The translations under genes and the position numbers were made by a program. From Gammaproteobacteria bacterium (lineage in GTDB: Bacteria; Pseudomonadota; Gammaproteobacteria; Eutrophobiales; Eutrophobiaceae), in the NCBI GenBank assembly GCA_004297165.1, contig SCUJ01000006.1, forward strand, positions 1,488,464 to 1,552,463: a stretch of 64,000 nucleotides of DNA, given 5' to 3'. Position 1 is the stretch's first letter. Each line of letters starts with the position of its first letter. This document shows positions 1 to 64,000 of this stretch, piece after piece. Below the pieces are notes generated by a model, which saw only the letters and a list, made by a program, of their open reading frames with translations, was not told where the DNA came from and did no database searches.

Positions 1-59
1 GCCTGCAAAACCGGCATATCAGCGAGGCGGAACGTGATATGCTGGAAGGGCATCTCTGA
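1..59 (+). CDS. C-terminal tail of an unidentified protein (partial)
   Basis: An open frame enters from the window edge and stops with TGA at 57-59. The visible end is about 18 residues, reading ...ISEAERDMLEGHL. This is too short to name. It lies directly upstream of citrate synthase, where many proteobacteria carry succinate dehydrogenase or sdhE genes, but the residues do not prove that. Confidence 0.35.
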   Translation, partial: LQNRHISEAERDMLEGHL

Positions 60-151
60 AGCCCGAAGCGATAACCGGTCAGCGCTCTCGATGAGGTATA
101 CTACACACATAAGATCGGCGATGCGGAGAACCCCTGCCTGGAGGAGTCACC

Positions 152-1441
152 ATGCCTGAAACAGCGAGATTGACCTTACCCGACGGAAAGACCCTGGACA
201 TGCCGGTCGTGATCGGCAGCGAGGGTGAAAGGGCCATCGATATCGGCAAACTGCGCGCCAGCACCGGATATATCACGCTGGATCCGGGTTTCGTCAACAC
301 CGGCGCCTGCCAGAGCGGCATCACCTTTCTGGACGGGGAAAAGGGCATCCTGCGCTACCGGGGCATACCCATCGAACAACTGGCGGAAAAAGCCACGTTC
401 GTGGAGGTCAGTTACCTGCTGATTTACGGCCACCTGCCAAACAAGGAAGAACTCGCGCGATTCTCCTCGGCCTTGACCACACACGCCCTGATTCACGAAG
501 ACATGCGGAATTTCTTCGAGAATTTCTCCAATACCGCCCATCCCATGGCGATCCTCTCCGCCATGGTAACCTCGCTATCGGCTTACTATTCCGACGGCGC
601 CAGCGCGGCCAACCTGGAGTCATTTGATCTGAACGCGGCCCGCCTGATTTCGAAGGTGAGAACCATCGCGGCCTTCTCCTACAAGAAATCCATAGGCCAG
701 CCCATCATCTACCCGACCGACAAGTTATCTTATTGCGCCAACTTCCTGAAGATGATGTTCGCCCTGCCGACCGAAGAGTACGTCGTTGATCAGGAGCTGG
801 TGGATATCATGAACCTGCTGTTAATCCTGCATGCGGATCACGAGCAGAATTGCAGCACCTCGACGGTCAGGATTGTCGGCAGCAGCGACGCGAACCTCTA
901 TGCCTCGGTGGCCGCGGGGATCCTCGCGCTCTGGGGTCCCTTGCACGGCGGGGCCAACCAGCAGGTTATCGAGATGCTGGAACACATCCACGCGGAAGGC
1001 GGCAACGTCAAGAAATTCATCGACCTGGTCAAGGACAAGAATTCCGGCGTGCGGTTGATGGGCTTCGGGCACCGCGTCTACAAGAATTTCGATCCCAGGG
1101 CCAAGATTATCAAACAGGCCTGCGATCGGGTCCTGAAGAAGACCGGCAACCCCGACCCGCTGCTGGATCTGGCCAAGCAACTCGAAGAGTGCGCCCTCGC
1201 GGACGAATATTTCATCGGGCGTAAACTCTACCCCAATGTCGATTTCTACAGCGGCATCATCTACAGGGCCATTGGCATCCCCACCAACATGTTCACCGTC
1301 ATGTTCGCGCTCGGCCGGCTGCCCGGCTGGATCGCCCAATGGAAAGAAATGATGGAAGATCCGGACAAAAAGATATCGAGGCCGCGGCAGATTTATACCG
1401 GGCCGGTTCTGTCGAATTACATCCCCCGCGAAAAACGTTAA
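152..1441 (+). CDS. gltA: Citrate synthase (type II, GltA)
   Basis: It condenses oxaloacetate and acetyl-CoA to citrate, the entry step of the TCA cycle, in the cytoplasm. At 429 aa it matches the hexameric proteobacterial type. The N-terminal beta domain (about residues 1-50) typical of NADH-regulated enzymes is present. Catalytic residues are visible: His265 in LHGGANQ, His307 in GFGHRVYKN, and Asp364 in NVDFYSG. The ATG at 152 follows a strong GGAGGAG ribosome site. A TATACT hexamer at 97-102 could be the -10 box, but its -35 partner is weak. A small gene follows 20 bases downstream and is probably co-transcribed. Confidence 0.97.
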   Translation: MPETARLTLPDGKTLDMPVVIGSEGERAIDIGKLRASTGYITLDPGFVNTGACQSGITFLDGEKGILRYRGIPIEQLAEKATFVEVSYLLIYGHLPNKEELARFSSALTTHALIHEDMRNFFENFSNTAHPMAILSAMVTSLSAYYSDGASAANLESFDLNAARLISKVRTIAAFSYKKSIGQPIIYPTDKLSYCANFLKMMFALPTEEYVVDQELVDIMNLLLILHADHEQNCSTSTVRIVGSSDANLYASVAAGILALWGPLHGGANQQVIEMLEHIHAEGGNVKKFIDLVKDKNSGVRLMGFGHRVYKNFDPRAKIIKQACDRVLKKTGNPDPLLDLAKQLEECALADEYFIGRKLYPNVDFYSGIIYRAIGIPTNMFTVMFALGRLPGWIAQWKEMMEDPDKKISRPRQIYTGPVLSNYIPREKR

Positions 1442-1461
1442 CCGATACGGAAAGGCTGTTC

Positions 1462-1644
1462 ATGAGTAAAGATTCCCGCATTGAATTACACGAAGCCCGG
1501 CAAATCGCCGACGAGTTGTTGCAGCAGTTGCGCATGTACCAGAAGTGCATCCGCGACCCGGACGCCACCATCTCCCTGCCGGATATGAACCGCATGTGTC
1601 AGCTCGCCGACACCTTGCTGAAGAAACTCGATAATCTGAACTGA
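1462..1644 (+). CDS. Small conserved-looking helical protein of unknown function
   Basis: A 60-aa soluble protein starts with ATG at 1462, 20 bases after the citrate synthase stop. It is rich in Leu, Gln, Arg and Asp with heptad-like spacing (LHEARQIADELLQQLRMY), suggesting two amphipathic helices. No signal peptide, cysteine pair or membrane segment is visible. The close spacing to gltA suggests one transcript. I do not recognise a family, and the coding call rests on spacing, sensible composition and a proper stop. Confidence 0.55.
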   Translation: MSKDSRIELHEARQIADELLQQLRMYQKCIRDPDATISLPDMNRMCQLADTLLKKLDNLN

Positions 1645-1705
1645 CGCGCAACGATTGTCCGTGCGTCGCGAACTGTAACAACCCATCAATTGAGGAGTTT
1701 GTCTC

Positions 1706-2503
1706 ATGATCGCCAGCATTCACCGCATCCGCGGCAGCCTCATCGCCTGTCTCTGCTTGTTGCTGATTAGCGCAGCGCCCGCGGCGCTGGCCGAAAAATT
1801 GTACGAACTGCGCATCTATACCGCCAACCCCGGCAAGCTCGATGCCTTGAACGCCCGTTTTCGCGACCATACGCTGGCCCTGTTCGAGAAACACGGCATC
1901 GAGAACCTTTACTACTGGACTGTGACGGAAGGCGCGGAGGGCGAGGTCCCCGCCAACCTGCTGGTATATATCGTCGCCCATAAGGACAAGGCCACGGCTG
2001 ACGCCTCCTGGAAGGCATTCCTCGCGGACCCGGAATGGCAGGAAGTCGCGCGCAAATCCGAGCAGGACGGCCCGCTCCTGGCCGGTCCTCCGGCATCAAT
2101 CTATATGGAAGCCATCGATATCCCCACGGGCGAGGTCAGCGTCGCGGATGATCCCGGCGCGACGAGTTTATTCGAACTGCGTAAATATAATACCGGCGTC
2201 GATGGCCTGCAGGGCACGATCGACCGTTTCCAGGCGGGAGAGGCGGAACTCTTCAGAAAACACGGCATGCGGACCCTGCATTTCTGGTCCGCGCTCGACA
2301 AAAGCTCGTTCATCTATCTGCTGGCGCACAAGGACAGGGAGACCTCCCGCGCCTCCTGGCAGGGATTCTTCGGGGAATTTCGCGCCATGATGGAAAAACA
2401 AAATGCGGGGAAACCGGCGGCGCCCGCCGGTGGGGCGGCTGCCCCGCGCATGAGCAGCGAGATCCGCTTCCTTACCCCGACGGATTACTCGCCCTCGAAA
2501 TAG
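1706..2503 (+). CDS. Secreted protein with two NIPSNAP domains
   Basis: A 265-aa protein with a clear signal peptide (hydrophobic stretch at residues 11-25, cleavage likely after ALA at 27-29). Two repeats of the NIPSNAP ferredoxin-like fold follow: the first opens with KLYELRIYT (about residue 30) and the second with LFELRKYN (about residue 155). Each ends with a conserved LLVYIVAHKD or FIYLLAHKD block. The C-terminus is a proline/alanine-rich linker and a short tail. The ATG at 1706 has a GAGGAG site nine bases upstream. NIPSNAP proteins have no settled bacterial role, so only family and periplasmic location are claimed. Confidence 0.85.
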   Translation: MIASIHRIRGSLIACLCLLLISAAPAALAEKLYELRIYTANPGKLDALNARFRDHTLALFEKHGIENLYYWTVTEGAEGEVPANLLVYIVAHKDKATADASWKAFLADPEWQEVARKSEQDGPLLAGPPASIYMEAIDIPTGEVSVADDPGATSLFELRKYNTGVDGLQGTIDRFQAGEAELFRKHGMRTLHFWSALDKSSFIYLLAHKDRETSRASWQGFFGEFRAMMEKQNAGKPAAPAGGAAAPRMSSEIRFLTPTDYSPSK

Positions 2504-2514
2504 AACCTATAGAT

Positions 2515-2590
2515 TGGTGCCGGAGGAGGGAATCGAACCCCCGACCCACGCATTACGAATGCGTTGCTCTACCATCTGAGCTACTCCGGC
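2515..2590 (-). tRNA. tRNA-Thr (anticodon CGT)
   Basis: The minus strand folds as a standard 76-nt tRNA. The acceptor stem GCCGGAG pairs with CTCCGGC, the D arm contains AGCTCAGATGGTAGAGC, the anticodon stem ACGCA/TGCGT encloses loop TTCGTAA with anticodon CGT, and the T arm contains GGTTCGATTCC. The terminal CCA is encoded. It reads ACG threonine codons. It lies between the NIPSNAP gene and the fur-like gene, and no duplicated 3' end marking an integrated element was seen. Confidence 0.95.
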
Positions 2591-2646
2591 GGGAAAGTGC
2601 AAGACTGCCGCTGCGTTGAATTACCGGGATGCCCGGCGATCGCCCC

Positions 2647-3090
2647 TCAGTTCAGGATTGGACGATTCCGGTTGGTTACCCTGACGATGACATCGATCCC
2701 GGCCGCTACCGTATTCTCCGGCAGATTGGGGATGCCGATCACTTCCAGTTCGCCTTCCCCCACATCGATGAGTTCACCCGTATCTTCGTTGTAAATATGG
2801 TGGTGCGGGCTGGTGTTGGAATCGTAAAAAACCTTGCTGGGATCGACGATGACCTCATGCACCAGTTTATGTTGGGCGAACAGGTTCAGGGTGTTGTAGA
2901 CGGTCGCTTTCGACACGCAATTCCTTTCTTCATTGACCATTTTCAGCACCTGATCGGCCGAGATATGCTGAAAGGATGAAAATACCGCACGCCCGATGAT
3001 CAGGCGCTGGGCGGTCGGATTGATGCCGTGACGGCGCAGCAGCGCGGCGATATCCACTTGTTCGAATGACGATTTGACGATCTGATCCAT
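2647..3090 (-). CDS. Fur-family transcriptional regulator (PerR/Irr-like)
   Basis: A 147-aa metal-responsive repressor of the Fur superfamily. The winged helix covers about residues 10-85, with GINPTAQR and the recognition region NCVSKATVYNTLNLF. The dimerisation half contains the metal ligand run PHHHIYNEDTGE. The C-terminal CxxC pairs that bind structural zinc in Fur, Zur and PerR are missing, as in Irr-like members. The start at ATG 3090 is preferred by homology; in-frame ATGs at 3105 and 3150 would add 5 or 20 residues. It is divergent from the FAD oxidoreductase operon, so local control of that operon is plausible but not shown. Confidence 0.88.
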   Translation of the reverse strand: MDQIVKSSFEQVDIAALLRRHGINPTAQRLIIGRAVFSSFQHISADQVLKMVNEERNCVSKATVYNTLNLFAQHKLVHEVIVDPSKVFYDSNTSPHHHIYNEDTGELIDVGEGELEVIGIPNLPENTVAAGIDVIVRVTNRNRPILN

Positions 3091-3096
3091 AAGCAA

Positions 3097-3102
3097 ATTA
3101 TA
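3097..3102 (-). promoter_or_regulatory. Perfect TATAAT box six bases before the fur-like ATG
   Basis: On the minus strand the order is TATAAT, six bases (TTGCTT), then the ATG at 3090. If this hexamer is the real -10 box, transcription would begin at or next to the start codon and give a leaderless mRNA. The -35 region at the right spacing is poor. If translation instead starts at 3105, the hexamer would lie inside the gene. Confidence 0.4.
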
Positions 3103-3295
3103 CATTAATTTCCCGCGCGAACATATTTGCCCCAAAGAACATAACGCCAAAAATCATCAGGGATTTGGTCCCTTTTCATGGAGACAAGAGCGAAGGCGCC
3201 AGTGTCAGGTCGAGTTGATCCATGACAAAGAACTATCCCGAGGTCATTTTACACTGCGGGATAATTTCATATTTTACTTAACAAGGGGGGAAATT

Positions 3296-4717
3296 ATGGC
3301 TGTGAAAATGACTCGTCGGGATCTGATCCGATCCCTTTCCGCCAGCGGCCTGGTCACCGCCGGTTCACTCCTGCCCATCGCGGACCTGCTGGCCCAGGAT
3401 CTGAAACCGGCGGTTCGCGGACCCCAGCCGCCCGCGCCGCGTGCCCCTCTGGCGCCGGCCAGACTGCAAGTGAATAAAGTGATCCAGCCGGAACGGGAGA
3501 TCGCCGTGCTCCGGGAGACGGATGTGCTGGTCGTGGGCGGCGGGCCGGCGGGCACGGCGGCCGCGCTTGCGGCACGGCGGCTCGGCGTCGATGTCACCCT
3601 GGTTGAACGCTACGGTCATCTCGGCGGACTCGCCACCGGCGGACTGGTGCTGGCGATATTTCCGCTCTACGACCGCGATGACAAGCAGGTGATCCGCGGC
3701 ATCGGCGAGGAGATGATGCAGCGTCTCGACCAACTCAAGTTCGGGATCGTCGACCGCGGCCAGGCCCCGCTCTATCCCGTGGTCGACGCCGAGGCATTCA
3801 AATACGTCCTTGCCGATATGACGCTCGCCTCGGGCATGCACATCTATCTCAACTGCTGGGGCGTGGACGCCATCATCGACGACCGGAATGCGGTCAAGGG
3901 CGCGGTGTTCGAGAGCAAATCCGGCCGTCAGGCCGTCCTCGCTAAGATCGTCGTCGACGCCTCCGGCGACGGCGACATCTATGCGGCGGCCGGGGCGTCG
4001 TTCGTCAAGGTGAAGGACAACATCGGCCTGGTCTCGCGGATCGGCAATATCCATGAGGTCGACATGATTGGTGATGATGCGGAACATCAGGCCGGGGCCA
4101 CCGGCGCGCCGGTCAGGAAACGTCCGACACAGGGCGCGCCCGTTACAACCCTCGATGGCAAGGTCGGCAGCCACACCCCGGTCGAGGGTGTGAACTGGCT
4201 GAACATGAAAGGCCCCGTGGCGGACGGGCTGGACGTCGATGACCTGACGGCGCTGGAACTCAAACACCGCATTGCCCTGTGGAAGAACATTGAACAGGTC
4301 CGGAAGAAACCGGGCGATGAGTCAGCCTTCCTGCTGGAAACAGCGCCGCAGATGGGCGTGCGGCTCACCCGCCTGCTCGATGGCATCACCTCCTTGACGA
4401 GCGAGATGACAGAGAAACAGAAAACCCATGACGATGTGATCGGTTACAGCGGCACGTATGCCAACAATCCGGAATTTCAGATCCCCTACGGGGCCTTGGT
4501 CCCGGCGCGGACGGAAAACCTGCTCGCCGCGGGGCGTTGCATCGCGACCGATTTCAAGGTGGCGGACACGACCCGGCTCATCCCGGTCTGCTGGGTCACC
4601 GGTCAGGCGGCGGGCATCGCCGCGGCCTTGTGCGCGCGGGATGGCAGCCAACCCCGCAACGTCGCCATAGAACGGCTCCAGGAAGAACTCCGCAAACAAG
4701 GGGTCCACCTCGGGTGA
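3296..4717 (+). CDS. Tat-exported FAD-dependent oxidoreductase (FAD_oxidored type)
   Basis: A 473-aa flavoprotein. The N-terminus carries a twin-arginine signal (MTRRDLIRSL followed by a hydrophobic stretch), so it is probably folded with its cofactor and sent to the periplasm. A proline-rich linker leads into a Rossmann dinucleotide motif VVGGGPAGTAAAL (about residues 78-90), and the family's GHLGGLATGG block follows. The C-terminal FAD-contacting stretch is LLAAGRCIATDF plus VTGQAAGIAAAL. ATG 3296 has a GGGGGG ribosome site; the frame stays open to 3215 but this start fits the Tat signal. The next gene overlaps by one base. The substrate is unknown. Confidence 0.85.
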   Translation: MAVKMTRRDLIRSLSASGLVTAGSLLPIADLLAQDLKPAVRGPQPPAPRAPLAPARLQVNKVIQPEREIAVLRETDVLVVGGGPAGTAAALAARRLGVDVTLVERYGHLGGLATGGLVLAIFPLYDRDDKQVIRGIGEEMMQRLDQLKFGIVDRGQAPLYPVVDAEAFKYVLADMTLASGMHIYLNCWGVDAIIDDRNAVKGAVFESKSGRQAVLAKIVVDASGDGDIYAAAGASFVKVKDNIGLVSRIGNIHEVDMIGDDAEHQAGATGAPVRKRPTQGAPVTTLDGKVGSHTPVEGVNWLNMKGPVADGLDVDDLTALELKHRIALWKNIEQVRKKPGDESAFLLETAPQMGVRLTRLLDGITSLTSEMTEKQKTHDDVIGYSGTYANNPEFQIPYGALVPARTENLLAAGRCIATDFKVADTTRLIPVCWVTGQAAGIAAALCARDGSQPRNVAIERLQEELRKQGVHLG

Positions 4718-5955
4718 TGCCGCGGCGGCGCCTCGCCCGCCTGATATTGCGGTCGGGTAGTCTGCTCGTCGCAGTGCTGGCGTTGTGGCCCGCCTTGCCG
4801 TGGGAGGAATCGCCCAGGTTCGCGATCGGGGCGAGTCCGCTGGTTGCTGTCAGTGCGGGTATCGCGACCCGCAGTCTTGGGCTCGCCGCCGGGCTGGGTG
4901 TGTTCTTTACCCTCATCTGCTGCCTGCGCCGCCGCTGGTTTTGCCGTTATGTCTGTCCGACCGGACTGTTGCTCGACGGCGTCGCCAACATGGGACCGGG
5001 CTGGACCCGGTTCTGGGCTGCCTGGCCCGATATCGGAAGGTCGTTGGCGTTGCTGACGCTGGCCGGCGCGCTTGTCGGTTACCCGCTCTTCCTCTGGCTC
5101 GATCCCCTGGCGCTGCTGGCGGGCCCCTTCGCCGCGCCGGGCAGTTCCGGGTTTCTCTCCGGACTCCTTGCCGGTCTCTTGATGGGCATCCTGATCACGC
5201 TGACCTTCCTCTTCGGGACAGCATGGTGTACCCGGCTCTGCCCGCTCGGCGGGTTCCAGGATCTGATCGGCGGCATCGCGCAAAACATCCCAACCCCGGC
5301 AAGACCTCACGCGCGTCGCCGTTTCCTGACCGCAGTAACCACAGCGGTGGGTGGTGTGGCGCTTGCCCTCTGGGGACGCCGGGCGGGGATCGCCCGGGTC
5401 GAGGCGGCGCCCCTGCGCCCGCCTGGTGCCATCACGGAAGACCGCTTCACCGGCGTCTGCATCCGCTGCGGTAATTGCGCAAATGCCTGTCCTCCACGGA
5501 TCATTCATCCCGATCGGGGCGGCGCGGGCATCCCTGGATTGCTGGCCCCGTCCCTTCGGTTCGTCAACGGGGCGTATTGCCAACCGGATTGCGCCATCTG
5601 CACCCAGGTATGCCCCAGCGGCGCCCTGCAACCGCTCTCGCTGCCGCAGAAGCGGCGCTACATCATCGGCGAGGCCCTGGTGGATACCAATTACTGTTTG
5701 ACCACGCTAGGCATCAAGGACTGCGACGCCTGCGTCGTCACCTGCCCGTTCGAGGCGGTGCAACTCCATTGGGACGAGGAGATGTATGTGTCCTACCCGG
5801 TGGTGGAGGTCATGAAATGCAACGGTTGCGGGGCCTGCGAGGCGGCCTGTCCGACGTTGGAGGTGAAGGCGATAAGCATCTGGCCGCTGTTGCCGGGGCC
5901 TGGCATGGATAAGGGTTTGATCCCGTCCGCGAGATTTCTACCGGAACTTTCCTGA
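4717..5955 (+). CDS. Membrane polyferredoxin resembling a NapH-NapG fusion
   Basis: A 412-aa protein overlapping the FAD oxidoreductase stop by one base (TGATG). The N-terminal 200 residues form about four membrane helices with the NapH-type cluster sites CRYVCPTG and CTRLCPLGG. A twin-arginine-like HARRRFLTA plus hydrophobic stretch follows near residue 190. The C-terminal half has four more 4Fe-4S-type sites: CIRCGNCANACP, CQPDCAICTQVCP, CDACVVTCP and CNGCGACEAACP, the layout of MauM/NapG. In nitrate reduction NapH and NapG are separate and pass quinol electrons outward. Here they seem joined and paired with a periplasmic flavoprotein, so a quinone-linked electron route is inferred. Confidence 0.85.
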   Translation: MPRRRLARLILRSGSLLVAVLALWPALPWEESPRFAIGASPLVAVSAGIATRSLGLAAGLGVFFTLICCLRRRWFCRYVCPTGLLLDGVANMGPGWTRFWAAWPDIGRSLALLTLAGALVGYPLFLWLDPLALLAGPFAAPGSSGFLSGLLAGLLMGILITLTFLFGTAWCTRLCPLGGFQDLIGGIAQNIPTPARPHARRRFLTAVTTAVGGVALALWGRRAGIARVEAAPLRPPGAITEDRFTGVCIRCGNCANACPPRIIHPDRGGAGIPGLLAPSLRFVNGAYCQPDCAICTQVCPSGALQPLSLPQKRRYIIGEALVDTNYCLTTLGIKDCDACVVTCPFEAVQLHWDEEMYVSYPVVEVMKCNGCGACEAACPTLEVKAISIWPLLPGPGMDKGLIPSARFLPELS

Positions 5956-5958
5956 TTA

Positions 5959-6900
5959 TCAAGTGCTCGGCGCGGGTCCCACCGGCGGCATATCCGCCTC
6001 CACGGGATCCGTTGGCGCGGGATCAGGGGACATCGCCGGCTCGCGATATTCCAGTCCGGCTTCGCGGAACCGGGCATAGCGTTCATTCGCGAGGATCACC
6101 ATGACCACGCGGCGGTTCCGGGTGCGGCCTTCCGGCGTGGCATTGTCCGCGACCGGCTTGAACTCGCCGTGCCCCATCGCCGCCAGCCGTTCCGGGGCGA
6201 TGTTTTCCCGCGCCAGCATCTGCACCACGCTCGTGGCCCGCGCGGTGGAGAGCTCCCAGTTGGAGGGATAGAGCGGCGTGCTGATTGGCACGTTGTCCGT
6301 AAAGCCCTCGATCTGGATCGGATTCGGGTAGTTCAGCATGATCGCGGCGATCTCGTGCAATACCGGGGTCGCCTCCGCCTCCAGCACGGCGCTGCCGCTA
6401 GGGAAGAGGATGTTGGTGTTAATCTCCACCTCCAGCCAGTAGGGCGAGAGGCGGACCTTGACGAGGCCCTTTTCGATGAGTTCGTTCATGGCCTCGCCGA
6501 TGCTGGTGGCGATATCGCTCAGCGACTGGCTGGCCGCGCCCAGCTTATCCTTGTCGCCCCACATCTGTTTCTTGCTGTTGGGCTCCTTGGTGGGGGGCAT
6601 CTTCGGCAGCTTCACCGGCTGTTCCAACGGCAGTTGGGGAAAGAGGGAATTTTTCAGATTCATGCTCTCGATCGGGCTCGGTTTGCCGAAGGCGCCGAGC
6701 GAAATGGGCGTGGGCGATCGGGGCGGTCCCCGGAAGGACTCCGATAAAGACTCCGCCAGCACCCGGAACTTGCCCTCGTTGATCGCGGAAAGGGAATACA
6801 TCACCACGAAGAAGGCGAACAGCAGGGTGATGAAATCGGCATAAGACACGAGCCAGCGCTCGTGATTCTCATGTTCCTCGTGCTTCTTCTTGCGGGCCAT
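5959..6900 (-). CDS. motD: Flagellar stator protein MotD/MotB type
   Basis: 313 aa. This stator subunit anchors to peptidoglycan and conducts ions. After a charged tail (ARKKKHEEHEN) comes one membrane helix with the ion-binding Asp22 in SYADFITLLFAFF. A linker follows, then an OmpA-like domain with NILFPSGSAVL, IEGFTDNVPIS and GRTRNRRVVMVI, the peptidoglycan-binding core. It sits 13 bases after motC, so the two form one unit. Its end lies three bases from the convergent polyferredoxin gene. Whether the driving ion is H+ or Na+ cannot be read confidently. Placement after fliA matches the motCD pair of Pseudomonas. Confidence 0.93.
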   Translation of the reverse strand: MARKKKHEEHENHERWLVSYADFITLLFAFFVVMYSLSAINEGKFRVLAESLSESFRGPPRSPTPISLGAFGKPSPIESMNLKNSLFPQLPLEQPVKLPKMPPTKEPNSKKQMWGDKDKLGAASQSLSDIATSIGEAMNELIEKGLVKVRLSPYWLEVEINTNILFPSGSAVLEAEATPVLHEIAAIMLNYPNPIQIEGFTDNVPISTPLYPSNWELSTARATSVVQMLARENIAPERLAAMGHGEFKPVADNATPEGRTRNRRVVMVILANERYARFREAGLEYREPAMSPDPAPTDPVEADMPPVGPAPST

Positions 6901-6913
6901 CGTCCAACCGATA

Positions 6914-7654
6914 TTAATGCAGATAACCCTGCAACTTGCTTTCGATGCTGCGGGGATTTTCGCCCTGGGAAATGGAGACCACGCCTTCGATGATCATCTC
7001 GTAATTCAGCAATTGATCATGGGCCACCTGTTTTAGCTTGTTGGCGAAGGGCAGAAAGAGAATATTCGCAAGTCCTACGCCATAGATCGTGGCGACGAAG
7101 GCCACCGCGATGCCGCTGCCCAGCTTGGACGGGTCCGAGAGGTTTTCCATCACATGGATGAGACCCATGACCGCGCCGATGATGCCGATGGTCGGGGAAT
7201 AGCCGCCCATGCCCTCGAAGACCTTCGCCATCTGCGTATACTGATGCTCCTGTGTGGCCATTTCCACCTCGAGGATCTGGCGGATAATCTCCGGTTCGCT
7301 GCCGTCCACCAGCAATTGCAGGCCCTTCGCGGAGAATTTCTCGGTCTCGCTCTCCACCAACGCCTCCAGCGCGAGCAGCCCTTCCTTGCGGGCGATCTGG
7401 CTCCAGTTGACGATCTTTTCGATGATTGAGTGGCCGGAGGTCTTGGGCGGAATAAAGACCCAGATGAGCGCCTTGAAGGAACCGATAAAGATATGTTTCT
7501 GCGTCTGGATGGCGACCGCTCCCAGCGTGCCGCCCATGACAATGATAAAGGCCGTGGGCTGAAACAGGGAGCCCAGATGCCCGCCTTCCAGGAGATTGCC
7601 GCCGAGGATAGCGCCGATGCCGATGCAAATGCCGATAAGAGTGAGGATATCCAT
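6914..7654 (-). CDS. motC: Flagellar stator protein MotC/MotA type
   Basis: 246 aa. It is the four-helix stator channel subunit that touches FliG. Two N-terminal helices (about residues 3-50) lead to the large cytoplasmic loop with basic and acidic charges, then two C-terminal helices carrying the family block YSPTIGIIGAVMGLIHV with the conserved prolines used for torque. Length and order match the PomA/MotC branch. It follows fliA by nine bases. The cheYZAB block that separates fliA from motC in Pseudomonas is not present. Confidence 0.93.
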   Translation of the reverse strand: MDILTLIGICIGIGAILGGNLLEGGHLGSLFQPTAFIIVMGGTLGAVAIQTQKHIFIGSFKALIWVFIPPKTSGHSIIEKIVNWSQIARKEGLLALEALVESETEKFSAKGLQLLVDGSEPEIIRQILEVEMATQEHQYTQMAKVFEGMGGYSPTIGIIGAVMGLIHVMENLSDPSKLGSGIAVAFVATIYGVGLANILFLPFANKLKQVAHDQLLNYEMIIEGVVSISQGENPRSIESKLQGYLH

Positions 7655-7663
7655 GGTTACACG

Positions 7664-8395
7664 CTATACATCGCAGGTCTCCAGTCGCTCGCGCAACCGC
7701 AGGAGGGCCTGTGTATGGATCTGACAGACCCGGGATTCGCTCACCCCGAGTACCGCGCCGATCTCGCGGAGATTCATCTCTTCCGCATAATAAAGCGACA
7801 ACACCAGTTGATCGCGTTCGGAGAGGCTGTGGATTGCATCGCTCACCGCGGCCTGCCGATCCTGCTGGGTAAAATAATGCTCCGGCCCCGGCTCGCTGTC
7901 CGGCAGCGGATAACCATCCCCATCCCCTCCGGCAATCGTCTCGTCATCCAGACTCAGCAGGCGCTGACCCTGGATGTCTTGCAGCAAGTGGTGATACTCC
8001 TCCAGCGCGATCCCGAGATGCTGCGCGATCTCGACATCGTTCGCCTCGCGCTTCAGCCGTTGCTCGAGCTCCGCGATCGCATGCATCAGATCGCGGGATC
8101 GCCGCTGGACTGATCGCGGCGCCCAGTTGTTGCGGCGCACCTCGTCCAGCATCGCCCCGCGGATCCGGATCCCGGCGTAGGTTTCGAAACTCGCGCCCTG
8201 GGCCGGGTCGAAATGCCGCCACGCCTCCATCAGGCCGATCATCCCCACTTGAATGAGATCATCCAGCCCGACGCCGAACGGCAGCCGTCCCTTCAGATGG
8301 CAGGCAATGCGCTTGACCAACAAGGCATGCTGGCGCAAGACCTCATCAAGTTCGCGCTGCGGCTGCGCTTCGAAATAGGCGGCCAGTTCGCTCAT
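7664..8395 (-). CDS. fliA: Flagellar sigma factor 28 (FliA)
   Basis: 243 aa. It directs RNA polymerase to late flagellar promoters such as those found here before fliC and flgM. Region 2 is visible as DDLIQVGMIGLMEAWRHFDP and ETYAGIRIRGAMLDEVRR; region 4 ends with LREIGAVLGVSESRVCQIH. The ATG at 8395 overlaps the flhG stop by four bases (ATGA), which indicates translational coupling and rules out the longer open frame. Its anti-sigma factor FlgM is encoded about 41 kb away in the window. Confidence 0.96.
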   Translation of the reverse strand: MSELAAYFEAQPQRELDEVLRQHALLVKRIACHLKGRLPFGVGLDDLIQVGMIGLMEAWRHFDPAQGASFETYAGIRIRGAMLDEVRRNNWAPRSVQRRSRDLMHAIAELEQRLKREANDVEIAQHLGIALEEYHHLLQDIQGQRLLSLDDETIAGGDGDGYPLPDSEPGPEHYFTQQDRQAAVSDAIHSLSERDQLVLSLYYAEEMNLREIGAVLGVSESRVCQIHTQALLRLRERLETCDV

Positions 8396-9285
8396 AAGAC
8401 TCCGGGGATGGCGGCCCTCCGGTGCGAAACCAGTTGTTCGAAAAAGAACTGGAGATCCCCATTGGGATTGCTGTAGAAGGGCCATTTATCCACCGACTCC
8501 GCCAGCTTCTTGAAGGCGACCGCCGATTTGCAGGAGGGATATTTGTCGATCACGGCCTTCTGTTGCTGAATGGCGCGGATCAGATATTCATCGTGGGGGA
8601 TCGAACCCATGTGATCGAGGGTGACCTCAAGGAAGCGATCGGCGACGCCCGCCAGTTTCTCGAACACCTTGCGGCCGGCATCGATGTTTTGAATCATGTT
8701 GGTGACGACATGGAAGCGGCAGACGGCCTTCTCCAGGCTCAGCACCTTGATCAAGGCATAGGCGTCGGTCAGCGAGGCCGGCTCGTCGCAAACCACGACG
8801 ACGATATCCTGCGCGGCGCAGGCGAGTCCAATCACGCTCTCCGAGATCCCGGCCGCGGAATCCACAATCATTACATCGGGGATTTGCGTCATGCCGCTGA
8901 AGGCGTGGATCAGTCCGGCGTATTCGCCGGAGTCCAGATTCGCCATCTTCTTGATCCCGGTTGCGGCGGGGATGATCTGCAGGCCTGCCGGCCCCTCCAG
9001 CAAGGCGTCCTCCAGCGTACACTCTCCGGACAGGACATGGTGCAGGGTGAGTTTTGGCGAGAGTCCGAGCAGGACGTCGACATTGGCGAGCCCCAGATCC
9101 GCATCCAGCAGGAGGACGCGTTTGCCCTGCTGGGCGAGCGCGATCGAGAGGTTAACGGAGATGTTGGTCTTGCCCACGCCGCCCTTGCCGCTGGCGATCG
9201 CAATCACGCGCGCGGGATTTCTCCGCCCGAGCGTGCGGACCCCATCCGCCTGATTGCCGCCGGTAATATTCGAATCGTCAGACAT
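8392..9285 (-). CDS. flhG: Flagellar number regulator FlhG/FleN (MinD-like ATPase)
   Basis: 297 aa. A ParA/MinD-type ATPase that limits the number of polar flagella, by stimulating FlhF GTPase and, in Pseudomonas, by restraining FleQ. The deviant Walker A IASGKGGVGKTN lies near residues 31-43, and switch residues follow in LLLDADLGLANVD and MIVDSAAGISESV. Residues 11-17 read NQADGVR, close to the DQAxxLR activation motif of FlhG, with the glutamine kept. The C-terminal membrane-targeting helix region is less conserved. Its start overlaps the flhF end by eight bases and its stop overlaps fliA. Confidence 0.95.
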   Translation of the reverse strand: MSDDSNITGGNQADGVRTLGRRNPARVIAIASGKGGVGKTNISVNLSIALAQQGKRVLLLDADLGLANVDVLLGLSPKLTLHHVLSGECTLEDALLEGPAGLQIIPAATGIKKMANLDSGEYAGLIHAFSGMTQIPDVMIVDSAAGISESVIGLACAAQDIVVVVCDEPASLTDAYALIKVLSLEKAVCRFHVVTNMIQNIDAGRKVFEKLAGVADRFLEVTLDHMGSIPHDEYLIRAIQQQKAVIDKYPSCKSAVAFKKLAESVDKWPFYSNPNGDLQFFFEQLVSHRRAAIPGVL

Positions 9286-10681
9286 TCGCCACCACCTTTT
9301 CCAGTATCTTGTTCATGGATTCGTCTTCCTTGTCGTCGACCTCCCGCTGCATCATGGCCACGCTGCGGGCAATCAACCGGTGCGCGAGCGCCACTGACAA
9401 ATCCTCCGGCACCCTCTGGCCGTCGGCAATGTAGGCGATCGGCAGCTCGCTGCGGATCAGCTGGCTCAGGATCCCGCCCAGACTGCCGGCCTCGTCGACC
9501 TTGGTCAGAATCGCGGCGCGGAGCGGGATCTCCTGGTACCTGCGGATAATCTCCCTGATGCAGTTGCCCCTGGTGGTGGAAGATAACACCAGATAATTGC
9601 GAATAGTAGCGGGGCCGCCGCGCAACATGGAAAATTGCTCCGCGAGCCGCGCATCCCGCTGGCCGATGCCGGCCGTGTCGATCAGCACCAGGCGCCGGCC
9701 GGAGAGTTCGGCGAGGGCGTTGCGCAATTCCGCCGGGCTTGCCGCGACGCGCATCGGCACATTGAGCAGCTTCGCAAAGGTGCGCAACTGCTCGTGCGCC
9801 CCGATGCGGTAATTGTCGGTGGTGATCAATGCCGCCTGACTGGCGCCATGACGCACGCAGAACCTTGCGGCCAGTTTGGCAATGGTGGTGGTCTTGCCCA
9901 CCCCCGTCGGCCCGATCAGGGCGCAGACGCCTCCGGCCGCGAGGATCTCGTCGTCGGCGATCGGGATTTTATTCGCCAAGACCGCGAGCGCGTTGCGCCA
10001 GGCCCGTTGCGTGTCGTCCGTATCGGGGATGGCCGCGACCACATCGCGGCACAACGTGGGGCTGAGTTCGAGTTTCAGCAGGAGGCGCAGGAGATAGGAT
10101 TTGACCGGGCTGCGGCGCGCGATGTCGCCCCAGATCAAGCCCGATAATTGCTGCTCGATGAGTCGTCGCATGGTGCGGATCTCGGTATTCATCCGCTCGA
10201 TCATGGAACTGGAATTCGCCTCCGTGCGTGCTGCGGTCGGCGCCTCCGGTTTGCGGATCTCGCTCACCGCGGGTTTGGCCGGTTTGATGACGCGCCGCTC
10301 GACGACGCCTGGCGCCGCGGTGACAGGGCGTGTCTTGCCCCGCAGATATCTTGAAAGATTCGTCTGGCGGTCCGGGGAGATGTCCGGTGTCCCGGTCCGA
10401 TCAGCCACGCTGGCCGGCACTGCCCTTGGCGCGGCGGTTACCGGCGCCGGCTTCGCCGATTTGGGCGGCGCGTTTCCTGGCGTTGCGGCGGGGGTTGTGT
10501 CCCGCGTCGCGACACGCGGGATCTCGTCCAGGAGGATCTCGTCATAATCCGCGGCGGCGATCAATTCGACGCCGTTGTCGACGACGCGGTTCGACAGGAT
10601 CAGCGCGTCCGGTCCCTGCTCTTCCCGCACTTTCCTGATCGCCTCGCGGATGGTGCTGCCATAGTAGCGTTTGATTCTCAT
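9278..10681 (-). CDS. flhF: Polar flagellar site-determining GTPase FlhF
   Basis: 467 aa SRP-type GTPase that marks the pole where the flagellum is built. The basic B domain opens with MRIKRYYGSTIREAIRKVRE. A long Ala/Pro-rich linker (about residues 60-150) follows, then the N and G domains with P-loop GPTGVGKTTTIAKLAA, TTDNYRIGAHEQLRTFAK, the Walker B-like LVLIDTAGIGQRD and guanine-binding TKVDEAGSLG. The order flhA-flhF-flhG-fliA is the usual one. A 91-base gap separates it from flhA, enough for an own promoter, but no convincing box was seen. Confidence 0.95.
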   Translation of the reverse strand: MRIKRYYGSTIREAIRKVREEQGPDALILSNRVVDNGVELIAAADYDEILLDEIPRVATRDTTPAATPGNAPPKSAKPAPVTAAPRAVPASVADRTGTPDISPDRQTNLSRYLRGKTRPVTAAPGVVERRVIKPAKPAVSEIRKPEAPTAARTEANSSSMIERMNTEIRTMRRLIEQQLSGLIWGDIARRSPVKSYLLRLLLKLELSPTLCRDVVAAIPDTDDTQRAWRNALAVLANKIPIADDEILAAGGVCALIGPTGVGKTTTIAKLAARFCVRHGASQAALITTDNYRIGAHEQLRTFAKLLNVPMRVAASPAELRNALAELSGRRLVLIDTAGIGQRDARLAEQFSMLRGGPATIRNYLVLSSTTRGNCIREIIRRYQEIPLRAAILTKVDEAGSLGGILSQLIRSELPIAYIADGQRVPEDLSVALAHRLIARSVAMMQREVDDKEDESMNKILEKVVANV

Positions 10682-10772
10682 CGTGACATTTCCCGTTGCC
10701 TGTCGAGGCGCTGGCCTCGGGTTAAGGGCCGGGCAGGACGCTTGACCCGGGCCGTGATTCTTCTTTCATGCA

Positions 10773-12896
10773 TCATTTGTTCGCCGTCCTCGCCGACTGG
10801 CCGATCCGGCTGACATCCTCGGGCCGGCCGATGACATTCACAATCCGGATCCGCTTGCTGTCCGGGATCTCGTGATAGGACAGCACGCTGGTCCCAGGCA
10901 CCGAATGCCGGGCGAGCCGCGCGAGCCAGGGCCGCAGCATGGGCGACACCAGCAGGACCGAGGCCCGCCCGCCCGCCTCCTGGAGCTTGGCGCTTTCGGC
11001 GAGCATCATCCCGAGTTTTTCAATCAGTCCGGGTTCGATCATCGCCTCACCCGCTTCGGCCCGCAGAGAACCTAGCAATAAGTGTTCCAGCGAAGGTTCG
11101 AGGGTGATGACCGGCAATTCCTCCTCCACGCCATTGATTTGCTGAACGATTGTCCGGCCGAGCGCGATCCGCACCGCGACGGTGAGGGCGTCGGAATCCT
11201 GACTCTTGACCGCATGTTCTGCCAGACATTCGGCGATCGTGCGCATGTCCCGGATTGGCACCCGTTCCCGCAACAGGTTCTGGAGCACCTTGTGGATCAC
11301 GGCGAGCGACAGGACCTTGGGGGTCAGGTCCTCGATGAGTTTGGGCGCGGACTTCGCCATGCGGTCAAGCAGTTGGCGCACATCCTCATAACTCAGCAGC
11401 TCATGGGCATGATTCTGGATCAACTGACTCATATGGGTCGCAATCACCGTGGTCGCGTCCACGACCGTGTACCCGGCCGCCTGCGCGCTGTCCTTGTCGA
11501 TGGTGTCGATCCATACCGCCGGCAGCCCGAAGGCCGGATCGCGGGTCTTGATCCCGTGGATATCGCGGGCGCGTTCGCTGGAGTTGATGGCGAGACACTT
11601 CTCCGGGTAGATCGCGGCCTCGCCGACGACCGATCCCTGCAACGAGATCCGGTAGGCGTCGGGGGCGAGCGCGAGATTGTCCCGCACATGCACGGCCGGT
11701 ATCAAAAAACCCAGTTCCTGCGTCAGTTTCTTGCGGACCCCGCGGATCCGGTTCATCAATTCGCCGCCCTGCCCTTTGTCCACAAGCGGTATCAACTTGA
11801 ACCCCACCTCCATGCCGATAGCATCGACGGGCGTGACATCGTCCCAGCCGATATCGAGCGCCGGCCGCTCCGGCGTCTCCGGTTGCGGTTCCGCCGGGGC
11901 CGCGGCTTTAGTCCGCTCCCGCGCCGCCAAGGTGTAGGCAGCGCCCGCGATCAAGGCCGCGAACGCCAGAAAGGCCAGATTCGGCATGCCGGGGACGAGC
12001 CCCATGATGCCGACGATCACGGCCGCGGCCGCGAGCACCCGGTAACTGCCGAACAGTTGGTCGTAGACCTGCCGCCCCATGTCGTGCGACTCCGAGACCC
12101 GCGTGACCATGAGGGCCGTGGCGGTGGAGAGCACCAGCGAAGGGATCTGGGCGACCAGCCCGTCGCCTATCGTGAGCAGGGCGTAGGTGCGAACCGCGGC
12201 TTCGAAGGGCTGATGATGCTGCAGTACGCCGATGGCCAGTCCGCCGATGATATTGATGAAGACAATCAGGATCCCGGCGATGGCGTCGCCCCGGACGAAT
12301 TTGCTGGCGCCGTCCATCGCCCCGTAGAAATCCGCCTCCTGGGCGATCTCCTGCCGGCGGCGGCGGGCCTGATCCTGGTTGATAAGTCCGGCCCCGAGGT
12401 CGGCGTCCACCGCCATCTGCTTGCCCGGCATCGCATCGAGCACGAACCGCGCGCTGACCTCGGAGATGCGGCCGGCGCCGCGGGTGACGACGACGAAATT
12501 GATGATCACCAGAACGGCGAAGACCACAATGCCCACGGTGTAATTTCCGCCGATGACGAAGTCGCCGAAGGACTGGATCACCATGCCGGCGGCATCGGGC
12601 CCGGTGTGGCCGTGCAGCAGCACGATCCGGGTGGTGGCGACATTCAGCGCGAGCCGCAACAGCGTCGCGAGCAGCAGCACGCTGGGGAAGGTCGCGAAAT
12701 CGAGCGGTCGCAGCGCGTATACCGTCACCAGCAGGATCACCAGCGAGAGGGAGATGTTGAAGGTGAACAGGGCATCCAGCATCAGCGGCGGCAGCGGCAC
12801 CACCATCATGGCCAGCATGAGCAGCAACAGCAGGGGCGTGCCCACGCCCCGCAGGCCGTTCCCGTAGGCGATCGCGATGCTGGCCGGTTGATTCAT
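10773..12896 (-). CDS. flhA: Flagellar export gate protein FlhA
   Basis: 707 aa, the usual size. The N-terminal third has about eight membrane helices, and the cytoplasmic FHIPEP loop contains RRRQEIAQEADFYGAMDGASKFVRG-type residues around positions 160-200 (given here in short form). The soluble C-terminal domain (from about residue 350) forms the nonameric ring that docks chaperone-substrate complexes. It starts three bases after the flhB stop, so the two export genes are coupled. Confidence 0.97.
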   Translation of the reverse strand: MNQPASIAIAYGNGLRGVGTPLLLLLMLAMMVVPLPPLMLDALFTFNISLSLVILLVTVYALRPLDFATFPSVLLLATLLRLALNVATTRIVLLHGHTGPDAAGMVIQSFGDFVIGGNYTVGIVVFAVLVIINFVVVTRGAGRISEVSARFVLDAMPGKQMAVDADLGAGLINQDQARRRRQEIAQEADFYGAMDGASKFVRGDAIAGILIVFINIIGGLAIGVLQHHQPFEAAVRTYALLTIGDGLVAQIPSLVLSTATALMVTRVSESHDMGRQVYDQLFGSYRVLAAAAVIVGIMGLVPGMPNLAFLAFAALIAGAAYTLAARERTKAAAPAEPQPETPERPALDIGWDDVTPVDAIGMEVGFKLIPLVDKGQGGELMNRIRGVRKKLTQELGFLIPAVHVRDNLALAPDAYRISLQGSVVGEAAIYPEKCLAINSSERARDIHGIKTRDPAFGLPAVWIDTIDKDSAQAAGYTVVDATTVIATHMSQLIQNHAHELLSYEDVRQLLDRMAKSAPKLIEDLTPKVLSLAVIHKVLQNLLRERVPIRDMRTIAECLAEHAVKSQDSDALTVAVRIALGRTIVQQINGVEEELPVITLEPSLEHLLLGSLRAEAGEAMIEPGLIEKLGMMLAESAKLQEAGGRASVLLVSPMLRPWLARLARHSVPGTSVLSYHEIPDSKRIRIVNVIGRPEDVSRIGQSARTANK

Positions 12897-12899
12897 CTA

Positions 12900-14033
12900 T
12901 CAATCCCGCCGCAGTTGATCCGGGATCGGCAGGTCCCTGGCCGCCGGGGGTTGGCGCGGCGGATCGCCGGGACGGGCCCGGCGGATCTGATGCACGTAGG
13001 CCAGGATGCGCGCCACCGCGAGATAAAGCCCGGCGGGGATCTGCGCATTCAACCGGGTGCTGTGATAGAGGGACCGCGCGAGCGGCGGCGCGGAGACGAG
13101 GGGCACGCCCGCCTCGCGCGCCCGGCGGCGGATCTCGGCGGCGATCAGCTCCACGCCCTTCGCTATCACCACCGGGGCCGCATCCTTGATCTGATCGTAT
13201 CGCAGGGCGACCGCGTAATGTTCGGGATTGGTTATCACGACGTCGGCGAGCGGAATGACCGCCATCATCCGGTTGCGGGTGAACTCCTGTTGCAGCCGCC
13301 GGAGCCGGCCCTTGATCTCGGGTCGGCCCTCCGTGTCCTTCAATTCGTCGCGGACCTCCTGGCGCGTCATGCGCATCTGCCGGGCGTGGTCCCAGATCTG
13401 GAAGGGTACATCCACGGCAGCGATAAGCAGCATGCAGAGGCACAAATAGAGCAGATTCCAGCGGAGGATGTCCGCCGCATTGGCCAGCCCTGGCAGAAAG
13501 GGCTGATTCCCAAGACCCAGCAACTCCGGATAACCCTGCCAGAGCAGCAGGACGGTGACCGCCGCGACCAGCAGGAACTTGGCCAGGGTCTTGAGGAGTT
13601 CGACCAGCGCGCGCAGGGACCAGAGCTTGTCGAGGCCGCTGACGGGATCGAGTTTCGCCAGATTGAAACTTATCGCCCCGGCATAAAAGGACCAGCCGCC
13701 GAGCAGCGCGGGGCCGATGAGGGATGCCACGCTCATGCCGATCAGGGCCGGCAGGGCGATATCGAGAAAGGCCTGGGCGCTGTCGTATAAATTACTTGTG
13801 AGTGCGGCCGGGTCGAAGACCTCGGCGTGGCTCATGACGAGGCGCTCGCGGAATTCCTTTTCCAGACCCGCGCCGATGCCGCCGCCGCCCATAGCAAGTA
13901 TCCCGGCCCCAGAAAGCAGGACCGAGGCGGCGCCAAGCTCGCGGGATCGCAGGATCTGCCCATGCTCCCGCGCCTCCTTGAGGCGCTTGGGCGTGGCGCG
14001 TTCGCTGCGTTCCTGACCGGTATCCTGCGACAT
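12900..14033 (-). CDS. flhB: Flagellar export switch protein FlhB (NPEH variant)
   Basis: 377 aa. It sets substrate specificity of the export gate and interacts with FliK. The N-terminus RSERATPKRLKEAREHGQI is typical, then four membrane helices and the cytoplasmic domain. The autocleavage loop reads ITNPEHYAVAL with Asn at residue 269, the same number as in Salmonella, but the third residue is Glu where NPTH has Thr. ATG 14033 is chosen by the conserved N-terminus; the upstream open frame overlaps fliR and is not used. Confidence 0.95.
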   Translation of the reverse strand: MSQDTGQERSERATPKRLKEAREHGQILRSRELGAASVLLSGAGILAMGGGGIGAGLEKEFRERLVMSHAEVFDPAALTSNLYDSAQAFLDIALPALIGMSVASLIGPALLGGWSFYAGAISFNLAKLDPVSGLDKLWSLRALVELLKTLAKFLLVAAVTVLLLWQGYPELLGLGNQPFLPGLANAADILRWNLLYLCLCMLLIAAVDVPFQIWDHARQMRMTRQEVRDELKDTEGRPEIKGRLRRLQQEFTRNRMMAVIPLADVVITNPEHYAVALRYDQIKDAAPVVIAKGVELIAAEIRRRAREAGVPLVSAPPLARSLYHSTRLNAQIPAGLYLAVARILAYVHQIRRARPGDPPRQPPAARDLPIPDQLRRD

Positions 14034-14035
14034 GC

Positions 14036-14812
14036 CTATCCGCCAAGCAGTCCCGCCAACAAACCGCGCGTCTCCGCGAACATCCGGTCGAAATGTCCAC
14101 CGAGCGTCTCGATGCCGAGCAGCATGAGCGCGAACCCGAACAATACGCTGATGGGGAAACCCACCGCGAAGATGTTCAATTGCGGCGCCGCCCGGCTCAT
14201 GACCCCGAAACCGAGATTCACCACGAGCAGCGCGGTGACCATGGGCAGGCTGACCTGCATGGCGCCCATGAACATGCGCCCGGCCCATTCGCTGAGCTGC
14301 CAGAGATCCGCCCCGCCCAGACCCGCCGCCGAGACCGGCAGGGTCACGAAGCTGCCGGCCAGCATCCGGATCAGGATCAGGTGCCCGTCAAGGGCGAGCC
14401 AGATCAGCGTGATCAGCACGACATAAAATTGACTGATGACCGGCACCTGCACCCCGTTGGCCGGATCGACCATGGAGGCGAAGCCGAGCCCCATCTGCAT
14501 CGCGATCACCTGCCCCGCATGGATATAGATCTGAAACAGCATATGGATGGCGAAACCCATGCTGGCGCCGATCAGGATCTGCTGGGCCGTGACGAGAATC
14601 CCGGCGGGGCTCAGGGGATTGACCGCGGGCGGGGCGGGCGCCAAAGGCGCGATCACGAGCGTCAGGATCACTGCGAGCCCGAGACGGATCCGCGCCGGCA
14701 CGAGCCGGGTGCCGATCATCGGGATGGCACCGAGCGCCGCGCCGATCCGGAACAGGGGCCAGAGCCAGGTCCCGATCCAGGCGGTAATCTCCGCTGTGGT
14801 GAATTGCAACAT
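14036..14812 (-). CDS. fliR: Flagellar export gate protein FliR
   Basis: 258 aa integral membrane subunit of the FliPQR export channel. About six hydrophobic segments are visible, with the family block MQMGLGFASMVDPANGVQVP. The ATG at 14812 overlaps the last base of the fliQ stop, so translation is coupled. flhB starts two bases after its end. Confidence 0.95.
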   Translation of the reverse strand: MLQFTTAEITAWIGTWLWPLFRIGAALGAIPMIGTRLVPARIRLGLAVILTLVIAPLAPAPPAVNPLSPAGILVTAQQILIGASMGFAIHMLFQIYIHAGQVIAMQMGLGFASMVDPANGVQVPVISQFYVVLITLIWLALDGHLILIRMLAGSFVTLPVSAAGLGGADLWQLSEWAGRMFMGAMQVSLPMVTALLVVNLGFGVMSRAAPQLNIFAVGFPISVLFGFALMLLGIETLGGHFDRMFAETRGLLAGLLGG

Positions 14813-15081
14813 CAGCCGATCAGAAAGGGGATGGCGTCGAAGAGCCGTTGTGTGTATTCGGTGAGGAGCCGCAGCATCCACGGCCCGGCGGCGATCAGCA
14901 CGGAGATGGTGACCAGGAGCTTCGGCACGAAGCTCAGGGTCATCTCGTTGATCTGCGTCGCGGCCTGGAACATGCTGATGATGAGGCCGACTCCGAGCGC
15001 CGGGACCAGTATCACCCCGAGCAGCAGCAGGATGACCTCGAGGGCATGACGGCCGACATCGATGACTGCTTCCGGGCCCAT
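14812..15081 (-). CDS. fliQ: Flagellar export gate protein FliQ
   Basis: 89 aa with two membrane helices, the normal size of FliQ. The conserved LIISMFQAATQINEMTLSF stretch lies between the helices and TISVLIAAGPWMLR in the second. It sits in the invariant fliP-fliQ-fliR order, ten bases after fliP. Confidence 0.96.
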   Translation of the reverse strand: MGPEAVIDVGRHALEVILLLLGVILVPALGVGLIISMFQAATQINEMTLSFVPKLLVTISVLIAAGPWMLRLLTEYTQRLFDAIPFLIG

Positions 15082-15091
15082 AGGTGAGTAC

Positions 15092-15853
15092 TCAAGTAGT
15101 GTAGAAACTCGCCGCCAGCGTGCTGATGGTGAGCGCCCATCCGTCGACCAGGACGAACAACATCAGCTTGAAGGGCAGCGAGATGATCATCGGCGACAAC
15201 ATCATCATGCCCATGGACATGAGGACGCTGGCCACGACCAGGTCGATGATGAGAAAGGGGATGAACAGCAAAAAGCCGATCTGGAACGCGGTCTTCAACT
15301 CGCTGGTGACGAAGGCCGGCACGGCCACGCGAAAGGGAGCGTCCTGATAATTGCCGGCGGCATCGGCCCCCGCGAGATCTAGAAAGAGATTCAGATCCTT
15401 CTCGCGGGTCTGCGCCAGCATGAATTTCTTGAGCGGCGTGGCGGCGCGATCCAGGGCCTCGCGGACCGTGATCTCCTCCCGCATGTACGGTTGCAGGGCG
15501 TCGGCGTTGATCTGATCGAAGACCGGCATCATCACGAAGAGCGTGAGAAACAACGCGAGCCCCACCAGGATCTGATTGGTCGGGGTCTGGGCCGTGCCCA
15601 GGGCCTGGCGCAGGATCGCCAGCACGATGATGATGCGCGTGAAAGAGGTCATCATGATCATGGCCGCGGGCAGCAACGTCAGCGCGGTCATGGCGAGCAG
15701 GATCTGGATACTGAGGGTGTATTCCTCGCCGCCGCCCGGCAACGCGGTCACCGAGATGGCCGGCAGTCCGGTGACGGCCGCGGCCGCGGACGCGGGGAAG
15801 GCGAACATCAGGCCCAATCCGAGCAAGAGTAACTTGCGTCCCGGATTTCTCAT
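15092..15853 (-). CDS. fliP: Flagellar export gate protein FliP
   Basis: 253 aa. A cleavable signal peptide is visible ([14 protein letters not shown] to PASAAA), as is usual for FliP. The large FliP domain follows with [35 protein letters not shown] and [20 protein letters not shown]. It forms the pentameric core of the export channel. Its start overlaps the fliO stop by four bases. Confidence 0.97.
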
Positions 15854-16344
15854 GCATCGCCTCGCGCGCGCAGGGCATGCTGCAGGCGGTGAGCAAAGGA
15901 TGGATTTACGGGATCGGCGGCTTCACGGAGGATCGTCGGCGCTTCCGATTCGGCGATCTTCTCGTCCTGGCATCGCTCCGCATGCAGCAGGCGTACGCTG
16001 CCCGGCGCGACGCCGACCAGCAATTGCAGATGGCCGCTTTGCAGCAGCACCACCTTCTCCCGGTTGCCGAGATGGACGCTGCCCAGCACGCGCAAGGCCA
16101 TGCCGGGGTTGCCGGTCACCCGGCCCATGGAGCGGTAGGCCCAGGCCAGCGCCACGATCGCGCCAACCACGAGCAGCAAGGCCCAGAAGACCCGGCCGAA
16201 CCCCACGGCGAGATCGTCCGGCGCCGGCCGCGCGACGGGGACCTCCGCCATGACCGGCAGCGGCGCCAACGCGACGAGCAGCGCGCAGACCCCCGCCAGT
16301 ATCAGCAGGAGGCCGGTCAGCCGCTGGATCGCGATCCGTCTCAT
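15850..16344 (-). CDS. fliO: Flagellar export assembly protein FliO
   Basis: 164 aa. The N-terminus holds a hydrophobic signal or anchor segment, with a second membrane helix near residues 50-68 ([16 protein letters not shown]). The cytoplasmic FliO domain has [19 protein letters not shown] and [14 protein letters not shown]. FliO helps assemble the FliP ring. Sequence conservation in this family is weak, so position between fliN and fliP supports the call, with four-base overlaps on both sides. Confidence 0.92.
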
Positions 16345-16706
16345 CGGAGCCGCTTGACCCGATCCGCGGGGCTGATCACATCGGTCAGGCGGATGCCGAA
16401 TTTTTCGTTCACGACCACGACCTCGCCGTGCGCGACCAGCGTGCCGTTGACCAGGACATCCAGCGGTTCGCCCGCCAGCCGGTCCAGCTCGATGACCGAG
16501 CCCTGGGTCAACTGCAGGAGGTTGCGGATGCTGATCGAGGTGCGGCCGATCTCCATCGACATGACCACGGGCACATCGAGGATCACGTTGAGATTGTTTT
16601 CTTCATCGAGCGAGCCGTTGCCGCCCGGTTGCAGATTCGGCATGGGCGCCCTGGAATAATCGGCGCCGCCGGGTTTTCTGCCTGTATCCGTCAGATTTTC
16701 GGACAT
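16341..16706 (-). CDS. fliN: Flagellar motor switch protein FliN
   Basis: 121 aa. A short variable N-terminus is followed by the SpoA/SwrA-type domain: LDVPVVMSMEIGRTSISIRNLL, GSVIELDRLAGEPLDVLVNG and GEVVVVNEKFGIRLTDVIS are textbook FliN blocks (quoted in parts). It builds the lower C-ring with FliM. It starts nine bases after fliM. Confidence 0.97.
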   Translation of the reverse strand: MSENLTDTGRKPGGADYSRAPMPNLQPGGNGSLDEENNLNVILDVPVVMSMEIGRTSISIRNLLQLTQGSVIELDRLAGEPLDVLVNGTLVAHGEVVVVNEKFGIRLTDVISPADRVKRLR

Positions 16707-16715
16707 GGTCTTCTC

Positions 16716-17684
16716 CTAAATGGTCTGAATGAATTTCAGGGCATGCCGGCCGCGATGGATGCCGAACGAGCAGCGGAAGGCAGGCTGCCCCTCCACCCTG
16801 GCGATGACCTGTTGTTCGTAATCGATCGGGATGACATCGCCCGGCCGGATCTTCATCAGATCGCTGATCCGCAATTCCACCTCGGCGAGCGAACAACTCA
16901 AACCCAGCTTCGCGCCCTTGAGTTCCTCGACGAAGCGGTTGCACCACTGCGCGTCCACCTCCTTGCGATCGCCCTGCATGCCGGTGGACAACAACTCGCG
17001 CAACGGCTCCAGGCTCGCGTAGGGGATCACCACATGCAGCTCGCCGCCGCTCTTGTCCAGGGTGACCCGGAGGCGCGCCACCACGACCACTTCGCCCGGC
17101 AGGGCGATGTTGGCGAACTGCGGATTGACCTCGGAATTGATGTATTCGAACTGCACCGGACTCACCGGGTGCCACGCGGATTTCAGATCGTGAAAGACCT
17201 TCTGCAAAACGAGATGCACGATCCGCATCTCCGTCAGGGTGAATTCGCGATCCTGATCCACGGGCTCGTAGCGACCGTCGCCGCCGAAGAAGTTGTCCAC
17301 GATGGTGAACAACAGCCGCGAATCCAGGATGACGAGCCCCGTCCCCTTCAGGGGGGCGATGCGCATGAGATTGAGATTGGTGGGGATGGCGAGCGTGTTC
17401 ACATACTCGGAGAACTTGAGCATCTTGATGCTGGAGACCGCGGCCTCCAGGGGCCGGTGGAGCATCCCGAACATGCTGGTCTGAAAGAATTTCGCGAAGC
17501 GTTCGTAGAGCAGCTCGAGGGTCGGCAGGCGGCCGCGGACGATCCGGTTCTGGCTGGTGAGGTCGTAGGGCACGGCCTCGCCGGGATTCACGCTGTAGGA
17601 GGGATTCGTGTCGATCTCGCCGCTTTCCACGCCGCTGACCAGCGCGTCGATCTCCTCCTGGTTCAGAATTTCGTTGCTCGCCAT
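16716..17684 (-). CDS. fliM: Flagellar motor switch protein FliM
   Basis: 322 aa. The N-terminal peptide EILNQEEIDALVSGV is the binding site for phospho-CheY, kept intact although no che genes are in this window. The middle domain includes LEAAVSSIKMLKFSEYVNTL and the GGDGRYE turn; the C-terminal SpoA domain interacts with FliN. It follows fliL by five bases. Confidence 0.97.
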   Translation of the reverse strand: MASNEILNQEEIDALVSGVESGEIDTNPSYSVNPGEAVPYDLTSQNRIVRGRLPTLELLYERFAKFFQTSMFGMLHRPLEAAVSSIKMLKFSEYVNTLAIPTNLNLMRIAPLKGTGLVILDSRLLFTIVDNFFGGDGRYEPVDQDREFTLTEMRIVHLVLQKVFHDLKSAWHPVSPVQFEYINSEVNPQFANIALPGEVVVVARLRVTLDKSGGELHVVIPYASLEPLRELLSTGMQGDRKEVDAQWCNRFVEELKGAKLGLSCSLAEVELRISDLMKIRPGDVIPIDYEQQVIARVEGQPAFRCSFGIHRGRHALKFIQTI

Positions 17685-17689
17685 AAGCG

Positions 17690-18241
17690 TTACTGCATCA
17701 CGAAGCCGGTGTAATAGATGGACTCGATCTTTTCCTTCAGGCCGTTTTCCTTGAGGATCCCGTTGATCTCCGCCAGCGAATCGGCGAGGACCTTCTTCTT
17801 GCCTTCGGAGGTGATCAGGGTTTCGTAGGTCTGGTTGCTCAGGAGGAACACCAGACTGTTGCGGATCGCCGGCATGTGTTTCTTCACCACTTCGACGAGT
17901 TCCGTGGTGTTGACCTTGACCTCCATGCTGACTTGCAGGAAGCGCGCCTCCTCGTTCGTGGGGATGTTCACCACCAGGGGTGGATCGATGGGGACGTACT
18001 CAACAGTGGCCTCGGCCGCCGCCGCATGCCCGCCCTCGCCGCCTTCCGCCGCGGCCTTATCCGCGCCTTCTTCCTCCACGCCCTTGCCGGCCATCATGAA
18101 ATAACCGCCCGCGCTGGCGGCGATCAGCAGGACTGCGATGATGATAATCTTCTTTTTGCCCGAGGATTTCGGCGCCGCTTCGGTAGCTTCGCCGGTCGCG
18201 GCCTCGGCCTCAGCCTTGGTTTTGGTCTTGGATTCAGCCAT
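17690..18241 (-). CDS. fliL: Flagellar basal body protein FliL
   Basis: 183 aa. An Ala/Glu/Lys-rich cytoplasmic N-terminus (about 28 residues) is followed by one membrane helix (KIIIIAVLLIAASAGGYFM), a charged linker and the periplasmic FliL domain VVNIPTNEEARFLQVSMEV to the C-terminal YYTGFVMQ. FliL rings surround stators. It is the first gene of the fliL-motD transcript and lies 45 bases from a sigma-54 promoter. Confidence 0.95.
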   Translation of the reverse strand: MAESKTKTKAEAEAATGEATEAAPKSSGKKKIIIIAVLLIAASAGGYFMMAGKGVEEEGADKAAAEGGEGGHAAAAEATVEYVPIDPPLVVNIPTNEEARFLQVSMEVKVNTTELVEVVKKHMPAIRNSLVFLLSNQTYETLITSEGKKKVLADSLAEINGILKENGLKEKIESIYYTGFVMQ

Positions 18242-18285
18242 TCAAGATAGCTCCGTGATGCCTGGTTAAACTTGCCTGCTTGAAT

Positions 18286-18301
18286 TGCAAACAACATGCC
18301 A
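18286..18301 (-). promoter_or_regulatory. Sigma-54 promoter for the fliL operon
   Basis: On the minus strand the element reads TGGCATGTTGTTTGCA. It matches the -24/-12 consensus TGGCACRNNNNTTGCW with one mismatch and the exact GG-10-GC spacing. It ends 45 bases upstream of the fliL ATG. Confidence 0.85.
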
Positions 18302-18578
18302 TGAAATCCGGCGGCCTCAGGGCTTGCATTTCAATCAGTTAGGACATCGCGGGTGATGACAGCCAATAACTTGACAGGGAGAGGGCGCGGAACGCGCCAA
18401 GATTTCGGCTCGATCCACATTGGTCCTAATCATTCGCAGTTCGTGGTTCGTTGTACCGTAGGCTGTGGGTGATTACCCGGCGAACCCCAACGTCAGAGAC
18501 ACTGTAGAACGATCATGTTATGGTTTGCAGCATTCACCAATCTACTTTAATGCCAGAAAATCCTGTCAGGTCTCATAT
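18302..18578. other. Gap at the left edge of the inserted segment; no gene recognised
   Basis: Between the fliL promoter and the HEPN-like gene there is no convincing gene. The only structure seen is a 6-bp hairpin, GGCGCG-GAA-CGCGCC, at 18384-18398 without a T tract. An in-frame extension of the next gene enters from 18465 but lacks a ribosome site. Base composition turns AT-rich toward the right. Confidence 0.6.
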
Positions 18579-19217
18579 ATGCCGAAAGAATTTCCGTTAG
18601 GGATTAAAATTGGACTAGATTTTACTATATCAATGATTTATGAGCATCGCGCCTATCACGATGCCGTAGAGCAAGCCATCTCCGAAAAGATCAACTGGCG
18701 ACTGAACGCAATTCAAAAAAGAGCCAACGAGCTTCCGGTCTCCGAACAAATGGAGTTTATTGAGCTTAATTATCCGTACAGATGGGCATTGTCTTTTCCT
18801 CAAGCACTGCGTGCGCACGTAATAGTGGGTGCATTATCGTTCTTAGAGTTACAAATCATAAATGTCTGTGAAAACATTGCCCAAGAGACAATGCGAGAGT
18901 TTCAGCGACCCTCTTCGGACAAGCTTGAATACTGCATGCGCTTTTTATGTTCTCTAGGCGTTGAACGGCCAGTTGAATCAACATGGAACAAAGTAAAATT
19001 ATGCCAGAAGCTAAGAAATAGCTTGATCCATAACGGACTAGATCTAAACACCGAAAAGGGTGAGAAAGTTGAAGAATATGTACACGAAATAAATGGCATT
19101 TTAAAAGATGATGAACATGGTTACATACTTGAAAGGACTGCTTGTGATGATGTACTTCAAACAGTAGAAAATGTGCTCAAGGAAATTCGAGAATCCACTG
19201 CCAAGAAGTGGCCATAA
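18579..19217 (+). CDS. HEPN-like protein of unknown function
   Basis: A 212-aa all-helical protein. The C-terminal part contains LRNSLIHNGLDL, with Arg146 and His151 giving the R-x4-H motif of HEPN domains, many of which are RNases in defence or toxin systems. The N-terminal part has YEHRAYHDAVEQAISEKINW and a hydrophobic helix AHVIVGALSFLELQIINVCE that would pack the HEPN bundle. ATG 18579 has an AGG about ten bases upstream. Codon use is AT-rich, unlike the flagellar genes. No MNT nucleotidyltransferase or other usual HEPN partner is adjacent. The HEPN assignment is by motif only. Confidence 0.6.
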   Translation: MPKEFPLGIKIGLDFTISMIYEHRAYHDAVEQAISEKINWRLNAIQKRANELPVSEQMEFIELNYPYRWALSFPQALRAHVIVGALSFLELQIINVCENIAQETMREFQRPSSDKLEYCMRFLCSLGVERPVESTWNKVKLCQKLRNSLIHNGLDLNTEKGEKVEEYVHEINGILKDDEHGYILERTACDDVLQTVENVLKEIRESTAKKWP

Positions 19218-19282
19218 ACCCAAATAGACGCCAAACCCTACCAGGAGAAAGCCGTTAAACAGGCAATTGAGCAGGTATCGGA

Positions 19283-19486
19283 ATGAAGAGAACAGATCCG
19301 TATTTAAAGATTGTGGAATGGTCCGAAGAGGATGGTTGCTATGTTGGCCGTTGCCCGGAACTGATGCTCGGCGGCGTGCATGGCAAGGACGAGAAGAAGG
19401 TATTTGCGGAGTTATGTCAGGTCGTGGAAGAGTGGATGGCAAATGCCGAGGCGTCGAAGGAGACTTCGCCAACAGGCATGGCCTGA
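19283..19486 (+). CDS. HicB-like antitoxin-fold protein, short form
   Basis: 67 aa. The sequence YLKIVEWSEEDGCYVGRCPELMLGGVHG followed by a helix VFAELCQVVEEWM (quoted in parts) is the HicB partial RNase-H-like fold. Many relatives continue with a ribbon-helix-helix DNA-binding domain; this one stops after about 12 further residues, so it looks truncated. No HicA toxin lies beside it. The start codon overlaps the stop of a short upstream open frame (ATGA), which may be a relic of a former partner. Confidence 0.6.
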   Translation: MKRTDPYLKIVEWSEEDGCYVGRCPELMLGGVHGKDEKKVFAELCQVVEEWMANAEASKETSPTGMA

Positions 19487-19616
19487 AAGCCGTTCATCGG
19501 GCATTGAGACCCGCATCGCCACTCACTCGATATCTACTCGAACTGGACACACTGGATAACCACTGCCTATACTTGGCCAATCTCCTATTCGAATGAATCA
19601 CAAGGAGGCTCGCAGA

Positions 19617-19895
19617 ATGTCCAAGGGCACATCTATATATTCTTATCGGGCGCCAAGTCTAATAAACCCTAGTAAGGCGCCTCAGGGATCGCAAATGCCT
19701 TCGCTTACGCCTGAACATATTCAATCTATCTTCGACCAGCTTGGCCTTGGCACAGAAGCTGAAAGAAACAGACTGAGAGCGCTTGCCGAACCCGTCGAAA
19801 TTGAGGAAACGCTCGATTGCCCCACTCGTCTAGACATCGAATCGTCATCGCCACGCACGGAGAGCACTCATGCCAAGTTGGCACCAGCTTCTTGA
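19617..19895 (+). CDS. Small protein coupled to the SDH_sah protease
   Basis: 92 aa, not recognised. The start at 19617 is chosen because AAGGAGG lies eight bases upstream; an in-frame ATG at 19593 would add eight residues. The protein is polar, with a Pro/Ser-rich N-terminal third and a helical stretch SLTPEHIQSIFDQLGLGTEAE. Its last 26 bases overlap the start of the next gene, so the two are probably translated together. It could be an adaptor or substrate of the protease, but nothing in the residues proves it. Confidence 0.5.
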   Translation: MSKGTSIYSYRAPSLINPSKAPQGSQMPSLTPEHIQSIFDQLGLGTEAERNRLRALAEPVEIEETLDCPTRLDIESSSPRTESTHAKLAPAS

Positions 19896-20877
19896 AGAAA
19901 TCAAAGTCAAAGGCAGCACCTTCGATGTTGTTCGAAGGCAATACCTCGCCAAGCTCCACCGGGTAACCGGCCGAAACGTAATCATCTATTACTCGGGTTG
20001 GCTACAGAAGCCCGGTATGCGCGGAGTTCAGGTTAACGACGCCGATAAGAATGGTTTTATGACGGTCATCCACGGCCTTGACCGTTCGAAGGGCTTGGAT
20101 CTTCTTCTCCATACCCCCGGAGGAGAAACGGCTGCGACAGAGTCGCTGGTGGACTACCTGCATTCGATGTTCGAGACTGACATACGAGCCATCGTCCCGC
20201 AACTTGCGATGTCCGCGGGCACCATGATCGCCTGCGCCTGCAAAGATATAATTATGGGCAAACAATCAAGCCTCGGCCCAATCGATCCACAATTCGGAAA
20301 CCTCCCTGCGCATGGCATTGTCGAGGAATTCAAACGTGCCGCAGACGAAATATCTAGAGACCCCAGTAAAGTGCCTTTATGGCAGCCTATTATTGCGCGG
20401 TACCACCCAACCTTGATTGGCGAGTGTGAGAAGGCTATCCAGTGGTCGAATGACATGGTTCGCGAGTGGTTAGTACGCGGCATGCTTGCCGATCACGCAG
20501 ATCGCGATTCAAAGGCGGCTGAAATCGTCTCCGAACTTTCCGATCACGCTCTCACCAAATCACACGCGCGTCACCTGTCGGCCGCGAAGTGCAAGGCGAT
20601 GGGTTTAAATGTATTCATGCTTGAGGATGATCGACGGCTACAGGACGCGGTTCTTTCAGTTCATCATGCATGCGTTCACACCCTGTCAGCAACTCCCGCA
20701 TTCAAGATGATCGAAAATCACAAAGGTGTGGCCTTTTTACAGCTAGCTCAACAGCAACTTGTACTCGAAGGGCCGGTTAACACGGAACAACCTGCGGCAC
20801 CCCTCCCTGCACCTTCACCAACGCCGCCTGCCACTCCGCCGGCACCCGAGGAAGCTGCGCCCCATAAAAATTCCTAA
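19870..20877 (+). CDS. ClpP-fold serine protease of the SDH_sah family
   Basis: 335 aa. The family (serine dehydrogenase proteinase, related to ClpP/SppA/NfeD proteases) is shown by LLLHTPGGETAATESLVDYL, the nucleophile block MSAGTMIACAC with Ser115, and IIMGKQSSLGPIDPQFG with a likely general-base Lys131, giving a Ser-Lys dyad. There is no signal peptide, though a hydrophobic stretch surrounds the active site. The C-terminal 35 residues are Pro/Ala-rich and probably disordered. It lies inside the inserted segment, downstream of and overlapping the 92-aa protein gene. Its targets are unknown. Confidence 0.8.
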   Translation: MPSWHQLLEEIKVKGSTFDVVRRQYLAKLHRVTGRNVIIYYSGWLQKPGMRGVQVNDADKNGFMTVIHGLDRSKGLDLLLHTPGGETAATESLVDYLHSMFETDIRAIVPQLAMSAGTMIACACKDIIMGKQSSLGPIDPQFGNLPAHGIVEEFKRAADEISRDPSKVPLWQPIIARYHPTLIGECEKAIQWSNDMVREWLVRGMLADHADRDSKAAEIVSELSDHALTKSHARHLSAAKCKAMGLNVFMLEDDRRLQDAVLSVHHACVHTLSATPAFKMIENHKGVAFLQLAQQQLVLEGPVNTEQPAAPLPAPSPTPPATPPAPEEAAPHKNS

Positions 20878-20987
20878 TATGTTTATCGAAGTGACGGCTC
20901 ACCTACTCTTCGCGGAGCCTCTAGCCATCGAAACCTTCCCTGAGGATCTTTCTACATCCTCTTCGAGCAAAATATTTGGGGAGTGAT

Positions 20988-21323
20988 ATGAGAAAGTATC
21001 CAATACGCCTGGAGGGAATTACAACCTGGGATCGCGAGAATGATCGTGAAGCCGAGTTCACTAAATTTATTCTCAAATCCCCGGATGCATTTGCGTTCGA
21101 GTTCGATTATGAGCGTTCTCATTATAGCGGGACGTTCCACAGAAATACCTCTGGAATGTTCTCAGGCGATTTCTCTGCAAAAGGCGACGGAGGTAATCGT
21201 TCCGGTAAAGGACAATGCGAGCTGAATGAAAAAAATGGAATCTATTTTCTTATTGGGATTTGGTTTGAAGATGGCATTAAGTACGACTACTGGCATGCAG
21301 AGCTTTCTGAAATCGATCAGTAG
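20988..21323 (+). CDS. Hypothetical beta-rich small protein
   Basis: 111 aa with many aromatic and Gly/Asn residues (YERSHYSGTFHRNTSGMFSG, IYFLIGIWFEDGIKYDYWHA), suggesting an antiparallel beta fold. ATG 20988 follows GGGGAG eight bases upstream. No family is recognised. The gene is AT-rich like its neighbours and separated from the protease gene by 110 bases. Confidence 0.55.
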   Translation: MRKYPIRLEGITTWDRENDREAEFTKFILKSPDAFAFEFDYERSHYSGTFHRNTSGMFSGDFSAKGDGGNRSGKGQCELNEKNGIYFLIGIWFEDGIKYDYWHAELSEIDQ

Positions 21324-21381
21324 AATACTTACTTAACATACGTGCGGAGACGGGCTTGCTTATTAAATCTGGAGCTGCAAC

Positions 21382-21765
21382 ATGATCATCGTCTATGGAA
21401 TCCGTGAGCGGTTGAATCCGGTCAAGGCAAAGCTGTCGGACACAGTTCATGCGTGCATGAAGGAAGTGCTTGGCATGCCGGACGACAAACGGGCTCACAG
21501 ATTTGTGCCGCTGGAAAAGGAAGATTTGTACTACCCCGGCGGGAGAACGGATGCCTACACGGTCATAGAAATCAACATGATGCAAGGCCGTTCCGAGGCG
21601 ACCAAAAAAGAACTGATCAAGGCGCTGTTCCGCGCTATTGAAAAAGACGCAGGTATCGCGCCGGTGGATGTCGAGATCACGATCAACGAGCAGCCGGCTC
21701 ATTGCTGGGGATTCAGAGGCATGACGGGCGATGAGGTCAAGTTGAGTTACAAGATTAACGTATGA
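21382..21765 (+). CDS. Tautomerase-superfamily protein lacking Pro1
   Basis: 127 aa. The layout resembles Tautomerase_2 proteins: a beta strand, helix VHACMKEVLGMPDDKRAHRF, a second strand TVIEINMMQGRSEATKKELI with the family's GRS..KK block, and a C-terminal helix-strand. These enzymes use the amino group of Pro as residue 2 (Pro1 after Met removal). Here the start reads MIIVYG, so the catalytic proline is absent. The ATG has a GGAG site about nine bases upstream. It converges on fliK and closes the inserted segment. Confidence 0.75.
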   Translation: MIIVYGIRERLNPVKAKLSDTVHACMKEVLGMPDDKRAHRFVPLEKEDLYYPGGRTDAYTVIEINMMQGRSEATKKELIKALFRAIEKDAGIAPVDVEITINEQPAHCWGFRGMTGDEVKLSYKINV

Positions 21766-21783
21766 GGCAGTGAACGTGCTGAC

Positions 21784-23007
21784 TCAGATATAAAGATCGA
21801 CGAGGCCGAGGGACCCGGATCTAATCCTGGAAACCTGAACATCCTCAGTGAAAGAGACAGGATCATCTTCCGAAGCGGGATCCGATCCGGCCAAATAGCC
21901 GGAGAGATGCGACGATGCCTGCCCCTGACCGGAGGGGGATTGCTCCACGCTGGCATCCATGAGATGGATGCCATCGTTCGCCAGCGTCTCCCGCAACTTC
22001 GGGAAGGCCGCTTCGAGCAACTCCCGCGTCTCGTGGCGCTGGGTCACGAAATGCACCCTGGCATTATCCTCATCCATGGAGATCCGCACCTGCAGACGCC
22101 CGAGTTCCGCGGGTTCGAGGTCGATGTGCGCGACGGGGATCCGCTGCTTGCACAGCCAGCGCACCTGATCGCCCAGCGACTCGTCGAACCCGGCCTGCGT
22201 CACCGGCTGCGGTAACTGGATCTGATCGGGACTGTTGGTCTTTGGCGCCTCCGTCGCTGCGGGCAGGATCGGCGCAGCGCCGCCAACTTCGCCAAGCTCG
22301 CCGCCGCTCGAATCCTTCCGTAATTTTATCGCGCCTTCTCCTTGCAACGCGCGTAGCCAGGCCGGGTCCGGCATTACCGTGATGGGCATTCTTTCCGCGG
22401 GAATCTGAGTCATTAGCTCCACGGGCGCCGAAGCGAGGCTCGGCGGCAGGGGTTGGGGATGTTCCTGTCCGATCGCATCGGGTTTACCAGGGCTGGCCCA
22501 TGCGGTGCTTGCCGGACGCGCGGCCTGGAGGGTCGTGACCGGGATATCGGCATCGGGCGTTACTGTGTCTGAAGGCATGAACAGCCAGCCACCCAGGACA
22601 AAGGCCGGCTCTGACCCGGCCGCAGCCAGGGCTTCCGTTTTGAGTTGTGGGGCAACCGTCGCATCTGCTGGTGTCGTCAGTCCGAGGGAAGGCGGTCTGG
22701 TCAGAACGGGGTTAAGGATGTGCAGCAAGGGTGAATATGGCAAGACCTTGCCGCTCGCGGCCACGGCTTGCCTCTGCGGTATCGGTCCCTGTTGCAACTC
22801 TGGCGGCAATGTCAGGAATTCCTCGAACGCCGGCAGGGGCGCGGCAGGACGCGTCCCGGCCTCCGCAGTCAGCGTCTCCGCGGCGAATAATGCCTTGAAA
22901 TGGGCGGTTTCGGCGCCATCGAGCGGCGCTGGCAGGGATGACGGCGCCCCTGGCAGTCCGTTAAGGAGAGGCAACGCGCCGGGGTCCGTTAAAGCGGCGG
23001 CGTCCAT
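21784..23007 (-). CDS. fliK: Flagellar hook-length control protein FliK
   Basis: 407 aa. The N-terminal two thirds are low-complexity Ala/Pro-rich, as expected for the molecular ruler. The C-terminal Flg_hook domain (about residues 280-370) has QIQLPQPVTQAG, VAHIDLEPAELGRLQVRISM and VHFVTQRHETRELLEAAFPKLRETL (in parts). It measures the hook and signals FlhB to switch export. It has its own sigma-54 promoter 36 bases upstream, separate from fliJ. Confidence 0.93.
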   Translation of the reverse strand: MDAAALTDPGALPLLNGLPGAPSSLPAPLDGAETAHFKALFAAETLTAEAGTRPAAPLPAFEEFLTLPPELQQGPIPQRQAVAASGKVLPYSPLLHILNPVLTRPPSLGLTTPADATVAPQLKTEALAAAGSEPAFVLGGWLFMPSDTVTPDADIPVTTLQAARPASTAWASPGKPDAIGQEHPQPLPPSLASAPVELMTQIPAERMPITVMPDPAWLRALQGEGAIKLRKDSSGGELGEVGGAAPILPAATEAPKTNSPDQIQLPQPVTQAGFDESLGDQVRWLCKQRIPVAHIDLEPAELGRLQVRISMDEDNARVHFVTQRHETRELLEAAFPKLRETLANDGIHLMDASVEQSPSGQGQASSHLSGYLAGSDPASEDDPVSFTEDVQVSRIRSGSLGLVDLYI

Positions 23008-23043
23008 TGGCTGCTGAGCGATCGTTTATACATACCCTGCTGG

Positions 23044-23059
23044 TGCAAGGTATGTGCCA
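23044..23059 (-). promoter_or_regulatory. Sigma-54 promoter for fliK
   Basis: The minus strand reads TGGCACATACCTTGCA, a perfect match to TGGCACRNNNNTTGCW. It lies between the fliJ stop and the fliK ATG, 36 bases before the latter, so fliK can be expressed apart from the fliE-J genes. Confidence 0.92.
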
Positions 23060-23062
23060 AGG

Positions 23063-23506
23063 TTAACTTTTTCTCACGCCGGGATGATTCAGCACCACCA
23101 GGGCATCCGCATCCTTCTGTTCATGTTTGTCGCGTTTTATCCGTTCTTCCCGGAGAGACTTGTCGATAAAGGTTTCGAGGGCCTTGTTGCGCCGGTGAGC
23201 ATCAAGCCATTCCTCGCGCATCTTCGCGTGTTCCGCCACGGCGCTGTTCAACTTTATCTTCTCGCCGACACAGGCCTTGTAGAGCGTATCGACGAAGCCC
23301 TGATGGATGCGCAACTGTCCGGCGTTCAGGACCGTCCGGCCGTTCTCGCGTCCCAGGTTATATTCCGCGAGATAACCTTCGAGTTGGGTGAGGCGCTGTT
23401 CCTGGCGCGCGACACGGTCGTTCGACGCCGCCATCTTCCTGGCCGCCGCCTCTTCCCTGGACCCGGCGATCCGGCTGACCGGTTTCAATCTGTCATGACG
23501 TTTCAT
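23063..23506 (-). CDS. fliJ: Flagellar export chaperone FliJ
   Basis: 147 aa, almost entirely coiled-coil, as expected for the rotor stalk-like FliJ that sits in the FliI hexamer. The N-terminus is basic (MKRHDRLKPVSRI) and the helices include RQEQRLTQLEGYLAEY. The primary sequence is variable in this family, so place and shape carry the call: it follows fliI by 17 bases. Confidence 0.9.
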   Translation of the reverse strand: MKRHDRLKPVSRIAGSREEAAARKMAASNDRVARQEQRLTQLEGYLAEYNLGRENGRTVLNAGQLRIHQGFVDTLYKACVGEKIKLNSAVAEHAKMREEWLDAHRRNKALETFIDKSLREERIKRDKHEQKDADALVVLNHPGVRKS

Positions 23507-23523
23507 AAAGCCCCTTCACGCAA

Positions 23524-24888
23524 TTACGCATTCATCAATGTGATCAACCGCTCCTTGCTCTCGCGATACGCCACGCACTGGCGCATGTCCTGCCGCAGAA
23601 ATTCGAGGATCCTCGGGTGCAGGCCGATGGCCGCGTCAATGGCGGGGTCCGACCCGGCCTGATACGCCCCGATGTTGATCAAATCCCGGTTGTGTTCGTA
23701 GATCGAATAGGCGGCGCGCAACTTGCGGGCGGCCGCTGAATGTTCGCGATCGGCAAGCTCCGTGAACAACCTGCTCACCGAGGCCTCGATGTCGATCGCC
23801 GGATAATGTCCGGAGTCGGCGAGCCGCCGGGACAGAACAATATGCCCGTCGAGCGTCGCCCGCGCGGCATCGGCCACCGGATCGTTCTGGTCATCGCCCT
23901 CGGCCAGCACGGTATAGAACGCCGTGATGGAACCCTTGCCGTTGATTCCCGCGCCGGCCCGTTCCACCAATTGCGGGATGCGCGCAAACACCGAGGGCGG
24001 ATAGCCCTTGGTCGCCGGCAGCTCCCCGATCGCGAGCCCGATCTCCCTTTGCGCCTGCGCGTAGCGGGTGAGCGAATCCATCAACAACAGGACATGCCGC
24101 CCGGTATCGCGAAAATATTCGGCAATGGTGGTCGCCATCATCGCCCCGTGCAGACGCAGCAACGGCGGAGCGTCCGCGGGCGCGACCACCACCACCGCCC
24201 TGGTGAGTCCCTGCGGCCCCAGGATGTTGACGATGAATTCGCGCACCTCCCGGCCGCGCTCGCCGATGAGGCCGACGACGGTGACATCCGCGCTGGTGAA
24301 GCGGGTCATCATCCCGAGCAGCACGCTCTTGCCGAGGCCGCTGCCGGCGAACAGACCGATGCGTTGTCCGCGGCCGACGGTCAGCAGGGCATTCACCGCG
24401 GTGATGCCCACGTCCAGCGGCGTATCGATCGGGCTGCGCTGCATGGGGTTGATGGGCCGGCCGTTCAGGCCCACGCGGCGGCTGCCGCGGAATGCGGGCT
24501 TGCCGTCCAGGGGCGCGCCGGCGGCGTCGAAGACCCGGCCCAGCATTCCCTCGCCGACCTCGATCTCGCAGACCCGCTGCGAGGGAATGACCAAGGCATT
24601 CGGCATCAGGCCGCGCATCTCGCCGACCGGCATGAGAAACAGTTTCGAATCGCTGAAGCCGACGACCTCCGCCTCGGCATACTCTCCCGGCGCGGTCTCG
24701 ACCAGACAGCGGCTGCCCACCGCCGCGACGCAACCGGCGGCCTCGAGCGTGAGCCCGACGATGCGCGTGATCCGGCCTTCGACGCGCAACGGTGCCGCGC
24801 CCTGGATCCGTTGCCGCCATTGCGGGAGGCGGGCGCGCCAGGCGCCGGGAACAGGAATTTCTTCGTGCGATTGTTCCATGGCGGTCAT
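23524..24888 (-). CDS. fliI: Flagellum-specific export ATPase FliI
   Basis: 454 aa F1-beta-like ATPase that energises unfolding of export substrates. Walker A is GLFAGSGLGKSVLLG and Walker B HVLLLMDSLTRYAQAQREI; the C-terminal block includes PAIDIEASVSRLF. An alternative ATG three codons in (24879) is possible. The gene begins one base after the fliH stop. Confidence 0.97.
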   Translation of the reverse strand: MTAMEQSHEEIPVPGAWRARLPQWRQRIQGAAPLRVEGRITRIVGLTLEAAGCVAAVGSRCLVETAPGEYAEAEVVGFSDSKLFLMPVGEMRGLMPNALVIPSQRVCEIEVGEGMLGRVFDAAGAPLDGKPAFRGSRRVGLNGRPINPMQRSPIDTPLDVGITAVNALLTVGRGQRIGLFAGSGLGKSVLLGMMTRFTSADVTVVGLIGERGREVREFIVNILGPQGLTRAVVVVAPADAPPLLRLHGAMMATTIAEYFRDTGRHVLLLMDSLTRYAQAQREIGLAIGELPATKGYPPSVFARIPQLVERAGAGINGKGSITAFYTVLAEGDDQNDPVADAARATLDGHIVLSRRLADSGHYPAIDIEASVSRLFTELADREHSAAARKLRAAYSIYEHNRDLINIGAYQAGSDPAIDAAIGLHPRILEFLRQDMRQCVAYRESKERLITLMNA

Positions 24889-24889
24889 C

Positions 24890-25474
24890 TCAGCCGGCCT
24901 CGCCCTGCATCCGGGAGAGGATCCCCTGCAAGCGGGCCTCCACGGTCCCGTTCACCGTCGCGGCCTCGCTGCTCACCCGGCAACCGCCGCGGGTGATGGC
25001 GGGGTCATCGACGATCTGCCAGCGTCGGCCGCCGTCTGGATCGCCCGCGGCGAGTTCCCGCAACAGGGCGCCATCGGCGGGATTCACGCTGATACGGACC
25101 TTTCTCCCGGCTGCCGGGAGCAACCGCAGGGCCTCGCGCACCACCTCCATGATCGGATTCGTTCCCGTGATCAACTCGCGTTGCAGCAGTTGTTTCGTGC
25201 ATTCGCGAATGAGTTCCGCGAGCTGCTCCGTCACCTGCTCCTCGGTCTCCCGCAACGGGGTGAACAAGGCCGCAAGCACCGCCTGCAATTGCGCGCCGTT
25301 GGCCGCGAGCGCCTCCTTGCGACCTAGCGCCAGACCTTCCTCGTAGGCCTGCCGCTGGATCTCCTCCAGATGGCGCGCGGACACGACGCCGAGGTTGTGC
25401 ATCCGGCCCGGATCCATCTCGGGGATCTGCCAGGGATCGCAGGCGAGATCCGGGGCGGAGAGTACCTTAGACAA
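24890..25474 (-). CDS. fliH: Flagellar export ATPase regulator FliH
   Basis: 194 aa. The short N-terminal part includes the tryptophan (PWQIPEM) that docks to FliN/FlhA in related proteins. It continues with the Gln/Glu-rich helical stretch and the C-terminal domain that binds FliI. It is somewhat shorter than enterobacterial FliH. Its start overlaps the fliG stop by eight bases. Confidence 0.92.
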   Translation of the reverse strand: MSKVLSAPDLACDPWQIPEMDPGRMHNLGVVSARHLEEIQRQAYEEGLALGRKEALAANGAQLQAVLAALFTPLRETEEQVTEQLAELIRECTKQLLQRELITGTNPIMEVVREALRLLPAAGRKVRISVNPADGALLRELAAGDPDGGRRWQIVDDPAITRGGCRVSSEAATVNGTVEARLQGILSRMQGEAG

Positions 25475-26483
25475 AGGACTCTCCGCCCGCGCCGCCCAGC
25501 GAGATCTCGCCGTCGTCGGCGAGCTTGCGGGCCGCGGTCAGGATCTCCTTCTGCGCCGTCTCGACCTCGGATAGGCGGACGGGCCCCTTTGCGTCCATGT
25601 CGTCCTGCAACATCTCGGCGGCTCGCTTGGACATGTTCTTCATGATCTTCTCCTTCATCGCCTGGCTCGCCCCCTTGAGGGCCAGCAGCAGGGAATCGGT
25701 GGAGATCTCGCGCAGGAGATTCTGCACATCGCGGTCCGAGAGCTTGATCAGATCCTCGAAGATGAACATCTTCTCTTCTATCTTCGCGCCCAGATCCTGA
25801 TCCGCATCCTTGATGCCGTTGATCACCTGTTCGATCACCTTCTTGTCCCCGAGGTTGAGGATCTTGGCGACCTTGTTTATTCCGCCGATCTTGTTCGATT
25901 TCAGATGCGACTTGTCCGCGAACTGTTTTTCCATGACCTCGTTGAGTTCCTTGAAGGCCGTGGGCGGGATGCCGTCGAGCGTGGCGATCCGCATCACCAC
26001 ATCGAGGCGCAGTTTCTCGGGGAGATGCCCCAGGATCTCGGAACACTGGGCCTCTTCCAGATAGGCGAGCACGATCGCGATGATCTGCGGATGCTCGCGG
26101 TGGAGCATCTCCGCGACCGCGGCGGCCTCCATCCACTTTAAACTTTCCAGACCGCTGGTTTTCTTGTTCTCCAGGATCCGATCGGCCACGCTGTCGGCAT
26201 TGTCCTTGCCGATGGCATTCACCAGGGTCTTGCGGATGTAGGCGTCCGATTCGACCCCGAGCGGAGTGAGGAGGTCCGTCGCGTCCACGAATTCGGTCAG
26301 CACCTGGGTCACGCGATCGCGCGGGATGTTCGAGAGGCTGGCCATGGTCTTGCCCACGATCTGCACCTCGCGCGGCTCCAGGTGCTTCAGGATCTGGGCC
26401 GCCTCCTGTTCGCCCAGTGATAACAGCAGGATCGCGGCCTTCTCCAGGCCGCCGATTTTTTCAGGTGTCCCCGGTTCAGGCAT
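25467..26483 (-). CDS. fliG: Flagellar motor switch protein FliG
   Basis: 338 aa. N, middle and C domains are complete, with the EHPQxIA-type block REHPQIIAIVLAYL and the C-terminal torque helix MKNMSKRAAEMLQDDMDAKG, including the Lys, Arg and Asp residues that meet MotA. It couples the MS ring to the rotor switch. Eight-base overlap with fliF upstream. Confidence 0.97.
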   Translation of the reverse strand: MPEPGTPEKIGGLEKAAILLLSLGEQEAAQILKHLEPREVQIVGKTMASLSNIPRDRVTQVLTEFVDATDLLTPLGVESDAYIRKTLVNAIGKDNADSVADRILENKKTSGLESLKWMEAAAVAEMLHREHPQIIAIVLAYLEEAQCSEILGHLPEKLRLDVVMRIATLDGIPPTAFKELNEVMEKQFADKSHLKSNKIGGINKVAKILNLGDKKVIEQVINGIKDADQDLGAKIEEKMFIFEDLIKLSDRDVQNLLREISTDSLLLALKGASQAMKEKIMKNMSKRAAEMLQDDMDAKGPVRLSEVETAQKEILTAARKLADDGEISLGGAGGESFV

Positions 26484-28170
26484 CGGTTGTCACCCAGTTC
26501 TTGACCACCTGCGCCACGCGCCGCGGATCGTCCCCGACCATATTTCGCGCGTTCAACAATTCGCGCTCGTAATCGCCGCCGCGCCGGATCGCGGTCAGAT
26601 TGCTGTCGGGCAACATGCCGCCCGTCTGGCTCATGGCGCGCAACTCCGCGCTGCTGAAGCCACGCTGGGGTTGCGGGATGGGCGGCGCCGGGACCGGGCG
26701 CGAGGCCAGGCTGCGCAAGACGGGGCGCAAGACCCCGAACAGGAGCAGGAGAATGACCGCGACCGCGAGCAATTGCTTGCCGACCACCAGGAACCAGGTC
26801 TGTTTGTAGATCGGATCCTCCGGCAGGGGCTGCGGCTCGGGCAAGGCGCTGAAGGGGGTGTTGATGATCTGGATGCTGTCGCCGCGCGCCTCGTCCACAC
26901 CGACCGCGTCCTTGATGAGCGCCGTGTAGCGCGTGATCTCTTCTTCCGTGAGCGGGACCTTTTCCATGACGCCTTCCGCGTTCGGCGCCTGCCGGTAATC
27001 GATGATCACGGCCGCGGACAGCCGCTTGATGCGGCCCGGCGCGGCGCGGGTATGGCTGATTACCTTGCCGACCTCGTAATTGCGCGTGGCCTTGATCGTC
27101 TCCGGGGCCGACGCGGGGCCGCCAGGTTGCGGCTGGGCGCCCTCGGCCTGCGCCGCGATCTGGGCCTGCGCCGCGGCCTCGGGTTGATTGGCGGCGGCCC
27201 CCGGCACGCCGCTCGCGGGTTCCGCCGCGGGCGCCGCGCCCTGGTTCTGCTGCCCCGCCGGCGCGTTCTCCTGCACCTGTTCGCTCCGCACCACGCGGGA
27301 ATCCGGCTGGAAGCTTTCTTGGGTCTGTTCGTTGGTGGAGAAATCGATGTCGAGCGCGACCTGGGCGCGTACGCCGCCGATCCCGATCACCGGGGCCATC
27401 AGGCTTTCAATCCGCTCGCGATAGGACTCCTCCAGTTTTCTGGTGTAATCGTACTGACTCGATGACATGCCGATGGAGTCGGTCTCCCCGGCCCCGCCCG
27501 CGGCCAGCAGGCGGCCCATCTGATCGACGATGCTGACGCGCGCGGGATCCAGATTGGGCACTCCGGCCGCGACGATATTGCGGATCGCCGCCGCCTTGCC
27601 CTCGTCCAGGGCATTGCCGGAGAAAAGGCTGACCACCACCGAGGCGGTCGGCGGGCTCTGATTCCTGATGAAGGCGGATTGCTTGGGCAGGGCGAGATGC
27701 ACGCGTGCGGCCTGCACCACGCCGATGGACTGGATCGATTTCGCCAGCTCGCCTTCGAGGGCCCGCTGATAGCGGGCGTTTTCCATGAACTCGCTCGTGC
27801 CGAACTGGCTGCCGTTCTCCATCAGTTCGTAGCCGGCGCTGTCGCCGTTGGAGATCCCGGATCCCGCCACCAGCATCCTGGCGTCGTCGAGCCTGGCGGC
27901 CGGCACCATGACCGCGCCCGAACCGGTATCGATCCGGTGGGGGATGTTTACGCGGGATAATTCCTCGACGATCCGCGCCTGATCCCTGGCGGCGAGTTTG
28001 CTGTACAGCACCTGATAATCGGGGTCCTTCATCCAGAGGATCATCCCGGCGCCGACCGCGACGCTCGCGGCAAGTCCCAGCAACAGCCCGATCTGGCGCA
28101 GAAAAGGCAGTTGCGACATGCCCCGGAAGGGAGCCGTCATGGTTTGCGCGCTAACGAGTTCGCCGGCCAT
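26476..28170 (-). CDS. fliF: Flagellar MS-ring protein FliF
   Basis: 564 aa. Two membrane helices (about residues 27-47 and 440-460) flank the periplasmic ring-building domains with VLYSKLAARDQARIVEEL and RYQRALEGELAKSIQSI. The C-terminal cytoplasmic tail binds FliG. A Gln/Ala/Pro-rich insert lies near residues 290-340. The start is 15 bases downstream of fliE. Confidence 0.97.
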   Translation of the reverse strand: MAGELVSAQTMTAPFRGMSQLPFLRQIGLLLGLAASVAVGAGMILWMKDPDYQVLYSKLAARDQARIVEELSRVNIPHRIDTGSGAVMVPAARLDDARMLVAGSGISNGDSAGYELMENGSQFGTSEFMENARYQRALEGELAKSIQSIGVVQAARVHLALPKQSAFIRNQSPPTASVVVSLFSGNALDEGKAAAIRNIVAAGVPNLDPARVSIVDQMGRLLAAGGAGETDSIGMSSSQYDYTRKLEESYRERIESLMAPVIGIGGVRAQVALDIDFSTNEQTQESFQPDSRVVRSEQVQENAPAGQQNQGAAPAAEPASGVPGAAANQPEAAAQAQIAAQAEGAQPQPGGPASAPETIKATRNYEVGKVISHTRAAPGRIKRLSAAVIIDYRQAPNAEGVMEKVPLTEEEITRYTALIKDAVGVDEARGDSIQIINTPFSALPEPQPLPEDPIYKQTWFLVVGKQLLAVAVILLLLFGVLRPVLRSLASRPVPAPPIPQPQRGFSSAELRAMSQTGGMLPDSNLTAIRRGGDYERELLNARNMVGDDPRRVAQVVKNWVTTDA

Positions 28171-28185
28171 CGCTCAATCGCTCCA

Positions 28186-28503
28186 TTACATTTGCATGCT
28201 CATGATTTCCTGATAGGCGGCAACCATCTTGTTGCGCACCTGGGTCAGGGCCTGGAAGGCGATGCCGGCCTTCTGCACGGAGACCATCACCTCGGCCAGA
28301 CTGACCTGCGGATCGCCCATGGCGAAGGACTGCGCCTGCGTCTCGGCCAGCGCCTGCTGGCGATTGACCGCTTCGACGGATTCCTTCAGGACGCTGATGA
28401 AATCCTGCCCCGGCTGGATCGGCGCGCCGCGCATCTCGCCGCCGGCCGCCGCGGCCGTCTGCCGCAGTTCCCGCAATAATCCGGATACGTCTATCTCGTT
28501 CAT
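28186..28503 (-). CDS. fliE: Flagellar hook-basal body junction protein FliE
   Basis: 105 aa, normal size. The C-terminal part VSLAEVMVSVQKAGIAFQAL and ALTQVRNKMVAAYQEIMSMQM are family blocks (the second in parts). FliE links the MS ring to the proximal rod. It is the first gene of fliEFGHIJ and lies 22 bases after fleR; no clear sigma-54 site was found in this short gap. Confidence 0.95.
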   Translation of the reverse strand: MNEIDVSGLLRELRQTAAAAGGEMRGAPIQPGQDFISVLKESVEAVNRQQALAETQAQSFAMGDPQVSLAEVMVSVQKAGIAFQALTQVRNKMVAAYQEIMSMQM

Positions 28504-28525
28504 AAATCGGTTCCTCTTCGCGCCG

Positions 28526-29872
28526 TCATACGGCGATCGCCACGCCCGCTTCCCTGATCTGCGCGAGCTTGTAGCGGAGCGTGCGCGGACTGATGCCCAG
28601 CCGCGCCGCCGCCTGCTTGCGGCTGCCGCGCTCCGCCGCGAGCGCCGCCAGGATCAACTCCCGCTCCTCCTGCCTGAGTTTTTCCCCCAGCCCATCCGCG
28701 TCCTGTGTCAGGGGCTGTGCGTGCCGGGCCGGGGCATCCCGCCCGGTGGCCGTAAGACCGAGGTCCCCGGCCTGGATCGGTCCGCCCTTGTGCATGACCA
28801 GCACGCGCTGCATGAGATTGTCGAGTTCCCGGACATTGCCGGGCCAGGCGTGGGCGAGCAGGGCTTCCCGCGCCGTTGCGGACAGCTCGGGCGCGGCGCG
28901 GTGGCCGCCGCCCGGCAGGCCCTTGCCGAGGGACCACGCGGCCAGCGGCAGGATGTCCCGCGGTCGTTCCCGCAACGGAGCGATCGTCAAGGGGAAAACA
29001 TTCAGGCGATAGAACAGATCCTCCCTGAAGCGGTTTTGCCGGACCGCGTCAGGCAGATCCCGATTGGTGGTCGCCAGCACCCGCACATCCAGCGGGATCG
29101 GTTTCTTGCCGCCGAGCCGTTCGATCTCGCGCTCCTGCAAGACCCGCAATAATTTGGCCTGCAGGGCGAGATCCATCTCGGAGATCTCGTCCAGCAACAG
29201 GGTGCCGCCCTGGGCCTGCTCGAACTTTCCCATGGTCGCCTGTGCCGCGCCGGTGAAGGCCCCTTTCTCGTAACCGAAGAGGATCGCCTCCAGCATGTTC
29301 TCCGGTATGGCCGCGCAGTTGATGGCGATGAACGGACCCGCCGCGCGCGCGGAATGTTTGTGGATGAAGCGGGCCAGGACCTCCTTGCCGGTCCCGGATT
29401 CGCCGCTGATCAATACGGTCGCGCTGGTCCGCGCGACCTTTTCCGCCGTGGCGATAAGATTCAGGGAAGCGGGATCCTCGGCGATGAATTCAGGCGTCTC
29501 TGCCGCGCCGGCCGGGGCCAGTTGGGCGATCTTTTGCAGCAGCGTCTCGGCGGCGAACGGTTTGACCAGATAATCGACGGCGCCGGCCTGCATCGCGCCG
29601 ACCGCATCCGCGATCGTGCCGTAAGCGGTGATGATGAGCACCGGGGCGCCGCCGGCCTGCCGGTTGATCCGGCGCAGGACCTCGTAGCCGTTCATGCCCG
29701 GCAGATTCACATCTGTGACGGTAAGGTTGAAGCGTTCCTGCCCGAGCAATTCGAGCCCGGTCTCGCCATCGGCCACGGCCGCCACGGCGTAACCGGCGGC
29801 TGCGATAATCTCGGCGAGCGCCTCCCGCAGGTCCCGATCGTCCTCAATCACCAGTATCCTCGGTTGCGGCAT
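28526..29872 (-). CDS. fleR: Sigma-54 response regulator FleR/FlrC
   Basis: 448 aa. The receiver domain (1-120) has the acidic pocket EDD and phospho-acceptor Asp54 in TVTDVNLPGMNG. The AAA+ domain has Walker [10 protein letters not shown] and the sigma-54 contact loop GAFTGA. The C-terminal Fis-type helix-turn-helix is RKQAAARLGISPRTLRYKL. In Pseudomonas and Vibrio it activates middle genes encoding hook and basal body. It follows fleS by nine bases. Confidence 0.95.
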   Translation of the reverse strand: MPQPRILVIEDDRDLREALAEIIAAAGYAVAAVADGETGLELLGQERFNLTVTDVNLPGMNGYEVLRRINRQAGGAPVLIITAYGTIADAVGAMQAGAVDYLVKPFAAETLLQKIAQLAPAGAAETPEFIAEDPASLNLIATAEKVARTSATVLISGESGTGKEVLARFIHKHSARAAGPFIAINCAAIPENMLEAILFGYEKGAFTGAAQATMGKFEQAQGGTLLLDEISEMDLALQAKLLRVLQEREIERLGGKKPIPLDVRVLATTNRDLPDAVRQNRFREDLFYRLNVFPLTIAPLRERPRDILPLAAWSLGKGLPGGGHRAAPELSATAREALLAHAWPGNVRELDNLMQRVLVMHKGGPIQAGDLGLTATGRDAPARHAQPLTQDADGLGEKLRQEERELILAALAAERGSRKQAAARLGISPRTLRYKLAQIREAGVAIAV

Positions 29873-29881
29873 CTATCGCTC

Positions 29882-31081
29882 CTAGGCGGTCAGACTCAAT
29901 GCCTGAACGGGTTCCGCGGCGCGCGCGCCGCAGTCAGCCTGTTGCAGGATCATCCCGAAGGTCGCGCCCTTGCCCGGCTCGGATTCGAGCGTCACCTCCG
30001 AGCCGTGCGCCGCCGCCACGGACCGGACGATGGACAGGCCGAGACCCGTGCCGCGCGGCTTGTCGGTATAAAATTGTTCGAAGATGCGGTCCCGATCCGC
30101 CGTCTCGATCCCCTTGCCGTTGTCCCGCACCAGGACCTCGATCCGGCCCGCCCCGGCCGGGGCGGCATATAACGTGATGACGCCGTCAGCGCCGCAGGCG
30201 TCGATCGCGTTCATGATCAGATTCTCGAGGGCGCACAGCAGCGCCTCGCGATTCGCCATGACGGAGGAATACCAGGCATCGTTGACAATGTTGAAACGGC
30301 AACCCGCTCCGGCGATCAGGGGCTCGACGACGCAACTGAGATCCCGAAACAGGTCCTCCATCTCCACCGGGGATTTTTCCAGCGTCCCGCTGTGCGCGAA
30401 TTTCATCATGTCGTTCACCAGGTCTTCCAGGTGTTGCAGGCTGGTGCGGATCCGCTCGCGGATCCTGATCTGCGCGTCCGGCCCGGAGATGCGGCTGAGA
30501 TAGAGGAGCGCCGCGGCCAGCGGGGTGCGGATCTGGTGGGCCATGCAGGCCAGCAATTTGTTCATCACGATGGAGCGGGCGAGCAGTTCCTCCTGCTTGC
30601 GCAGCAGGCGGTCCGCGGTCACATCGAAGAGTTGCACCATCTGTCCCGCGCCGCCCGTCATGCCGCACGTGGCGACCATGACCTGCCGGCCGGTCTTCAG
30701 CATGACCTCGGTCGCGTCATCCTTGCTCGCGATGAAGCAGCGTTGAATCACGAGGCTCCAGCGGCTGCCTTCGAGCCCCGCTCCCAGCATCCGCTGGGCC
30801 GCGTCATTCATGATCCTTACCAGACCCTGGGCATCCAGCACCACGACGCCGCAGGTCATCACGGCGAAAATATCCCGGTACAGGTTGTCGTTGGCTGTGG
30901 CGGCGACCTTGCGTCTGGGTTGCGTCTCGGCCGCGATCCGGCAGCAAAGCTCGCGCAGGCGGGGAAACAGTGCGAAGGTGCGGCGGACGATCCTGTCAGA
31001 CAAGGGCTCGGATTGCGCGTCGGGCAATCCCGTTTGATGAGGTGGCAGCTTCTTGTTCGCCGCCGCTAACTGCAAGCGCAT
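29882..31081 (-). CDS. fleS: Sensor histidine kinase FleS/FlrB
   Basis: 399 aa, soluble (no membrane helix seen). A PAS-like domain covers about residues 65-185 (FAVMTCGVVVLDAQGLVRIM), followed by the H box LACMAHQIRTPLAAALLY, the N box ALENLIMNAIDA, G1 VRDNGKGIE and G2 GTGLGLSIVRSV. It phosphorylates FleR, which is encoded immediately downstream. Confidence 0.95.
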   Translation of the reverse strand: MRLQLAAANKKLPPHQTGLPDAQSEPLSDRIVRRTFALFPRLRELCCRIAAETQPRRKVAATANDNLYRDIFAVMTCGVVVLDAQGLVRIMNDAAQRMLGAGLEGSRWSLVIQRCFIASKDDATEVMLKTGRQVMVATCGMTGGAGQMVQLFDVTADRLLRKQEELLARSIVMNKLLACMAHQIRTPLAAALLYLSRISGPDAQIRIRERIRTSLQHLEDLVNDMMKFAHSGTLEKSPVEMEDLFRDLSCVVEPLIAGAGCRFNIVNDAWYSSVMANREALLCALENLIMNAIDACGADGVITLYAAPAGAGRIEVLVRDNGKGIETADRDRIFEQFYTDKPRGTGLGLSIVRSVAAAHGSEVTLESEPGKGATFGMILQQADCGARAAEPVQALSLTA

Positions 31082-31113
31082 ACCGGTTTGCTCCAGTGGG
31101 TGAGTTCGCCACG

Positions 31114-31134
31114 CTGGAGGGAGGAGCCCTCCAG
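31114..31134 (-). promoter_or_regulatory. Perfect 8-bp hairpin between fleQ and fleS
   Basis: An inverted repeat CTGGAGGG-n5-CCCTCCAG lies in the 113-base fleQ-fleS gap, 32 bases upstream of the fleS start. It has no T tract in either direction, so it is not a standard terminator. It could be a leader structure or a processing site. No sigma-54 box with correct spacing was found here. Confidence 0.4.
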
Positions 31135-31194
31135 GCTGTGGCTAACCTGAGCAAAGACTATGCCTGTTTTTTCTTGGCCTTCCGGATCAAGGAG

Positions 31195-32310
<1,116 letters not shown>

Positions 32311-32446
32311 CCGATGGTCCTTTAAGACTTTTGTTCGTTGCTGGCGAATGGTTTTCGGATGTCGACGGTCCTGTCTCCCCGGGCGCTTGCATGCTCGATG
32401 GGTACGATATGAATCTGAGCCATACCCTCGTGGAGATAAATATTAG

Positions 32447-32464
32447 TTGAGAGGCGACTCTCAA
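32447..32464. promoter_or_regulatory. Perfect 7-bp inverted repeat upstream of fleQ
   Basis: TTGAGAG and CTCTCAA are separated by four bases. It lies about 140 bases before the fleQ ATG. The minus-strand TTGAGA could also be a -35 box, with TATTTA 16 bases on. No protein is known to bind this sequence. Confidence 0.45.
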
Positions 32465-32489
32465 GATATAAGGCGGGTCCTGATTTTGA

Positions 32490-32508
32490 TGTAAGGAATT
32501 TCCTTACA
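32490..32508. promoter_or_regulatory. Perfect 19-bp palindrome TGTAAGGAATTTCCTTACA
   Basis: The arms TGTAAGGAA and TTCCTTACA are exact complements around one T. It lies six bases beyond the end of the PilZ-like gene and 180 bases before fleQ. It is shorter and AT-richer than a terminator stem and lacks a T tract, so an operator is more likely. Similar TGTAA...TTACA repeats occur before the PEP-CTERM gene at 63.7-63.8 kb. Confidence 0.6.
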
Positions 32509-32514
32509 TTCCAT

Positions 32515-33099
32515 CTATGCCTGGCGGCTTTTATCTCTTTGTCCGGCGATAATTCTTCTATGACGCCGGAAGATGGTCCTCTCCAGGAGGTCGCGCACCG
32601 GGGTCAGCAGCCCCTCAAACCGCGCCTCGATTCGAATCCGGTCCGCTTCGCGTCCCAGCCGCGTGACGCGGCAATACAGGAACAGGGGCACGGGGTATTC
32701 CGGGCGCAGATACAACTTCAGCAACAGGCGATCGCCGGACTTTGGCAGGCCGCCGTCCTCTGCCTGCGCGGGCGCCGTCCATTCGATGCCGTCAGCGCTG
32801 AGGCGCGTCTGCACCGGCTGCGGGAGAGTGGCCTGCTGCGCGAGGATTCGCGCCACCATGTCGATCAAAAGGTTGACCTTGGCGTCGAGCCTGACGATCT
32901 CCTTCGCCAGCTCGCCGGACTCGTCCACGCGGGAATCGGGCTGGTGGTCTTCTATCAGGGAAAGGATGTTCAGAAACCGCTGGTTGCCTTCGTCGGCATG
33001 GGCAAGGGCCGCGTCATCCCCGACGATCTGCCAGGTCAGCGGGAGGACATCCTCAAAGACGAGTCCGCTGCCCAGACCCTTATCGTGGTCGGTAGTCAT
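32515..33099 (-). CDS. PilZ-like protein of the flagellar cluster
   Basis: 194 aa. The N-terminal half is helical (LAKEIVRLDAKVNLLIDMVARIL), and the C-terminal half is a beta-barrel-like region with LSADGIEWTAP, GDRLLLKLYLRPEYPVPLFL and a basic end FRRHRRIIA. The classic order of c-di-GMP motifs (RxxxR then DxSxxG) is not clear, so this is an atypical PilZ at best. Its start overlaps the fliT stop by four bases. The setting suggests a role in flagellar assembly or c-di-GMP response; the biochemical function is open. Confidence 0.6.
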   Translation of the reverse strand: MTTDHDKGLGSGLVFEDVLPLTWQIVGDDAALAHADEGNQRFLNILSLIEDHQPDSRVDESGELAKEIVRLDAKVNLLIDMVARILAQQATLPQPVQTRLSADGIEWTAPAQAEDGGLPKSGDRLLLKLYLRPEYPVPLFLYCRVTRLGREADRIRIEARFEGLLTPVRDLLERTIFRRHRRIIAGQRDKSRQA

Positions 33100-33437
33100 G
33101 AGATCTCCCTTCGCCCTCCGGGAGAGAACGCATCGATTTCACCATAGGTTTGGTTCACCCGGCGTACCTGATCTCCCACGAGCAACTGTTCGGCTATCCC
33201 CGCCATCTCCCGGGCCGCGAGTTCCTTCAGCGTGGCATTGATCCCGATGATCGCGGCGATTGTATCACGCTCGTCTCCGGGTTGAAGCGGGGGGCCGGCC
33301 TCGGAAAAACGATCCCGGAGCGCGCGTTCCCGTTCGCCTTCGAGCGCGGTTGCCCGCTCCCAGTCATGGCCTTCGCCGGCTTTCAGCATCGCCTCGCTCA
33401 GGAGAAGCGCTTGCGCCAGCGCCGAGGACGCACTCAT
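33096..33437 (-). CDS. fliT: FliT-like flagellar chaperone
   Basis: 113 aa, helical, with DWERATALEGERERALRDRF and AAIIGINATLKELAA, the spacing of FliT proteins. FliT binds FliD and restrains the master regulator in enterobacteria. The position right after fliS and before a PilZ-like gene supports the call, since the sequence is poorly conserved. Confidence 0.75.
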   Translation of the reverse strand: MSASSALAQALLLSEAMLKAGEGHDWERATALEGERERALRDRFSEAGPPLQPGDERDTIAAIIGINATLKELAAREMAGIAEQLLVGDQVRRVNQTYGEIDAFSPGGRREIS

Positions 33438-33476
33438 TGTCGTGTGCTCGCGAGTGCTTCGGGCCGCACGGGTTGG

Positions 33477-33908
33477 CTACCTGACCGCAGACAGCATATC
33501 CGGCGCGCGGGCCTTGCCGGCGGCATTCGCAATGCCAATCCAGGCCTCCCGGATCTGCCGCAGAAGCTCCCGCGCCTCGTCGATCGCCGCGAGGTCATTG
33601 CCGCTGTTCGCCACGAGCATCCGGCGATTGATATATTCATACAGCGTGTCGAGATTGTCGGCGATGGCCCCGCCCTGTTGCCGATCCAGCGACAGGCGCA
33701 GACCGTCCACAATATTCATGACACTGCTCAGCAATTCGCATTTCTCCGCGGTCCGTCCCTCCTCCACGCAAGCGCGCGCGGATGAGAGGCGATTCAGCGC
33801 CCCGTCCAGCAACAGCAGGATCAGACCATGCGGGTCCGCCTGCTCCGTATTGGTGTAGAGATGCACATCGCGATATTCGCGCAACCAGGGGTTGTTATTG
33901 AAATTCAT
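33477..33908 (-). CDS. fliS: Flagellin export chaperone FliS
   Basis: 143 aa. The N-terminus WLREYRDVHLYTNTEQADPHGLILLLLDGAL holds the FliS signature (quoted in parts), and four helices follow. FliS caps flagellin C-termini before export. It sits between fliD and fliT, 40 bases after fliD. Confidence 0.94.
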   Translation of the reverse strand: MNFNNNPWLREYRDVHLYTNTEQADPHGLILLLLDGALNRLSSARACVEEGRTAEKCELLSSVMNIVDGLRLSLDRQQGGAIADNLDTLYEYINRRMLVANSGNDLAAIDEARELLRQIREAWIGIANAAGKARAPDMLSAVR

Positions 33909-33948
33909 AATGCCTCTCGTGAAGTTAAGCTGGTTCGTTATGGAGTTT

Positions 33949-36012
33949 CTACCCGTTGATCCCGAATCCCGGCAACACCGATAACTGTTGGGCGAGGAAA
34001 TTGCTCGTGGTCGTCAACCGGCCCATCAGGGTATCCAGGTTTGAATACTGTTTGCGCAGGCGCTTTTCGATCTCGACCAGCCGGGCCTCGAAATCCGTAC
34101 GGCGTTCGCTCAAGGCATCGATGCTGGCGTCAATGCCCGTGGTTCTGGCGGCGATGGGACCGGTTTCAGCGAGCAGTTCCTTGGCGAGATCCTCAAGCCG
34201 ACTGGCGTAGCCCCGCGCGAAACTCACGATCCCGCGGTTGCCCGTGGCCCCGCCGAGGATCTCTATCGCCAATCCCGCTGTGGGACTGCCGGCGGCGCCG
34301 GTCAGGAGTTTGCCCGATCCGGTTGCGCCAAAACCGGCAATGCTGCCCGCCACATCGAGGCCGGCCGTGCCGGCGGCGGCGGAAAATCCCAGCGTCGCGG
34401 CGGTGTTCGCATCGACGCTGACGATCTCGATGGTGGATGCGGATCCGTAGGCCGACGAGGTTAGCGCCAGTTTGTCCGCGCCGCTGTCGAAGCTCACGGT
34501 CACGCCGGCCCCGGCGGCCAGCAGGGCGGCATCGGAATTAATCCGCGACTGGATCTCGGCGACCAGCGCGGCCGTTGTCGCATAACTGCCCGCGGTGAGC
34601 GCGATCGTCCCGGACTGGCTGCCGTTCACCTTGAAGACAAGATTGTTGTTGTTCGCATCGATGACGAATGGCGCATCGAATGTGCCGGGCGTCAGGGTAT
34701 CGGCGAGCGCGGCGGTCGCGGCGCCGGTGAATGCGCCTTGGGTCGCGGCCTGGGTGATATTCACGGCATAATCGCCGGGGTTCGTTGCGGGTGTCGCGCC
34801 GGAGAATTTGATCAGGCTGTCCGAGGCCTTGCCGGTGTTTGCGAAGAGTCCGCCGATCTCGCCGGGTTTTGCATCGATCGCTGTCTGCAGACGGGTCTCA
34901 TCAAGGGCCAGCGTCCCGTCGCGTTGAAATGAAATCCCGACATCGGATAGCGAGGCGAGGCTCCCGCCGGGGACCCGTTGCGTGCTGTTGATGACGTTGC
35001 GGATCCTCGAGGCAAGCATCAGCGTGGAGACATCGCCCTGCAGGACCGAGCCTTGCTGCGCCTCCTTGTCGTAGGCGGTGAGGCGGCTGGCGGTATCCGC
35101 GAATTGATTGTAGGCCTTCACGAATTCCCTGGCGGCATTCTTTATGCCATTGGTGTCGCGCGCGACGGTCAGGGTCGTGGCGACGCCGCTGTCGCTCTTC
35201 TTCAGGAGGTTCAGTGTGATCCCTTCCAGGACATCGGTGACGGTGTTGTTGCTCTTGCTGATGTTGTCGATCCCGTCGACCTTGAGCAGGGCGTTGGCGG
35301 CGGCGATGGTCTCAGTCAGGTTTTTGCCGCTGCCCGCGGAACCGGCCGGGTCATAGGCAAGTTTCGAGAGCCCGCTGTCGTCCAGGTTATTGCCGTCGCC
35401 GCTGTCCGTGACGGCGATCTTGAGACTGTTCGCCGCGCCCGTATCGTCGCTGGCGATCGACAGCTTGTAATTACCGCCGACGTTGACGATGGATGCGGTC
35501 ACGCCCATCCCGGCGTTGTTGATGGCATCGCGGATGCCGGCGAGACTGTTGTTCCCGGCGCTGATCGAGACCGATTTCTCCGGTTTGTCGGCGTTGGGGG
35601 TGAAGACGCCGCCGGAATACGTGCCCTTGCGGATGGAGATTGTGCCTGTGCCGACCGCGCTGCCGATGTCCGTGAATGCACCCGAGGCCAGCCGGTGGGC
35701 GCTCGCCAGTTCCTTCACCTCGATGCTGTGACTGCCGGCGGCGGCCGTGGCGGCGGCTGTGGCGGCGAGTATGGTCGCATCGCCCGCCTTGGCGGTCATG
35801 GTTTGATATTTGGAGAGCGTGGCCAGTCCGTTCATGCTGGTTTGCAGGGCGGAGACAGCCCCCTTGAGACTCCCGTAGGCGCTCAATTGCGCCTGGAGCG
35901 CCGCCTCGCTGCGGTCGAGGAGGGCGAGCGGGCGCCGCTCGAGGGCGAGCAATTGCGTAACCAGATTGTTTACATCCAGTCCCGAACCGATGCCTGGTGA
36001 GGATATCGCCAA
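33949..36012 (-). CDS. fliD: Flagellar filament cap protein FliD, oversized
   Basis: 687 aa, well above the usual 450-480. The N-terminal SSPGIGSGLDVNNLVTQLL and the C-terminal helical end TDFEARLVEIEKRLRKQYSNLD are intact. The excess lies in the middle, about residues 390-590, a Thr/Ala/Gly-rich beta region that would form extra exposed domains of the cap. The start is TTG at 36012, with GGGAG seven bases upstream. A sigma-54 promoter lies 87 bases upstream, after the flaG gene. Confidence 0.95.
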   Translation of the reverse strand: MAISSPGIGSGLDVNNLVTQLLALERRPLALLDRSEAALQAQLSAYGSLKGAVSALQTSMNGLATLSKYQTMTAKAGDATILAATAAATAAAGSHSIEVKELASAHRLASGAFTDIGSAVGTGTISIRKGTYSGGVFTPNADKPEKSVSISAGNNSLAGIRDAINNAGMGVTASIVNVGGNYKLSIASDDTGAANSLKIAVTDSGDGNNLDDSGLSKLAYDPAGSAGSGKNLTETIAAANALLKVDGIDNISKSNNTVTDVLEGITLNLLKKSDSGVATTLTVARDTNGIKNAAREFVKAYNQFADTASRLTAYDKEAQQGSVLQGDVSTLMLASRIRNVINSTQRVPGGSLASLSDVGISFQRDGTLALDETRLQTAIDAKPGEIGGLFANTGKASDSLIKFSGATPATNPGDYAVNITQAATQGAFTGAATAALADTLTPGTFDAPFVIDANNNNLVFKVNGSQSGTIALTAGSYATTAALVAEIQSRINSDAALLAAGAGVTVSFDSGADKLALTSSAYGSASTIEIVSVDANTAATLGFSAAAGTAGLDVAGSIAGFGATGSGKLLTGAAGSPTAGLAIEILGGATGNRGIVSFARGYASRLEDLAKELLAETGPIAARTTGIDASIDALSERRTDFEARLVEIEKRLRKQYSNLDTLMGRLTTTSNFLAQQLSVLPGFGING

Positions 36013-36027
36013 CCGATCACTCCCATG

Positions 36028-36054
36028 AAAAAACCGCCGGCGGCCGCCGGTTGC
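36028..36054 (-). terminator. Likely Rho-independent terminator after flaG
   Basis: The minus strand has the GC-rich palindrome CCGGCGGCCGCCGG followed by CGG and six T residues. It lies between the fliD promoter and the fliD TTG, so it may act as an attenuator rather than simply end the flaG transcript. Confidence 0.55.
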
Positions 36055-36098
36055 ACAGCGGTCGCCGGATATTCGTCACATCTTACGTCAGAACCTTT

Positions 36099-36114
36099 TG
36101 CAAGATCGGGGCCA
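36099..36114 (-). promoter_or_regulatory. Candidate sigma-54 promoter for fliD
   Basis: The minus strand reads TGGCCCCGATCTTGCA: GG and GC have the correct 10-base spacing, with two deviations from TGGCACRNNNNTTGCW. It lies three bases after the flaG stop, on the way to fliD-S-T. Confidence 0.6.
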
Positions 36115-36117
36115 GGT

Positions 36118-36519
36118 TCAACCCTTGTCGTTCAACAACAGACCGGTTATCTCCTGAAAAGAGTTCGCCAACGCCCTGGATACCGCGACCACTTCCTCGG
36201 GCGGGATCTGGCGGATCACCTCGCCGGTCTCCGCATCCACGACGCGGATGATCGACTTGCCGCTGGCGGCGTCCACGGAGAAGACGATATCCCGCTCCAG
36301 CACCTGCACATACGAGTTCAGGTCGCTGACCGCCTGCCGGACCTCCGCGGGCGCCGGCCTTTCCGGCTGGCGGGGGGCCTCCCTGCCCCCGCTGCCCATG
36401 ACGGCGACGGGAATGTCATTGCCGCCCGCGGCAGTCCCTTGCCGCACCGCCGCCTGCCTCGCGCTGGCGATCTCTACCACCGGTGCGCCGGTTTGATTCG
36501 TTTTGAGAACCAGCATCAC
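36118..36519 (-). CDS. flaG: FlaG family protein
   Basis: 133 aa. The C-terminal FlaG domain has VQVLERDIVFSVDAASGKSIIRVVDAETGEVIRQIPPEE (seen in parts) after a variable N-terminus. FlaG proteins influence filament length. The gene lies 47 bases after fliC with a strong AGGAGGT ribosome site and probably shares its sigma-28 transcript. Confidence 0.93.
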   Translation of the reverse strand: MMLVLKTNQTGAPVVEIASARQAAVRQGTAAGGNDIPVAVMGSGGREAPRQPERPAPAEVRQAVSDLNSYVQVLERDIVFSVDAASGKSIIRVVDAETGEVIRQIPPEEVVAVSRALANSFQEITGLLLNDKG

Positions 36520-36566
36520 ACGTTACCTCCTATCCGATCACGATCCACAAGGACCATGAGCCATCG

Positions 36567-37937
36567 CTACTTGAGCAGGGCCAGCACGTTCTGCGGAATC
36601 GCATTCGCCTGGGCCAGAATCGCCACACCCGCCTGTTGCAGGATCTGGGCGCGGGTCAGACTCGCCGTTTCCGCGGCGAAGTCGGCGTCCTGGATGCGGC
36701 TGCGCGAGGCTGTCAGGTTCTCGTTGTTGATGGCGAGACCCGAGATGATGGACTCGAACCGGCGCTGGATGGCGCCGAGCTCCGCGCGGCTGTTGTTGAT
36801 CTGGTTCAAGGCGAAGTCCGCCGCCCGGATGGCGGTGTTGGCGTTGGAGACGCTGTCGACGGACGAGGCGCTCAGCTTGTAGTCCACGGCCGTGGCGCTG
36901 CCGAGTGACAGGGTTGTCGCCAGGGTGCCGGCCACGGTGATGGTGGAGCCCAGCTTGGATGACAACTGCACGCCCGCCTTGAAGGTCGCCGCCGTCGCGG
37001 TGATGCTGGTGTGACCCAGGATGTTCTGGGAGGAATCGTCCCCCACGATGATATCGCCGCCGGTGCTGTTCGTCAGGGTGATGTTGGTGCCGTCGTTGGT
37101 GGCCGTGACGCCGGTCGAGGTGGAGACCGCGTTGATGTTCGTGGTCACGGTGCCAATCGTATCGGCGACGCCGACCGTGATCGAGGCCCCGTTGATCGTG
37201 ATCGTGGCCGCCGAGACCGCCGCCGTGGTGTAGGCGCCGGTATCGACCGTGTTCACCGAAGCCCGCTGGGCCTCGACGCCGGTGGTTCCGGACTTGGCGT
37301 TGATGGCGTTCACCACATCGGTGATGCTGGTCGCGGAGCTGGTCGAGATTGCGGTGCTGTTCAGGGTGATGCCGGTCGTGAGCGAGGCGGACGAAAGCAC
37401 GCCGCTGGTGCTGGTCTTGGTCGTGGCGCCCAGTTTGACGGCGCGGGCGTCGACCAGGGAGATGGAGATCGTCTCGCCGACGTTGGAGCCCACCTGGTAA
37501 CTCTGACTGGTATAGGAACCATCCAGCAGCTTCAGGCCGTTGAAACTGGCGGTGTCGCCGATACGGGTGATTTCACCCACCAGCTGTTGCACCTCGGCGT
37601 TCAGGGCCGCGCGGTCGCTGGTGGAGTTGGTGGCGTTGGCTGATTGCACCGCGAGTTCGCGGATGCGCTGGAGGGCGTTGTTGACCTCGCCCAGCGATCC
37701 TTCCGCGGTCTGCGCGACCGACACGCCGTCGTTGGCGTTGCGGATCGCCTGCTGCACGCCCCGGATCTGGGTGCTGAACCGCTCGGCAATAGCGAGACCG
37801 GCGGCGTCGTCTTTGGCGCTGTTGATGCGCAAACCCGAAGACAACCGCTGGAGGGAAACCGCGAGGGTCTCCTGCGTGCGGTTCAGGTTGCGCTGGGAAT
37901 TCAGCGACATGATGTTCGTGTTGATAATCTGAGCCAT
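36567..37937 (-). CDS. fliC: Flagellin
   Basis: 456 aa. The conserved N-terminus (MAQIINTNIMSLNSQRNLNR, QRLSSGLRINSAKDDAAGLA) and C-terminus (QDADFAAETASLTRAQILQQ, QANAIPQNVLALL) form the D0/D1 filament core. The middle (about residues 170-380) is a Thr/Ser/Ala-rich D2 region with many possible O-glycosylation sites. It is the only flagellin in the window. Transcription is expected from the sigma-28 promoter at 38045-38072. Confidence 0.97.
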   Translation of the reverse strand: MAQIINTNIMSLNSQRNLNRTQETLAVSLQRLSSGLRINSAKDDAAGLAIAERFSTQIRGVQQAIRNANDGVSVAQTAEGSLGEVNNALQRIRELAVQSANATNSTSDRAALNAEVQQLVGEITRIGDTASFNGLKLLDGSYTSQSYQVGSNVGETISISLVDARAVKLGATTKTSTSGVLSSASLTTGITLNSTAISTSSATSITDVVNAINAKSGTTGVEAQRASVNTVDTGAYTTAAVSAATITINGASITVGVADTIGTVTTNINAVSTSTGVTATNDGTNITLTNSTGGDIIVGDDSSQNILGHTSITATAATFKAGVQLSSKLGSTITVAGTLATTLSLGSATAVDYKLSASSVDSVSNANTAIRAADFALNQINNSRAELGAIQRRFESIISGLAINNENLTASRSRIQDADFAAETASLTRAQILQQAGVAILAQANAIPQNVLALLK

Positions 37938-38044
37938 TGTGTTCCTCTCCTCTGTTGATCGTCCGGGCCGTTCGCCGGCCTGGGATTTAAGTTTGTCTGA
38001 CTGCGACCGGCTCAGGGTTTATTCTGATACCGTCTCTGAGTCGC

Positions 38045-38072
38045 TTATCGTCAAGAGGGAGAGGAAACTTTA
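38045..38072 (-). promoter_or_regulatory. Sigma-28 promoter for fliC
   Basis: On the minus strand TAAAGTTT, 12 bases, then GACGATAA. The consensus is TAAAGTTT-N11-GCCGATAA, so the -35 is perfect, the -10 has one mismatch and the spacer is one base long. It lies 107 bases before the fliC ATG. Confidence 0.85.
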
Positions 38073-38101
38073 GCCGGTAATTAAAATATTTTAAGAGACA
38101 A

Positions 38102-38250
38102 CTGACGGGCTATTGAAAAACGTGGCGAGCGACGGCAGAACCAGGCGCACGCGGGCGAGAAACCGGAGTTTACAAATTAGTAAATGAGGATTTCGAGACC
38201 GCGCGCAACGCCGTTATGCCTAGCGCAGCAGTTTTTCTACAGCCTGTCAG
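38102..38250. repeat. 149-bp element with 20-bp inverted ends (MITE-like)
   Basis: The left end CTGACGGGCTATTGAAAAAC and the complement of the right end CTGACAGGCTGTAGAAAAAC match at 17 of 20 bases. The inside has no gene. The right end covers the flgL stop codon, and the left end is 29 bases from the fliC promoter. The end sequence resembles transposase terminal repeats, but no clear target duplication is seen. Confidence 0.5.
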
Positions 38251-39464
38251 CGGAGGTAATCAAAGAGGGAAATGTTCTGTACATTCGCGAATGACTGCTG
38301 CGCGGCCTGCAAGACAGTCAACTGGAATTGCAGGCGGCCGGCGGCCTCGGCGTAATCGAGATCGCGGATGAGGGAGGTCGTCTGTTCGAGTTGCAGGACG
38401 TAGGCCTCGTTGACGTCCATCTGGCGCGCGACCGCGCCAAGGCGCATGCCGATCCTGGCGCGACTCTCCAGCACGTGATTCTGCGTCGCGTCGATCTCCG
38501 CGAGGGTGCGGTTCATGCCGTTGTGAAAACGCGCCAGCGCCGCGGGAGACATCAGCCCGGATTCCAGGTCCTCGGCCAGGTTTCGCAACACGGCGAACAT
38601 ATCCTGATTGGCGGCGGGGGTGACGGTGAAGCTGTCGCCCGCCGCGGGGGTCCCGCCGATATGCAGCTCCACGCCATTGAAGGCGATGACCGCCCCGCTG
38701 GAGTACGGCTGGGCGCTCAGGATCGTGGTCGAGGTGGTGTCGTTGATCACGTCATAACTCGCAGGCGAGGTGAACGCGATCCGGAAATTGTCCTTGGTAA
38801 ACGCCGTGGCGTCGACCACCGCGCCGGCATCGCTCACGCCGTTGCCGGCATTCGCGGGATTGGGGGCAACGGCGAACCTGCCGTTGCCGTTGCGAATGGC
38901 GCGGAACAGCCGCGTGCCGGATTCGCCCACCACCACCTGCTGGTCGGGACCGATCGCGACCGCCCGGCTGCCGTCGTCCCCGGCGTACACGACATTGCCC
39001 GCGGCATCCTTGCTGAACGGCAGCGCGCCGCCCTTGTAACCCGCAAACAGATACTCCCCGCTCGCGTCCCGCTCGTTGGCGAGCGCCACCAGTTCATCCA
39101 GCAATTGCCGGACCTCAAAAGCGATGGCCGCGCGCGATTCGGGCGTCTGGCTGTCGTTGTTGCCCTGGAGGGCGAGTTCCCTGGCGCGCTGGAGGATGTT
39201 GACCGATTCGGCCATGACGTTCTCGCTCAGGGCCAGCCGGCCCTGGGCGAGTTCCGCGTTGCGGCGGTATTGTTCGGCCTCGGCCATGGCCTGATCCAGA
39301 TTCACCAGCCGCGCCGCCCCGGCGGGGTCGTCGGCCGCGGTGGTCAACCGCTCGCCGGAGGCGATCTGGAGTTGGGTCTTGCCGATCCGGGCCTGCTGAT
39401 CCAGGATCGCGGAGATGCTTTGCTGCAATTGCTGGCCGCTGGAGATCCGCGTCAACATGGTCAC
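38247..39464 (-). CDS. flgL: Flagellar hook-filament junction protein FlgL
   Basis: 405 aa. The N-terminus QLQQSISAILDQQARIGKTQLQIASGERL and the C-terminus with SLIRDLDYAEAAGRLQFQLTVLQAA (both in parts) are flagellin-like coiled coils. It bridges hook and filament. The stop codon lies inside the right inverted end of the 149-bp element, yet the C-terminal SLFDYLR is normal. Its start overlaps the flgK stop by four bases. Confidence 0.95.
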   Translation of the reverse strand: MTMLTRISSGQQLQQSISAILDQQARIGKTQLQIASGERLTTAADDPAGAARLVNLDQAMAEAEQYRRNAELAQGRLALSENVMAESVNILQRARELALQGNNDSQTPESRAAIAFEVRQLLDELVALANERDASGEYLFAGYKGGALPFSKDAAGNVVYAGDDGSRAVAIGPDQQVVVGESGTRLFRAIRNGNGRFAVAPNPANAGNGVSDAGAVVDATAFTKDNFRIAFTSPASYDVINDTTSTTILSAQPYSSGAVIAFNGVELHIGGTPAAGDSFTVTPAANQDMFAVLRNLAEDLESGLMSPAALARFHNGMNRTLAEIDATQNHVLESRARIGMRLGAVARQMDVNEAYVLQLEQTTSLIRDLDYAEAAGRLQFQLTVLQAAQQSFANVQNISLFDYLR

Positions 39465-41344
39465 CTCCTGACCGAGGCGAGCAGCGAATCGAACAGGTCG
39501 TTCGCCACGCTGATGACCTGGGCGGCCGCCTGATAGATCTGCTGAAAACGGACGAGATTGGCCGCCTCCTCGTCCAGGTTGACGCCGGCCACGGATTCCC
39601 GCGCGGCGACCGCCTGATCCCGGATCGCGCGTTGCGCATTGAGATTGATCTCGGCGGAATGGGCGCGGGTGCCGACCGTGGCGACCAGTTGTCCATAGGC
39701 GCCCTCATAACTCGATGTGCCGTTATGCAGGAGATTCGCCGATTGCTGATCCGCGAGCGCGAGGGCGTTGCGATTATCCCCGGAACCGCCGGTATTTTTC
39801 TCCACCTTGAAACTGTCGCCCGCCGCGGGCGTTCCCGTGATCTGGACGCGCCAGCCGTTCAGATCGATGTTCGCCCCGGAGACATAGGGGATCAACGGTC
39901 CGGCGCCGTTGACCTGGTAATTCGCGGCATTGGCGAAGACCAATGTAACCGTCGTGAGCAAGGCCGGATTCGTCGCGTCCTGCACCTCGCCCGCGGAGAT
40001 CGCGGCATCGCCCAGGTTCCCGATATTCGCCGCGGTGCGGATCGGCGCGGCGGCCGCGACCTGCCGGGCGCTGGACAACAGGGGACGTAGCGTCGCGGCG
40101 CTCGTCCCCGCCGGCCGGATAAGGAATGAATCCCCGGCTACGGGGGCGCCGGCGGGCGCGATGACCAACCCGTCCAGCGCGAACGGACCGGCCCCGGTGG
40201 TCGTCACGCCGTCCGTGAGGCGGGTGACGGTCCACGAACCGGCGCCGTTGTAACGGGCGAGATAGTCGGTGGGGACCAGCGCCGCCGTGTTGGCGACGCT
40301 GACGGCAAGCGAACCCGTGCCCGTGTTGGTGGCCGCGGTGAGAACCTGCGGGGTGTCCGTCTGGAAGAAGTTCGCGCCCAGGTTGCCTTCGAGGTCCATG
40401 CCCTTCGTGTGCTGCGCATTGATATTGGCGGCGAAGGTCTGGGCCAGGTGGCCGATGGAACCGAGGGCGGGCTCCAGGGCCTGCCTCCGGAAATCGAGCA
40501 GGCCGCCGATCCGTCCACCGGCGAGTTGCGTGGTCATATCGATGATGTTGCCGCCGCTCGTTTGATAACCGATATCCTTGCGGGTGGGGTCGTAGACATT
40601 CGCCATGGTGGCGAGACTGAAGGCCTGGTGACCGATGACCAGGCTCTGCCCCCGGCCGATGAAGACATTTACTGTTCCGTCCTGTTGCGTCACTGACGTG
40701 GTCCCGACCAGCCCGGACAACCGGGTGAGCAACTGGTCCCGCTGATCCAATAGATCGTTCGGTTGCAGTCCGCTGGCCTGTTTCGCGGCGATATCCTGAT
40801 TCAGCCTGGCGATGGATTTGGCGAGATCGTTGATGTCGCTCACGGCCGCATCCAGTTCCGAATTGATGTCCTGGCGCATCTCCTGCAAGCGGCGATCCAG
40901 CGAACCGAAACGCTCGCTCAGGGTCAGGGCCTCGCTTTGCAGGGTCTCGCGGGCGGTCATCGAGGCCGGTTCGCCGGCGACATCGTGCACCGCGTTGAAA
41001 AATTCCTGAATCGCCGTGGACAGGCTTGAGGCGTTGTCGGAGAGCATGGTGTCCAGCCGCAGGGCCAGGTTGTAATAACCGTCGAGACGGCCGAAATCCG
41101 TGGTGCTGGCCTGGACCTGGCCATTCAGAAACTCGTTATAGACCCGTTCGACGCCGGCCACCTTGACGCCCGCGCCGAGATAACCGAAGCCGGCATACTG
41201 CGGGGTCTGCGTGGAAAACTCCGTGCGTTGCCGGGAATAACCCTCGGTGGCCGCGTTGCTGATGTTGTGCCCGGTCGTGGCGATGGCCCGCTGGTAGGCC
41301 AGCAGGCCGGAGGTCCCGATGCCCAGGATGTCGGCGCCGGCCAT
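39461..41344 (-). CDS. flgK: Flagellar hook-associated protein FlgK
   Basis: 627 aa. The N-terminal block GTSGLLAYQRAIATTGHNIS and YSRQRTEF is diagnostic. A long variable middle follows, and the C-terminal SVAGVNLDEEAANLVRFQQIYQAAAQVIS ends the rod-hook family motif. It is the first hook-filament junction protein. It follows flgJ by 36 bases. Confidence 0.96.
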   Translation of the reverse strand: MAGADILGIGTSGLLAYQRAIATTGHNISNAATEGYSRQRTEFSTQTPQYAGFGYLGAGVKVAGVERVYNEFLNGQVQASTTDFGRLDGYYNLALRLDTMLSDNASSLSTAIQEFFNAVHDVAGEPASMTARETLQSEALTLSERFGSLDRRLQEMRQDINSELDAAVSDINDLAKSIARLNQDIAAKQASGLQPNDLLDQRDQLLTRLSGLVGTTSVTQQDGTVNVFIGRGQSLVIGHQAFSLATMANVYDPTRKDIGYQTSGGNIIDMTTQLAGGRIGGLLDFRRQALEPALGSIGHLAQTFAANINAQHTKGMDLEGNLGANFFQTDTPQVLTAATNTGTGSLAVSVANTAALVPTDYLARYNGAGSWTVTRLTDGVTTTGAGPFALDGLVIAPAGAPVAGDSFLIRPAGTSAATLRPLLSSARQVAAAAPIRTAANIGNLGDAAISAGEVQDATNPALLTTVTLVFANAANYQVNGAGPLIPYVSGANIDLNGWRVQITGTPAAGDSFKVEKNTGGSGDNRNALALADQQSANLLHNGTSSYEGAYGQLVATVGTRAHSAEINLNAQRAIRDQAVAARESVAGVNLDEEAANLVRFQQIYQAAAQVISVANDLFDSLLASVRR

Positions 41345-41380
41345 GTCAGAGCCTCTCCATTACATTTGCGATCTTCATCA

Positions 41381-42256
41381 TCAGCCTCTTGTCGGCAGAT
41401 TGCCGGCGGATATTGAGGCTGGCCTGGCGCGGGCGAGGGTATCGCCCTTGACAATATTCTCCAGCTTCTCGCCGTAACGGGGATCGGTCGCATAGCCGGC
41501 GGCTTGCAGGACATGCCCGAATTCCCCGGCGCTCTGGCCGCGGCGAATGCCCGCGGCATAGCGCTCCGTGCCCAGCAGCCTGACATAATCCGCCATGGCG
41601 GAGGCGCGATCGGGATAGGCGCGGAAATCCGCGCGTTGCCTTACCAGCACGCCGTTTTCGTACTCGAGGCTGTAACGGCTGACGCGCTCGCCGGTCCATT
41701 CGGGCCCCGCCTTGATGCCGAAATAGTTGTGACTGTCCCGCCCATCCTTGCGGGCGATCAGATGTCCGCCCCAGCCGGTCTCGAGCGCCGCCTGGGCAAC
41801 GATCGCCTCAGGGGGAATACCCAGTTCCCCGCCCGCCTGCCGGGCAAGCGGCCAGAGTTCGCGTACGAAATCCACCGGCGTGGCGAAGCCCTCGGCCGCC
41901 GCGGCGCGAGGCGCCGGGTCTTGAAAAATTTCAGCGGTCCTTTCCGGATGCAGCCGCGCCCCCGCGGAAAGTTGTTGTTCGATCATCCCGGCGAGGCCAA
42001 CCCCGCGTCCGGAACTCAGATTCAGGGCCAGTTGCGAATCGAACAATTGCTGATATTGCTTGAGGTCGTCGCTCTCGAACAGGCCGCCTTCCTCCACGCC
42101 GTCGCGCATGGATTGCAACAGCATCTGCACGAAGATCGCCTCGAACTGCCGCGCGGCCTCCTTCAGGGCGGCCTCCTGGTCGGCGCCATTGGCGCTCCTG
42201 GCCTTGAGGCTCGCGAGGCTGGAAAAATCGGTGTAAACGGCCGCGCCGGGGGTCAT
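41381..42256 (-). CDS. flgJ: Flagellar rod assembly protein and muramidase FlgJ
   Basis: 291 aa. The N-terminal rod-binding domain (QFEAIFVQMLLQSMRDG) is followed by a glucosaminidase-type domain with VDFVRELWPLARQAG, ALETGWGGHLIA and the NYFGIKAG block. It cuts peptidoglycan for rod passage. Both domains are complete, as in other gamma- and betaproteobacteria. Confidence 0.95.
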   Translation of the reverse strand: MTPGAAVYTDFSSLASLKARSANGADQEAALKEAARQFEAIFVQMLLQSMRDGVEEGGLFESDDLKQYQQLFDSQLALNLSSGRGVGLAGMIEQQLSAGARLHPERTAEIFQDPAPRAAAAEGFATPVDFVRELWPLARQAGGELGIPPEAIVAQAALETGWGGHLIARKDGRDSHNYFGIKAGPEWTGERVSRYSLEYENGVLVRQRADFRAYPDRASAMADYVRLLGTERYAAGIRRGQSAGEFGHVLQAAGYATDPRYGEKLENIVKGDTLARARPASISAGNLPTRG

Positions 42257-42265
42257 GGATACGGC

Positions 42266-43378
42266 CTAGATGATGATCAATTCCGCGCGCAATGCGCCCG
42301 CCATCTTCAGGGCCTCGAGGATCGCCACGAGGTCCGAGGGCGCCGCGCCCACCTGATTCACCGCCCGGACGATGTCGCCGAGCGACACGCCCGGCTCGAA
42401 CAGGAACATCTGCGAGGAATTTTGCTGCACCTCGATATCGGTCTGCGGCGTCACGGTGGTCGCGCCGGGCGAGAACATCTCCGGCTGGCTCACGGTCGGG
42501 GATTCGGTGATGGTGACGGAGAGGCTGCCGTGCGCCACGGCCGCAGCGGTGACCCGTACGAATTGCCCAATCACCACGGTGCCGGTCCGCGCGTTGACGA
42601 TGATCCGCGCCGGGGCGGAGCCTGGTTCCAGATCGAGATTCTCGAGTTCGGCGATGAAGGCCACGCGTCCGGCGGCATCCGCCGGGGCATGCACCCGGAT
42701 CGAGGAACCGTCCACGGGCTCGGCGACGCCCGCGCCGAAGGCCCCCGTGATGGCGGCGCTGAGGCGCTGCACGGTGGTGAAGTCCGGGCTGTGGAGATTC
42801 AAAACTAGGGCGTCCCCCTGATTGAAGGCGTTCGGCACCTCGCGCTCGACCGTCGCGCCGTTCGGGATCCGGCCGGCGCTGGGGATGTTGATGGTGATGC
42901 TGGAGCCATCGCCGCCGCTGATCCCGAGCCCGCCCACCGCGACGTTGCCCTGGGCGATGGCGTACACGTTGCCATCCGCGCCCTTGAGCGGCGTCATCAG
43001 CAAGGCCCCGCCGCGCAGGCTCTTGGCATTGCCGATGGACGCGACCGTGATGTCGATGGTCTGGCCGGACTTGGCGAAGGGCGGCAGATCCGCATGGACG
43101 CTGACGGCGGCGACATTCTTCAACTGCGGGTTGACGTTGGCCGGCAGGGTGATGCCGAACTGGGCCAGCATGCTCCTGAGACTCTGCACGGTGAACGGGG
43201 CCTGCGAGGTCTGGTCGCCGGTGCCATCGAGCCCCACCACCAGGCCGTAACCGACCAATTGGTTGTTGCGCACGCCAGAGATGAAGGACAGGTCCTTGAC
43301 CCGTTCCGCCATGGCCGGCGCGGCCGCGGCCAGCGTCAGCATGGCGATCAATAATGAGAGGATGCGGGTTCGCGGCAT
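42266..43378 (-). CDS. flgI: Flagellar P-ring protein FlgI
   Basis: 370 aa. A signal peptide ([24 protein letters not shown]) is followed by the invariant [17 protein letters not shown] and [22 protein letters not shown] 43378 is fixed by the signal peptide; the longer open frame upstream is not used. It forms the bushing in the peptidoglycan layer. Confidence 0.97.
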
Positions 43379-43392
43379 TATTGGCGCTCCTG

Positions 43393-44142
43393 TCAGAATG
43401 GCCAGGCCTTGAGGAAGAAGCGGGACAGCCAGCCATGCGAGTTCGCGTCCACCAGCGCCCCCTTGCCGCCGTAGCTGATGCGGGCGTTGGCGATCCGGGT
43501 GGACGGCACGGTGTTGTCCGGCGCGATATCCAGCGGCCGGACGACGCCGATCAGGCGCACGTATTCGTCGCCCTGGTTGAGGGCGAGGATCTTCTCCCCG
43601 CGGATCACCAGATTGCCGTTGGGCAACACCTCGGTGACCACGACGGTGATGCTGCCCTTCAGCCGGTTGCTCTGGGCGCTGGTGCCGCTGCCGGAGAAAT
43701 CCTGGCCGGTGTTGATGGAGGCGGAGAGATCGCCAAGCGCCCCGACCGCGCCGCCGGTGAAGGGCGTAATCACCGCCGCGGCCGGTAGATCGATCTCGCT
43801 CTCCCGGTTGGTCGCCGTGGTGGCCGATTTGCTCGCGTCGGTGTTCTCCATCAGGATTACCGTGATGATGTCGCCGGTCTGGCGCGCCCTGGTGTCCTCG
43901 AACAGCCGGATGGAGGCGTTCGCGTGATAGATCGCCCCGTCCGCGGGCAGGGTCTGCTGCGGATACAAGGGCGAACCGGAATAAAACGGATCCGGGCGGG
44001 TGCGATCGAGCGCATTGCAGCCGGCTAGCAGGACGAGGATCGCGAGCAGCAGGAGCGACAACCACAGCAGCCGGTAGCGTTTGAGGGCGCCGCCCTGGAT
44101 GGCGGCGGCCTGGGGTTTAGAGGTTATTCGTGACATAGGCAA
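43393..44142 (-). CDS. flgH: Flagellar L-ring lipoprotein FlgH
   Basis: 249 aa. The lipobox LLAGC follows a hydrophobic segment at about residues 25-41, so the mature protein is lipidated. The core [20 protein letters not shown] and the C-terminal [12 protein letters not shown]-type region are conserved. The ATG used overlaps the end of flgG by 26 bases, which is longer than its neighbours' overlaps; a start two codons in is also possible. Confidence 0.95.
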
Positions 44143-44902
44143 GCATCCGGTCGGAGGTTTCGATGGCCTTGGAATTCATTTCGTACGCGCGTTGCGCCTC
44201 GATCATGTTGATGAGTTCCTCCACGACATTGACGTTGGAACTCTCAAGCGATCCCTGCGAGAGCATGCCGAGGCCGTTCAGCCCGGGCGTGCCCACCTGC
44301 GGCGAGCCCGAGGCCACGGTCTCGACGAAGAGATTCTTGCCGATGGGTTGCAGGCCGGCGGGATTGATGAAATCCGCGAGCTGGATGCTGCCCACCTGGG
44401 TCGGCGCGGTCGCACCGGGGGTCATGACGGAGACCACGCCATCCGCGCCGATGGTGATGCTCTGCGCGTTTTCGGGGATGGTGACGCTGGGATCGATAAC
44501 GAAACCGTCGGCGTTGACGAGTTGCCCCTGATTGTCCATCTTCAGCGCACCGTCGCGGCTATAGGTGACCGTGCCGTCCGGCAGCAGGACCTGGAGAAAA
44601 CCGCGGCCGTCGATGGCGACATCGAGGGAGTTTTCCGTCCTGGCGAGATTACCCTGCATGAACAGCTTCTCGGTCGCCACCGTGCTGACCCCTGTGCCGA
44701 GCGAAAGCCCGGACGGCAGGATGGTGTCCTGGGAGGATTGGCCACCCGCCTGGCGCACGTTTTGATAAAGCAGATCCTGGAACACCGGACGGCCGCGCTT
44801 GAACCCGGTCGTGCTGACGTTCGCCAGGTTGTTGGAGATCACCGCCAGCCGCTGCTGTTGCGCGTCCAGCCCTGTCTTCGCCACCCATAATGCCTTATAC
44901 AT
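44117..44902 (-). CDS. flgG: Flagellar distal rod protein FlgG
   Basis: 261 aa. The N-terminal [32 protein letters not shown] (in parts), the [20 protein letters not shown] block and the C-terminal [23 protein letters not shown] are textbook FlgG. The gap after flgF is 42 bases. Confidence 0.97.
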
Positions 44903-44944
44903 AGTGAATTCTCTCTCTTACCGTAAGTTTGGGGTTCAAACCGA

Positions 44945-45685
44945 TCAACCGATGCGCATGGTCTCGGCGGAGGATCGATCGTTCTCGGCGTTTTCGCGCA
45001 TCAGTCGGATCTGTGTCTCGAATGTCCGCGACAATGCGATCATCTCGACGAGACCTGCCACGGCGTTGACGTTGCCCGTCTCCAGCGCCCCGGACAGAAC
45101 CTGCGCGTTGGCGTCCAGCGGCAGGGCCGTTTCATTGACCGTATAGAGCAATCCGTCCTCGCCCTTGCGCAGTTCGCCCGGCTGCGCGCTCACCAGACGG
45201 ATCCGATCCACCGTCGCCATGGTGGAGGCGACCTGACCGACCGGGCGGATGGAGATGGTGCCATCGGACCCGATCTCGATCTTGTCGGCCTGGGGGATGG
45301 CGATCGGTCCGCCGTTGCCGAGCACGGGGAAACCCGCGCCGGTCAACAGCGCCCCGTTGGGCGTGAGCTGCAAATCGCCGCGGCGGGTGTAGGCCTCCCG
45401 GCCATCCGCGCTTTGTACAGCGATCAGGGCCTCGCCATGCACGGCGACATCGAGATCGCGCCCGGTGGTGACGATCGCGCCCGGACCGAGATCGACCCCG
45501 GAGGTCTCGGCGAGCGCCATGATCCGGGACGGCTTGCCCGCGCCCGGCACCGTCACGGACCGTGCGGAGGTGTAGTCCGCCTGGAAACCGGTCGTGCCGA
45601 GATTGGCCAGGTTGTGCGAGACCGCCGTCATGGCCTCGCCGGTGCGCACCGCGCCCGACAGTGCCGTATAGATAAGCCGATCCAT
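44945..45685 (-). CDS. flgF: Flagellar proximal rod protein FlgF
   Basis: 246 aa. It begins MDRLIYTALSGAVRTGEAM, the FlgF signature, and ends with NVNAVAGLVEMIALSRTFETQIR (in parts). Rod proteins FlgB, C, F and G are all present in the operon. Confidence 0.95.
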   Translation of the reverse strand: MDRLIYTALSGAVRTGEAMTAVSHNLANLGTTGFQADYTSARSVTVPGAGKPSRIMALAETSGVDLGPGAIVTTGRDLDVAVHGEALIAVQSADGREAYTRRGDLQLTPNGALLTGAGFPVLGNGGPIAIPQADKIEIGSDGTISIRPVGQVASTMATVDRIRLVSAQPGELRKGEDGLLYTVNETALPLDANAQVLSGALETGNVNAVAGLVEMIALSRTFETQIRLMRENAENDRSSAETMRIG

Positions 45686-45712
45686 CTACGTTCGCTCCGC
45701 AGTCCGATGAAA

Positions 45713-46990
45713 TTAACGGATATTGATCACGGTCTGGGTAATCGCGTCCGCCGTGGTGATCACCTGGGCGTTCGCCTGGAAATTCCGTTGCGCGGTGATC
45801 ATGTTTACCAACTGTTCGGTCAGATCGACATTGGATCCCTCCAGGGCGCCTGATTGAACCAGACCGAGACTGGACGAACCCGGTGCGCCGATGAGGGCCG
45901 CGCCGGAATCGAAGGATTCGCTCCAACTGGTGTCGCCGAGCTGTTGCAGGCCCTGCGGGTTGCTGAAGTTCGCTAACGCAATCTGACCTAGGGTGCGGGT
46001 CTGGCCGTTCGTGTAGCGCGCCTGGATGATCCCCACATCGGCGATGTCGATCCCGGAGAGCCGTCCGCTCGCATAGCCGTCCTGGTTGATGGCGTTGATG
46101 CTGAAATTGCCGCCGAACTGGGTCGATCCGCCATAATCGAATTCCAGATTCATATTGGCGGCGCTGGTGCCGGGGTTGACCGGGGCATAATCGATGGCGC
46201 CCGCCACGGATCCCGCGGGCACGGCGGATACCAGTGCGCCGGAGGTATTGAAGGTCATCGTGGCTGGTTGTCCCGCGACGTTACCCGCGGGGATCACCTC
46301 GGTGGAAGCCCCGGCCTCATTGGCGATCCAGAGGTGCGTCTCCCACACATTGGCGGTCGTGGTCTTGCGATAATACGTCGTCGTCGTGATTGGATTGCCC
46401 AGCGAATCGTATGTGGTCAGAGAGGTTGAATTGCTGTAGGTGCTGGGGTCGAGCCGGTTGAAGGCCGGGGCGCCAGGATACGGCGCGAGCGGCGTGGCGT
46501 TGGCGTTGAAGTTCGCCCCGATGGCGACCTTGGTCGATTGATTCGGGGTGATGTCCGAGGTGTCGATCAGGAGATCGCCGAGGGCGCCGGTGATGTTCCC
46601 CGCATTGTCGGCCTGATAGGCGGTGAGGCGCTGATTGGCGTTGTTGACCACATAACCGAGCCGATCGACGCCGAAGGCCCCGGCGCGGCTGTAAATGATC
46701 GAGCCGTTGTCGTTCAACCGGAAAAAGCCCTGTCCGCCGATGGCGAGATCCAGGTTGTTATCCGTGAAATTGACGTTGCCCTGGGTGAAATGCTGACTGA
46801 TCGCCGAGACGGTGACGCCGCTGCCGATGGCATTCGTGGCGGTGCCGAGATTGCTGGCCGGATAGATGTCGGCGAATTCCGCGCGCGATTTCTTGAAGCC
46901 GGTGGTGCCGGCGTTGGCGACGTTGTTGCCGATTACCCGCAGTTCCGTCGTGGCGGCGTTGAGTCCGCTTAAGGCTGTACGAAAAGGCAT
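45713..46990 (-). CDS. flgE: Flagellar hook protein FlgE
   Basis: 425 aa. N-terminal MPFRTALSGLNAATTELRVIG, then NNVANAGTTGFKKSRAEF; a GGQGFFRLNDNGSIIYSRAG block; a variable middle; and the C-terminal GSNVDLTEQLVNMITAQRNFQ. It polymerises into the universal joint and its length is set by FliK. Confidence 0.96.
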   Translation of the reverse strand: MPFRTALSGLNAATTELRVIGNNVANAGTTGFKKSRAEFADIYPASNLGTATNAIGSGVTVSAISQHFTQGNVNFTDNNLDLAIGGQGFFRLNDNGSIIYSRAGAFGVDRLGYVVNNANQRLTAYQADNAGNITGALGDLLIDTSDITPNQSTKVAIGANFNANATPLAPYPGAPAFNRLDPSTYSNSTSLTTYDSLGNPITTTTYYRKTTTANVWETHLWIANEAGASTEVIPAGNVAGQPATMTFNTSGALVSAVPAGSVAGAIDYAPVNPGTSAANMNLEFDYGGSTQFGGNFSINAINQDGYASGRLSGIDIADVGIIQARYTNGQTRTLGQIALANFSNPQGLQQLGDTSWSESFDSGAALIGAPGSSSLGLVQSGALEGSNVDLTEQLVNMITAQRNFQANAQVITTADAITQTVINIR

Positions 46991-47028
46991 GGTGAATACT
47001 CCTCAGTGAATGGCGGTAGTTTGACCGC

Positions 47029-47697
47029 TTACATGATTTCCCGGACCTGGGCGAAATCGACCTCGCCCAGACCATCCAGATTCAGGCTGATCCCGCCGCC
47101 CTGCCCGCCCAGGGATACGCTGTTCACGCGGGACTTCGCCAGGGTGTCCAGCGCGCGACTCTCGCCCTGGCCGCCGGCCACCGCGCGCAACTCGTAGACC
47201 CCGGCAGGCGCCAAAGCGCCGGTCTCGTCGGCGCCATCCCATGCGAAGGAGACCACTCCGGCCGTCTGCCGACCCAGATGCACGTTCCTGACGAGTTCGT
47301 TGTTTCCGTTATAAATGCCGATCACGAGATCCTGCGTGCCGGCGGGGAGATCGACCGCGGCCTCCAGCATCCCGCCGGCCGGCAGGCGCGCGTGACCGCT
47401 CGGGACGAGCACCGTGCGCCCGACCAGACCCGAGGCCTGCAGGGCCTGGTTCGAATAGATCGAGCCCGCCAGACTGGCGAATGAGGATTGCAGGTCCTTG
47501 ATCCCGGTCACCGTGCTGAATTGCGCGATCTGGCTCAGGAATTCCCCGCTCTCCATCGGCTTCAGCGGGTCCTGATTGCGCAACTGGGTGATCATCAGTT
47601 CGAGAAACTGGTCCTGGCCGAGTTTGTTCTGCTGCCCCTGAACCGGACTCGCGAGCCCCGCGCTGCTGCGCGTGAAGATATCGTCGATAACGGACAT
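47029..47697 (-). CDS. flgD: Hook capping protein FlgD
   Basis: 222 aa. LGQDQFLELMITQLRNQDPL then KPMESGEFLSQIAQFSTVTG are the FlgD signature. The rest includes the FlgD tudor-like and Ig-like domains (GVVSFAWDGADETGALAPAG). It caps the growing hook. 38 bases separate it from flgE. Confidence 0.96.
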   Translation of the reverse strand: MSVIDDIFTRSSAGLASPVQGQQNKLGQDQFLELMITQLRNQDPLKPMESGEFLSQIAQFSTVTGIKDLQSSFASLAGSIYSNQALQASGLVGRTVLVPSGHARLPAGGMLEAAVDLPAGTQDLVIGIYNGNNELVRNVHLGRQTAGVVSFAWDGADETGALAPAGVYELRAVAGGQGESRALDTLAKSRVNSVSLGGQGGGISLNLDGLGEVDFAQVREIM

Positions 47698-47713
47698 ATG
47701 TGCTTACCCTTGG

Positions 47714-48133
47714 TTACTGGCCGAGCGCGAGCAGCCGGAGGATCATCTGCTTGGCCGTGTTGATCACCTCCGTGTTGGTTTGAAAGGCCCGCGAGGCGGA
47801 GATCATGTCGGTCATCTCCGCCACGGGATTGACGTTCGGCAGATAAATGTATCCGGTCTCGTCCGCCAGCGGGTGATCCGGCTGGTATTCGCGGCGCGTC
47901 GGCGCCGCGCTCTCGATAATCCCGGTGACCTGGACCCCCGCCGGGACATCGCCGCCGGTCATCCCGGCCTCTTCCAGCAGGGTGGCGAATATGGGTTGCC
48001 GCGCGCGATAGGCCCCGGCCTCGCTCCCTGCGGCGCTCTCGGCGTTGGCCAGGTTGCTCGCGACCAGATTGAGCCGGACGGATTCGGCCCCCAGTGCGGT
48101 CCCGGCGATATCCAATACCCGAAACAAAGACAT
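47714..48133 (-). CDS. flgC: Flagellar proximal rod protein FlgC
   Basis: 139 aa. LVASNLANAESAAGSEAGAY and the C-terminal YLPNVNPVAEMTDMISASRAFQTNTEV (in parts) are conserved. It begins two bases after flgB. Confidence 0.96.
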   Translation of the reverse strand: MSLFRVLDIAGTALGAESVRLNLVASNLANAESAAGSEAGAYRARQPIFATLLEEAGMTGGDVPAGVQVTGIIESAAPTRREYQPDHPLADETGYIYLPNVNPVAEMTDMISASRAFQTNTEVINTAKQMILRLLALGQ

Positions 48134-48135
48134 CT

Positions 48136-48549
48136 TTATTCTCCTCTGATGGCCGTCAACAGCGAACGGACCCGGTTGCCCATGAAGGTCAGGCTGGCCT
48201 GGTAGCGCAGGGCGTTATCGAGATAGGCGGCGTGCTCGGCCTGCGTATCGACGGTATTCGCGTCCATGGACGGCTGCGCCGGTTCGCGGTAGACGATGAA
48301 ATCCTCCGGCGCTGAGCCATCGCCGATGCTGATCGAGTTGTCCACCATATCGGGGTTCATTTGTTCGCGGCTCGCCGCGCCCTCGTTCTCCACGGCCGCG
48401 AACAGCGCGGCGCGAAAATCGAGTTCCTTCGCCTTGAATCCCGGGGTGTTGGCGTTCGCCAGATTGGAGGCGATGACCTCGGCGCGCCGATCCAGCACCC
48501 GCAGGGCCTCCGCCTGAACGCCGAAGATTGAATCCAGTCTGCTTGTCAT
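48136..48549 (-). CDS. flgB: Flagellar proximal rod protein FlgB
   Basis: 137 aa. LRVLDRRAEVIASNLANANT, then PGFKAKELDFRAAL, is the FlgB N-terminus. ATG 48549 is selected by that motif; the frame extends further upstream but crosses the sigma-54 promoter. First gene of the flgB-flgL operon. Confidence 0.96.
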   Translation of the reverse strand: MTSRLDSIFGVQAEALRVLDRRAEVIASNLANANTPGFKAKELDFRAALFAAVENEGAASREQMNPDMVDNSISIGDGSAPEDFIVYREPAQPSMDANTVDTQAEHAAYLDNALRYQASLTFMGNRVRSLLTAIRGE

Positions 48550-48614
48550 TGCTGTCCGCCTTTTATCCTGTCCGGAAACCCGTTCCGGCCGTTGATGAAT
48601 TTCGGAAATGGATT

Positions 48615-48630
48615 TGCAATGAGTGTGCCA
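48615..48630 (-). promoter_or_regulatory. Sigma-54 promoter for the flgB operon
   Basis: The minus strand reads TGGCACACTCATTGCA, a perfect match to TGGCACRNNNNTTGCW. It ends 65 bases before the flgB ATG. Confidence 0.93.
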
Positions 48631-48755
48631 AACGCGGATCAGTCCTGAATTCAGGCATCTTGCGGCGATGTACCAGGCGTCACTCGTGGTAAAGCGGCAA
48701 TAAGACTCCGCCCGGCGGCAAGCCTTGACCGTTCCTGTCCGATGGCGCACCCGGC

Positions 48756-48771
48756 GGCACAGTGATTGCAT
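48756..48771 (+). promoter_or_regulatory. Sigma-54 promoter for flgA
   Basis: The plus strand reads CGGCACAGTGATTGCA, differing from the consensus only in the first base. It diverges from the flgB promoter with about 125 bases between them, a space that could hold shared activator sites. Confidence 0.85.
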
Positions 48772-48860
48772 ATAGATGGGCGTGGCTGAATTTTGGGAAA
48801 CAACGAATTCAGCGGAAAAGGTCAGGCAATAATCGTAACCACAGGCTGCAAATCGACCAG

Positions 48861-49643
48861 ATGACAAGGATTTACAAGGCTAAACCAGTCACATCGCGCA
48901 TCCGGAGATCCGCTTTCGGGGATCCAGGCCCGTGGGGCGTGGCATGCAGCGGCGTTATTTTTTTGACGCTGGCGATCTGCCTTTCCGGCGGTCTGGCGGC
49001 GGAACCGGCCACGCCTGCGACCATCGCGGCGCGGATCGACGCCGAGGTCCGGGCCTATCTCGAGGCGCGGCCGGAGCTTGCGGGCGCCGATCACAATATA
49101 GAGACCGGCAGACTGGATGCGCGCTTTCGCAAGGAATGTCCCACCGCGCTGGAGATCTTTCTGCCGCAAGGTTATCGCTTGCAGGGCAAGACCACGATCG
49201 GGGTGCGTTGTCCCGCGCCCGAGACCTGGACGATCTACGTCCCGGCGCAGGTGCATGTCTACGGAGACGTTGTAGTGCTCGCCCTGCCGGCAGCGCGCGG
49301 CGCACCCATCCCCGGTTCGGCATTACGGGTGGAACGGCGCGACCTCGGCACGCTCGCGGCGGGCGCCTTGCAGGATCCGGCCGCGGCGGTGGGGATGCTG
49401 CCGCGGCGGGCCTTGCCCCAGGGCGCCGTGTTGCGCGCGGCGATGCTTGAGGCGGCGCCGCTCGTCCGGCGCGGTCAACAGGTGACGATCCAGGCGGAGA
49501 TCACGGGCCTGTCCGTCAAAAGCGCCGGTGAGGCCCTCGCGGATGGTTCCCAGGGCGAACTGGTGAGAGTCCGCAACCTGTTGACAAACAAGGTTATCAC
49601 TGCAATCGTGATGGCGCCTGGAGAGGTGCGGGTGCCGCTTTGA
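48861..49643 (+). CDS. flgA: P-ring assembly chaperone FlgA
   Basis: 260 aa from ATG 48861. The hydrophobic export signal is late (GVIFLTLAICLSGGLAA, about residues 31-47), so translation may instead begin at a GTG at 48939, giving a normal signal peptide. The C-terminal SAF/FlgA domain has GAVLRAAMLEAAPLVRRGQQV and GELVRVRNLLTNKVI. It assists FlgI ring assembly in the periplasm. Confidence 0.92.
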   Translation: MTRIYKAKPVTSRIRRSAFGDPGPWGVACSGVIFLTLAICLSGGLAAEPATPATIAARIDAEVRAYLEARPELAGADHNIETGRLDARFRKECPTALEIFLPQGYRLQGKTTIGVRCPAPETWTIYVPAQVHVYGDVVVLALPAARGAPIPGSALRVERRDLGTLAAGALQDPAAAVGMLPRRALPQGAVLRAAMLEAAPLVRRGQQVTIQAEITGLSVKSAGEALADGSQGELVRVRNLLTNKVITAIVMAPGEVRVPL

Positions 49644-49710
49644 AACCCGGCATGAACCCGGATGATTATACGTCGATATTCGCCTGACTGCCCTGTCATT
49701 AAAATAGTAT

Positions 49711-49737
49711 TAAAGTTTCACCCGGATCGGCCGATAA
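49711..49737 (+). promoter_or_regulatory. Perfect sigma-28 promoter for the flgM operon
   Basis: TAAAGTTT, an 11-base spacer, then GCCGATAA: every base of both boxes and the spacing match the FliA consensus. It ends 23 bases before the flgM ATG, so FliA should drive expression of its own anti-sigma factor. Confidence 0.95.
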
Positions 49738-49760
49738 GACATACGTAGGAAATCGAGACC

Positions 49761-50084
49761 ATGATAATCAAACTGAACAGCGAGCAACCCCAAAGGCTGG
49801 AAGGCGTCGGCAATCTTTCCCGCATCCGGAGCGATCAGGAGGCGGCAGGCAAGGTCCGCCCGGACTCCGGACACGCGGCGTCCCTGGACACCATGACCCT
49901 GACGGCGACTTCCAGCCTCTTGGGGGAATTGCAGGAGAAGCTGTTCAATCTGCCCGAGGTCGATAACCAGCGCGTCGCCGAGGTCCGGCAAGCCTTGAAC
50001 GAAGGCAAATATATGGCGGACCCGGAGCGCACGGCCAGCAGCCTCCTGGCCTTCGAACGGCAATTGACGCACAAAGACCGGTAA
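49761..50084 (+). CDS. flgM: Anti-sigma-28 factor FlgM
   Basis: 107 aa. N-terminal polar, probably disordered region, then the helical FliA-binding part LLGELQEKLFNLPEVDNQRV and VRQALNEGKYMADPERTASS. FlgM holds FliA until the hook is complete and is then exported. Located after flgA as usual. Confidence 0.94.
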   Translation: MIIKLNSEQPQRLEGVGNLSRIRSDQEAAGKVRPDSGHAASLDTMTLTATSSLLGELQEKLFNLPEVDNQRVAEVRQALNEGKYMADPERTASSLLAFERQLTHKDR

Positions 50085-50117
50085 ACCCCGCGCGGGCCGA
50101 ACGACCGGAACACCACC

Positions 50118-50606
50118 GTGACCCTGGCGCAGTCATCCGGATCTCTGATCACTGCCTTTATGGAAGAGATCGGCCTCTGGCGCGAATTCGCCGCCAGCCT
50201 GGATCGGGAACAGACCGCGTTGCGCGACAACCGGATCGATGACCTCCAGCAGATCGTAGTCGAGAAGCATGACCTCACCCGGCGCCTGCACGAATGCGGT
50301 TCACGGCGCATGGCCCTGTTCCGGGAAGCCGGGATTGACGCGGGCTCCGCCAGTTTGTACTCGCCATTCCCCGGCAGGTTCTCCGCGGACTGGGATCGGA
50401 TCCAGTCGCTCTGGCGGCAACTGACCGAGTACATGGCCAGATGCCGGCGGCAGAATCAGGATAACGGCGTTCTGCTCAACCTGCGCGCGGACGTCGTCAA
50501 ACGGACCCTCGCCTCGCTCACCGGGCAGGCCCCGGAGCCGGAACTGTATGGACATGACAACCGTCCCCGCCAGTCTGCCGCCGGGAATCTGCTCGACCGG
50601 GCCTGA
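50118..50606 (+). CDS. flgN: Flagellar export chaperone FlgN
   Basis: 162 aa helical protein starting with GTG at 50118; an internal ATG at 50160 would remove the first 14 residues. LIDAFxxxL-like LITAFMEEIGLWREF opens it and DDLQQIVVEKHDLTRRL lies in the central helix. FlgN carries FlgK and FlgL to the export gate. Confidence 0.9.
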   Translation: MTLAQSSGSLITAFMEEIGLWREFAASLDREQTALRDNRIDDLQQIVVEKHDLTRRLHECGSRRMALFREAGIDAGSASLYSPFPGRFSADWDRIQSLWRQLTEYMARCRRQNQDNGVLLNLRADVVKRTLASLTGQAPEPELYGHDNRPRQSAAGNLLDRA

Positions 50607-50690
50607 CCTCTTCCGCGCCGTGCTCCGCCGGCTGAATGCCGGTCAAACACAAACTTGTGTGTGTCAGCAAAATCATTCATCCTTCGCCCG

Positions 50691-51464
50691 ATGAACGCGA
50701 CGACGGCCAATGAGATCTCGACGGACAAGCGGGTCGAAAAAATCACGGACCCTACCCGGATCGCCGGGATGTTGCGCGAGATGCAAAACGGCAATTCCAC
50801 GATCTATCTCGACCTGGATGAAAGCGAGTCCAGTTACATCACCGAGATCGTCGACGTAAACGAGGCGGAGAGACGTCTCTGGCTTCAGGAACTGGTTACG
50901 CGGGAGGCGCATGAGAAATTGCTGGCCGCGCGGAAATTTTACGCCCACACATTTTTACACAGCGTGGTCACCGGCTTCGCCTGCGCGCTGATCCGCGCGG
51001 TTGCGCCGGGTCCGCGGCAAAAGTACCTCCGTTACGAGATCGCCTTCCCTGACCATCTCGATCACCTCCAGCGGCGGGAACATTATCGCGTCAAGGTCCG
51101 ACTCGTCATGGCCTCGCAGGTCTCCCTCTTGATGCTGGATGGCCGCAGTCTCTCCGGCAGTCTGCGCGACATCTCGCAGGGCGGGATCAAGATCATGATC
51201 CAGGAACGGCTGGATGAGCCCATCGATCCGGAACTGCGCCTCGTCAATTGCGAATTCCAGTTGCCGAGCGGCGAGATCGTTCACTGCAAGGCGGAGATTC
51301 GCGCGACCTATCTGAATCAGGATGAGACCATCAAGGCCCTTGGGGTCAAGTTCCTGGACATCGACCGGGAAATCAGGAAGGCCATCGCCAAATACGTCGC
51401 CACGCTGGAACGGAAATCGCTGCAACAGGCGGCGCGAAACGAATTGGACACAACCGCGCGTTAG
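50691..51464 (+). CDS. ycgR: Flagellar brake protein YcgR (PilZ, c-di-GMP)
   Basis: 257 aa. The N-terminal YcgR domain (about residues 20-115) has IAGMLREMQNGNSTIYLDLD. The C-terminal PilZ domain has the c-di-GMP motifs RREHYRVKVRL (RxxxR) and LRDISQGGIKIM (D-x-S-x-x-G). When loaded it slows the motor by contacting FliG or MotA. It is transcribed with flgMN and sits nine bases before the FkbM gene. Confidence 0.94.
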   Translation: MNATTANEISTDKRVEKITDPTRIAGMLREMQNGNSTIYLDLDESESSYITEIVDVNEAERRLWLQELVTREAHEKLLAARKFYAHTFLHSVVTGFACALIRAVAPGPRQKYLRYEIAFPDHLDHLQRREHYRVKVRLVMASQVSLLMLDGRSLSGSLRDISQGGIKIMIQERLDEPIDPELRLVNCEFQLPSGEIVHCKAEIRATYLNQDETIKALGVKFLDIDREIRKAIAKYVATLERKSLQQAARNELDTTAR

Positions 51465-51472
51465 GAGGACGG

Positions 51473-52255
51473 ATGAACCGGGCGAGCAGCGGACTGCCGC
51501 GAGAGAATCTGCGGGATTATTTCAACGAGCTGCGGCTCGATCTCAAATTCCGCTACCCCCCCATGCGCGCCTATTACCGCTACCGGGCCCACAAATATCT
51601 CGCCCGGATCGACCCGGAGATGGGGATCCTCAAATTTCTGGTGGACCCCAGGCGCGCATCGCTGGATATCGGGGCGAACCTGGGTCTCTTCACCTATTTT
51701 CTGGCGCGTCTGAGTCCAAAGGTCTATGCCTTCGAGCCCAACCCGTTCCCCTTGCGTCTGTTGCGCTACGTTGCCGATGACAATGTCGAAGTCGCGGCCA
51801 CGGCGATCACGGACCGGACCGGCGACGTGGAGCTGGTCATCCCGCGAGGCCGCAAGGGCTGGTCGAGCAACGGCGCCTCGCTGGAGGATCATTGTTCCGG
51901 CCGGAGCATCCGGGTCATGGCACAGGGCGCAAGACTCGACGATCTCCACCTTCCGCCCGTCGGGTTCGTCAAGATCGATGTTGAAGGACACGAGCTAGCC
52001 GTCCTGCGCGGGGCGCGGGAAACGCTCGCCCGCGACCGGCCCAACATCTACATCGAAAATGAGCACACCCATGCCGGCGCCGGGGCGGTTGAGGTGTTCA
52101 AGCACCTGGATGAAGCGGGTTATCGCGGATTCTTCTTCGAGGATGGCGTGCTGCGAACCCTCAGCCACTTCGATGTCGAGCGTCATCAACTCCAGCCCGC
52201 TGCCGGCGCGGGCGGTCATCGCTACGTCAGGAATTTCATCTTTCTGCCATCATGA
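51473..52255 (+). CDS. FkbM family methyltransferase
   Basis: 260 aa. SAM-binding motif SLDIGANLGLFTYFLARL (about residues 63-80), acidic VYAFEPNPFPLRLL and the FkbM block VGFVKIDVEGHELAVLRGA are clear. FkbM enzymes usually O-methylate sugars or polyketides. ATG 51473 has AGGAGG six bases upstream. Membership in the sigma-28 operon makes a flagellin-glycan or surface-sugar target plausible, though no glycan genes are in view. It overlaps the next gene by four bases. Confidence 0.88.
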   Translation: MNRASSGLPRENLRDYFNELRLDLKFRYPPMRAYYRYRAHKYLARIDPEMGILKFLVDPRRASLDIGANLGLFTYFLARLSPKVYAFEPNPFPLRLLRYVADDNVEVAATAITDRTGDVELVIPRGRKGWSSNGASLEDHCSGRSIRVMAQGARLDDLHLPPVGFVKIDVEGHELAVLRGARETLARDRPNIYIENEHTHAGAGAVEVFKHLDEAGYRGFFFEDGVLRTLSHFDVERHQLQPAAGAGGHRYVRNFIFLPS

Positions 52256-53112
52256 AAAAATTTACCATCGACTGGCAGGTGTACTTCGACAATACCTGCA
52301 AACAGGAAGACCTCTGGGGTCATTATGAAACCGCCAAGGGCGATTTGTTTGTCGTCATGGATGGCGTATCGAATCACGACGGGACCCGGACCGGCAGGGA
52401 TGTGGTCCAGCTTGTCGATAACAGACTTACCGCCGAACGCGGCAACATCAAGCACCGCAAGGACCTGATCGAACTGCTGCATGCCATCAATGCCGAGACC
52501 ACCCAGGTCAATGCCGGGGCGTACGCCGCCGTGGCGGGAACGTACATCCGCGGCAACAAGATTTATGTCTTCAGCGCGGGCGATGTCGCCATTCTGGCGA
52601 AAAAAATGAATGGCAAACTGATCCAGGTGCTGCCGCTCGATCTGCGCATGCCGCGCCCGGAGGCCGAGCGGCAGGCCCGCGCGGAGATCGGCGCCACCGT
52701 GAACAACATCCTGGTCACCGAGGATAACCTGGAGCAACGGGTCCAGCAGTATATGCAACATGGCCTGTGCAACGCGCTTGGCATGGGAGATGGTTTCGCC
52801 CTGCACGATTTCAACTTCAGCGCGCGCGACGGCGCCGCGTTGTTGCTCGCCACGGACGGCATCACCGATCCGTTCATGGCGTCGATGGTCGATGCCGGCG
52901 GCATCAAACTCGCGGACGCCCCGAAGCTCTATCAGGTCTTCGACGAGGGCGAAACGGCGGAGGCCGCGGTCAGATCGTTGGAAGAAATCATCTGGAACAC
53001 CCAGGTGGTCGAAAAGCAACGCCTCAAGCAGGATGATCGGACCGCCATGTTCATCTTCATGACCCATGCGGCAGAAGCCGCCGGGCACCGGAAGGCTGGC
53101 CTGCTGGACTAA
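52252..53112 (+). CDS. PP2C-type protein phosphatase
   Basis: 286 aa. The metal-binding motifs of PPM phosphatases are present in order: VVMDGVSNHDG (about residue 36), VFSAGDVAI (the GD of motif 5), LLATDGITDPF and a C-terminal QDDRTAMFIF giving the last metal aspartates. There is no signal peptide or membrane helix. Its ATGA overlap with the FkbM gene shows translational coupling. A matching Ser/Thr kinase is not in the window. Its end lies 12 bases from the convergent MFS gene. Confidence 0.85.
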   Translation: MKKFTIDWQVYFDNTCKQEDLWGHYETAKGDLFVVMDGVSNHDGTRTGRDVVQLVDNRLTAERGNIKHRKDLIELLHAINAETTQVNAGAYAAVAGTYIRGNKIYVFSAGDVAILAKKMNGKLIQVLPLDLRMPRPEAERQARAEIGATVNNILVTEDNLEQRVQQYMQHGLCNALGMGDGFALHDFNFSARDGAALLLATDGITDPFMASMVDAGGIKLADAPKLYQVFDEGETAEAAVRSLEEIIWNTQVVEKQRLKQDDRTAMFIFMTHAAEAAGHRKAGLLD

Positions 53113-53124
53113 TCTGTCTCCTCT

Positions 53125-54510
53125 CTATTCATTTTCACCGCCGCGATCCACCTTCGTCTCGGTGACGAAGTCGTATACGGCGCCCATGAAGGCGTTGTAG
53201 CGGGTCAGGCGGAAGATGAGCGCCGAGGACAACCGCGGACGGCGGACCTTGCGGTGTTCCCGGATCCGGCCGAGGAACAAGAGGGACACCAGAAACCGCA
53301 ATAGGGTGGAGATCAGGAAGACATTGAGCAGGGGCGTCATGACCGTGGCGCCGAACCACGCGGCGCGGGCCGGGATCATGTCGATCAGCGCCATCCCGAG
53401 CAGGGCGCCCAGAAACACGCCCGAGGCATAGAGCACATTATGCACGGCGACATACGAGACCCGTTGCGCCGCCGGCACCAGATCGAACAGCAGGTTGCCG
53501 CAGGCGAGATTGAAACCGCCCCAGACCAGTCCCGAAAAAGCCTGCACGGCAAGCAGGTACCAGAAATTTCCGCTGACCACCCAGAGCAGCGGCAACAGCG
53601 GGATGCCGACGCCGGTCAGCAGCAGGATCAGGCGATGGCCGAAGATGTCGCCGATCCGCCCCCAGAGATTGAGCGTGACGAACTGGATCGCCACCGCCGC
53701 GCCCATGTTCGCCATGAACTCGACGTAGCTGAAGCGCAGGTCGCGCAACATGTAGACGGTAAACAGCGGCGAGGCGACGGCGACCGCCATCTGCATGCAG
53801 ACGAAATAAAGCGTGAATATCCCCGCCCCGCCGTGACGCACGGTATTAAACACGATGCCTGGATTTTCCAGGGTCGTGGCATGCAATTGCGGTTCATGCA
53901 TCCGGCGGATATGCCTGACCGAGATCATGCGCGCCACGAAGGCGATGCTGAAGATCGCCGTGAAGCCGATGACGGTCGAGCCCGTCCGGTCGAACACATC
54001 CAGGATAATCCCGGCTGCGATCATGGACACCAGGTTGATGAGACTGGTCACGCGGTTGCGATATGCGAAGTACCGGCCGCGCCGGCGTTCCGGCACGAGA
54101 TCGCCCATGAGCCGCGTCCAGGCGGGAGTGGCGAGGTGGCTCGCGCCGTAATAGAAGATGAGCAGGACAACGAGCGGCAACCACGCATTGTCCGGCCGCG
54201 CGATGAGCAGGGCGATGAGCGGCAGCCAGATGCCGGCCTGGAGGGTGACCCCGGCGATGATGATGGGTTTGCAGACCTTGATGCGGCGGTTGATCCAGAC
54301 CGAGATCAACTGTGCGATGGAGCCGAGCAGCGGCGGCAGGGTGCTGATCAGCGCCACCTGGGAGGCGGTGGCCCGGAGGAACAGGGCGAAGGCCGAGAAA
54401 TAGCTCTCCCCGCAACCGACCATGACCGAATAGGCCATGCCGTCGTAGATGGAATGATGCAGGGAGTGATTGCCCTGGGGATCGGTGACGAAACGGCGGA
54501 GGGTCGGCAT
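53125..54510 (-). CDS. MFS transporter
   Basis: 461 aa with about twelve membrane helices and the central cytoplasmic loop after helix 6. Charged loops match family blocks, for example INRRIKVCKP (helix 2-3) and DLVPERRRGRYFAYRNR (helix 4-5). The start at ATG 54510 (MPTLRRFVTD) is preferred; the frame stays open upstream into the divergent intergenic region. It is divergent from the thiolase-like gene, so transport of the compound catabolised there is a reasonable guess. The substrate is not readable. Confidence 0.85.
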   Translation of the reverse strand: MPTLRRFVTDPQGNHSLHHSIYDGMAYSVMVGCGESYFSAFALFLRATASQVALISTLPPLLGSIAQLISVWINRRIKVCKPIIIAGVTLQAGIWLPLIALLIARPDNAWLPLVVLLIFYYGASHLATPAWTRLMGDLVPERRRGRYFAYRNRVTSLINLVSMIAAGIILDVFDRTGSTVIGFTAIFSIAFVARMISVRHIRRMHEPQLHATTLENPGIVFNTVRHGGAGIFTLYFVCMQMAVAVASPLFTVYMLRDLRFSYVEFMANMGAAVAIQFVTLNLWGRIGDIFGHRLILLLTGVGIPLLPLLWVVSGNFWYLLAVQAFSGLVWGGFNLACGNLLFDLVPAAQRVSYVAVHNVLYASGVFLGALLGMALIDMIPARAAWFGATVMTPLLNVFLISTLLRFLVSLLFLGRIREHRKVRRPRLSSALIFRLTRYNAFMGAVYDFVTETKVDRGGENE

Positions 54511-54655
54511 GTCGGGGATCGTAACGCACAGACCGTAACTGCTGTTATAATTTTTCCGCCACGCCCGCCGCTGCCAGGCGCCTCTTGTCACGGCATCGCG
54601 CATTCAGGCGGGCGATCCCAGAAACCCTGTACCAGCCCCCTGGAGGACAATACAG

Positions 54656-55891
54656 ATGAGAGATGTCTTTATCATCGGCACCGGCATGACCCCGTTCGGC
54701 AAACACAAGGAAAAAGGCTGCGCGGAGCTCGCGCGAATGGCGGTCAGCGAGGCCCTTAAGGATGCCGGCGTTCCGCCAGACGGGATTGGGGCGAGCTTCT
54801 ACGCCAACACCGCCCAGGGGGCGATCGAGGGGCAATACGGCATCAAGGGCCAGTTGGCGCTGCGCCCGCTTGGCCTCGAGCGCTCGCCCTTCGTCAATAT
54901 CGAAAATGCCTGTTGCGGATCGAGCGCCGCGTTGTATCTGGCCTGGACTCAGGTCGCCGGCGGCTTTGCCGATGTCGCCCTGGCCGTGGGCACGGAAAAA
55001 CTCTACACCGATGACCGGGAGAAAAAACTCGCGGTCTTCAACCAGAAGGAAGACACGAAATCCGTCAGCGATTTCGTCGCGACCTACATGCCGACCGTGG
55101 CCGATGTGCAACCCCCGCCCGAGGCGGTGATCGACGAGAAGCTGCGCAGCATCTTCATGGATGCCTACGCCATCAATGCCCGCGCCCACATGCGCAAATA
55201 CGGCACCACCTGGCGGCAGATCGCGGCGGTATCCGCGAAGAATCATCATCATTCCACCATGAATCCCCTCTCCCAGTTCCAGAACGAGATCGATATCGAA
55301 GCCGTCCTCGCGGCGCGGATCATTGCCTGGCCGCTCACCCTGCCGATGTGCGCCCCGGTCAGCGACGGCGCCGCCGCAACCATCATCTGTTCGGAGAATG
55401 CCCTGAAGCGCTTCACCGGCCAGCCCGTGAAGATCCGCGCCTCGGTCCTGAAGAGCGGCAGCAATCACGAATTCGGGGATTACGAGAGATCCGCCTGCCG
55501 GCTCACCGCCGTCGAGGCCTTCAAGCAGGCGGGCCTCACGCCGAAGGATATCAGCGTCGCGGAGGTGCATGACGGCAGCGCCTTCGCCGAGATCTCGCAG
55601 ATCGAACTCACCGGACTCTGTGCGCCGGGCGAGGGCGGCAAGCTGGCCGAGAGCGGCGGGACTGCTTTGGGCGGGCGGATCCCGGTCAATGTCTCGGGCG
55701 GCCTCGAATCCAAGGGGCATCCCATCGCCGCCACCGGCCTCGCCCAGGTCCACGAGCTGGTCCTGCAACTGCGCGGGACCGCCGGGAAACGCACCGTCGA
55801 AAAGGCCCGCTTCGGCATGGCGGTGAACGGCGGCGGCTTCATCGGGGTGGAAGAGGCGGTCAGTTGCATCACCATCCTCGAGCGCGTTTGA
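54656..55891 (+). CDS. Thiolase-superfamily protein with altered active site
   Basis: 411 aa. Folds as a SCP2/acetyl-CoA acyltransferase-type thiolase: ENACCGSSAALYL holds the acylation cysteine (86 or 87), and ESKGHPIAATG the conserved His355. The loop that is NEAF or HDCF in active thiolases reads VHDGSAFAE (His305), and the CxG loop near the end reads NGGG, so the second catalytic cysteine is missing at both sites. It may act as an aldolase-like Ltp-type enzyme or lack thiolysis. First gene of the catabolic cluster, with GGAGGA nine bases before the ATG. Confidence 0.8.
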   Translation: MRDVFIIGTGMTPFGKHKEKGCAELARMAVSEALKDAGVPPDGIGASFYANTAQGAIEGQYGIKGQLALRPLGLERSPFVNIENACCGSSAALYLAWTQVAGGFADVALAVGTEKLYTDDREKKLAVFNQKEDTKSVSDFVATYMPTVADVQPPPEAVIDEKLRSIFMDAYAINARAHMRKYGTTWRQIAAVSAKNHHHSTMNPLSQFQNEIDIEAVLAARIIAWPLTLPMCAPVSDGAAATIICSENALKRFTGQPVKIRASVLKSGSNHEFGDYERSACRLTAVEAFKQAGLTPKDISVAEVHDGSAFAEISQIELTGLCAPGEGGKLAESGGTALGGRIPVNVSGGLESKGHPIAATGLAQVHELVLQLRGTAGKRTVEKARFGMAVNGGGFIGVEEAVSCITILERV

Positions 55892-55917
55892 AAATCCACT
55901 ATATATAAGGAATGCCC

Positions 55918-56703
55918 ATGAGTTTCGAAACCTTGATTGTCGAGCACCGGGGCGCGGTGTCCTGGCTCTATCTGAACCGCCCCACCGTCCTGAACGCCGT
56001 CGGCAAACACGGCATGGTGGAACTGCGCCAGGCCTTCACCGACCTGCGCGATCGCAAGGAGACCCGCGTCATCGTCTTCTCCGGCAAGGGCCGCGCCTTC
56101 TGTGCCGGGGCGGACCTCACCGCCAAACCCGACCCGGAGGCAGAACCCTCCGACGAACCCACCTTCCTCGATCTCGCCACCGCGATGGAGGAGGTGCTGC
56201 TCTCCATCAAAAAGCCGATCCTCGCGGCAGTGAACGGCATCGCCTGCGGCGGGGGCCTCGAGATGGCCATGATGTGCGATTTCATCATCGCCTGCCGCTC
56301 GGCGAAGATCGGCGACGCCCACGCCAACTTCGGCCTCATGCCGGGCGGCGGGGCCTCGGTGCGCCTGCCGCGGATCGTGGGCGTGAACCGCGCCCGCTAC
56401 ATGATGTACACCGGCGACCTCTTCACCGCGGAGGAGATGGCGAAGGCCGGGCTCGTGACCGTGCTCACGGAGGACGACGCCCTGGAGCGGGATACGCAGG
56501 CCATCGCCGAGAAGATCGCAGCCAAGAGCCCGCTCGGGATCGGCCGCATGAAGACCCTCATCAACGACGGCATGGACATCCCCGCGGCGCACGCCATCCG
56601 CATGGAGAAGCTCATGGTGCAGAACCATTTCCACTCCTTCGACGCGAGCGAGGGCGGCAGGGCCTTCGAAGAAAAACGCAAACCGCAGTTCAAAGGCTAT
56701 TAA
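55918..56703 (+). CDS. Enoyl-CoA hydratase/isomerase family protein
   Basis: 261 aa crotonase. Oxyanion-hole blocks are GKGRAFCAGADL and NGIACGGGLEMAMMCD. Glu115 in that block matches catalytic Glu144 of rat hydratase. Twenty residues on, where Glu164 should be, the sequence reads HANFGLMPGG with His135. So it may not be a standard hydratase. ATG 55918 is preferred over 55912 because AAGGA lies at the right distance. It follows the thiolase-like gene by 26 bases. Confidence 0.85.
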   Translation: MSFETLIVEHRGAVSWLYLNRPTVLNAVGKHGMVELRQAFTDLRDRKETRVIVFSGKGRAFCAGADLTAKPDPEAEPSDEPTFLDLATAMEEVLLSIKKPILAAVNGIACGGGLEMAMMCDFIIACRSAKIGDAHANFGLMPGGGASVRLPRIVGVNRARYMMYTGDLFTAEEMAKAGLVTVLTEDDALERDTQAIAEKIAAKSPLGIGRMKTLINDGMDIPAAHAIRMEKLMVQNHFHSFDASEGGRAFEEKRKPQFKGY

Positions 56704-56719
56704 TAAAGGATATACGCGC

Positions 56720-57493
56720 ATGCAAATCAAAGATTCAGTCGCAGTCATCACCGGCGGGGCCTCGGGCCTCGGCGAGGGCGCCGCCGAGATGTTTCTGTCC
56801 AAGGGCGGCAAGGTGGCCATCTTCGATCTCAACCGGGAACGGGGCGAGGCGCTCGCCGCGAGGCATCCGGGGCAGGCGATCTTCGCCGCCGTGGACGTCG
56901 CCTCCGAGGCCTCGGTGCAGGCCGGGATCGCCGCCACGCTGGCCGCCTTCGGCAGGATTCACATCTGCGTCAATTGCGCGGGCATCCCCGGACGCATCGG
57001 CCGCATCGTGAGCAAGAAGGGTCCGTATTCGCTGGAAGACTTCAGCAAGGTGATCCAGATCAATCTCATCGGCACCTTCAATGTGGCCCGCCTCGTCGCG
57101 GCCGAGATCCTGAAGAACGACCCGCAGCCTGACACCCAGGAGCGCGGCGTGATCATCAATACCTCCTCGCTCGCGGGCATCGAAGGCCAGATGGGCCAGG
57201 CGGCCTATTCCGCGAGCAAGGCCGGCGTCATCGGCCTGACCCTGCCGCTGACGCGCGACCTCTCGCAGTTCGGCGTGCGGGTACTCACCGTCGCCCCCGG
57301 ACTCTTCGAGACCCCGATGGGCGCCGGGACCCCGGAAGAGGTGAAGCAACAACTGATCGCCACGCTGGAATTCCCGAAACGCATGGGCCAGCCGGCGGAG
57401 TACGCCTCGCTGGTCGCCTTCCTGGTGGAGAACTCCTATCTTAACGGCGAGGTGATCCGCATCGATGCCGGCACGCGGGCGCCGCCGCGTTAA
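56720..57493 (+). CDS. Short-chain dehydrogenase (HSD10-like)
   Basis: 257 aa. Cofactor motif ITGGASGLGEGAA (residues 10-22), NCAG at about 90, and active site YSASKAG with the preceding INTSSLAG serine. The insert DPQPDTQERGVI resembles HSD10-type 3-hydroxyacyl-CoA dehydrogenases, which oxidise 3-hydroxyacyl-CoA with NAD. That fits a pathway with the neighbouring crotonase and thiolase-like gene. Confidence 0.85.
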   Translation: MQIKDSVAVITGGASGLGEGAAEMFLSKGGKVAIFDLNRERGEALAARHPGQAIFAAVDVASEASVQAGIAATLAAFGRIHICVNCAGIPGRIGRIVSKKGPYSLEDFSKVIQINLIGTFNVARLVAAEILKNDPQPDTQERGVIINTSSLAGIEGQMGQAAYSASKAGVIGLTLPLTRDLSQFGVRVLTVAPGLFETPMGAGTPEEVKQQLIATLEFPKRMGQPAEYASLVAFLVENSYLNGEVIRIDAGTRAPPR

Positions 57494-57505
57494 CCGTCTC
57501 CCGCC

Positions 57506-59134
57506 GTGGAGTCCTGCGATTACGTCATCATCGGCGCCGGTTCGGCCGGCTGCGTGCTGGCCAATCGTCTCTCCGCCGACCCCGGCGTCACGGTCCATCT
57601 GCTGGAGGCCGGCGGGAGCGATGCCCACGACCTGATCCGCATGCCGGTGGCCTGGATGCGGGCCTCGGAGAAACCTGAATTCAGTTGGGGTCAGGTGGCC
57701 GGGCCCGAGATCCACGCCGGGGAACGGCTCATCCCCCAGACCCGCGGGCGGCTGCTCGGCGGCTCCTCGTCGATCAACGGGATGATGTACATCCGCGGCC
57801 GCCCCGAGGATTACGACGCCTGGGGTCTGCCCGGCTGGCGCTATGCGGACCTGCTGCCCTACTTCAGACGTTCGGAGGATAACTGGCGGGGGGAATCCCG
57901 CTGGCACGGGTCCGGCGGTCCCATGCGGGTCGGACGCCTGGCGCCGGACCCCGATCATTATCCGGCCCTGCTCGCCGCGGCGCAGGCATTGGGTTACCGG
58001 GAGATCCCTGATTTTTCCGCCGCCGAGGCCGAAGGCTTCGGCCTGCCGGACTTTACCACCTGGTCCGGCCAACGGGTCAGCACCGCGACCGCCTTTCTCA
58101 AACCGGCGAGACAGCGGCGCAATCTCCGGATCGTCACGGCGGCGCAGGCGACCCGCGTCCTGCTCGAGGGTCGGCGCGCTGCGGGCGTCGAATACCTTCA
58201 GGATGGCGAGAAAAAAACCATCAGAGCGATCCGCGAGGTCATCCTCTGCGCCGGGGCCTTCAATTCGCCGCAACTCCTGCAAATCTCCGGCATCGGCCCG
58301 GCCAAGGTCCTGCATGCGGCGGGCATCCCGCGACTCCACGAACTGCCGGGGGTCGGCGCGAATCTCCAGGACCACCCGATGATCCTCGCGGCCTGGCAGG
58401 CCCGCGAGCCCCGAACCTTCGAGCGGCATCTGCGGCTGGATCGTCTGCTCCTCGCGGCGATCCGCTGGAAGCTCTTCGGCACGGGCCCGCTCGCGGTCCA
58501 GCCGATGTCCATCCAGGGATTTCTCAAGAGCGAGCCGGGCCTCGATCGCCCCGACACACAGTTCCAGGTGATCCATGTCTCCTATATGGCGAGACCCTGG
58601 TTCCCCTGGCTCCGGCCCGGCGCGGGACATCAGATCTCCAGCGGCGCCCTGTTGCTCAACCCGGAAAGCCGCGGCAGCGTGAACGCCGTGTCCATCGATC
58701 CCAGGGTCGCGCCCTCCATCCATCTCAATCTGCTGGAGAAGGAGGCCGATCTCTGGGCCATGATGCGGATGTTCCGCTTCATGCGCCGCTTTTTCGCCAC
58801 CGGACCCGCCGCCGAACTCGTGACGGGCGAAGTCGTGCCCGGCCCGGAGGTCGATGGCGACGCGGGGATCGAGGCCTACATCCGCGCGGCGGCCATCACC
58901 GGCATGCACTCTTCCGGGACCTGCGCCATGGGGAACGACCCCATGAGCGTGGTGGATCCGGAATTGAAGGTGCATGGCATCGACGGCCTGCGCGTGGCGG
59001 ACGCCTCGATCATGCCCCGCATTGTACGCGGCAACACCAACGCCCCGGCGATCATGATCGCGGAAAAGGCCGCCGATCTGATCCTCGGGAAAACGCCACC
59101 GCCACCTGTCGACACCAACGGAGACCCGTCATGA
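57506..59134 (+). CDS. GMC-family FAD oxidoreductase (alcohol/choline dehydrogenase-like)
   Basis: 542 aa starting with GTG 57506. FAD motif YVIIGAGSAGCVLANRLS, the LLEAGG acidic end, GRLLGGSSSINGMMYIRG, GAFNSPQLLQISGIG, and the C-terminal active site TGMHSSGTCAMG with the base histidine and RVADASIMPRIVRGNTNAP. It likely oxidises a primary alcohol of the pathway substrate. It overlaps the following gene by four bases. Confidence 0.9.
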   Translation: MESCDYVIIGAGSAGCVLANRLSADPGVTVHLLEAGGSDAHDLIRMPVAWMRASEKPEFSWGQVAGPEIHAGERLIPQTRGRLLGGSSSINGMMYIRGRPEDYDAWGLPGWRYADLLPYFRRSEDNWRGESRWHGSGGPMRVGRLAPDPDHYPALLAAAQALGYREIPDFSAAEAEGFGLPDFTTWSGQRVSTATAFLKPARQRRNLRIVTAAQATRVLLEGRRAAGVEYLQDGEKKTIRAIREVILCAGAFNSPQLLQISGIGPAKVLHAAGIPRLHELPGVGANLQDHPMILAAWQAREPRTFERHLRLDRLLLAAIRWKLFGTGPLAVQPMSIQGFLKSEPGLDRPDTQFQVIHVSYMARPWFPWLRPGAGHQISSGALLLNPESRGSVNAVSIDPRVAPSIHLNLLEKEADLWAMMRMFRFMRRFFATGPAAELVTGEVVPGPEVDGDAGIEAYIRAAAITGMHSSGTCAMGNDPMSVVDPELKVHGIDGLRVADASIMPRIVRGNTNAPAIMIAEKAADLILGKTPPPPVDTNGDPS

Positions 59135-59652
59135 ACCCAGCCCAGGCATTCTTCAGCGAGACCTCGACCCCGGACAATCCCAAGCTCGAATTTGTCTTTG
59201 AGATCCGCCTGCACTTCACCCGCGTGCAGAACATCCACCACATGCCGACCGGCGCAGGCCGCGGCGCGGTCTATCTCGATTCCGGCGAGATCAAGGGACC
59301 ACGGCTAAACGGCCGGGCCGTGCCCAACAGCGGCGGCGACTATGCCCTGTTCCGCCCGGACGATGTGCTCGCCTTCGATGCCCGCTACATGCTGGAGGCG
59401 GACGACGGCGCGCTGATCCTGATGTACAACCGCGGCTACCTGTGGGGCCGCAATCCGGACACGATGCAGAAGATGCACGCCTGGGTGCATAAAACAGGCC
59501 CGGCGGTTCCCGCCAATGAATATTACTTCCGCAACTTTCCCACCTTCGAGGTGGACGCCGGCCCGCATGACTGGCTGATGCGCCACGTGATCGTCGGCGT
59601 CGGCCACCGTGAGGACGACGGTAATCGAATCCGGTATTACGCCTTGCTCTGA
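59131..59652 (+). CDS. DUF3237 family protein
   Basis: 173 aa beta-barrel-like protein. LEFVFEIRLHF, AVYLDSGEIKGPRLNGRAVP and DGALILMYNRGYLWG fit DUF3237, a family of unknown enzymology often found in aromatic, terpene or steroid catabolic gene sets. Translationally coupled to the GMC oxidoreductase. No function is claimed. Confidence 0.8.
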   Translation: MNPAQAFFSETSTPDNPKLEFVFEIRLHFTRVQNIHHMPTGAGRGAVYLDSGEIKGPRLNGRAVPNSGGDYALFRPDDVLAFDARYMLEADDGALILMYNRGYLWGRNPDTMQKMHAWVHKTGPAVPANEYYFRNFPTFEVDAGPHDWLMRHVIVGVGHREDDGNRIRYYALL

Positions 59653-59728
59653 ACTATCTTCGTCTGCAAGGCGAAGGGAGACGTATTTATAAATGAACAT
59701 GGATGTAGAGTGGGTCAGTCCGTCAGGA

Positions 59729-59775
59729 CGTAACCCAACGGGCCGCGACGTGACCAGCGAAGAAGTTGGGTTACG
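59729..59775. repeat. 11-bp inverted repeat around a 25-bp loop
   Basis: CGTAACCCAAC at 59729-59739 is exactly repeated in reverse as GTTGGGTTACG at 59765-59775. The following GCTGCGCTAACCC resembles small dispersed GTGGGTTACGC-type elements seen in many bacterial intergenes (from general knowledge). It lies in the 221-base gap before the NfeD gene, in which no other feature was seen. Confidence 0.5.
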
Positions 59776-59873
59776 CTGCGCTAACCCTGCCTGCAACAGC
59801 TATGTGTATATCGAGCGGATTGACACTGGCAGCGCCAACCGCCAAGATTGTGCAGCCGGAGGAGGAGGGGATC

Positions 59874-60320
59874 ATGCAGGACTATTACATTTGGATCATT
59901 CTCGGTTTGGTGCTAATCATCGCCGAATTGATCACCGGGACGTTCTATTTGCTGATGCTCGGCGTGGGCGCCTTGTTTGCAGCGGTGGCGACGTGGATCG
60001 GCGCTCCGTTCGTTGTGCAGGTGGCGGTGGCTGGGGTGGTCGCGAGCATTGGCGTCTGGTGGATCCAAAAGTGGCGCGCCACGCAACGCCAGGACGGCGA
60101 TCAGGCAAACGCCATTGACATCGGCCAGATGGTCACGGTGGAGCGCTGGATTAACCAGGCCGAAGGCATCCTGCGCGTGAAATACCGCGGCGCCGAATGG
60201 GACGCACGCATCCAGCAGGGCGATCCAGCGGCCGCCACCATAACCGCGGGCGGTATGCTGTATATCCAGGCGCAAGACGGACAAACCTGGGTGGTGGGCG
60301 CGGCCAAACCCGTCCCATGA
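59874..60320 (+). CDS. NfeD-like membrane protein
   Basis: 148 aa. Two to three membrane helices at the start (IWIILGLVLIIAELITGTFY, VVQVAVAGVVASIGVWWI) followed by the OB-fold domain GQMVTVERWINQAEGILRVKYRGAEWDA (in parts). This is the short NfeD1b type that pairs with SPFH proteins, here the next gene. ATG 59874 follows GGAGGAGGGG. Confidence 0.88.
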   Translation: MQDYYIWIILGLVLIIAELITGTFYLLMLGVGALFAAVATWIGAPFVVQVAVAGVVASIGVWWIQKWRATQRQDGDQANAIDIGQMVTVERWINQAEGILRVKYRGAEWDARIQQGDPAAATITAGGMLYIQAQDGQTWVVGAAKPVP

Positions 60321-60368
60321 TGCGGGCGCCGGCACGCCAGACTCGCTTATGCTGCCCCCCGGCATGCC

Positions 60369-60734
60369 ATGAAATCCCCCGGTGGCATCGCCTTTGTTAG
60401 CGCACTGATTGTCGGTGCGATTTCTCAGAGCGCCACCGCGGGCGTCATCACATTCATCATAGTCTTCCTTATCGCGTCCAAGCTTCCGAAAGAATTTCAA
60501 CAGAGTGTCGACGTGATGAGGAAGAGTATCGACCAGTTAAAACATGGCCAACACAAGGACACGACCAATCAGCCCTTACCGGCCACGTCAAGACAGTCAG
60601 ACATGAATCAGCCGCACGAGATGCTCAAGAACAAGACAACATCAGGCGGCAGTTCCCGTACCGACAACGTCTCCATAAAGTCCAAAACTCCCGTAACAAT
60701 CGCAGCATCATTAATACAGCACAAGGAGATTCCC
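60369..60734 (+). other. In-frame open extension upstream of the SPFH gene
   Basis: From ATG 60369 the frame runs without stop for 122 codons into the SPFH gene. It encodes a hydrophobic N-terminus (GGIAFVSALIVGAISQS, ITFIIVFLIASKLP) then a polar Ser/Thr/Lys-rich linker. It could be a fused small membrane protein, giving a 452-aa product, or an untranslated leader. No strong ribosome site precedes 60369. Confidence 0.4.
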
Positions 60735-61727
60735 ATGCTCGCAAAGACAATCATCGCCATTATCATTGCCGTCGCCTCGGGTTTTATAACGCAGAGCCCA
60801 GCCATCGCCATTGGCGTGTTTCTGGCTGTGTTTTTCATCACGCTCATCATCGAGGGCGTGCGCATCGTGCCGCAGCAGAATGCCTGGGTGGTCGAACGAC
60901 TCGGCAAGTTTCGCCTGACGCTGCAACCGGGCTTCAATCTGATTGTCCCATTCATCGATCGGGTGGCCTATCGCCACTCGCTCAAGGAAGTGCCGCTCGA
61001 TATCGCCGAGCAGGTTTGTATCACCAAGGACAACACCCAGCTTGCGGTCGACGGCATCATCTATTTTCAGGTCGTGGACCCCCGTCTCGCCAGCTACGGA
61101 ACCTCCGATTACGAGCTGGCCATCTCGCAATTGGCCCAGACCGCGTTGCGCTCCGAGGTCGGCAAGATGGAGCTGGATAAAACGTTTGAGTCGCGCGACG
61201 AGATCAATCACAAGGTCGTGAGCGTGCTCGACGAGGCTGGCCGCACCTGGGGGATCAAGGTGCTGCGCTATGAAATCAAGAGCCTGACGCCACCGGAATC
61301 TATCCTGCGGTCGATGCAGGCACAGATCACCGCCGAGCGGGAAAAACGCGCCTTGATCGCAAAATCGGAGGGCGTGCGTCAGGAAGAAATCAACATCGCC
61401 GATGGCCAGCGTCAGGCCTCGATCCTGGCCTCCGAAGGGCAAAAGCAGGCGGCCATCAACAAGGCGCAAGGCGAGGCGCAGGCGCTGACCACCGTCGCCG
61501 AGGCGACCGCGTCGGCGGTGCGTCAGGTGGCGGCGGCGTTGAGTTCGGAAGGCGGGATGCAGGCGGCCAATCTGAAAGTGGCGGAACAATACGTCGCGCA
61601 GTTCGGTAATCTCGCCAAGGCCGGCAACACGCTGATCCTTCCCGCGAATCTGGCGGATGCCGGCGGATTCGTCGCCGCGGCAATGACGGTGCTGGACAAG
61701 GCCAAGCTGGGGCAGGGTCAACAATAA
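60735..61727 (+). CDS. SPFH-domain protein (stomatin/QmcA type)
   Basis: 330 aa from ATG 60735, which has AAGGAG seven bases upstream. Two hydrophobic segments at residues 4-42, then the SPFH domain from GVRIVPQQNAWVVERLGKFR through ITKDNTQLAVDGIIYFQVVDP to YEIKSLTPPESIL. A long coiled coil (EGQKQAAINKAQGEAQALT) and a C-terminal Gly/Ala region follow. Such proteins form membrane scaffolds with NfeD partners and quality-control proteases. Confidence 0.92.
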   Translation: MLAKTIIAIIIAVASGFITQSPAIAIGVFLAVFFITLIIEGVRIVPQQNAWVVERLGKFRLTLQPGFNLIVPFIDRVAYRHSLKEVPLDIAEQVCITKDNTQLAVDGIIYFQVVDPRLASYGTSDYELAISQLAQTALRSEVGKMELDKTFESRDEINHKVVSVLDEAGRTWGIKVLRYEIKSLTPPESILRSMQAQITAEREKRALIAKSEGVRQEEINIADGQRQASILASEGQKQAAINKAQGEAQALTTVAEATASAVRQVAAALSSEGGMQAANLKVAEQYVAQFGNLAKAGNTLILPANLADAGGFVAAAMTVLDKAKLGQGQQ

Positions 61728-61736
61728 GGGGGGAAG

Positions 61737-62126
61737 ATGGCGCGAACAGAACAAGAAGAGGCGAACGCCCGCATGGCAGTGGAATTCTACAACCGGGTGC
61801 TCGTACCGCTGGATTTCACCCACGCCATGGAATACCTCAGCCCGGATTACCGCCAGCACGACCCGCTGGCGACCGACGGCCCGGAAGGCTTGCGGACCTT
61901 TCTCGTGCAGGCCAGGAAGGAATCGCCCAACGTGGAGACCTCTATCAAGCGCGTCTTCGCCGAGGGCGATCACGTCATCCTGCACGTCAATGTGATCCTG
62001 GAGCCGGGCACGAAGGGGCTTGCAGTGGTGGACATCTTCCGCATCGAGAACGGAAAGATCGCCGAGCACTGGGACGTGATACAGCCGATCCCCGAACATT
62101 CACTCAACAATAATTCCATGTTCTAA
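61737..62126 (+). CDS. SnoaL-like/NTF2-fold protein
   Basis: 129 aa. The pattern MAVEFYNRVLVPLDFTHAMEYL, YRQHDPLATDGPEGLRTFL and FRIENGKIAEHWDVIQPIP is that of SnoaL polyketide-cyclase-like proteins with the NTF2 fold. Substrate unknown. A GGGGGGAAG ribosome site precedes it, nine bases after the SPFH stop, and an SDR follows closely. Confidence 0.82.
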   Translation: MARTEQEEANARMAVEFYNRVLVPLDFTHAMEYLSPDYRQHDPLATDGPEGLRTFLVQARKESPNVETSIKRVFAEGDHVILHVNVILEPGTKGLAVVDIFRIENGKIAEHWDVIQPIPEHSLNNNSMF

Positions 62127-62139
62127 CGAGGGGTAACTC

Positions 62140-62895
62140 ATGGGCGAACGCTTCAAGAATAAAATCGTGGTCATCGTCGGCGGCAACAGCGGCATCGGGC
62201 TCGCCGCAGCCAAGGGTTTTGCGGCGGAGGGGGCACAACTGGTGCTTACGGGTAGAAACGCGCAAACCTTGAAGGAGGCTGCTGCCGCGACCGGGCCGAC
62301 GACCGTCACTGCGGTGTGCGACATCGCCGACCTAAAACAGATCGACGCGCTGATGGCGAAGGTAAAAGACCAGCACGGCCGCATCGACGTGCTGTTCGTT
62401 AACGCGGGGGTTGGCGCCTTCATCCCGGTGGAGGCGGTGACAGAGGCGGACTGGGACGAGGTCCAGAACGTCAACCTCAAGGGCGTCTTCTTCACCGTGC
62501 AGAAGGCCCTGCCGCTGCTGCACTCCGGCGCCACGATCATCCTCACGGGCTCCATTGGCGCGTTGAAGGGCCTGCCGACCAATTCCGTCTATGCCGCGAG
62601 CAAGGCGGGACTGCGGGCGCTGGGCCGCAACTTCGCCGCCGAATTCGTCGGCCGCGGGATCCGGGTGAATGTAATCAGCCCCGGTCCCATCGACACCGAG
62701 ATCATCAACCGCACCAAGGGTCTGCCCCCGGAGGCGGTGCCCGGCATGCGCTCCGAGATCATCAGCCATTGCCCGATGGGCCGCATGGGCCGCGCTGACG
62801 AACTCACCGGCGCGGTCCTCTACCTCGCCTCGTCGGAATCCTCCTACGTCACCGGCGTCGATCTCCTGGTGGATGGGGGTGCGGCGAGTTTCTGA
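62140..62895 (+). CDS. SDR family oxidoreductase
   Basis: 251 aa. IVGGNSGIGLAAAKGF, NAGVGAFIP and the active site ILTGSIGALKG..YAASKAGLRALG show a classical short-chain dehydrogenase using NAD(P). Gly and Asn at the cofactor loop (TGRNAQTLKEA) suggest NADPH preference, though this is not certain. It ends the plus-strand run that started at NfeD. Confidence 0.88.
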   Translation: MGERFKNKIVVIVGGNSGIGLAAAKGFAAEGAQLVLTGRNAQTLKEAAAATGPTTVTAVCDIADLKQIDALMAKVKDQHGRIDVLFVNAGVGAFIPVEAVTEADWDEVQNVNLKGVFFTVQKALPLLHSGATIILTGSIGALKGLPTNSVYAASKAGLRALGRNFAAEFVGRGIRVNVISPGPIDTEIINRTKGLPPEAVPGMRSEIISHCPMGRMGRADELTGAVLYLASSESSYVTGVDLLVDGGAASF

Positions 62896-62952
62896 GGGGG
62901 TTTGCCGAACCAGGCGATTAACCGATGTGAATTATCGGTTCGTCTGGCGGAA

Positions 62953-62989
62953 GAAAAAACGCCCATTGACCCCTAAGGCCAATGGGCGT
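62953..62989 (-). terminator. Rho-independent terminator for the PEP-CTERM gene
   Basis: Minus-strand stem ACGCCCATTG/CAATGGGCGT (10 bp, loop about 11) is followed directly by six T. It ends the gene on that strand and may also slow the convergent SDR transcript. Confidence 0.9.
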
Positions 62990-63013
62990 GTAACTGATTA
63001 AAAGATTATTCTG

Positions 63014-63649
63014 CTATTTGCTGACGCCGGGCTTGCGTTTGCGCAGCGCGGCCAGACCTGCGATACCGCCCACGAAGAGCAGGGTCGAGGCCGGTTCCGG
63101 AACGGAGGTCGGACCTGATCCGAACACCAGCGTGGCATTGAAATAGGTGCTCCCGTCAAAAGACAGTCCTTTCCAGTCGAACCAGATCTCGTCCGCGTCA
63201 AAGGAAAGCATCGAGGTATTCCAGCCTGCCATGTTGGTGGCCACACTGACGCTTGTCAGGGGGTTCCCGCTGCTGTCATCCAGATCCGATACGCGAAGTC
63301 CATTGAAGCTTAGGGGCGCAGGTGCGCATGTAAATGGAAACACCGGTTCGCATACGAGTGTGGTATCCCACCACGTACCGCTGACATCATGCAGGTGGGT
63401 ATAGTCGATAAGTATGCTGTCGGCCTCGACATTGACATTGTAGCCCCAGGGATAGGAGCAGTACACAACGGCCAGGTCTGTAGCCCCGGTGACCACGGTC
63501 GTGGGTGAAGGGAATGTGCCGCACATGTAGGAGGGACCCGGCGCGTAATGATCGAGTGAGACTGCATCGCCTACCAGGGTTGCGTTTGCCCCCAGAGGCA
63601 ACACACATAATCCGAGAACCGCCGCAGCGGAGGTAATTATTCTTTTCAT
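63014..63649 (-). CDS. PEP-CTERM sorting domain protein
   Basis: 211 aa. Signal peptide (MKRIITSAAAVLGLCVLPLGANA) and a C-terminal sorting signal VPEPASTLLFVGGIAGLAAL followed by basic RKRK, the exosortase target. In between is a beta-rich domain of unknown type with several cysteines (YMCGTFPS, VYCSYPWG, VCEPVFPFTCA). The exosortase EpsH is not in the window. AGGAAGG lies seven bases before the ATG. A sigma-54 promoter and repeated inverted repeats lie upstream. Confidence 0.92.
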   Translation of the reverse strand: MKRIITSAAAVLGLCVLPLGANATLVGDAVSLDHYAPGPSYMCGTFPSPTTVVTGATDLAVVYCSYPWGYNVNVEADSILIDYTHLHDVSGTWWDTTLVCEPVFPFTCAPAPLSFNGLRVSDLDDSSGNPLTSVSVATNMAGWNTSMLSFDADEIWFDWKGLSFDGSTYFNATLVFGSGPTSVPEPASTLLFVGGIAGLAALRKRKPGVSK

Positions 63650-63693
63650 GTAGCCTTCCTTTATTGTTATGTAATTAAATTAAGGGATCTGAA

Positions 63694-63709
63694 GGCATAT
63701 AACGTGCCA
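63694..63709 (-). promoter_or_regulatory. Sigma-54 promoter for the PEP-CTERM gene
   Basis: Minus strand TGGCACGTTATATGCC: all of the -24 box and GC at -12 with the correct spacing, two mismatches from consensus in the -12 part. It lies 44 bases before the ATG. PEP-CTERM genes under RpoN control are known in other bacteria. Confidence 0.8.
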
Positions 63710-63733
63710 GCAATTTTACTGCGCCTAACTTAC

Positions 63734-63821
63734 TGTAATTCTTACAATTCCAATATAAGTGGTTTTGCCTTGTGTAAGGCAGGGTTTACACTCGCGCTCA
63801 TGATTGTAAGGAATGCTGACA
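63734..63821. promoter_or_regulatory. Three TGTAA...TTACA-type inverted repeats upstream of the sigma-54 site
   Basis: TGTAATTCTTACA at 63734-63746, TGTAAGGCAGGGTTTACA at 63773-63790 and TGTAAGGAATGCTGACA (one mismatch) at 63805-63821. They lie about 40, 80 and 110 bases upstream of the promoter, the place for an enhancer-binding activator. The half-site TGTAAGG(AA) also forms the palindrome before fleQ. Confidence 0.6.
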
Positions 63822-64000
63822 AAGACCCATTGAGTTCATTTCCGTTTCACACCTTGGTCGATTAACAGAGAGTGATCGCGCCAGACCGGAATATAGAACC
63901 GCAACTATTTCACGCTCCGCTAAAAATCATTTCTACGGATTACCCATCGCAGGATGCGCTTGTCCGCTCCCGGACGCTTGTCTATAGTGGATTTTGGCGG
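63822..64000. other. Right edge; no gene recognised
   Basis: Beyond the repeats the last 180 bases contain no frame with a good start and ribosome site. A short GTCCG-n4-CGGAC hairpin is seen at 63962-63975, without a T tract. Confidence 0.5.

Follow-up and report, generated by a model that had tools for sequence, protein, structure and literature searches.

A predicted PEP-CTERM box and sigma-54 promoter arrangement at one more gammaproteobacterial gene, accompanied by two additional palindromes

The closest described system is the one predicted by Haft et al. in 2006 (PMC1569441), in which PEP-CTERM genes are preceded by a 17-nt motif ending in TTTACA and, after a spacer, by a sigma-54 site. 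The motif pair was encountered upstream of 99 out of 167 proteobacterial PEP-CTERM genes, the motif being sometimes repeated, and the spacer was described by its mean and range only (62.8 nt, SD 10.6, range 32-92; PMC1569441). PrsR, PrsK and PrsT shared their phylogenetic profile with the motif, and PrsR was considered its probable binder (PMC1569441). A demonstration of PrsR binding to DNA was not found in the literature searched. A second related case comes from Aquincola tertiaricarbonis RN12, where the -24/-12 promoter of the PEP-CTERM gene pepA has been mapped, depends on RpoN1 and is preceded by a predicted enhancer (PMC9850573). The gene considered here likewise combines a PEP-CTERM product, a -24/-12 promoter and a predicted enhancer upstream; it encodes another protein, and PrsR control is putative in both cases.

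This gene belongs to a 64,000-nt stretch of gammaproteobacterial DNA, referred to as the window, whose numbering is used throughout. Its control region is the known arrangement predicted in 2006, found at one more gene: a 17-nt motif ending in TTACA precedes a -24/-12 site, the PEP-CTERM gene forms a unit of its own behind a long intergenic region, and PrsR, PrsK, an exosortase and an EPS locus are present in the genome. It differs from the described regulon by a spacing of 95 nt, by A instead of G at position 5 of the box, by two added palindromes and by the lack of an IHF-like element at the usual place. The region very probably belongs to the PrsR regulon of the XrtA/PEP-CTERM (exosortase) system and would operate by the mechanism proposed in the last section. 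The features of the locus were as follows.

62989-62959, minus strand: strong Rho-independent terminator-like hairpin of 14 pairs, 3' of the PEP-CTERM gene
63014-63649, minus strand: gene of a 211-aa PEP-CTERM protein (TIGR02595, PF07589) with a signal-peptide-like N-terminus
63654-63660, minus strand: Shine-Dalgarno-like AGGAAGG, read directly
63709-63695, minus strand: sigma-54 -24/-12 promoter TGGCACGTTATATGC (GG-N10-GC)
63734-63746, both strands: additional 13-nt palindrome, TGTAATTCTTACA on the plus and TGTAAGAATTACA on the minus strand, spacer of 3
63773-63790, both strands: additional 18-nt palindrome made of two TTACA half-sites, TGTAAGGCAGGGTTTACA on the plus and TGTAAACCCTGCCTTACA on the minus strand, spacer of 8
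63821-63805, minus strand: PEP-CTERM box (Haft motif 1), probable PrsR site TGTCAGCATTCCTTACA, first rank with the box matrix; also the third repeat, read on the plus strand at 63805-63821 as TGTAAGGAATGCTGACA, spacer of 7, one arm mismatched

The gene, its promoter and its PEP-CTERM box

An earlier, sequence-only reading had proposed that the gene encodes a PEP-CTERM protein, and this was confirmed here by both models, which its product passed with 25.3 bits for TIGR02595 (cut-off 16) and 22.2 bits for PF07589 (cut-off 20.7). The C-terminal sorting signal was VPEPAST...RKRK. The gene is a single-gene unit, and the long intergenic region at its 5' side ends at a divergent gene starting around 64036, just beyond the window.

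The -24/-12 promoter with exact spacing announced by the same reading was present as GG-N10-GC, 46 nt from the ATG of the 211-aa gene, and transcription would start near 63683. Allowing two mismatches, the consensus displayed 66 matches in the 64-kb window and 69 in shuffles; being no commoner than in shuffles, it does not carry the promoter call, which rests on context. RpoN was encoded by a single copy in the genome.

The box was evaluated with a matrix trained exclusively on 16 boxes from the other PEP-CTERM genes of the genome. It ranked first among about 128,000 window positions with 19.7 bits, the next position reaching 10.1 bits; its score borders on the lowest among the training boxes (19.9-29.9 bits). 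This 17-nt box is thus far beyond chance. Its coding-strand reading TGTCAGCATTCCTTACA matters because the other PEP-CTERM genes carry TGTCG-N6-YTTACA upstream, often in two copies about 100 nt apart. Twelve PEP-CTERM genes were recognised in the genome by PF07589 and TIGR02595. The pattern TGTC-N7-YTTACA matched 20 times, versus seven for the control, and 15 of the 20 matches were located directly upstream of ten different PEP-CTERM genes; the remaining two genes displayed box copies with one and two mismatches.

The symmetric form TGTAA...TTACA, put forward earlier as the motif to be searched for, behaved otherwise. TGTAA-N3-9-TTACA occurred at seven places in 3.5 Mb versus 13 for its reversed control, two of the seven lying within 57 bp of each other at 63734-63790. 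None of the other PEP-CTERM loci inspected had it upstream, so that among these PEP-CTERM genes it is confined to the one at 63014-63649. By the refuting condition attached to the earlier proposal, the motif fails, and the symmetric form is therefore not a regulon motif. The region had been singled out correctly, with PrsR among the candidates, but the common denominator of its repeats had been misread: the regulon motif is the box, not the symmetric form.

Only two homologues of the PEP-CTERM protein, with 51-52% identity, were encountered in 53 genomes of the family (G008 and G009), and a scan of the genome collection yielded no closer ones. Neither a box nor a sigma-54 site was seen by eye upstream of these two genes, and control is therefore not conserved with the gene. 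A phylogenetic footprint of the upstream region was impossible owing to this small number, this low identity and the unrelated upstream DNA.

Helical phase and an IHF-like element

In sigma-54 promoters of the NtrC/NifA type, the distant enhancer keeps to one face of the helix and an IHF site is present, for which the consensus is YAANNNNTTGATW. Pairs of box and promoter were frequent in related genomes, with at least 45 among the matches listed for the 53 family genomes (control, 2) and at least 149 among those listed for 369 genomes of the class (control, 2). Spacings from the box end to TGGCAC formed clusters at 51-53, 61-65, 73-76, 85 and 95-97 nt, that is, around 52, 63, 74, 85 and 96. 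For 145 pairs taken from 54 non-family genomes, phase coherence was R 0.64 at a period of 10.5 bp (Rayleigh p ~2e-26), with the caveat that common descent of paralogues limits the independence of the sites. Removal of the main cluster left 75 pairs with R 0.62 (p ~2e-13). The best-fitting period was 11.1, R being nearly flat from 10.75 to 11.25, and pairs from the family were phased as well (p ~3e-8). Box-promoter spacings thus fall on one DNA face across the class. The loci concerned in other genomes were L098-L127, L138-L152 and L153-L192.

At the 63014-63649 gene the box lies 95 nt from TGGCAC, or 93-95 nt depending on where the 17-nt motif 2 is taken to start. As measured in this analysis, the distance slightly exceeds the published 32-92 nt, and spacings of 94-97 nt were uncommon (8 of the 145 class pairs). 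A distance of 95 nt is nevertheless in phase, at about nine helical turns, which would explain how so long a spacing could work.

An element resembling the IHF consensus was found between box and promoter in most of about 85 PrsR promoters sampled (44 from the family and 40 from the class; loci L098-L127 and L138-L192), its match starting 30-33 nt upstream of TGGCAC whatever the spacing of the box. A profile built from the 40 class promoters placed its best match at most two bases from the usual place in 30 of the 44 family promoters, against five expected. The element read TAACNNNTTGATT. Its resemblance to the consensus makes IHF a candidate binder. Most sampled PrsR promoters are in this respect like NtrC/NifA-type promoters, with an enhancer on a fixed helix face and an IHF-consensus element between enhancer and promoter; they differ in the sequence of the enhancer site, and the 63014-63649 gene differs further in that no IHF-like element was found at the usual place of its promoter. 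The best partial match there was 58 nt upstream of TGGCAC and was not judged significant, many offsets having been tried. Phasing and the element at a fixed place are new details on PrsR promoters. Together with the precise box, they provide a direct, falsifiable map for PrsR binding tests in dozens of genomes.

The additional palindromes

The three repeats spanned 25-112 nt upstream of TGGCAC and, as noted before, two of them begin with TGTAAGG. They had been taken for three inverted repeats of one half-site. Repeats of the TGTAA/TTACA type were indeed present, but their spacers (3, 8 and 7) are unequal and one arm of the third is mismatched; with such spacers they are not three copies of one dimer site. 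Three equivalent enhancer copies were rejected on this ground and also because the scores of two repeats fall far short of those of any box. With the word fixed, 4000 shuffles of the region contained no case of two exact TGTAA palindromes; when any half-site word was allowed, two inverted repeats with a common half-site appeared in 4.3% of shuffles, and statistical support for the palindromes is then marginal. Comparable palindromes were found at none of the other promoters examined. The shared PrsR mechanism does not include the two additional palindromes, which may provide further PrsR half-sites, serve a different regulator or have no function.

Neither the 18-mer nor the 13-mer scored as a box. 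The 18-mer reached -8.6 bits or lower, and at most 9.7 bits once one base was removed; it is possibly a damaged or altered second box. PrsR might use the box at 63805-63821 while both palindromes serve as extra PrsR sites or half-sites that compensate for the great distance of the box and for the lack of an IHF-like element, a reading that is tentative and rather unlikely. It is favoured by the composition of both palindromes, whose TTACA units correspond to the half of the box that does not vary, by the position of the 18-mer at 63 nt from TGGCAC, where boxes occur most often, and by the count of five extra half-sites at this gene versus 0.86 expected. The matrix scores of the 18-mer, the lack of such palindromes at every other promoter examined and the marginal shuffle result weigh against it.

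The 13-nt palindrome overlaps the place occupied by the IHF-like element in most other sampled PrsR promoters. It is doubtful that the 63014-63649 promoter represents an IHF-independent PrsR variant, with its enhancer moved out to nine turns and symmetric PrsR half-site palindromes replacing the IHF site in the loop, of a general, previously undescribed three-part layout composed of a box in phase, an IHF site at a constant position and a sigma-54 site.

Operators of an unrelated repressor or activator, acting as a second input to the PEP-CTERM gene or to the divergent gene, constitute another unlikely reading. The palindromes are perfect dyads of unequal lengths, and their location between enhancer and promoter would allow a protein bound there to interfere. 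Against this, neither the 18-mer nor the 13-mer occurred at any second gene in the genome, no cognate regulator was identified, and the closest sigma-70-like site of the divergent gene was about 170 bp off, at chance level.

Candidate activators and the PrsR regulon

The genome displayed PrsR (C2:211899-213233; TIGR02915, 695 bits, cut-off 502.6) and, encoded by the adjoining gene, PrsK (TIGR02916, 711 bits, cut-off 300). Both genes are close to an EPS locus of the XrtA system, which passed the models for the XrtA-type sugar transferase, deacetylase, export protein and ATPase; its exosortase obtained 150.6 with TIGR02602 (cut-off 105.55) and 207.3 with the XrtA model, just below the cut-off of 208. 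The closest PrsR among named genomes was that of an uncultured gammaproteobacterium (82% identity).

Since the gene carries a canonical box and the regulon does not use the symmetric form as its motif, activation is likely to depend on PrsR rather than on FleQ, in an arrangement already known. The operator of a dedicated activator of the PrsR or FleQ type, suggested earlier, is thus supported in part: for PrsR, by its 695 bits and by the canonical box, but not for FleQ. In the mechanism proposed from these sequence features, the histidine kinase PrsK would phosphorylate PrsR, an NtrC-type response regulator, and PrsR would bind the 17-nt box at 63821-63805. The DNA would then loop, PrsR would contact sigma-54 RNA polymerase at 63709-63695 and the promoter would open, so that the PEP-CTERM protein would be made along with the exopolysaccharide it accompanies.

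FleQ was rejected as the regulator. A FleQ-type site is GTCNNTAAANTGAC, and no match to it within two mismatches was found at 63650-63900. The window includes a FleQ-like sigma-54 activator in a flagellar cluster (31195-32310, minus strand), which displayed AAA+ and Fis domains only, without the N-terminal PF06490 receiver domain of FleQ; the family relatives found are open frames of 479-501 aa that match only from query residue 12-28 onward. A perfect 19-bp palindrome, TGTAAGGAAATTCCTTACA, is located upstream of this gene at 32490-32508; the loci retrieved from family relatives did not contain it.

A triple TGTAA...TTACA array serving as the operator of a dedicated non-PrsR activator, whether of the FleQ type or from elsewhere in the NtrC family, is very improbable. 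In its favour, two exact palindromes lie within 57 bp although there are only seven such places in 3.5 Mb, the same half-site builds the perfect palindrome upstream of the FleQ-like gene, and the genome encodes some nine further full-size NtrC-type activators. One dimer would not, however, tolerate the three different spacers, the symmetric form is neither enriched nor present at the other PEP-CTERM promoters examined, the FleQ-like protein lacks the receiver domain, and the palindrome upstream of its gene was not found at the loci of relatives.

PrsR as the activator also agreed with the distribution of boxes among the 53 family genomes: the seven with PrsR averaged 12.1 boxes and the 46 without it 1.8 (Mann-Whitney p 7e-5). 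Exceptions were G052, with 19 boxes and no PrsR found (87% complete), and G008 and G016, with five each. For G052 and G008, in which no PrsR exceeded the cut-off, an incomplete assembly or a diverged activator is possible.

PEP-CTERM proteins and exosortases are tied to the floc and biofilm matrix in environmental bacteria. A PrsR box was also observed at G000:C13:167636-167652 (L034), where a possible sigma-54 site 71 nt downstream is followed by a short ORF of 91 aa; no PEP motif was seen at the C-terminal end of its product, which is possibly a regulon member of another kind.
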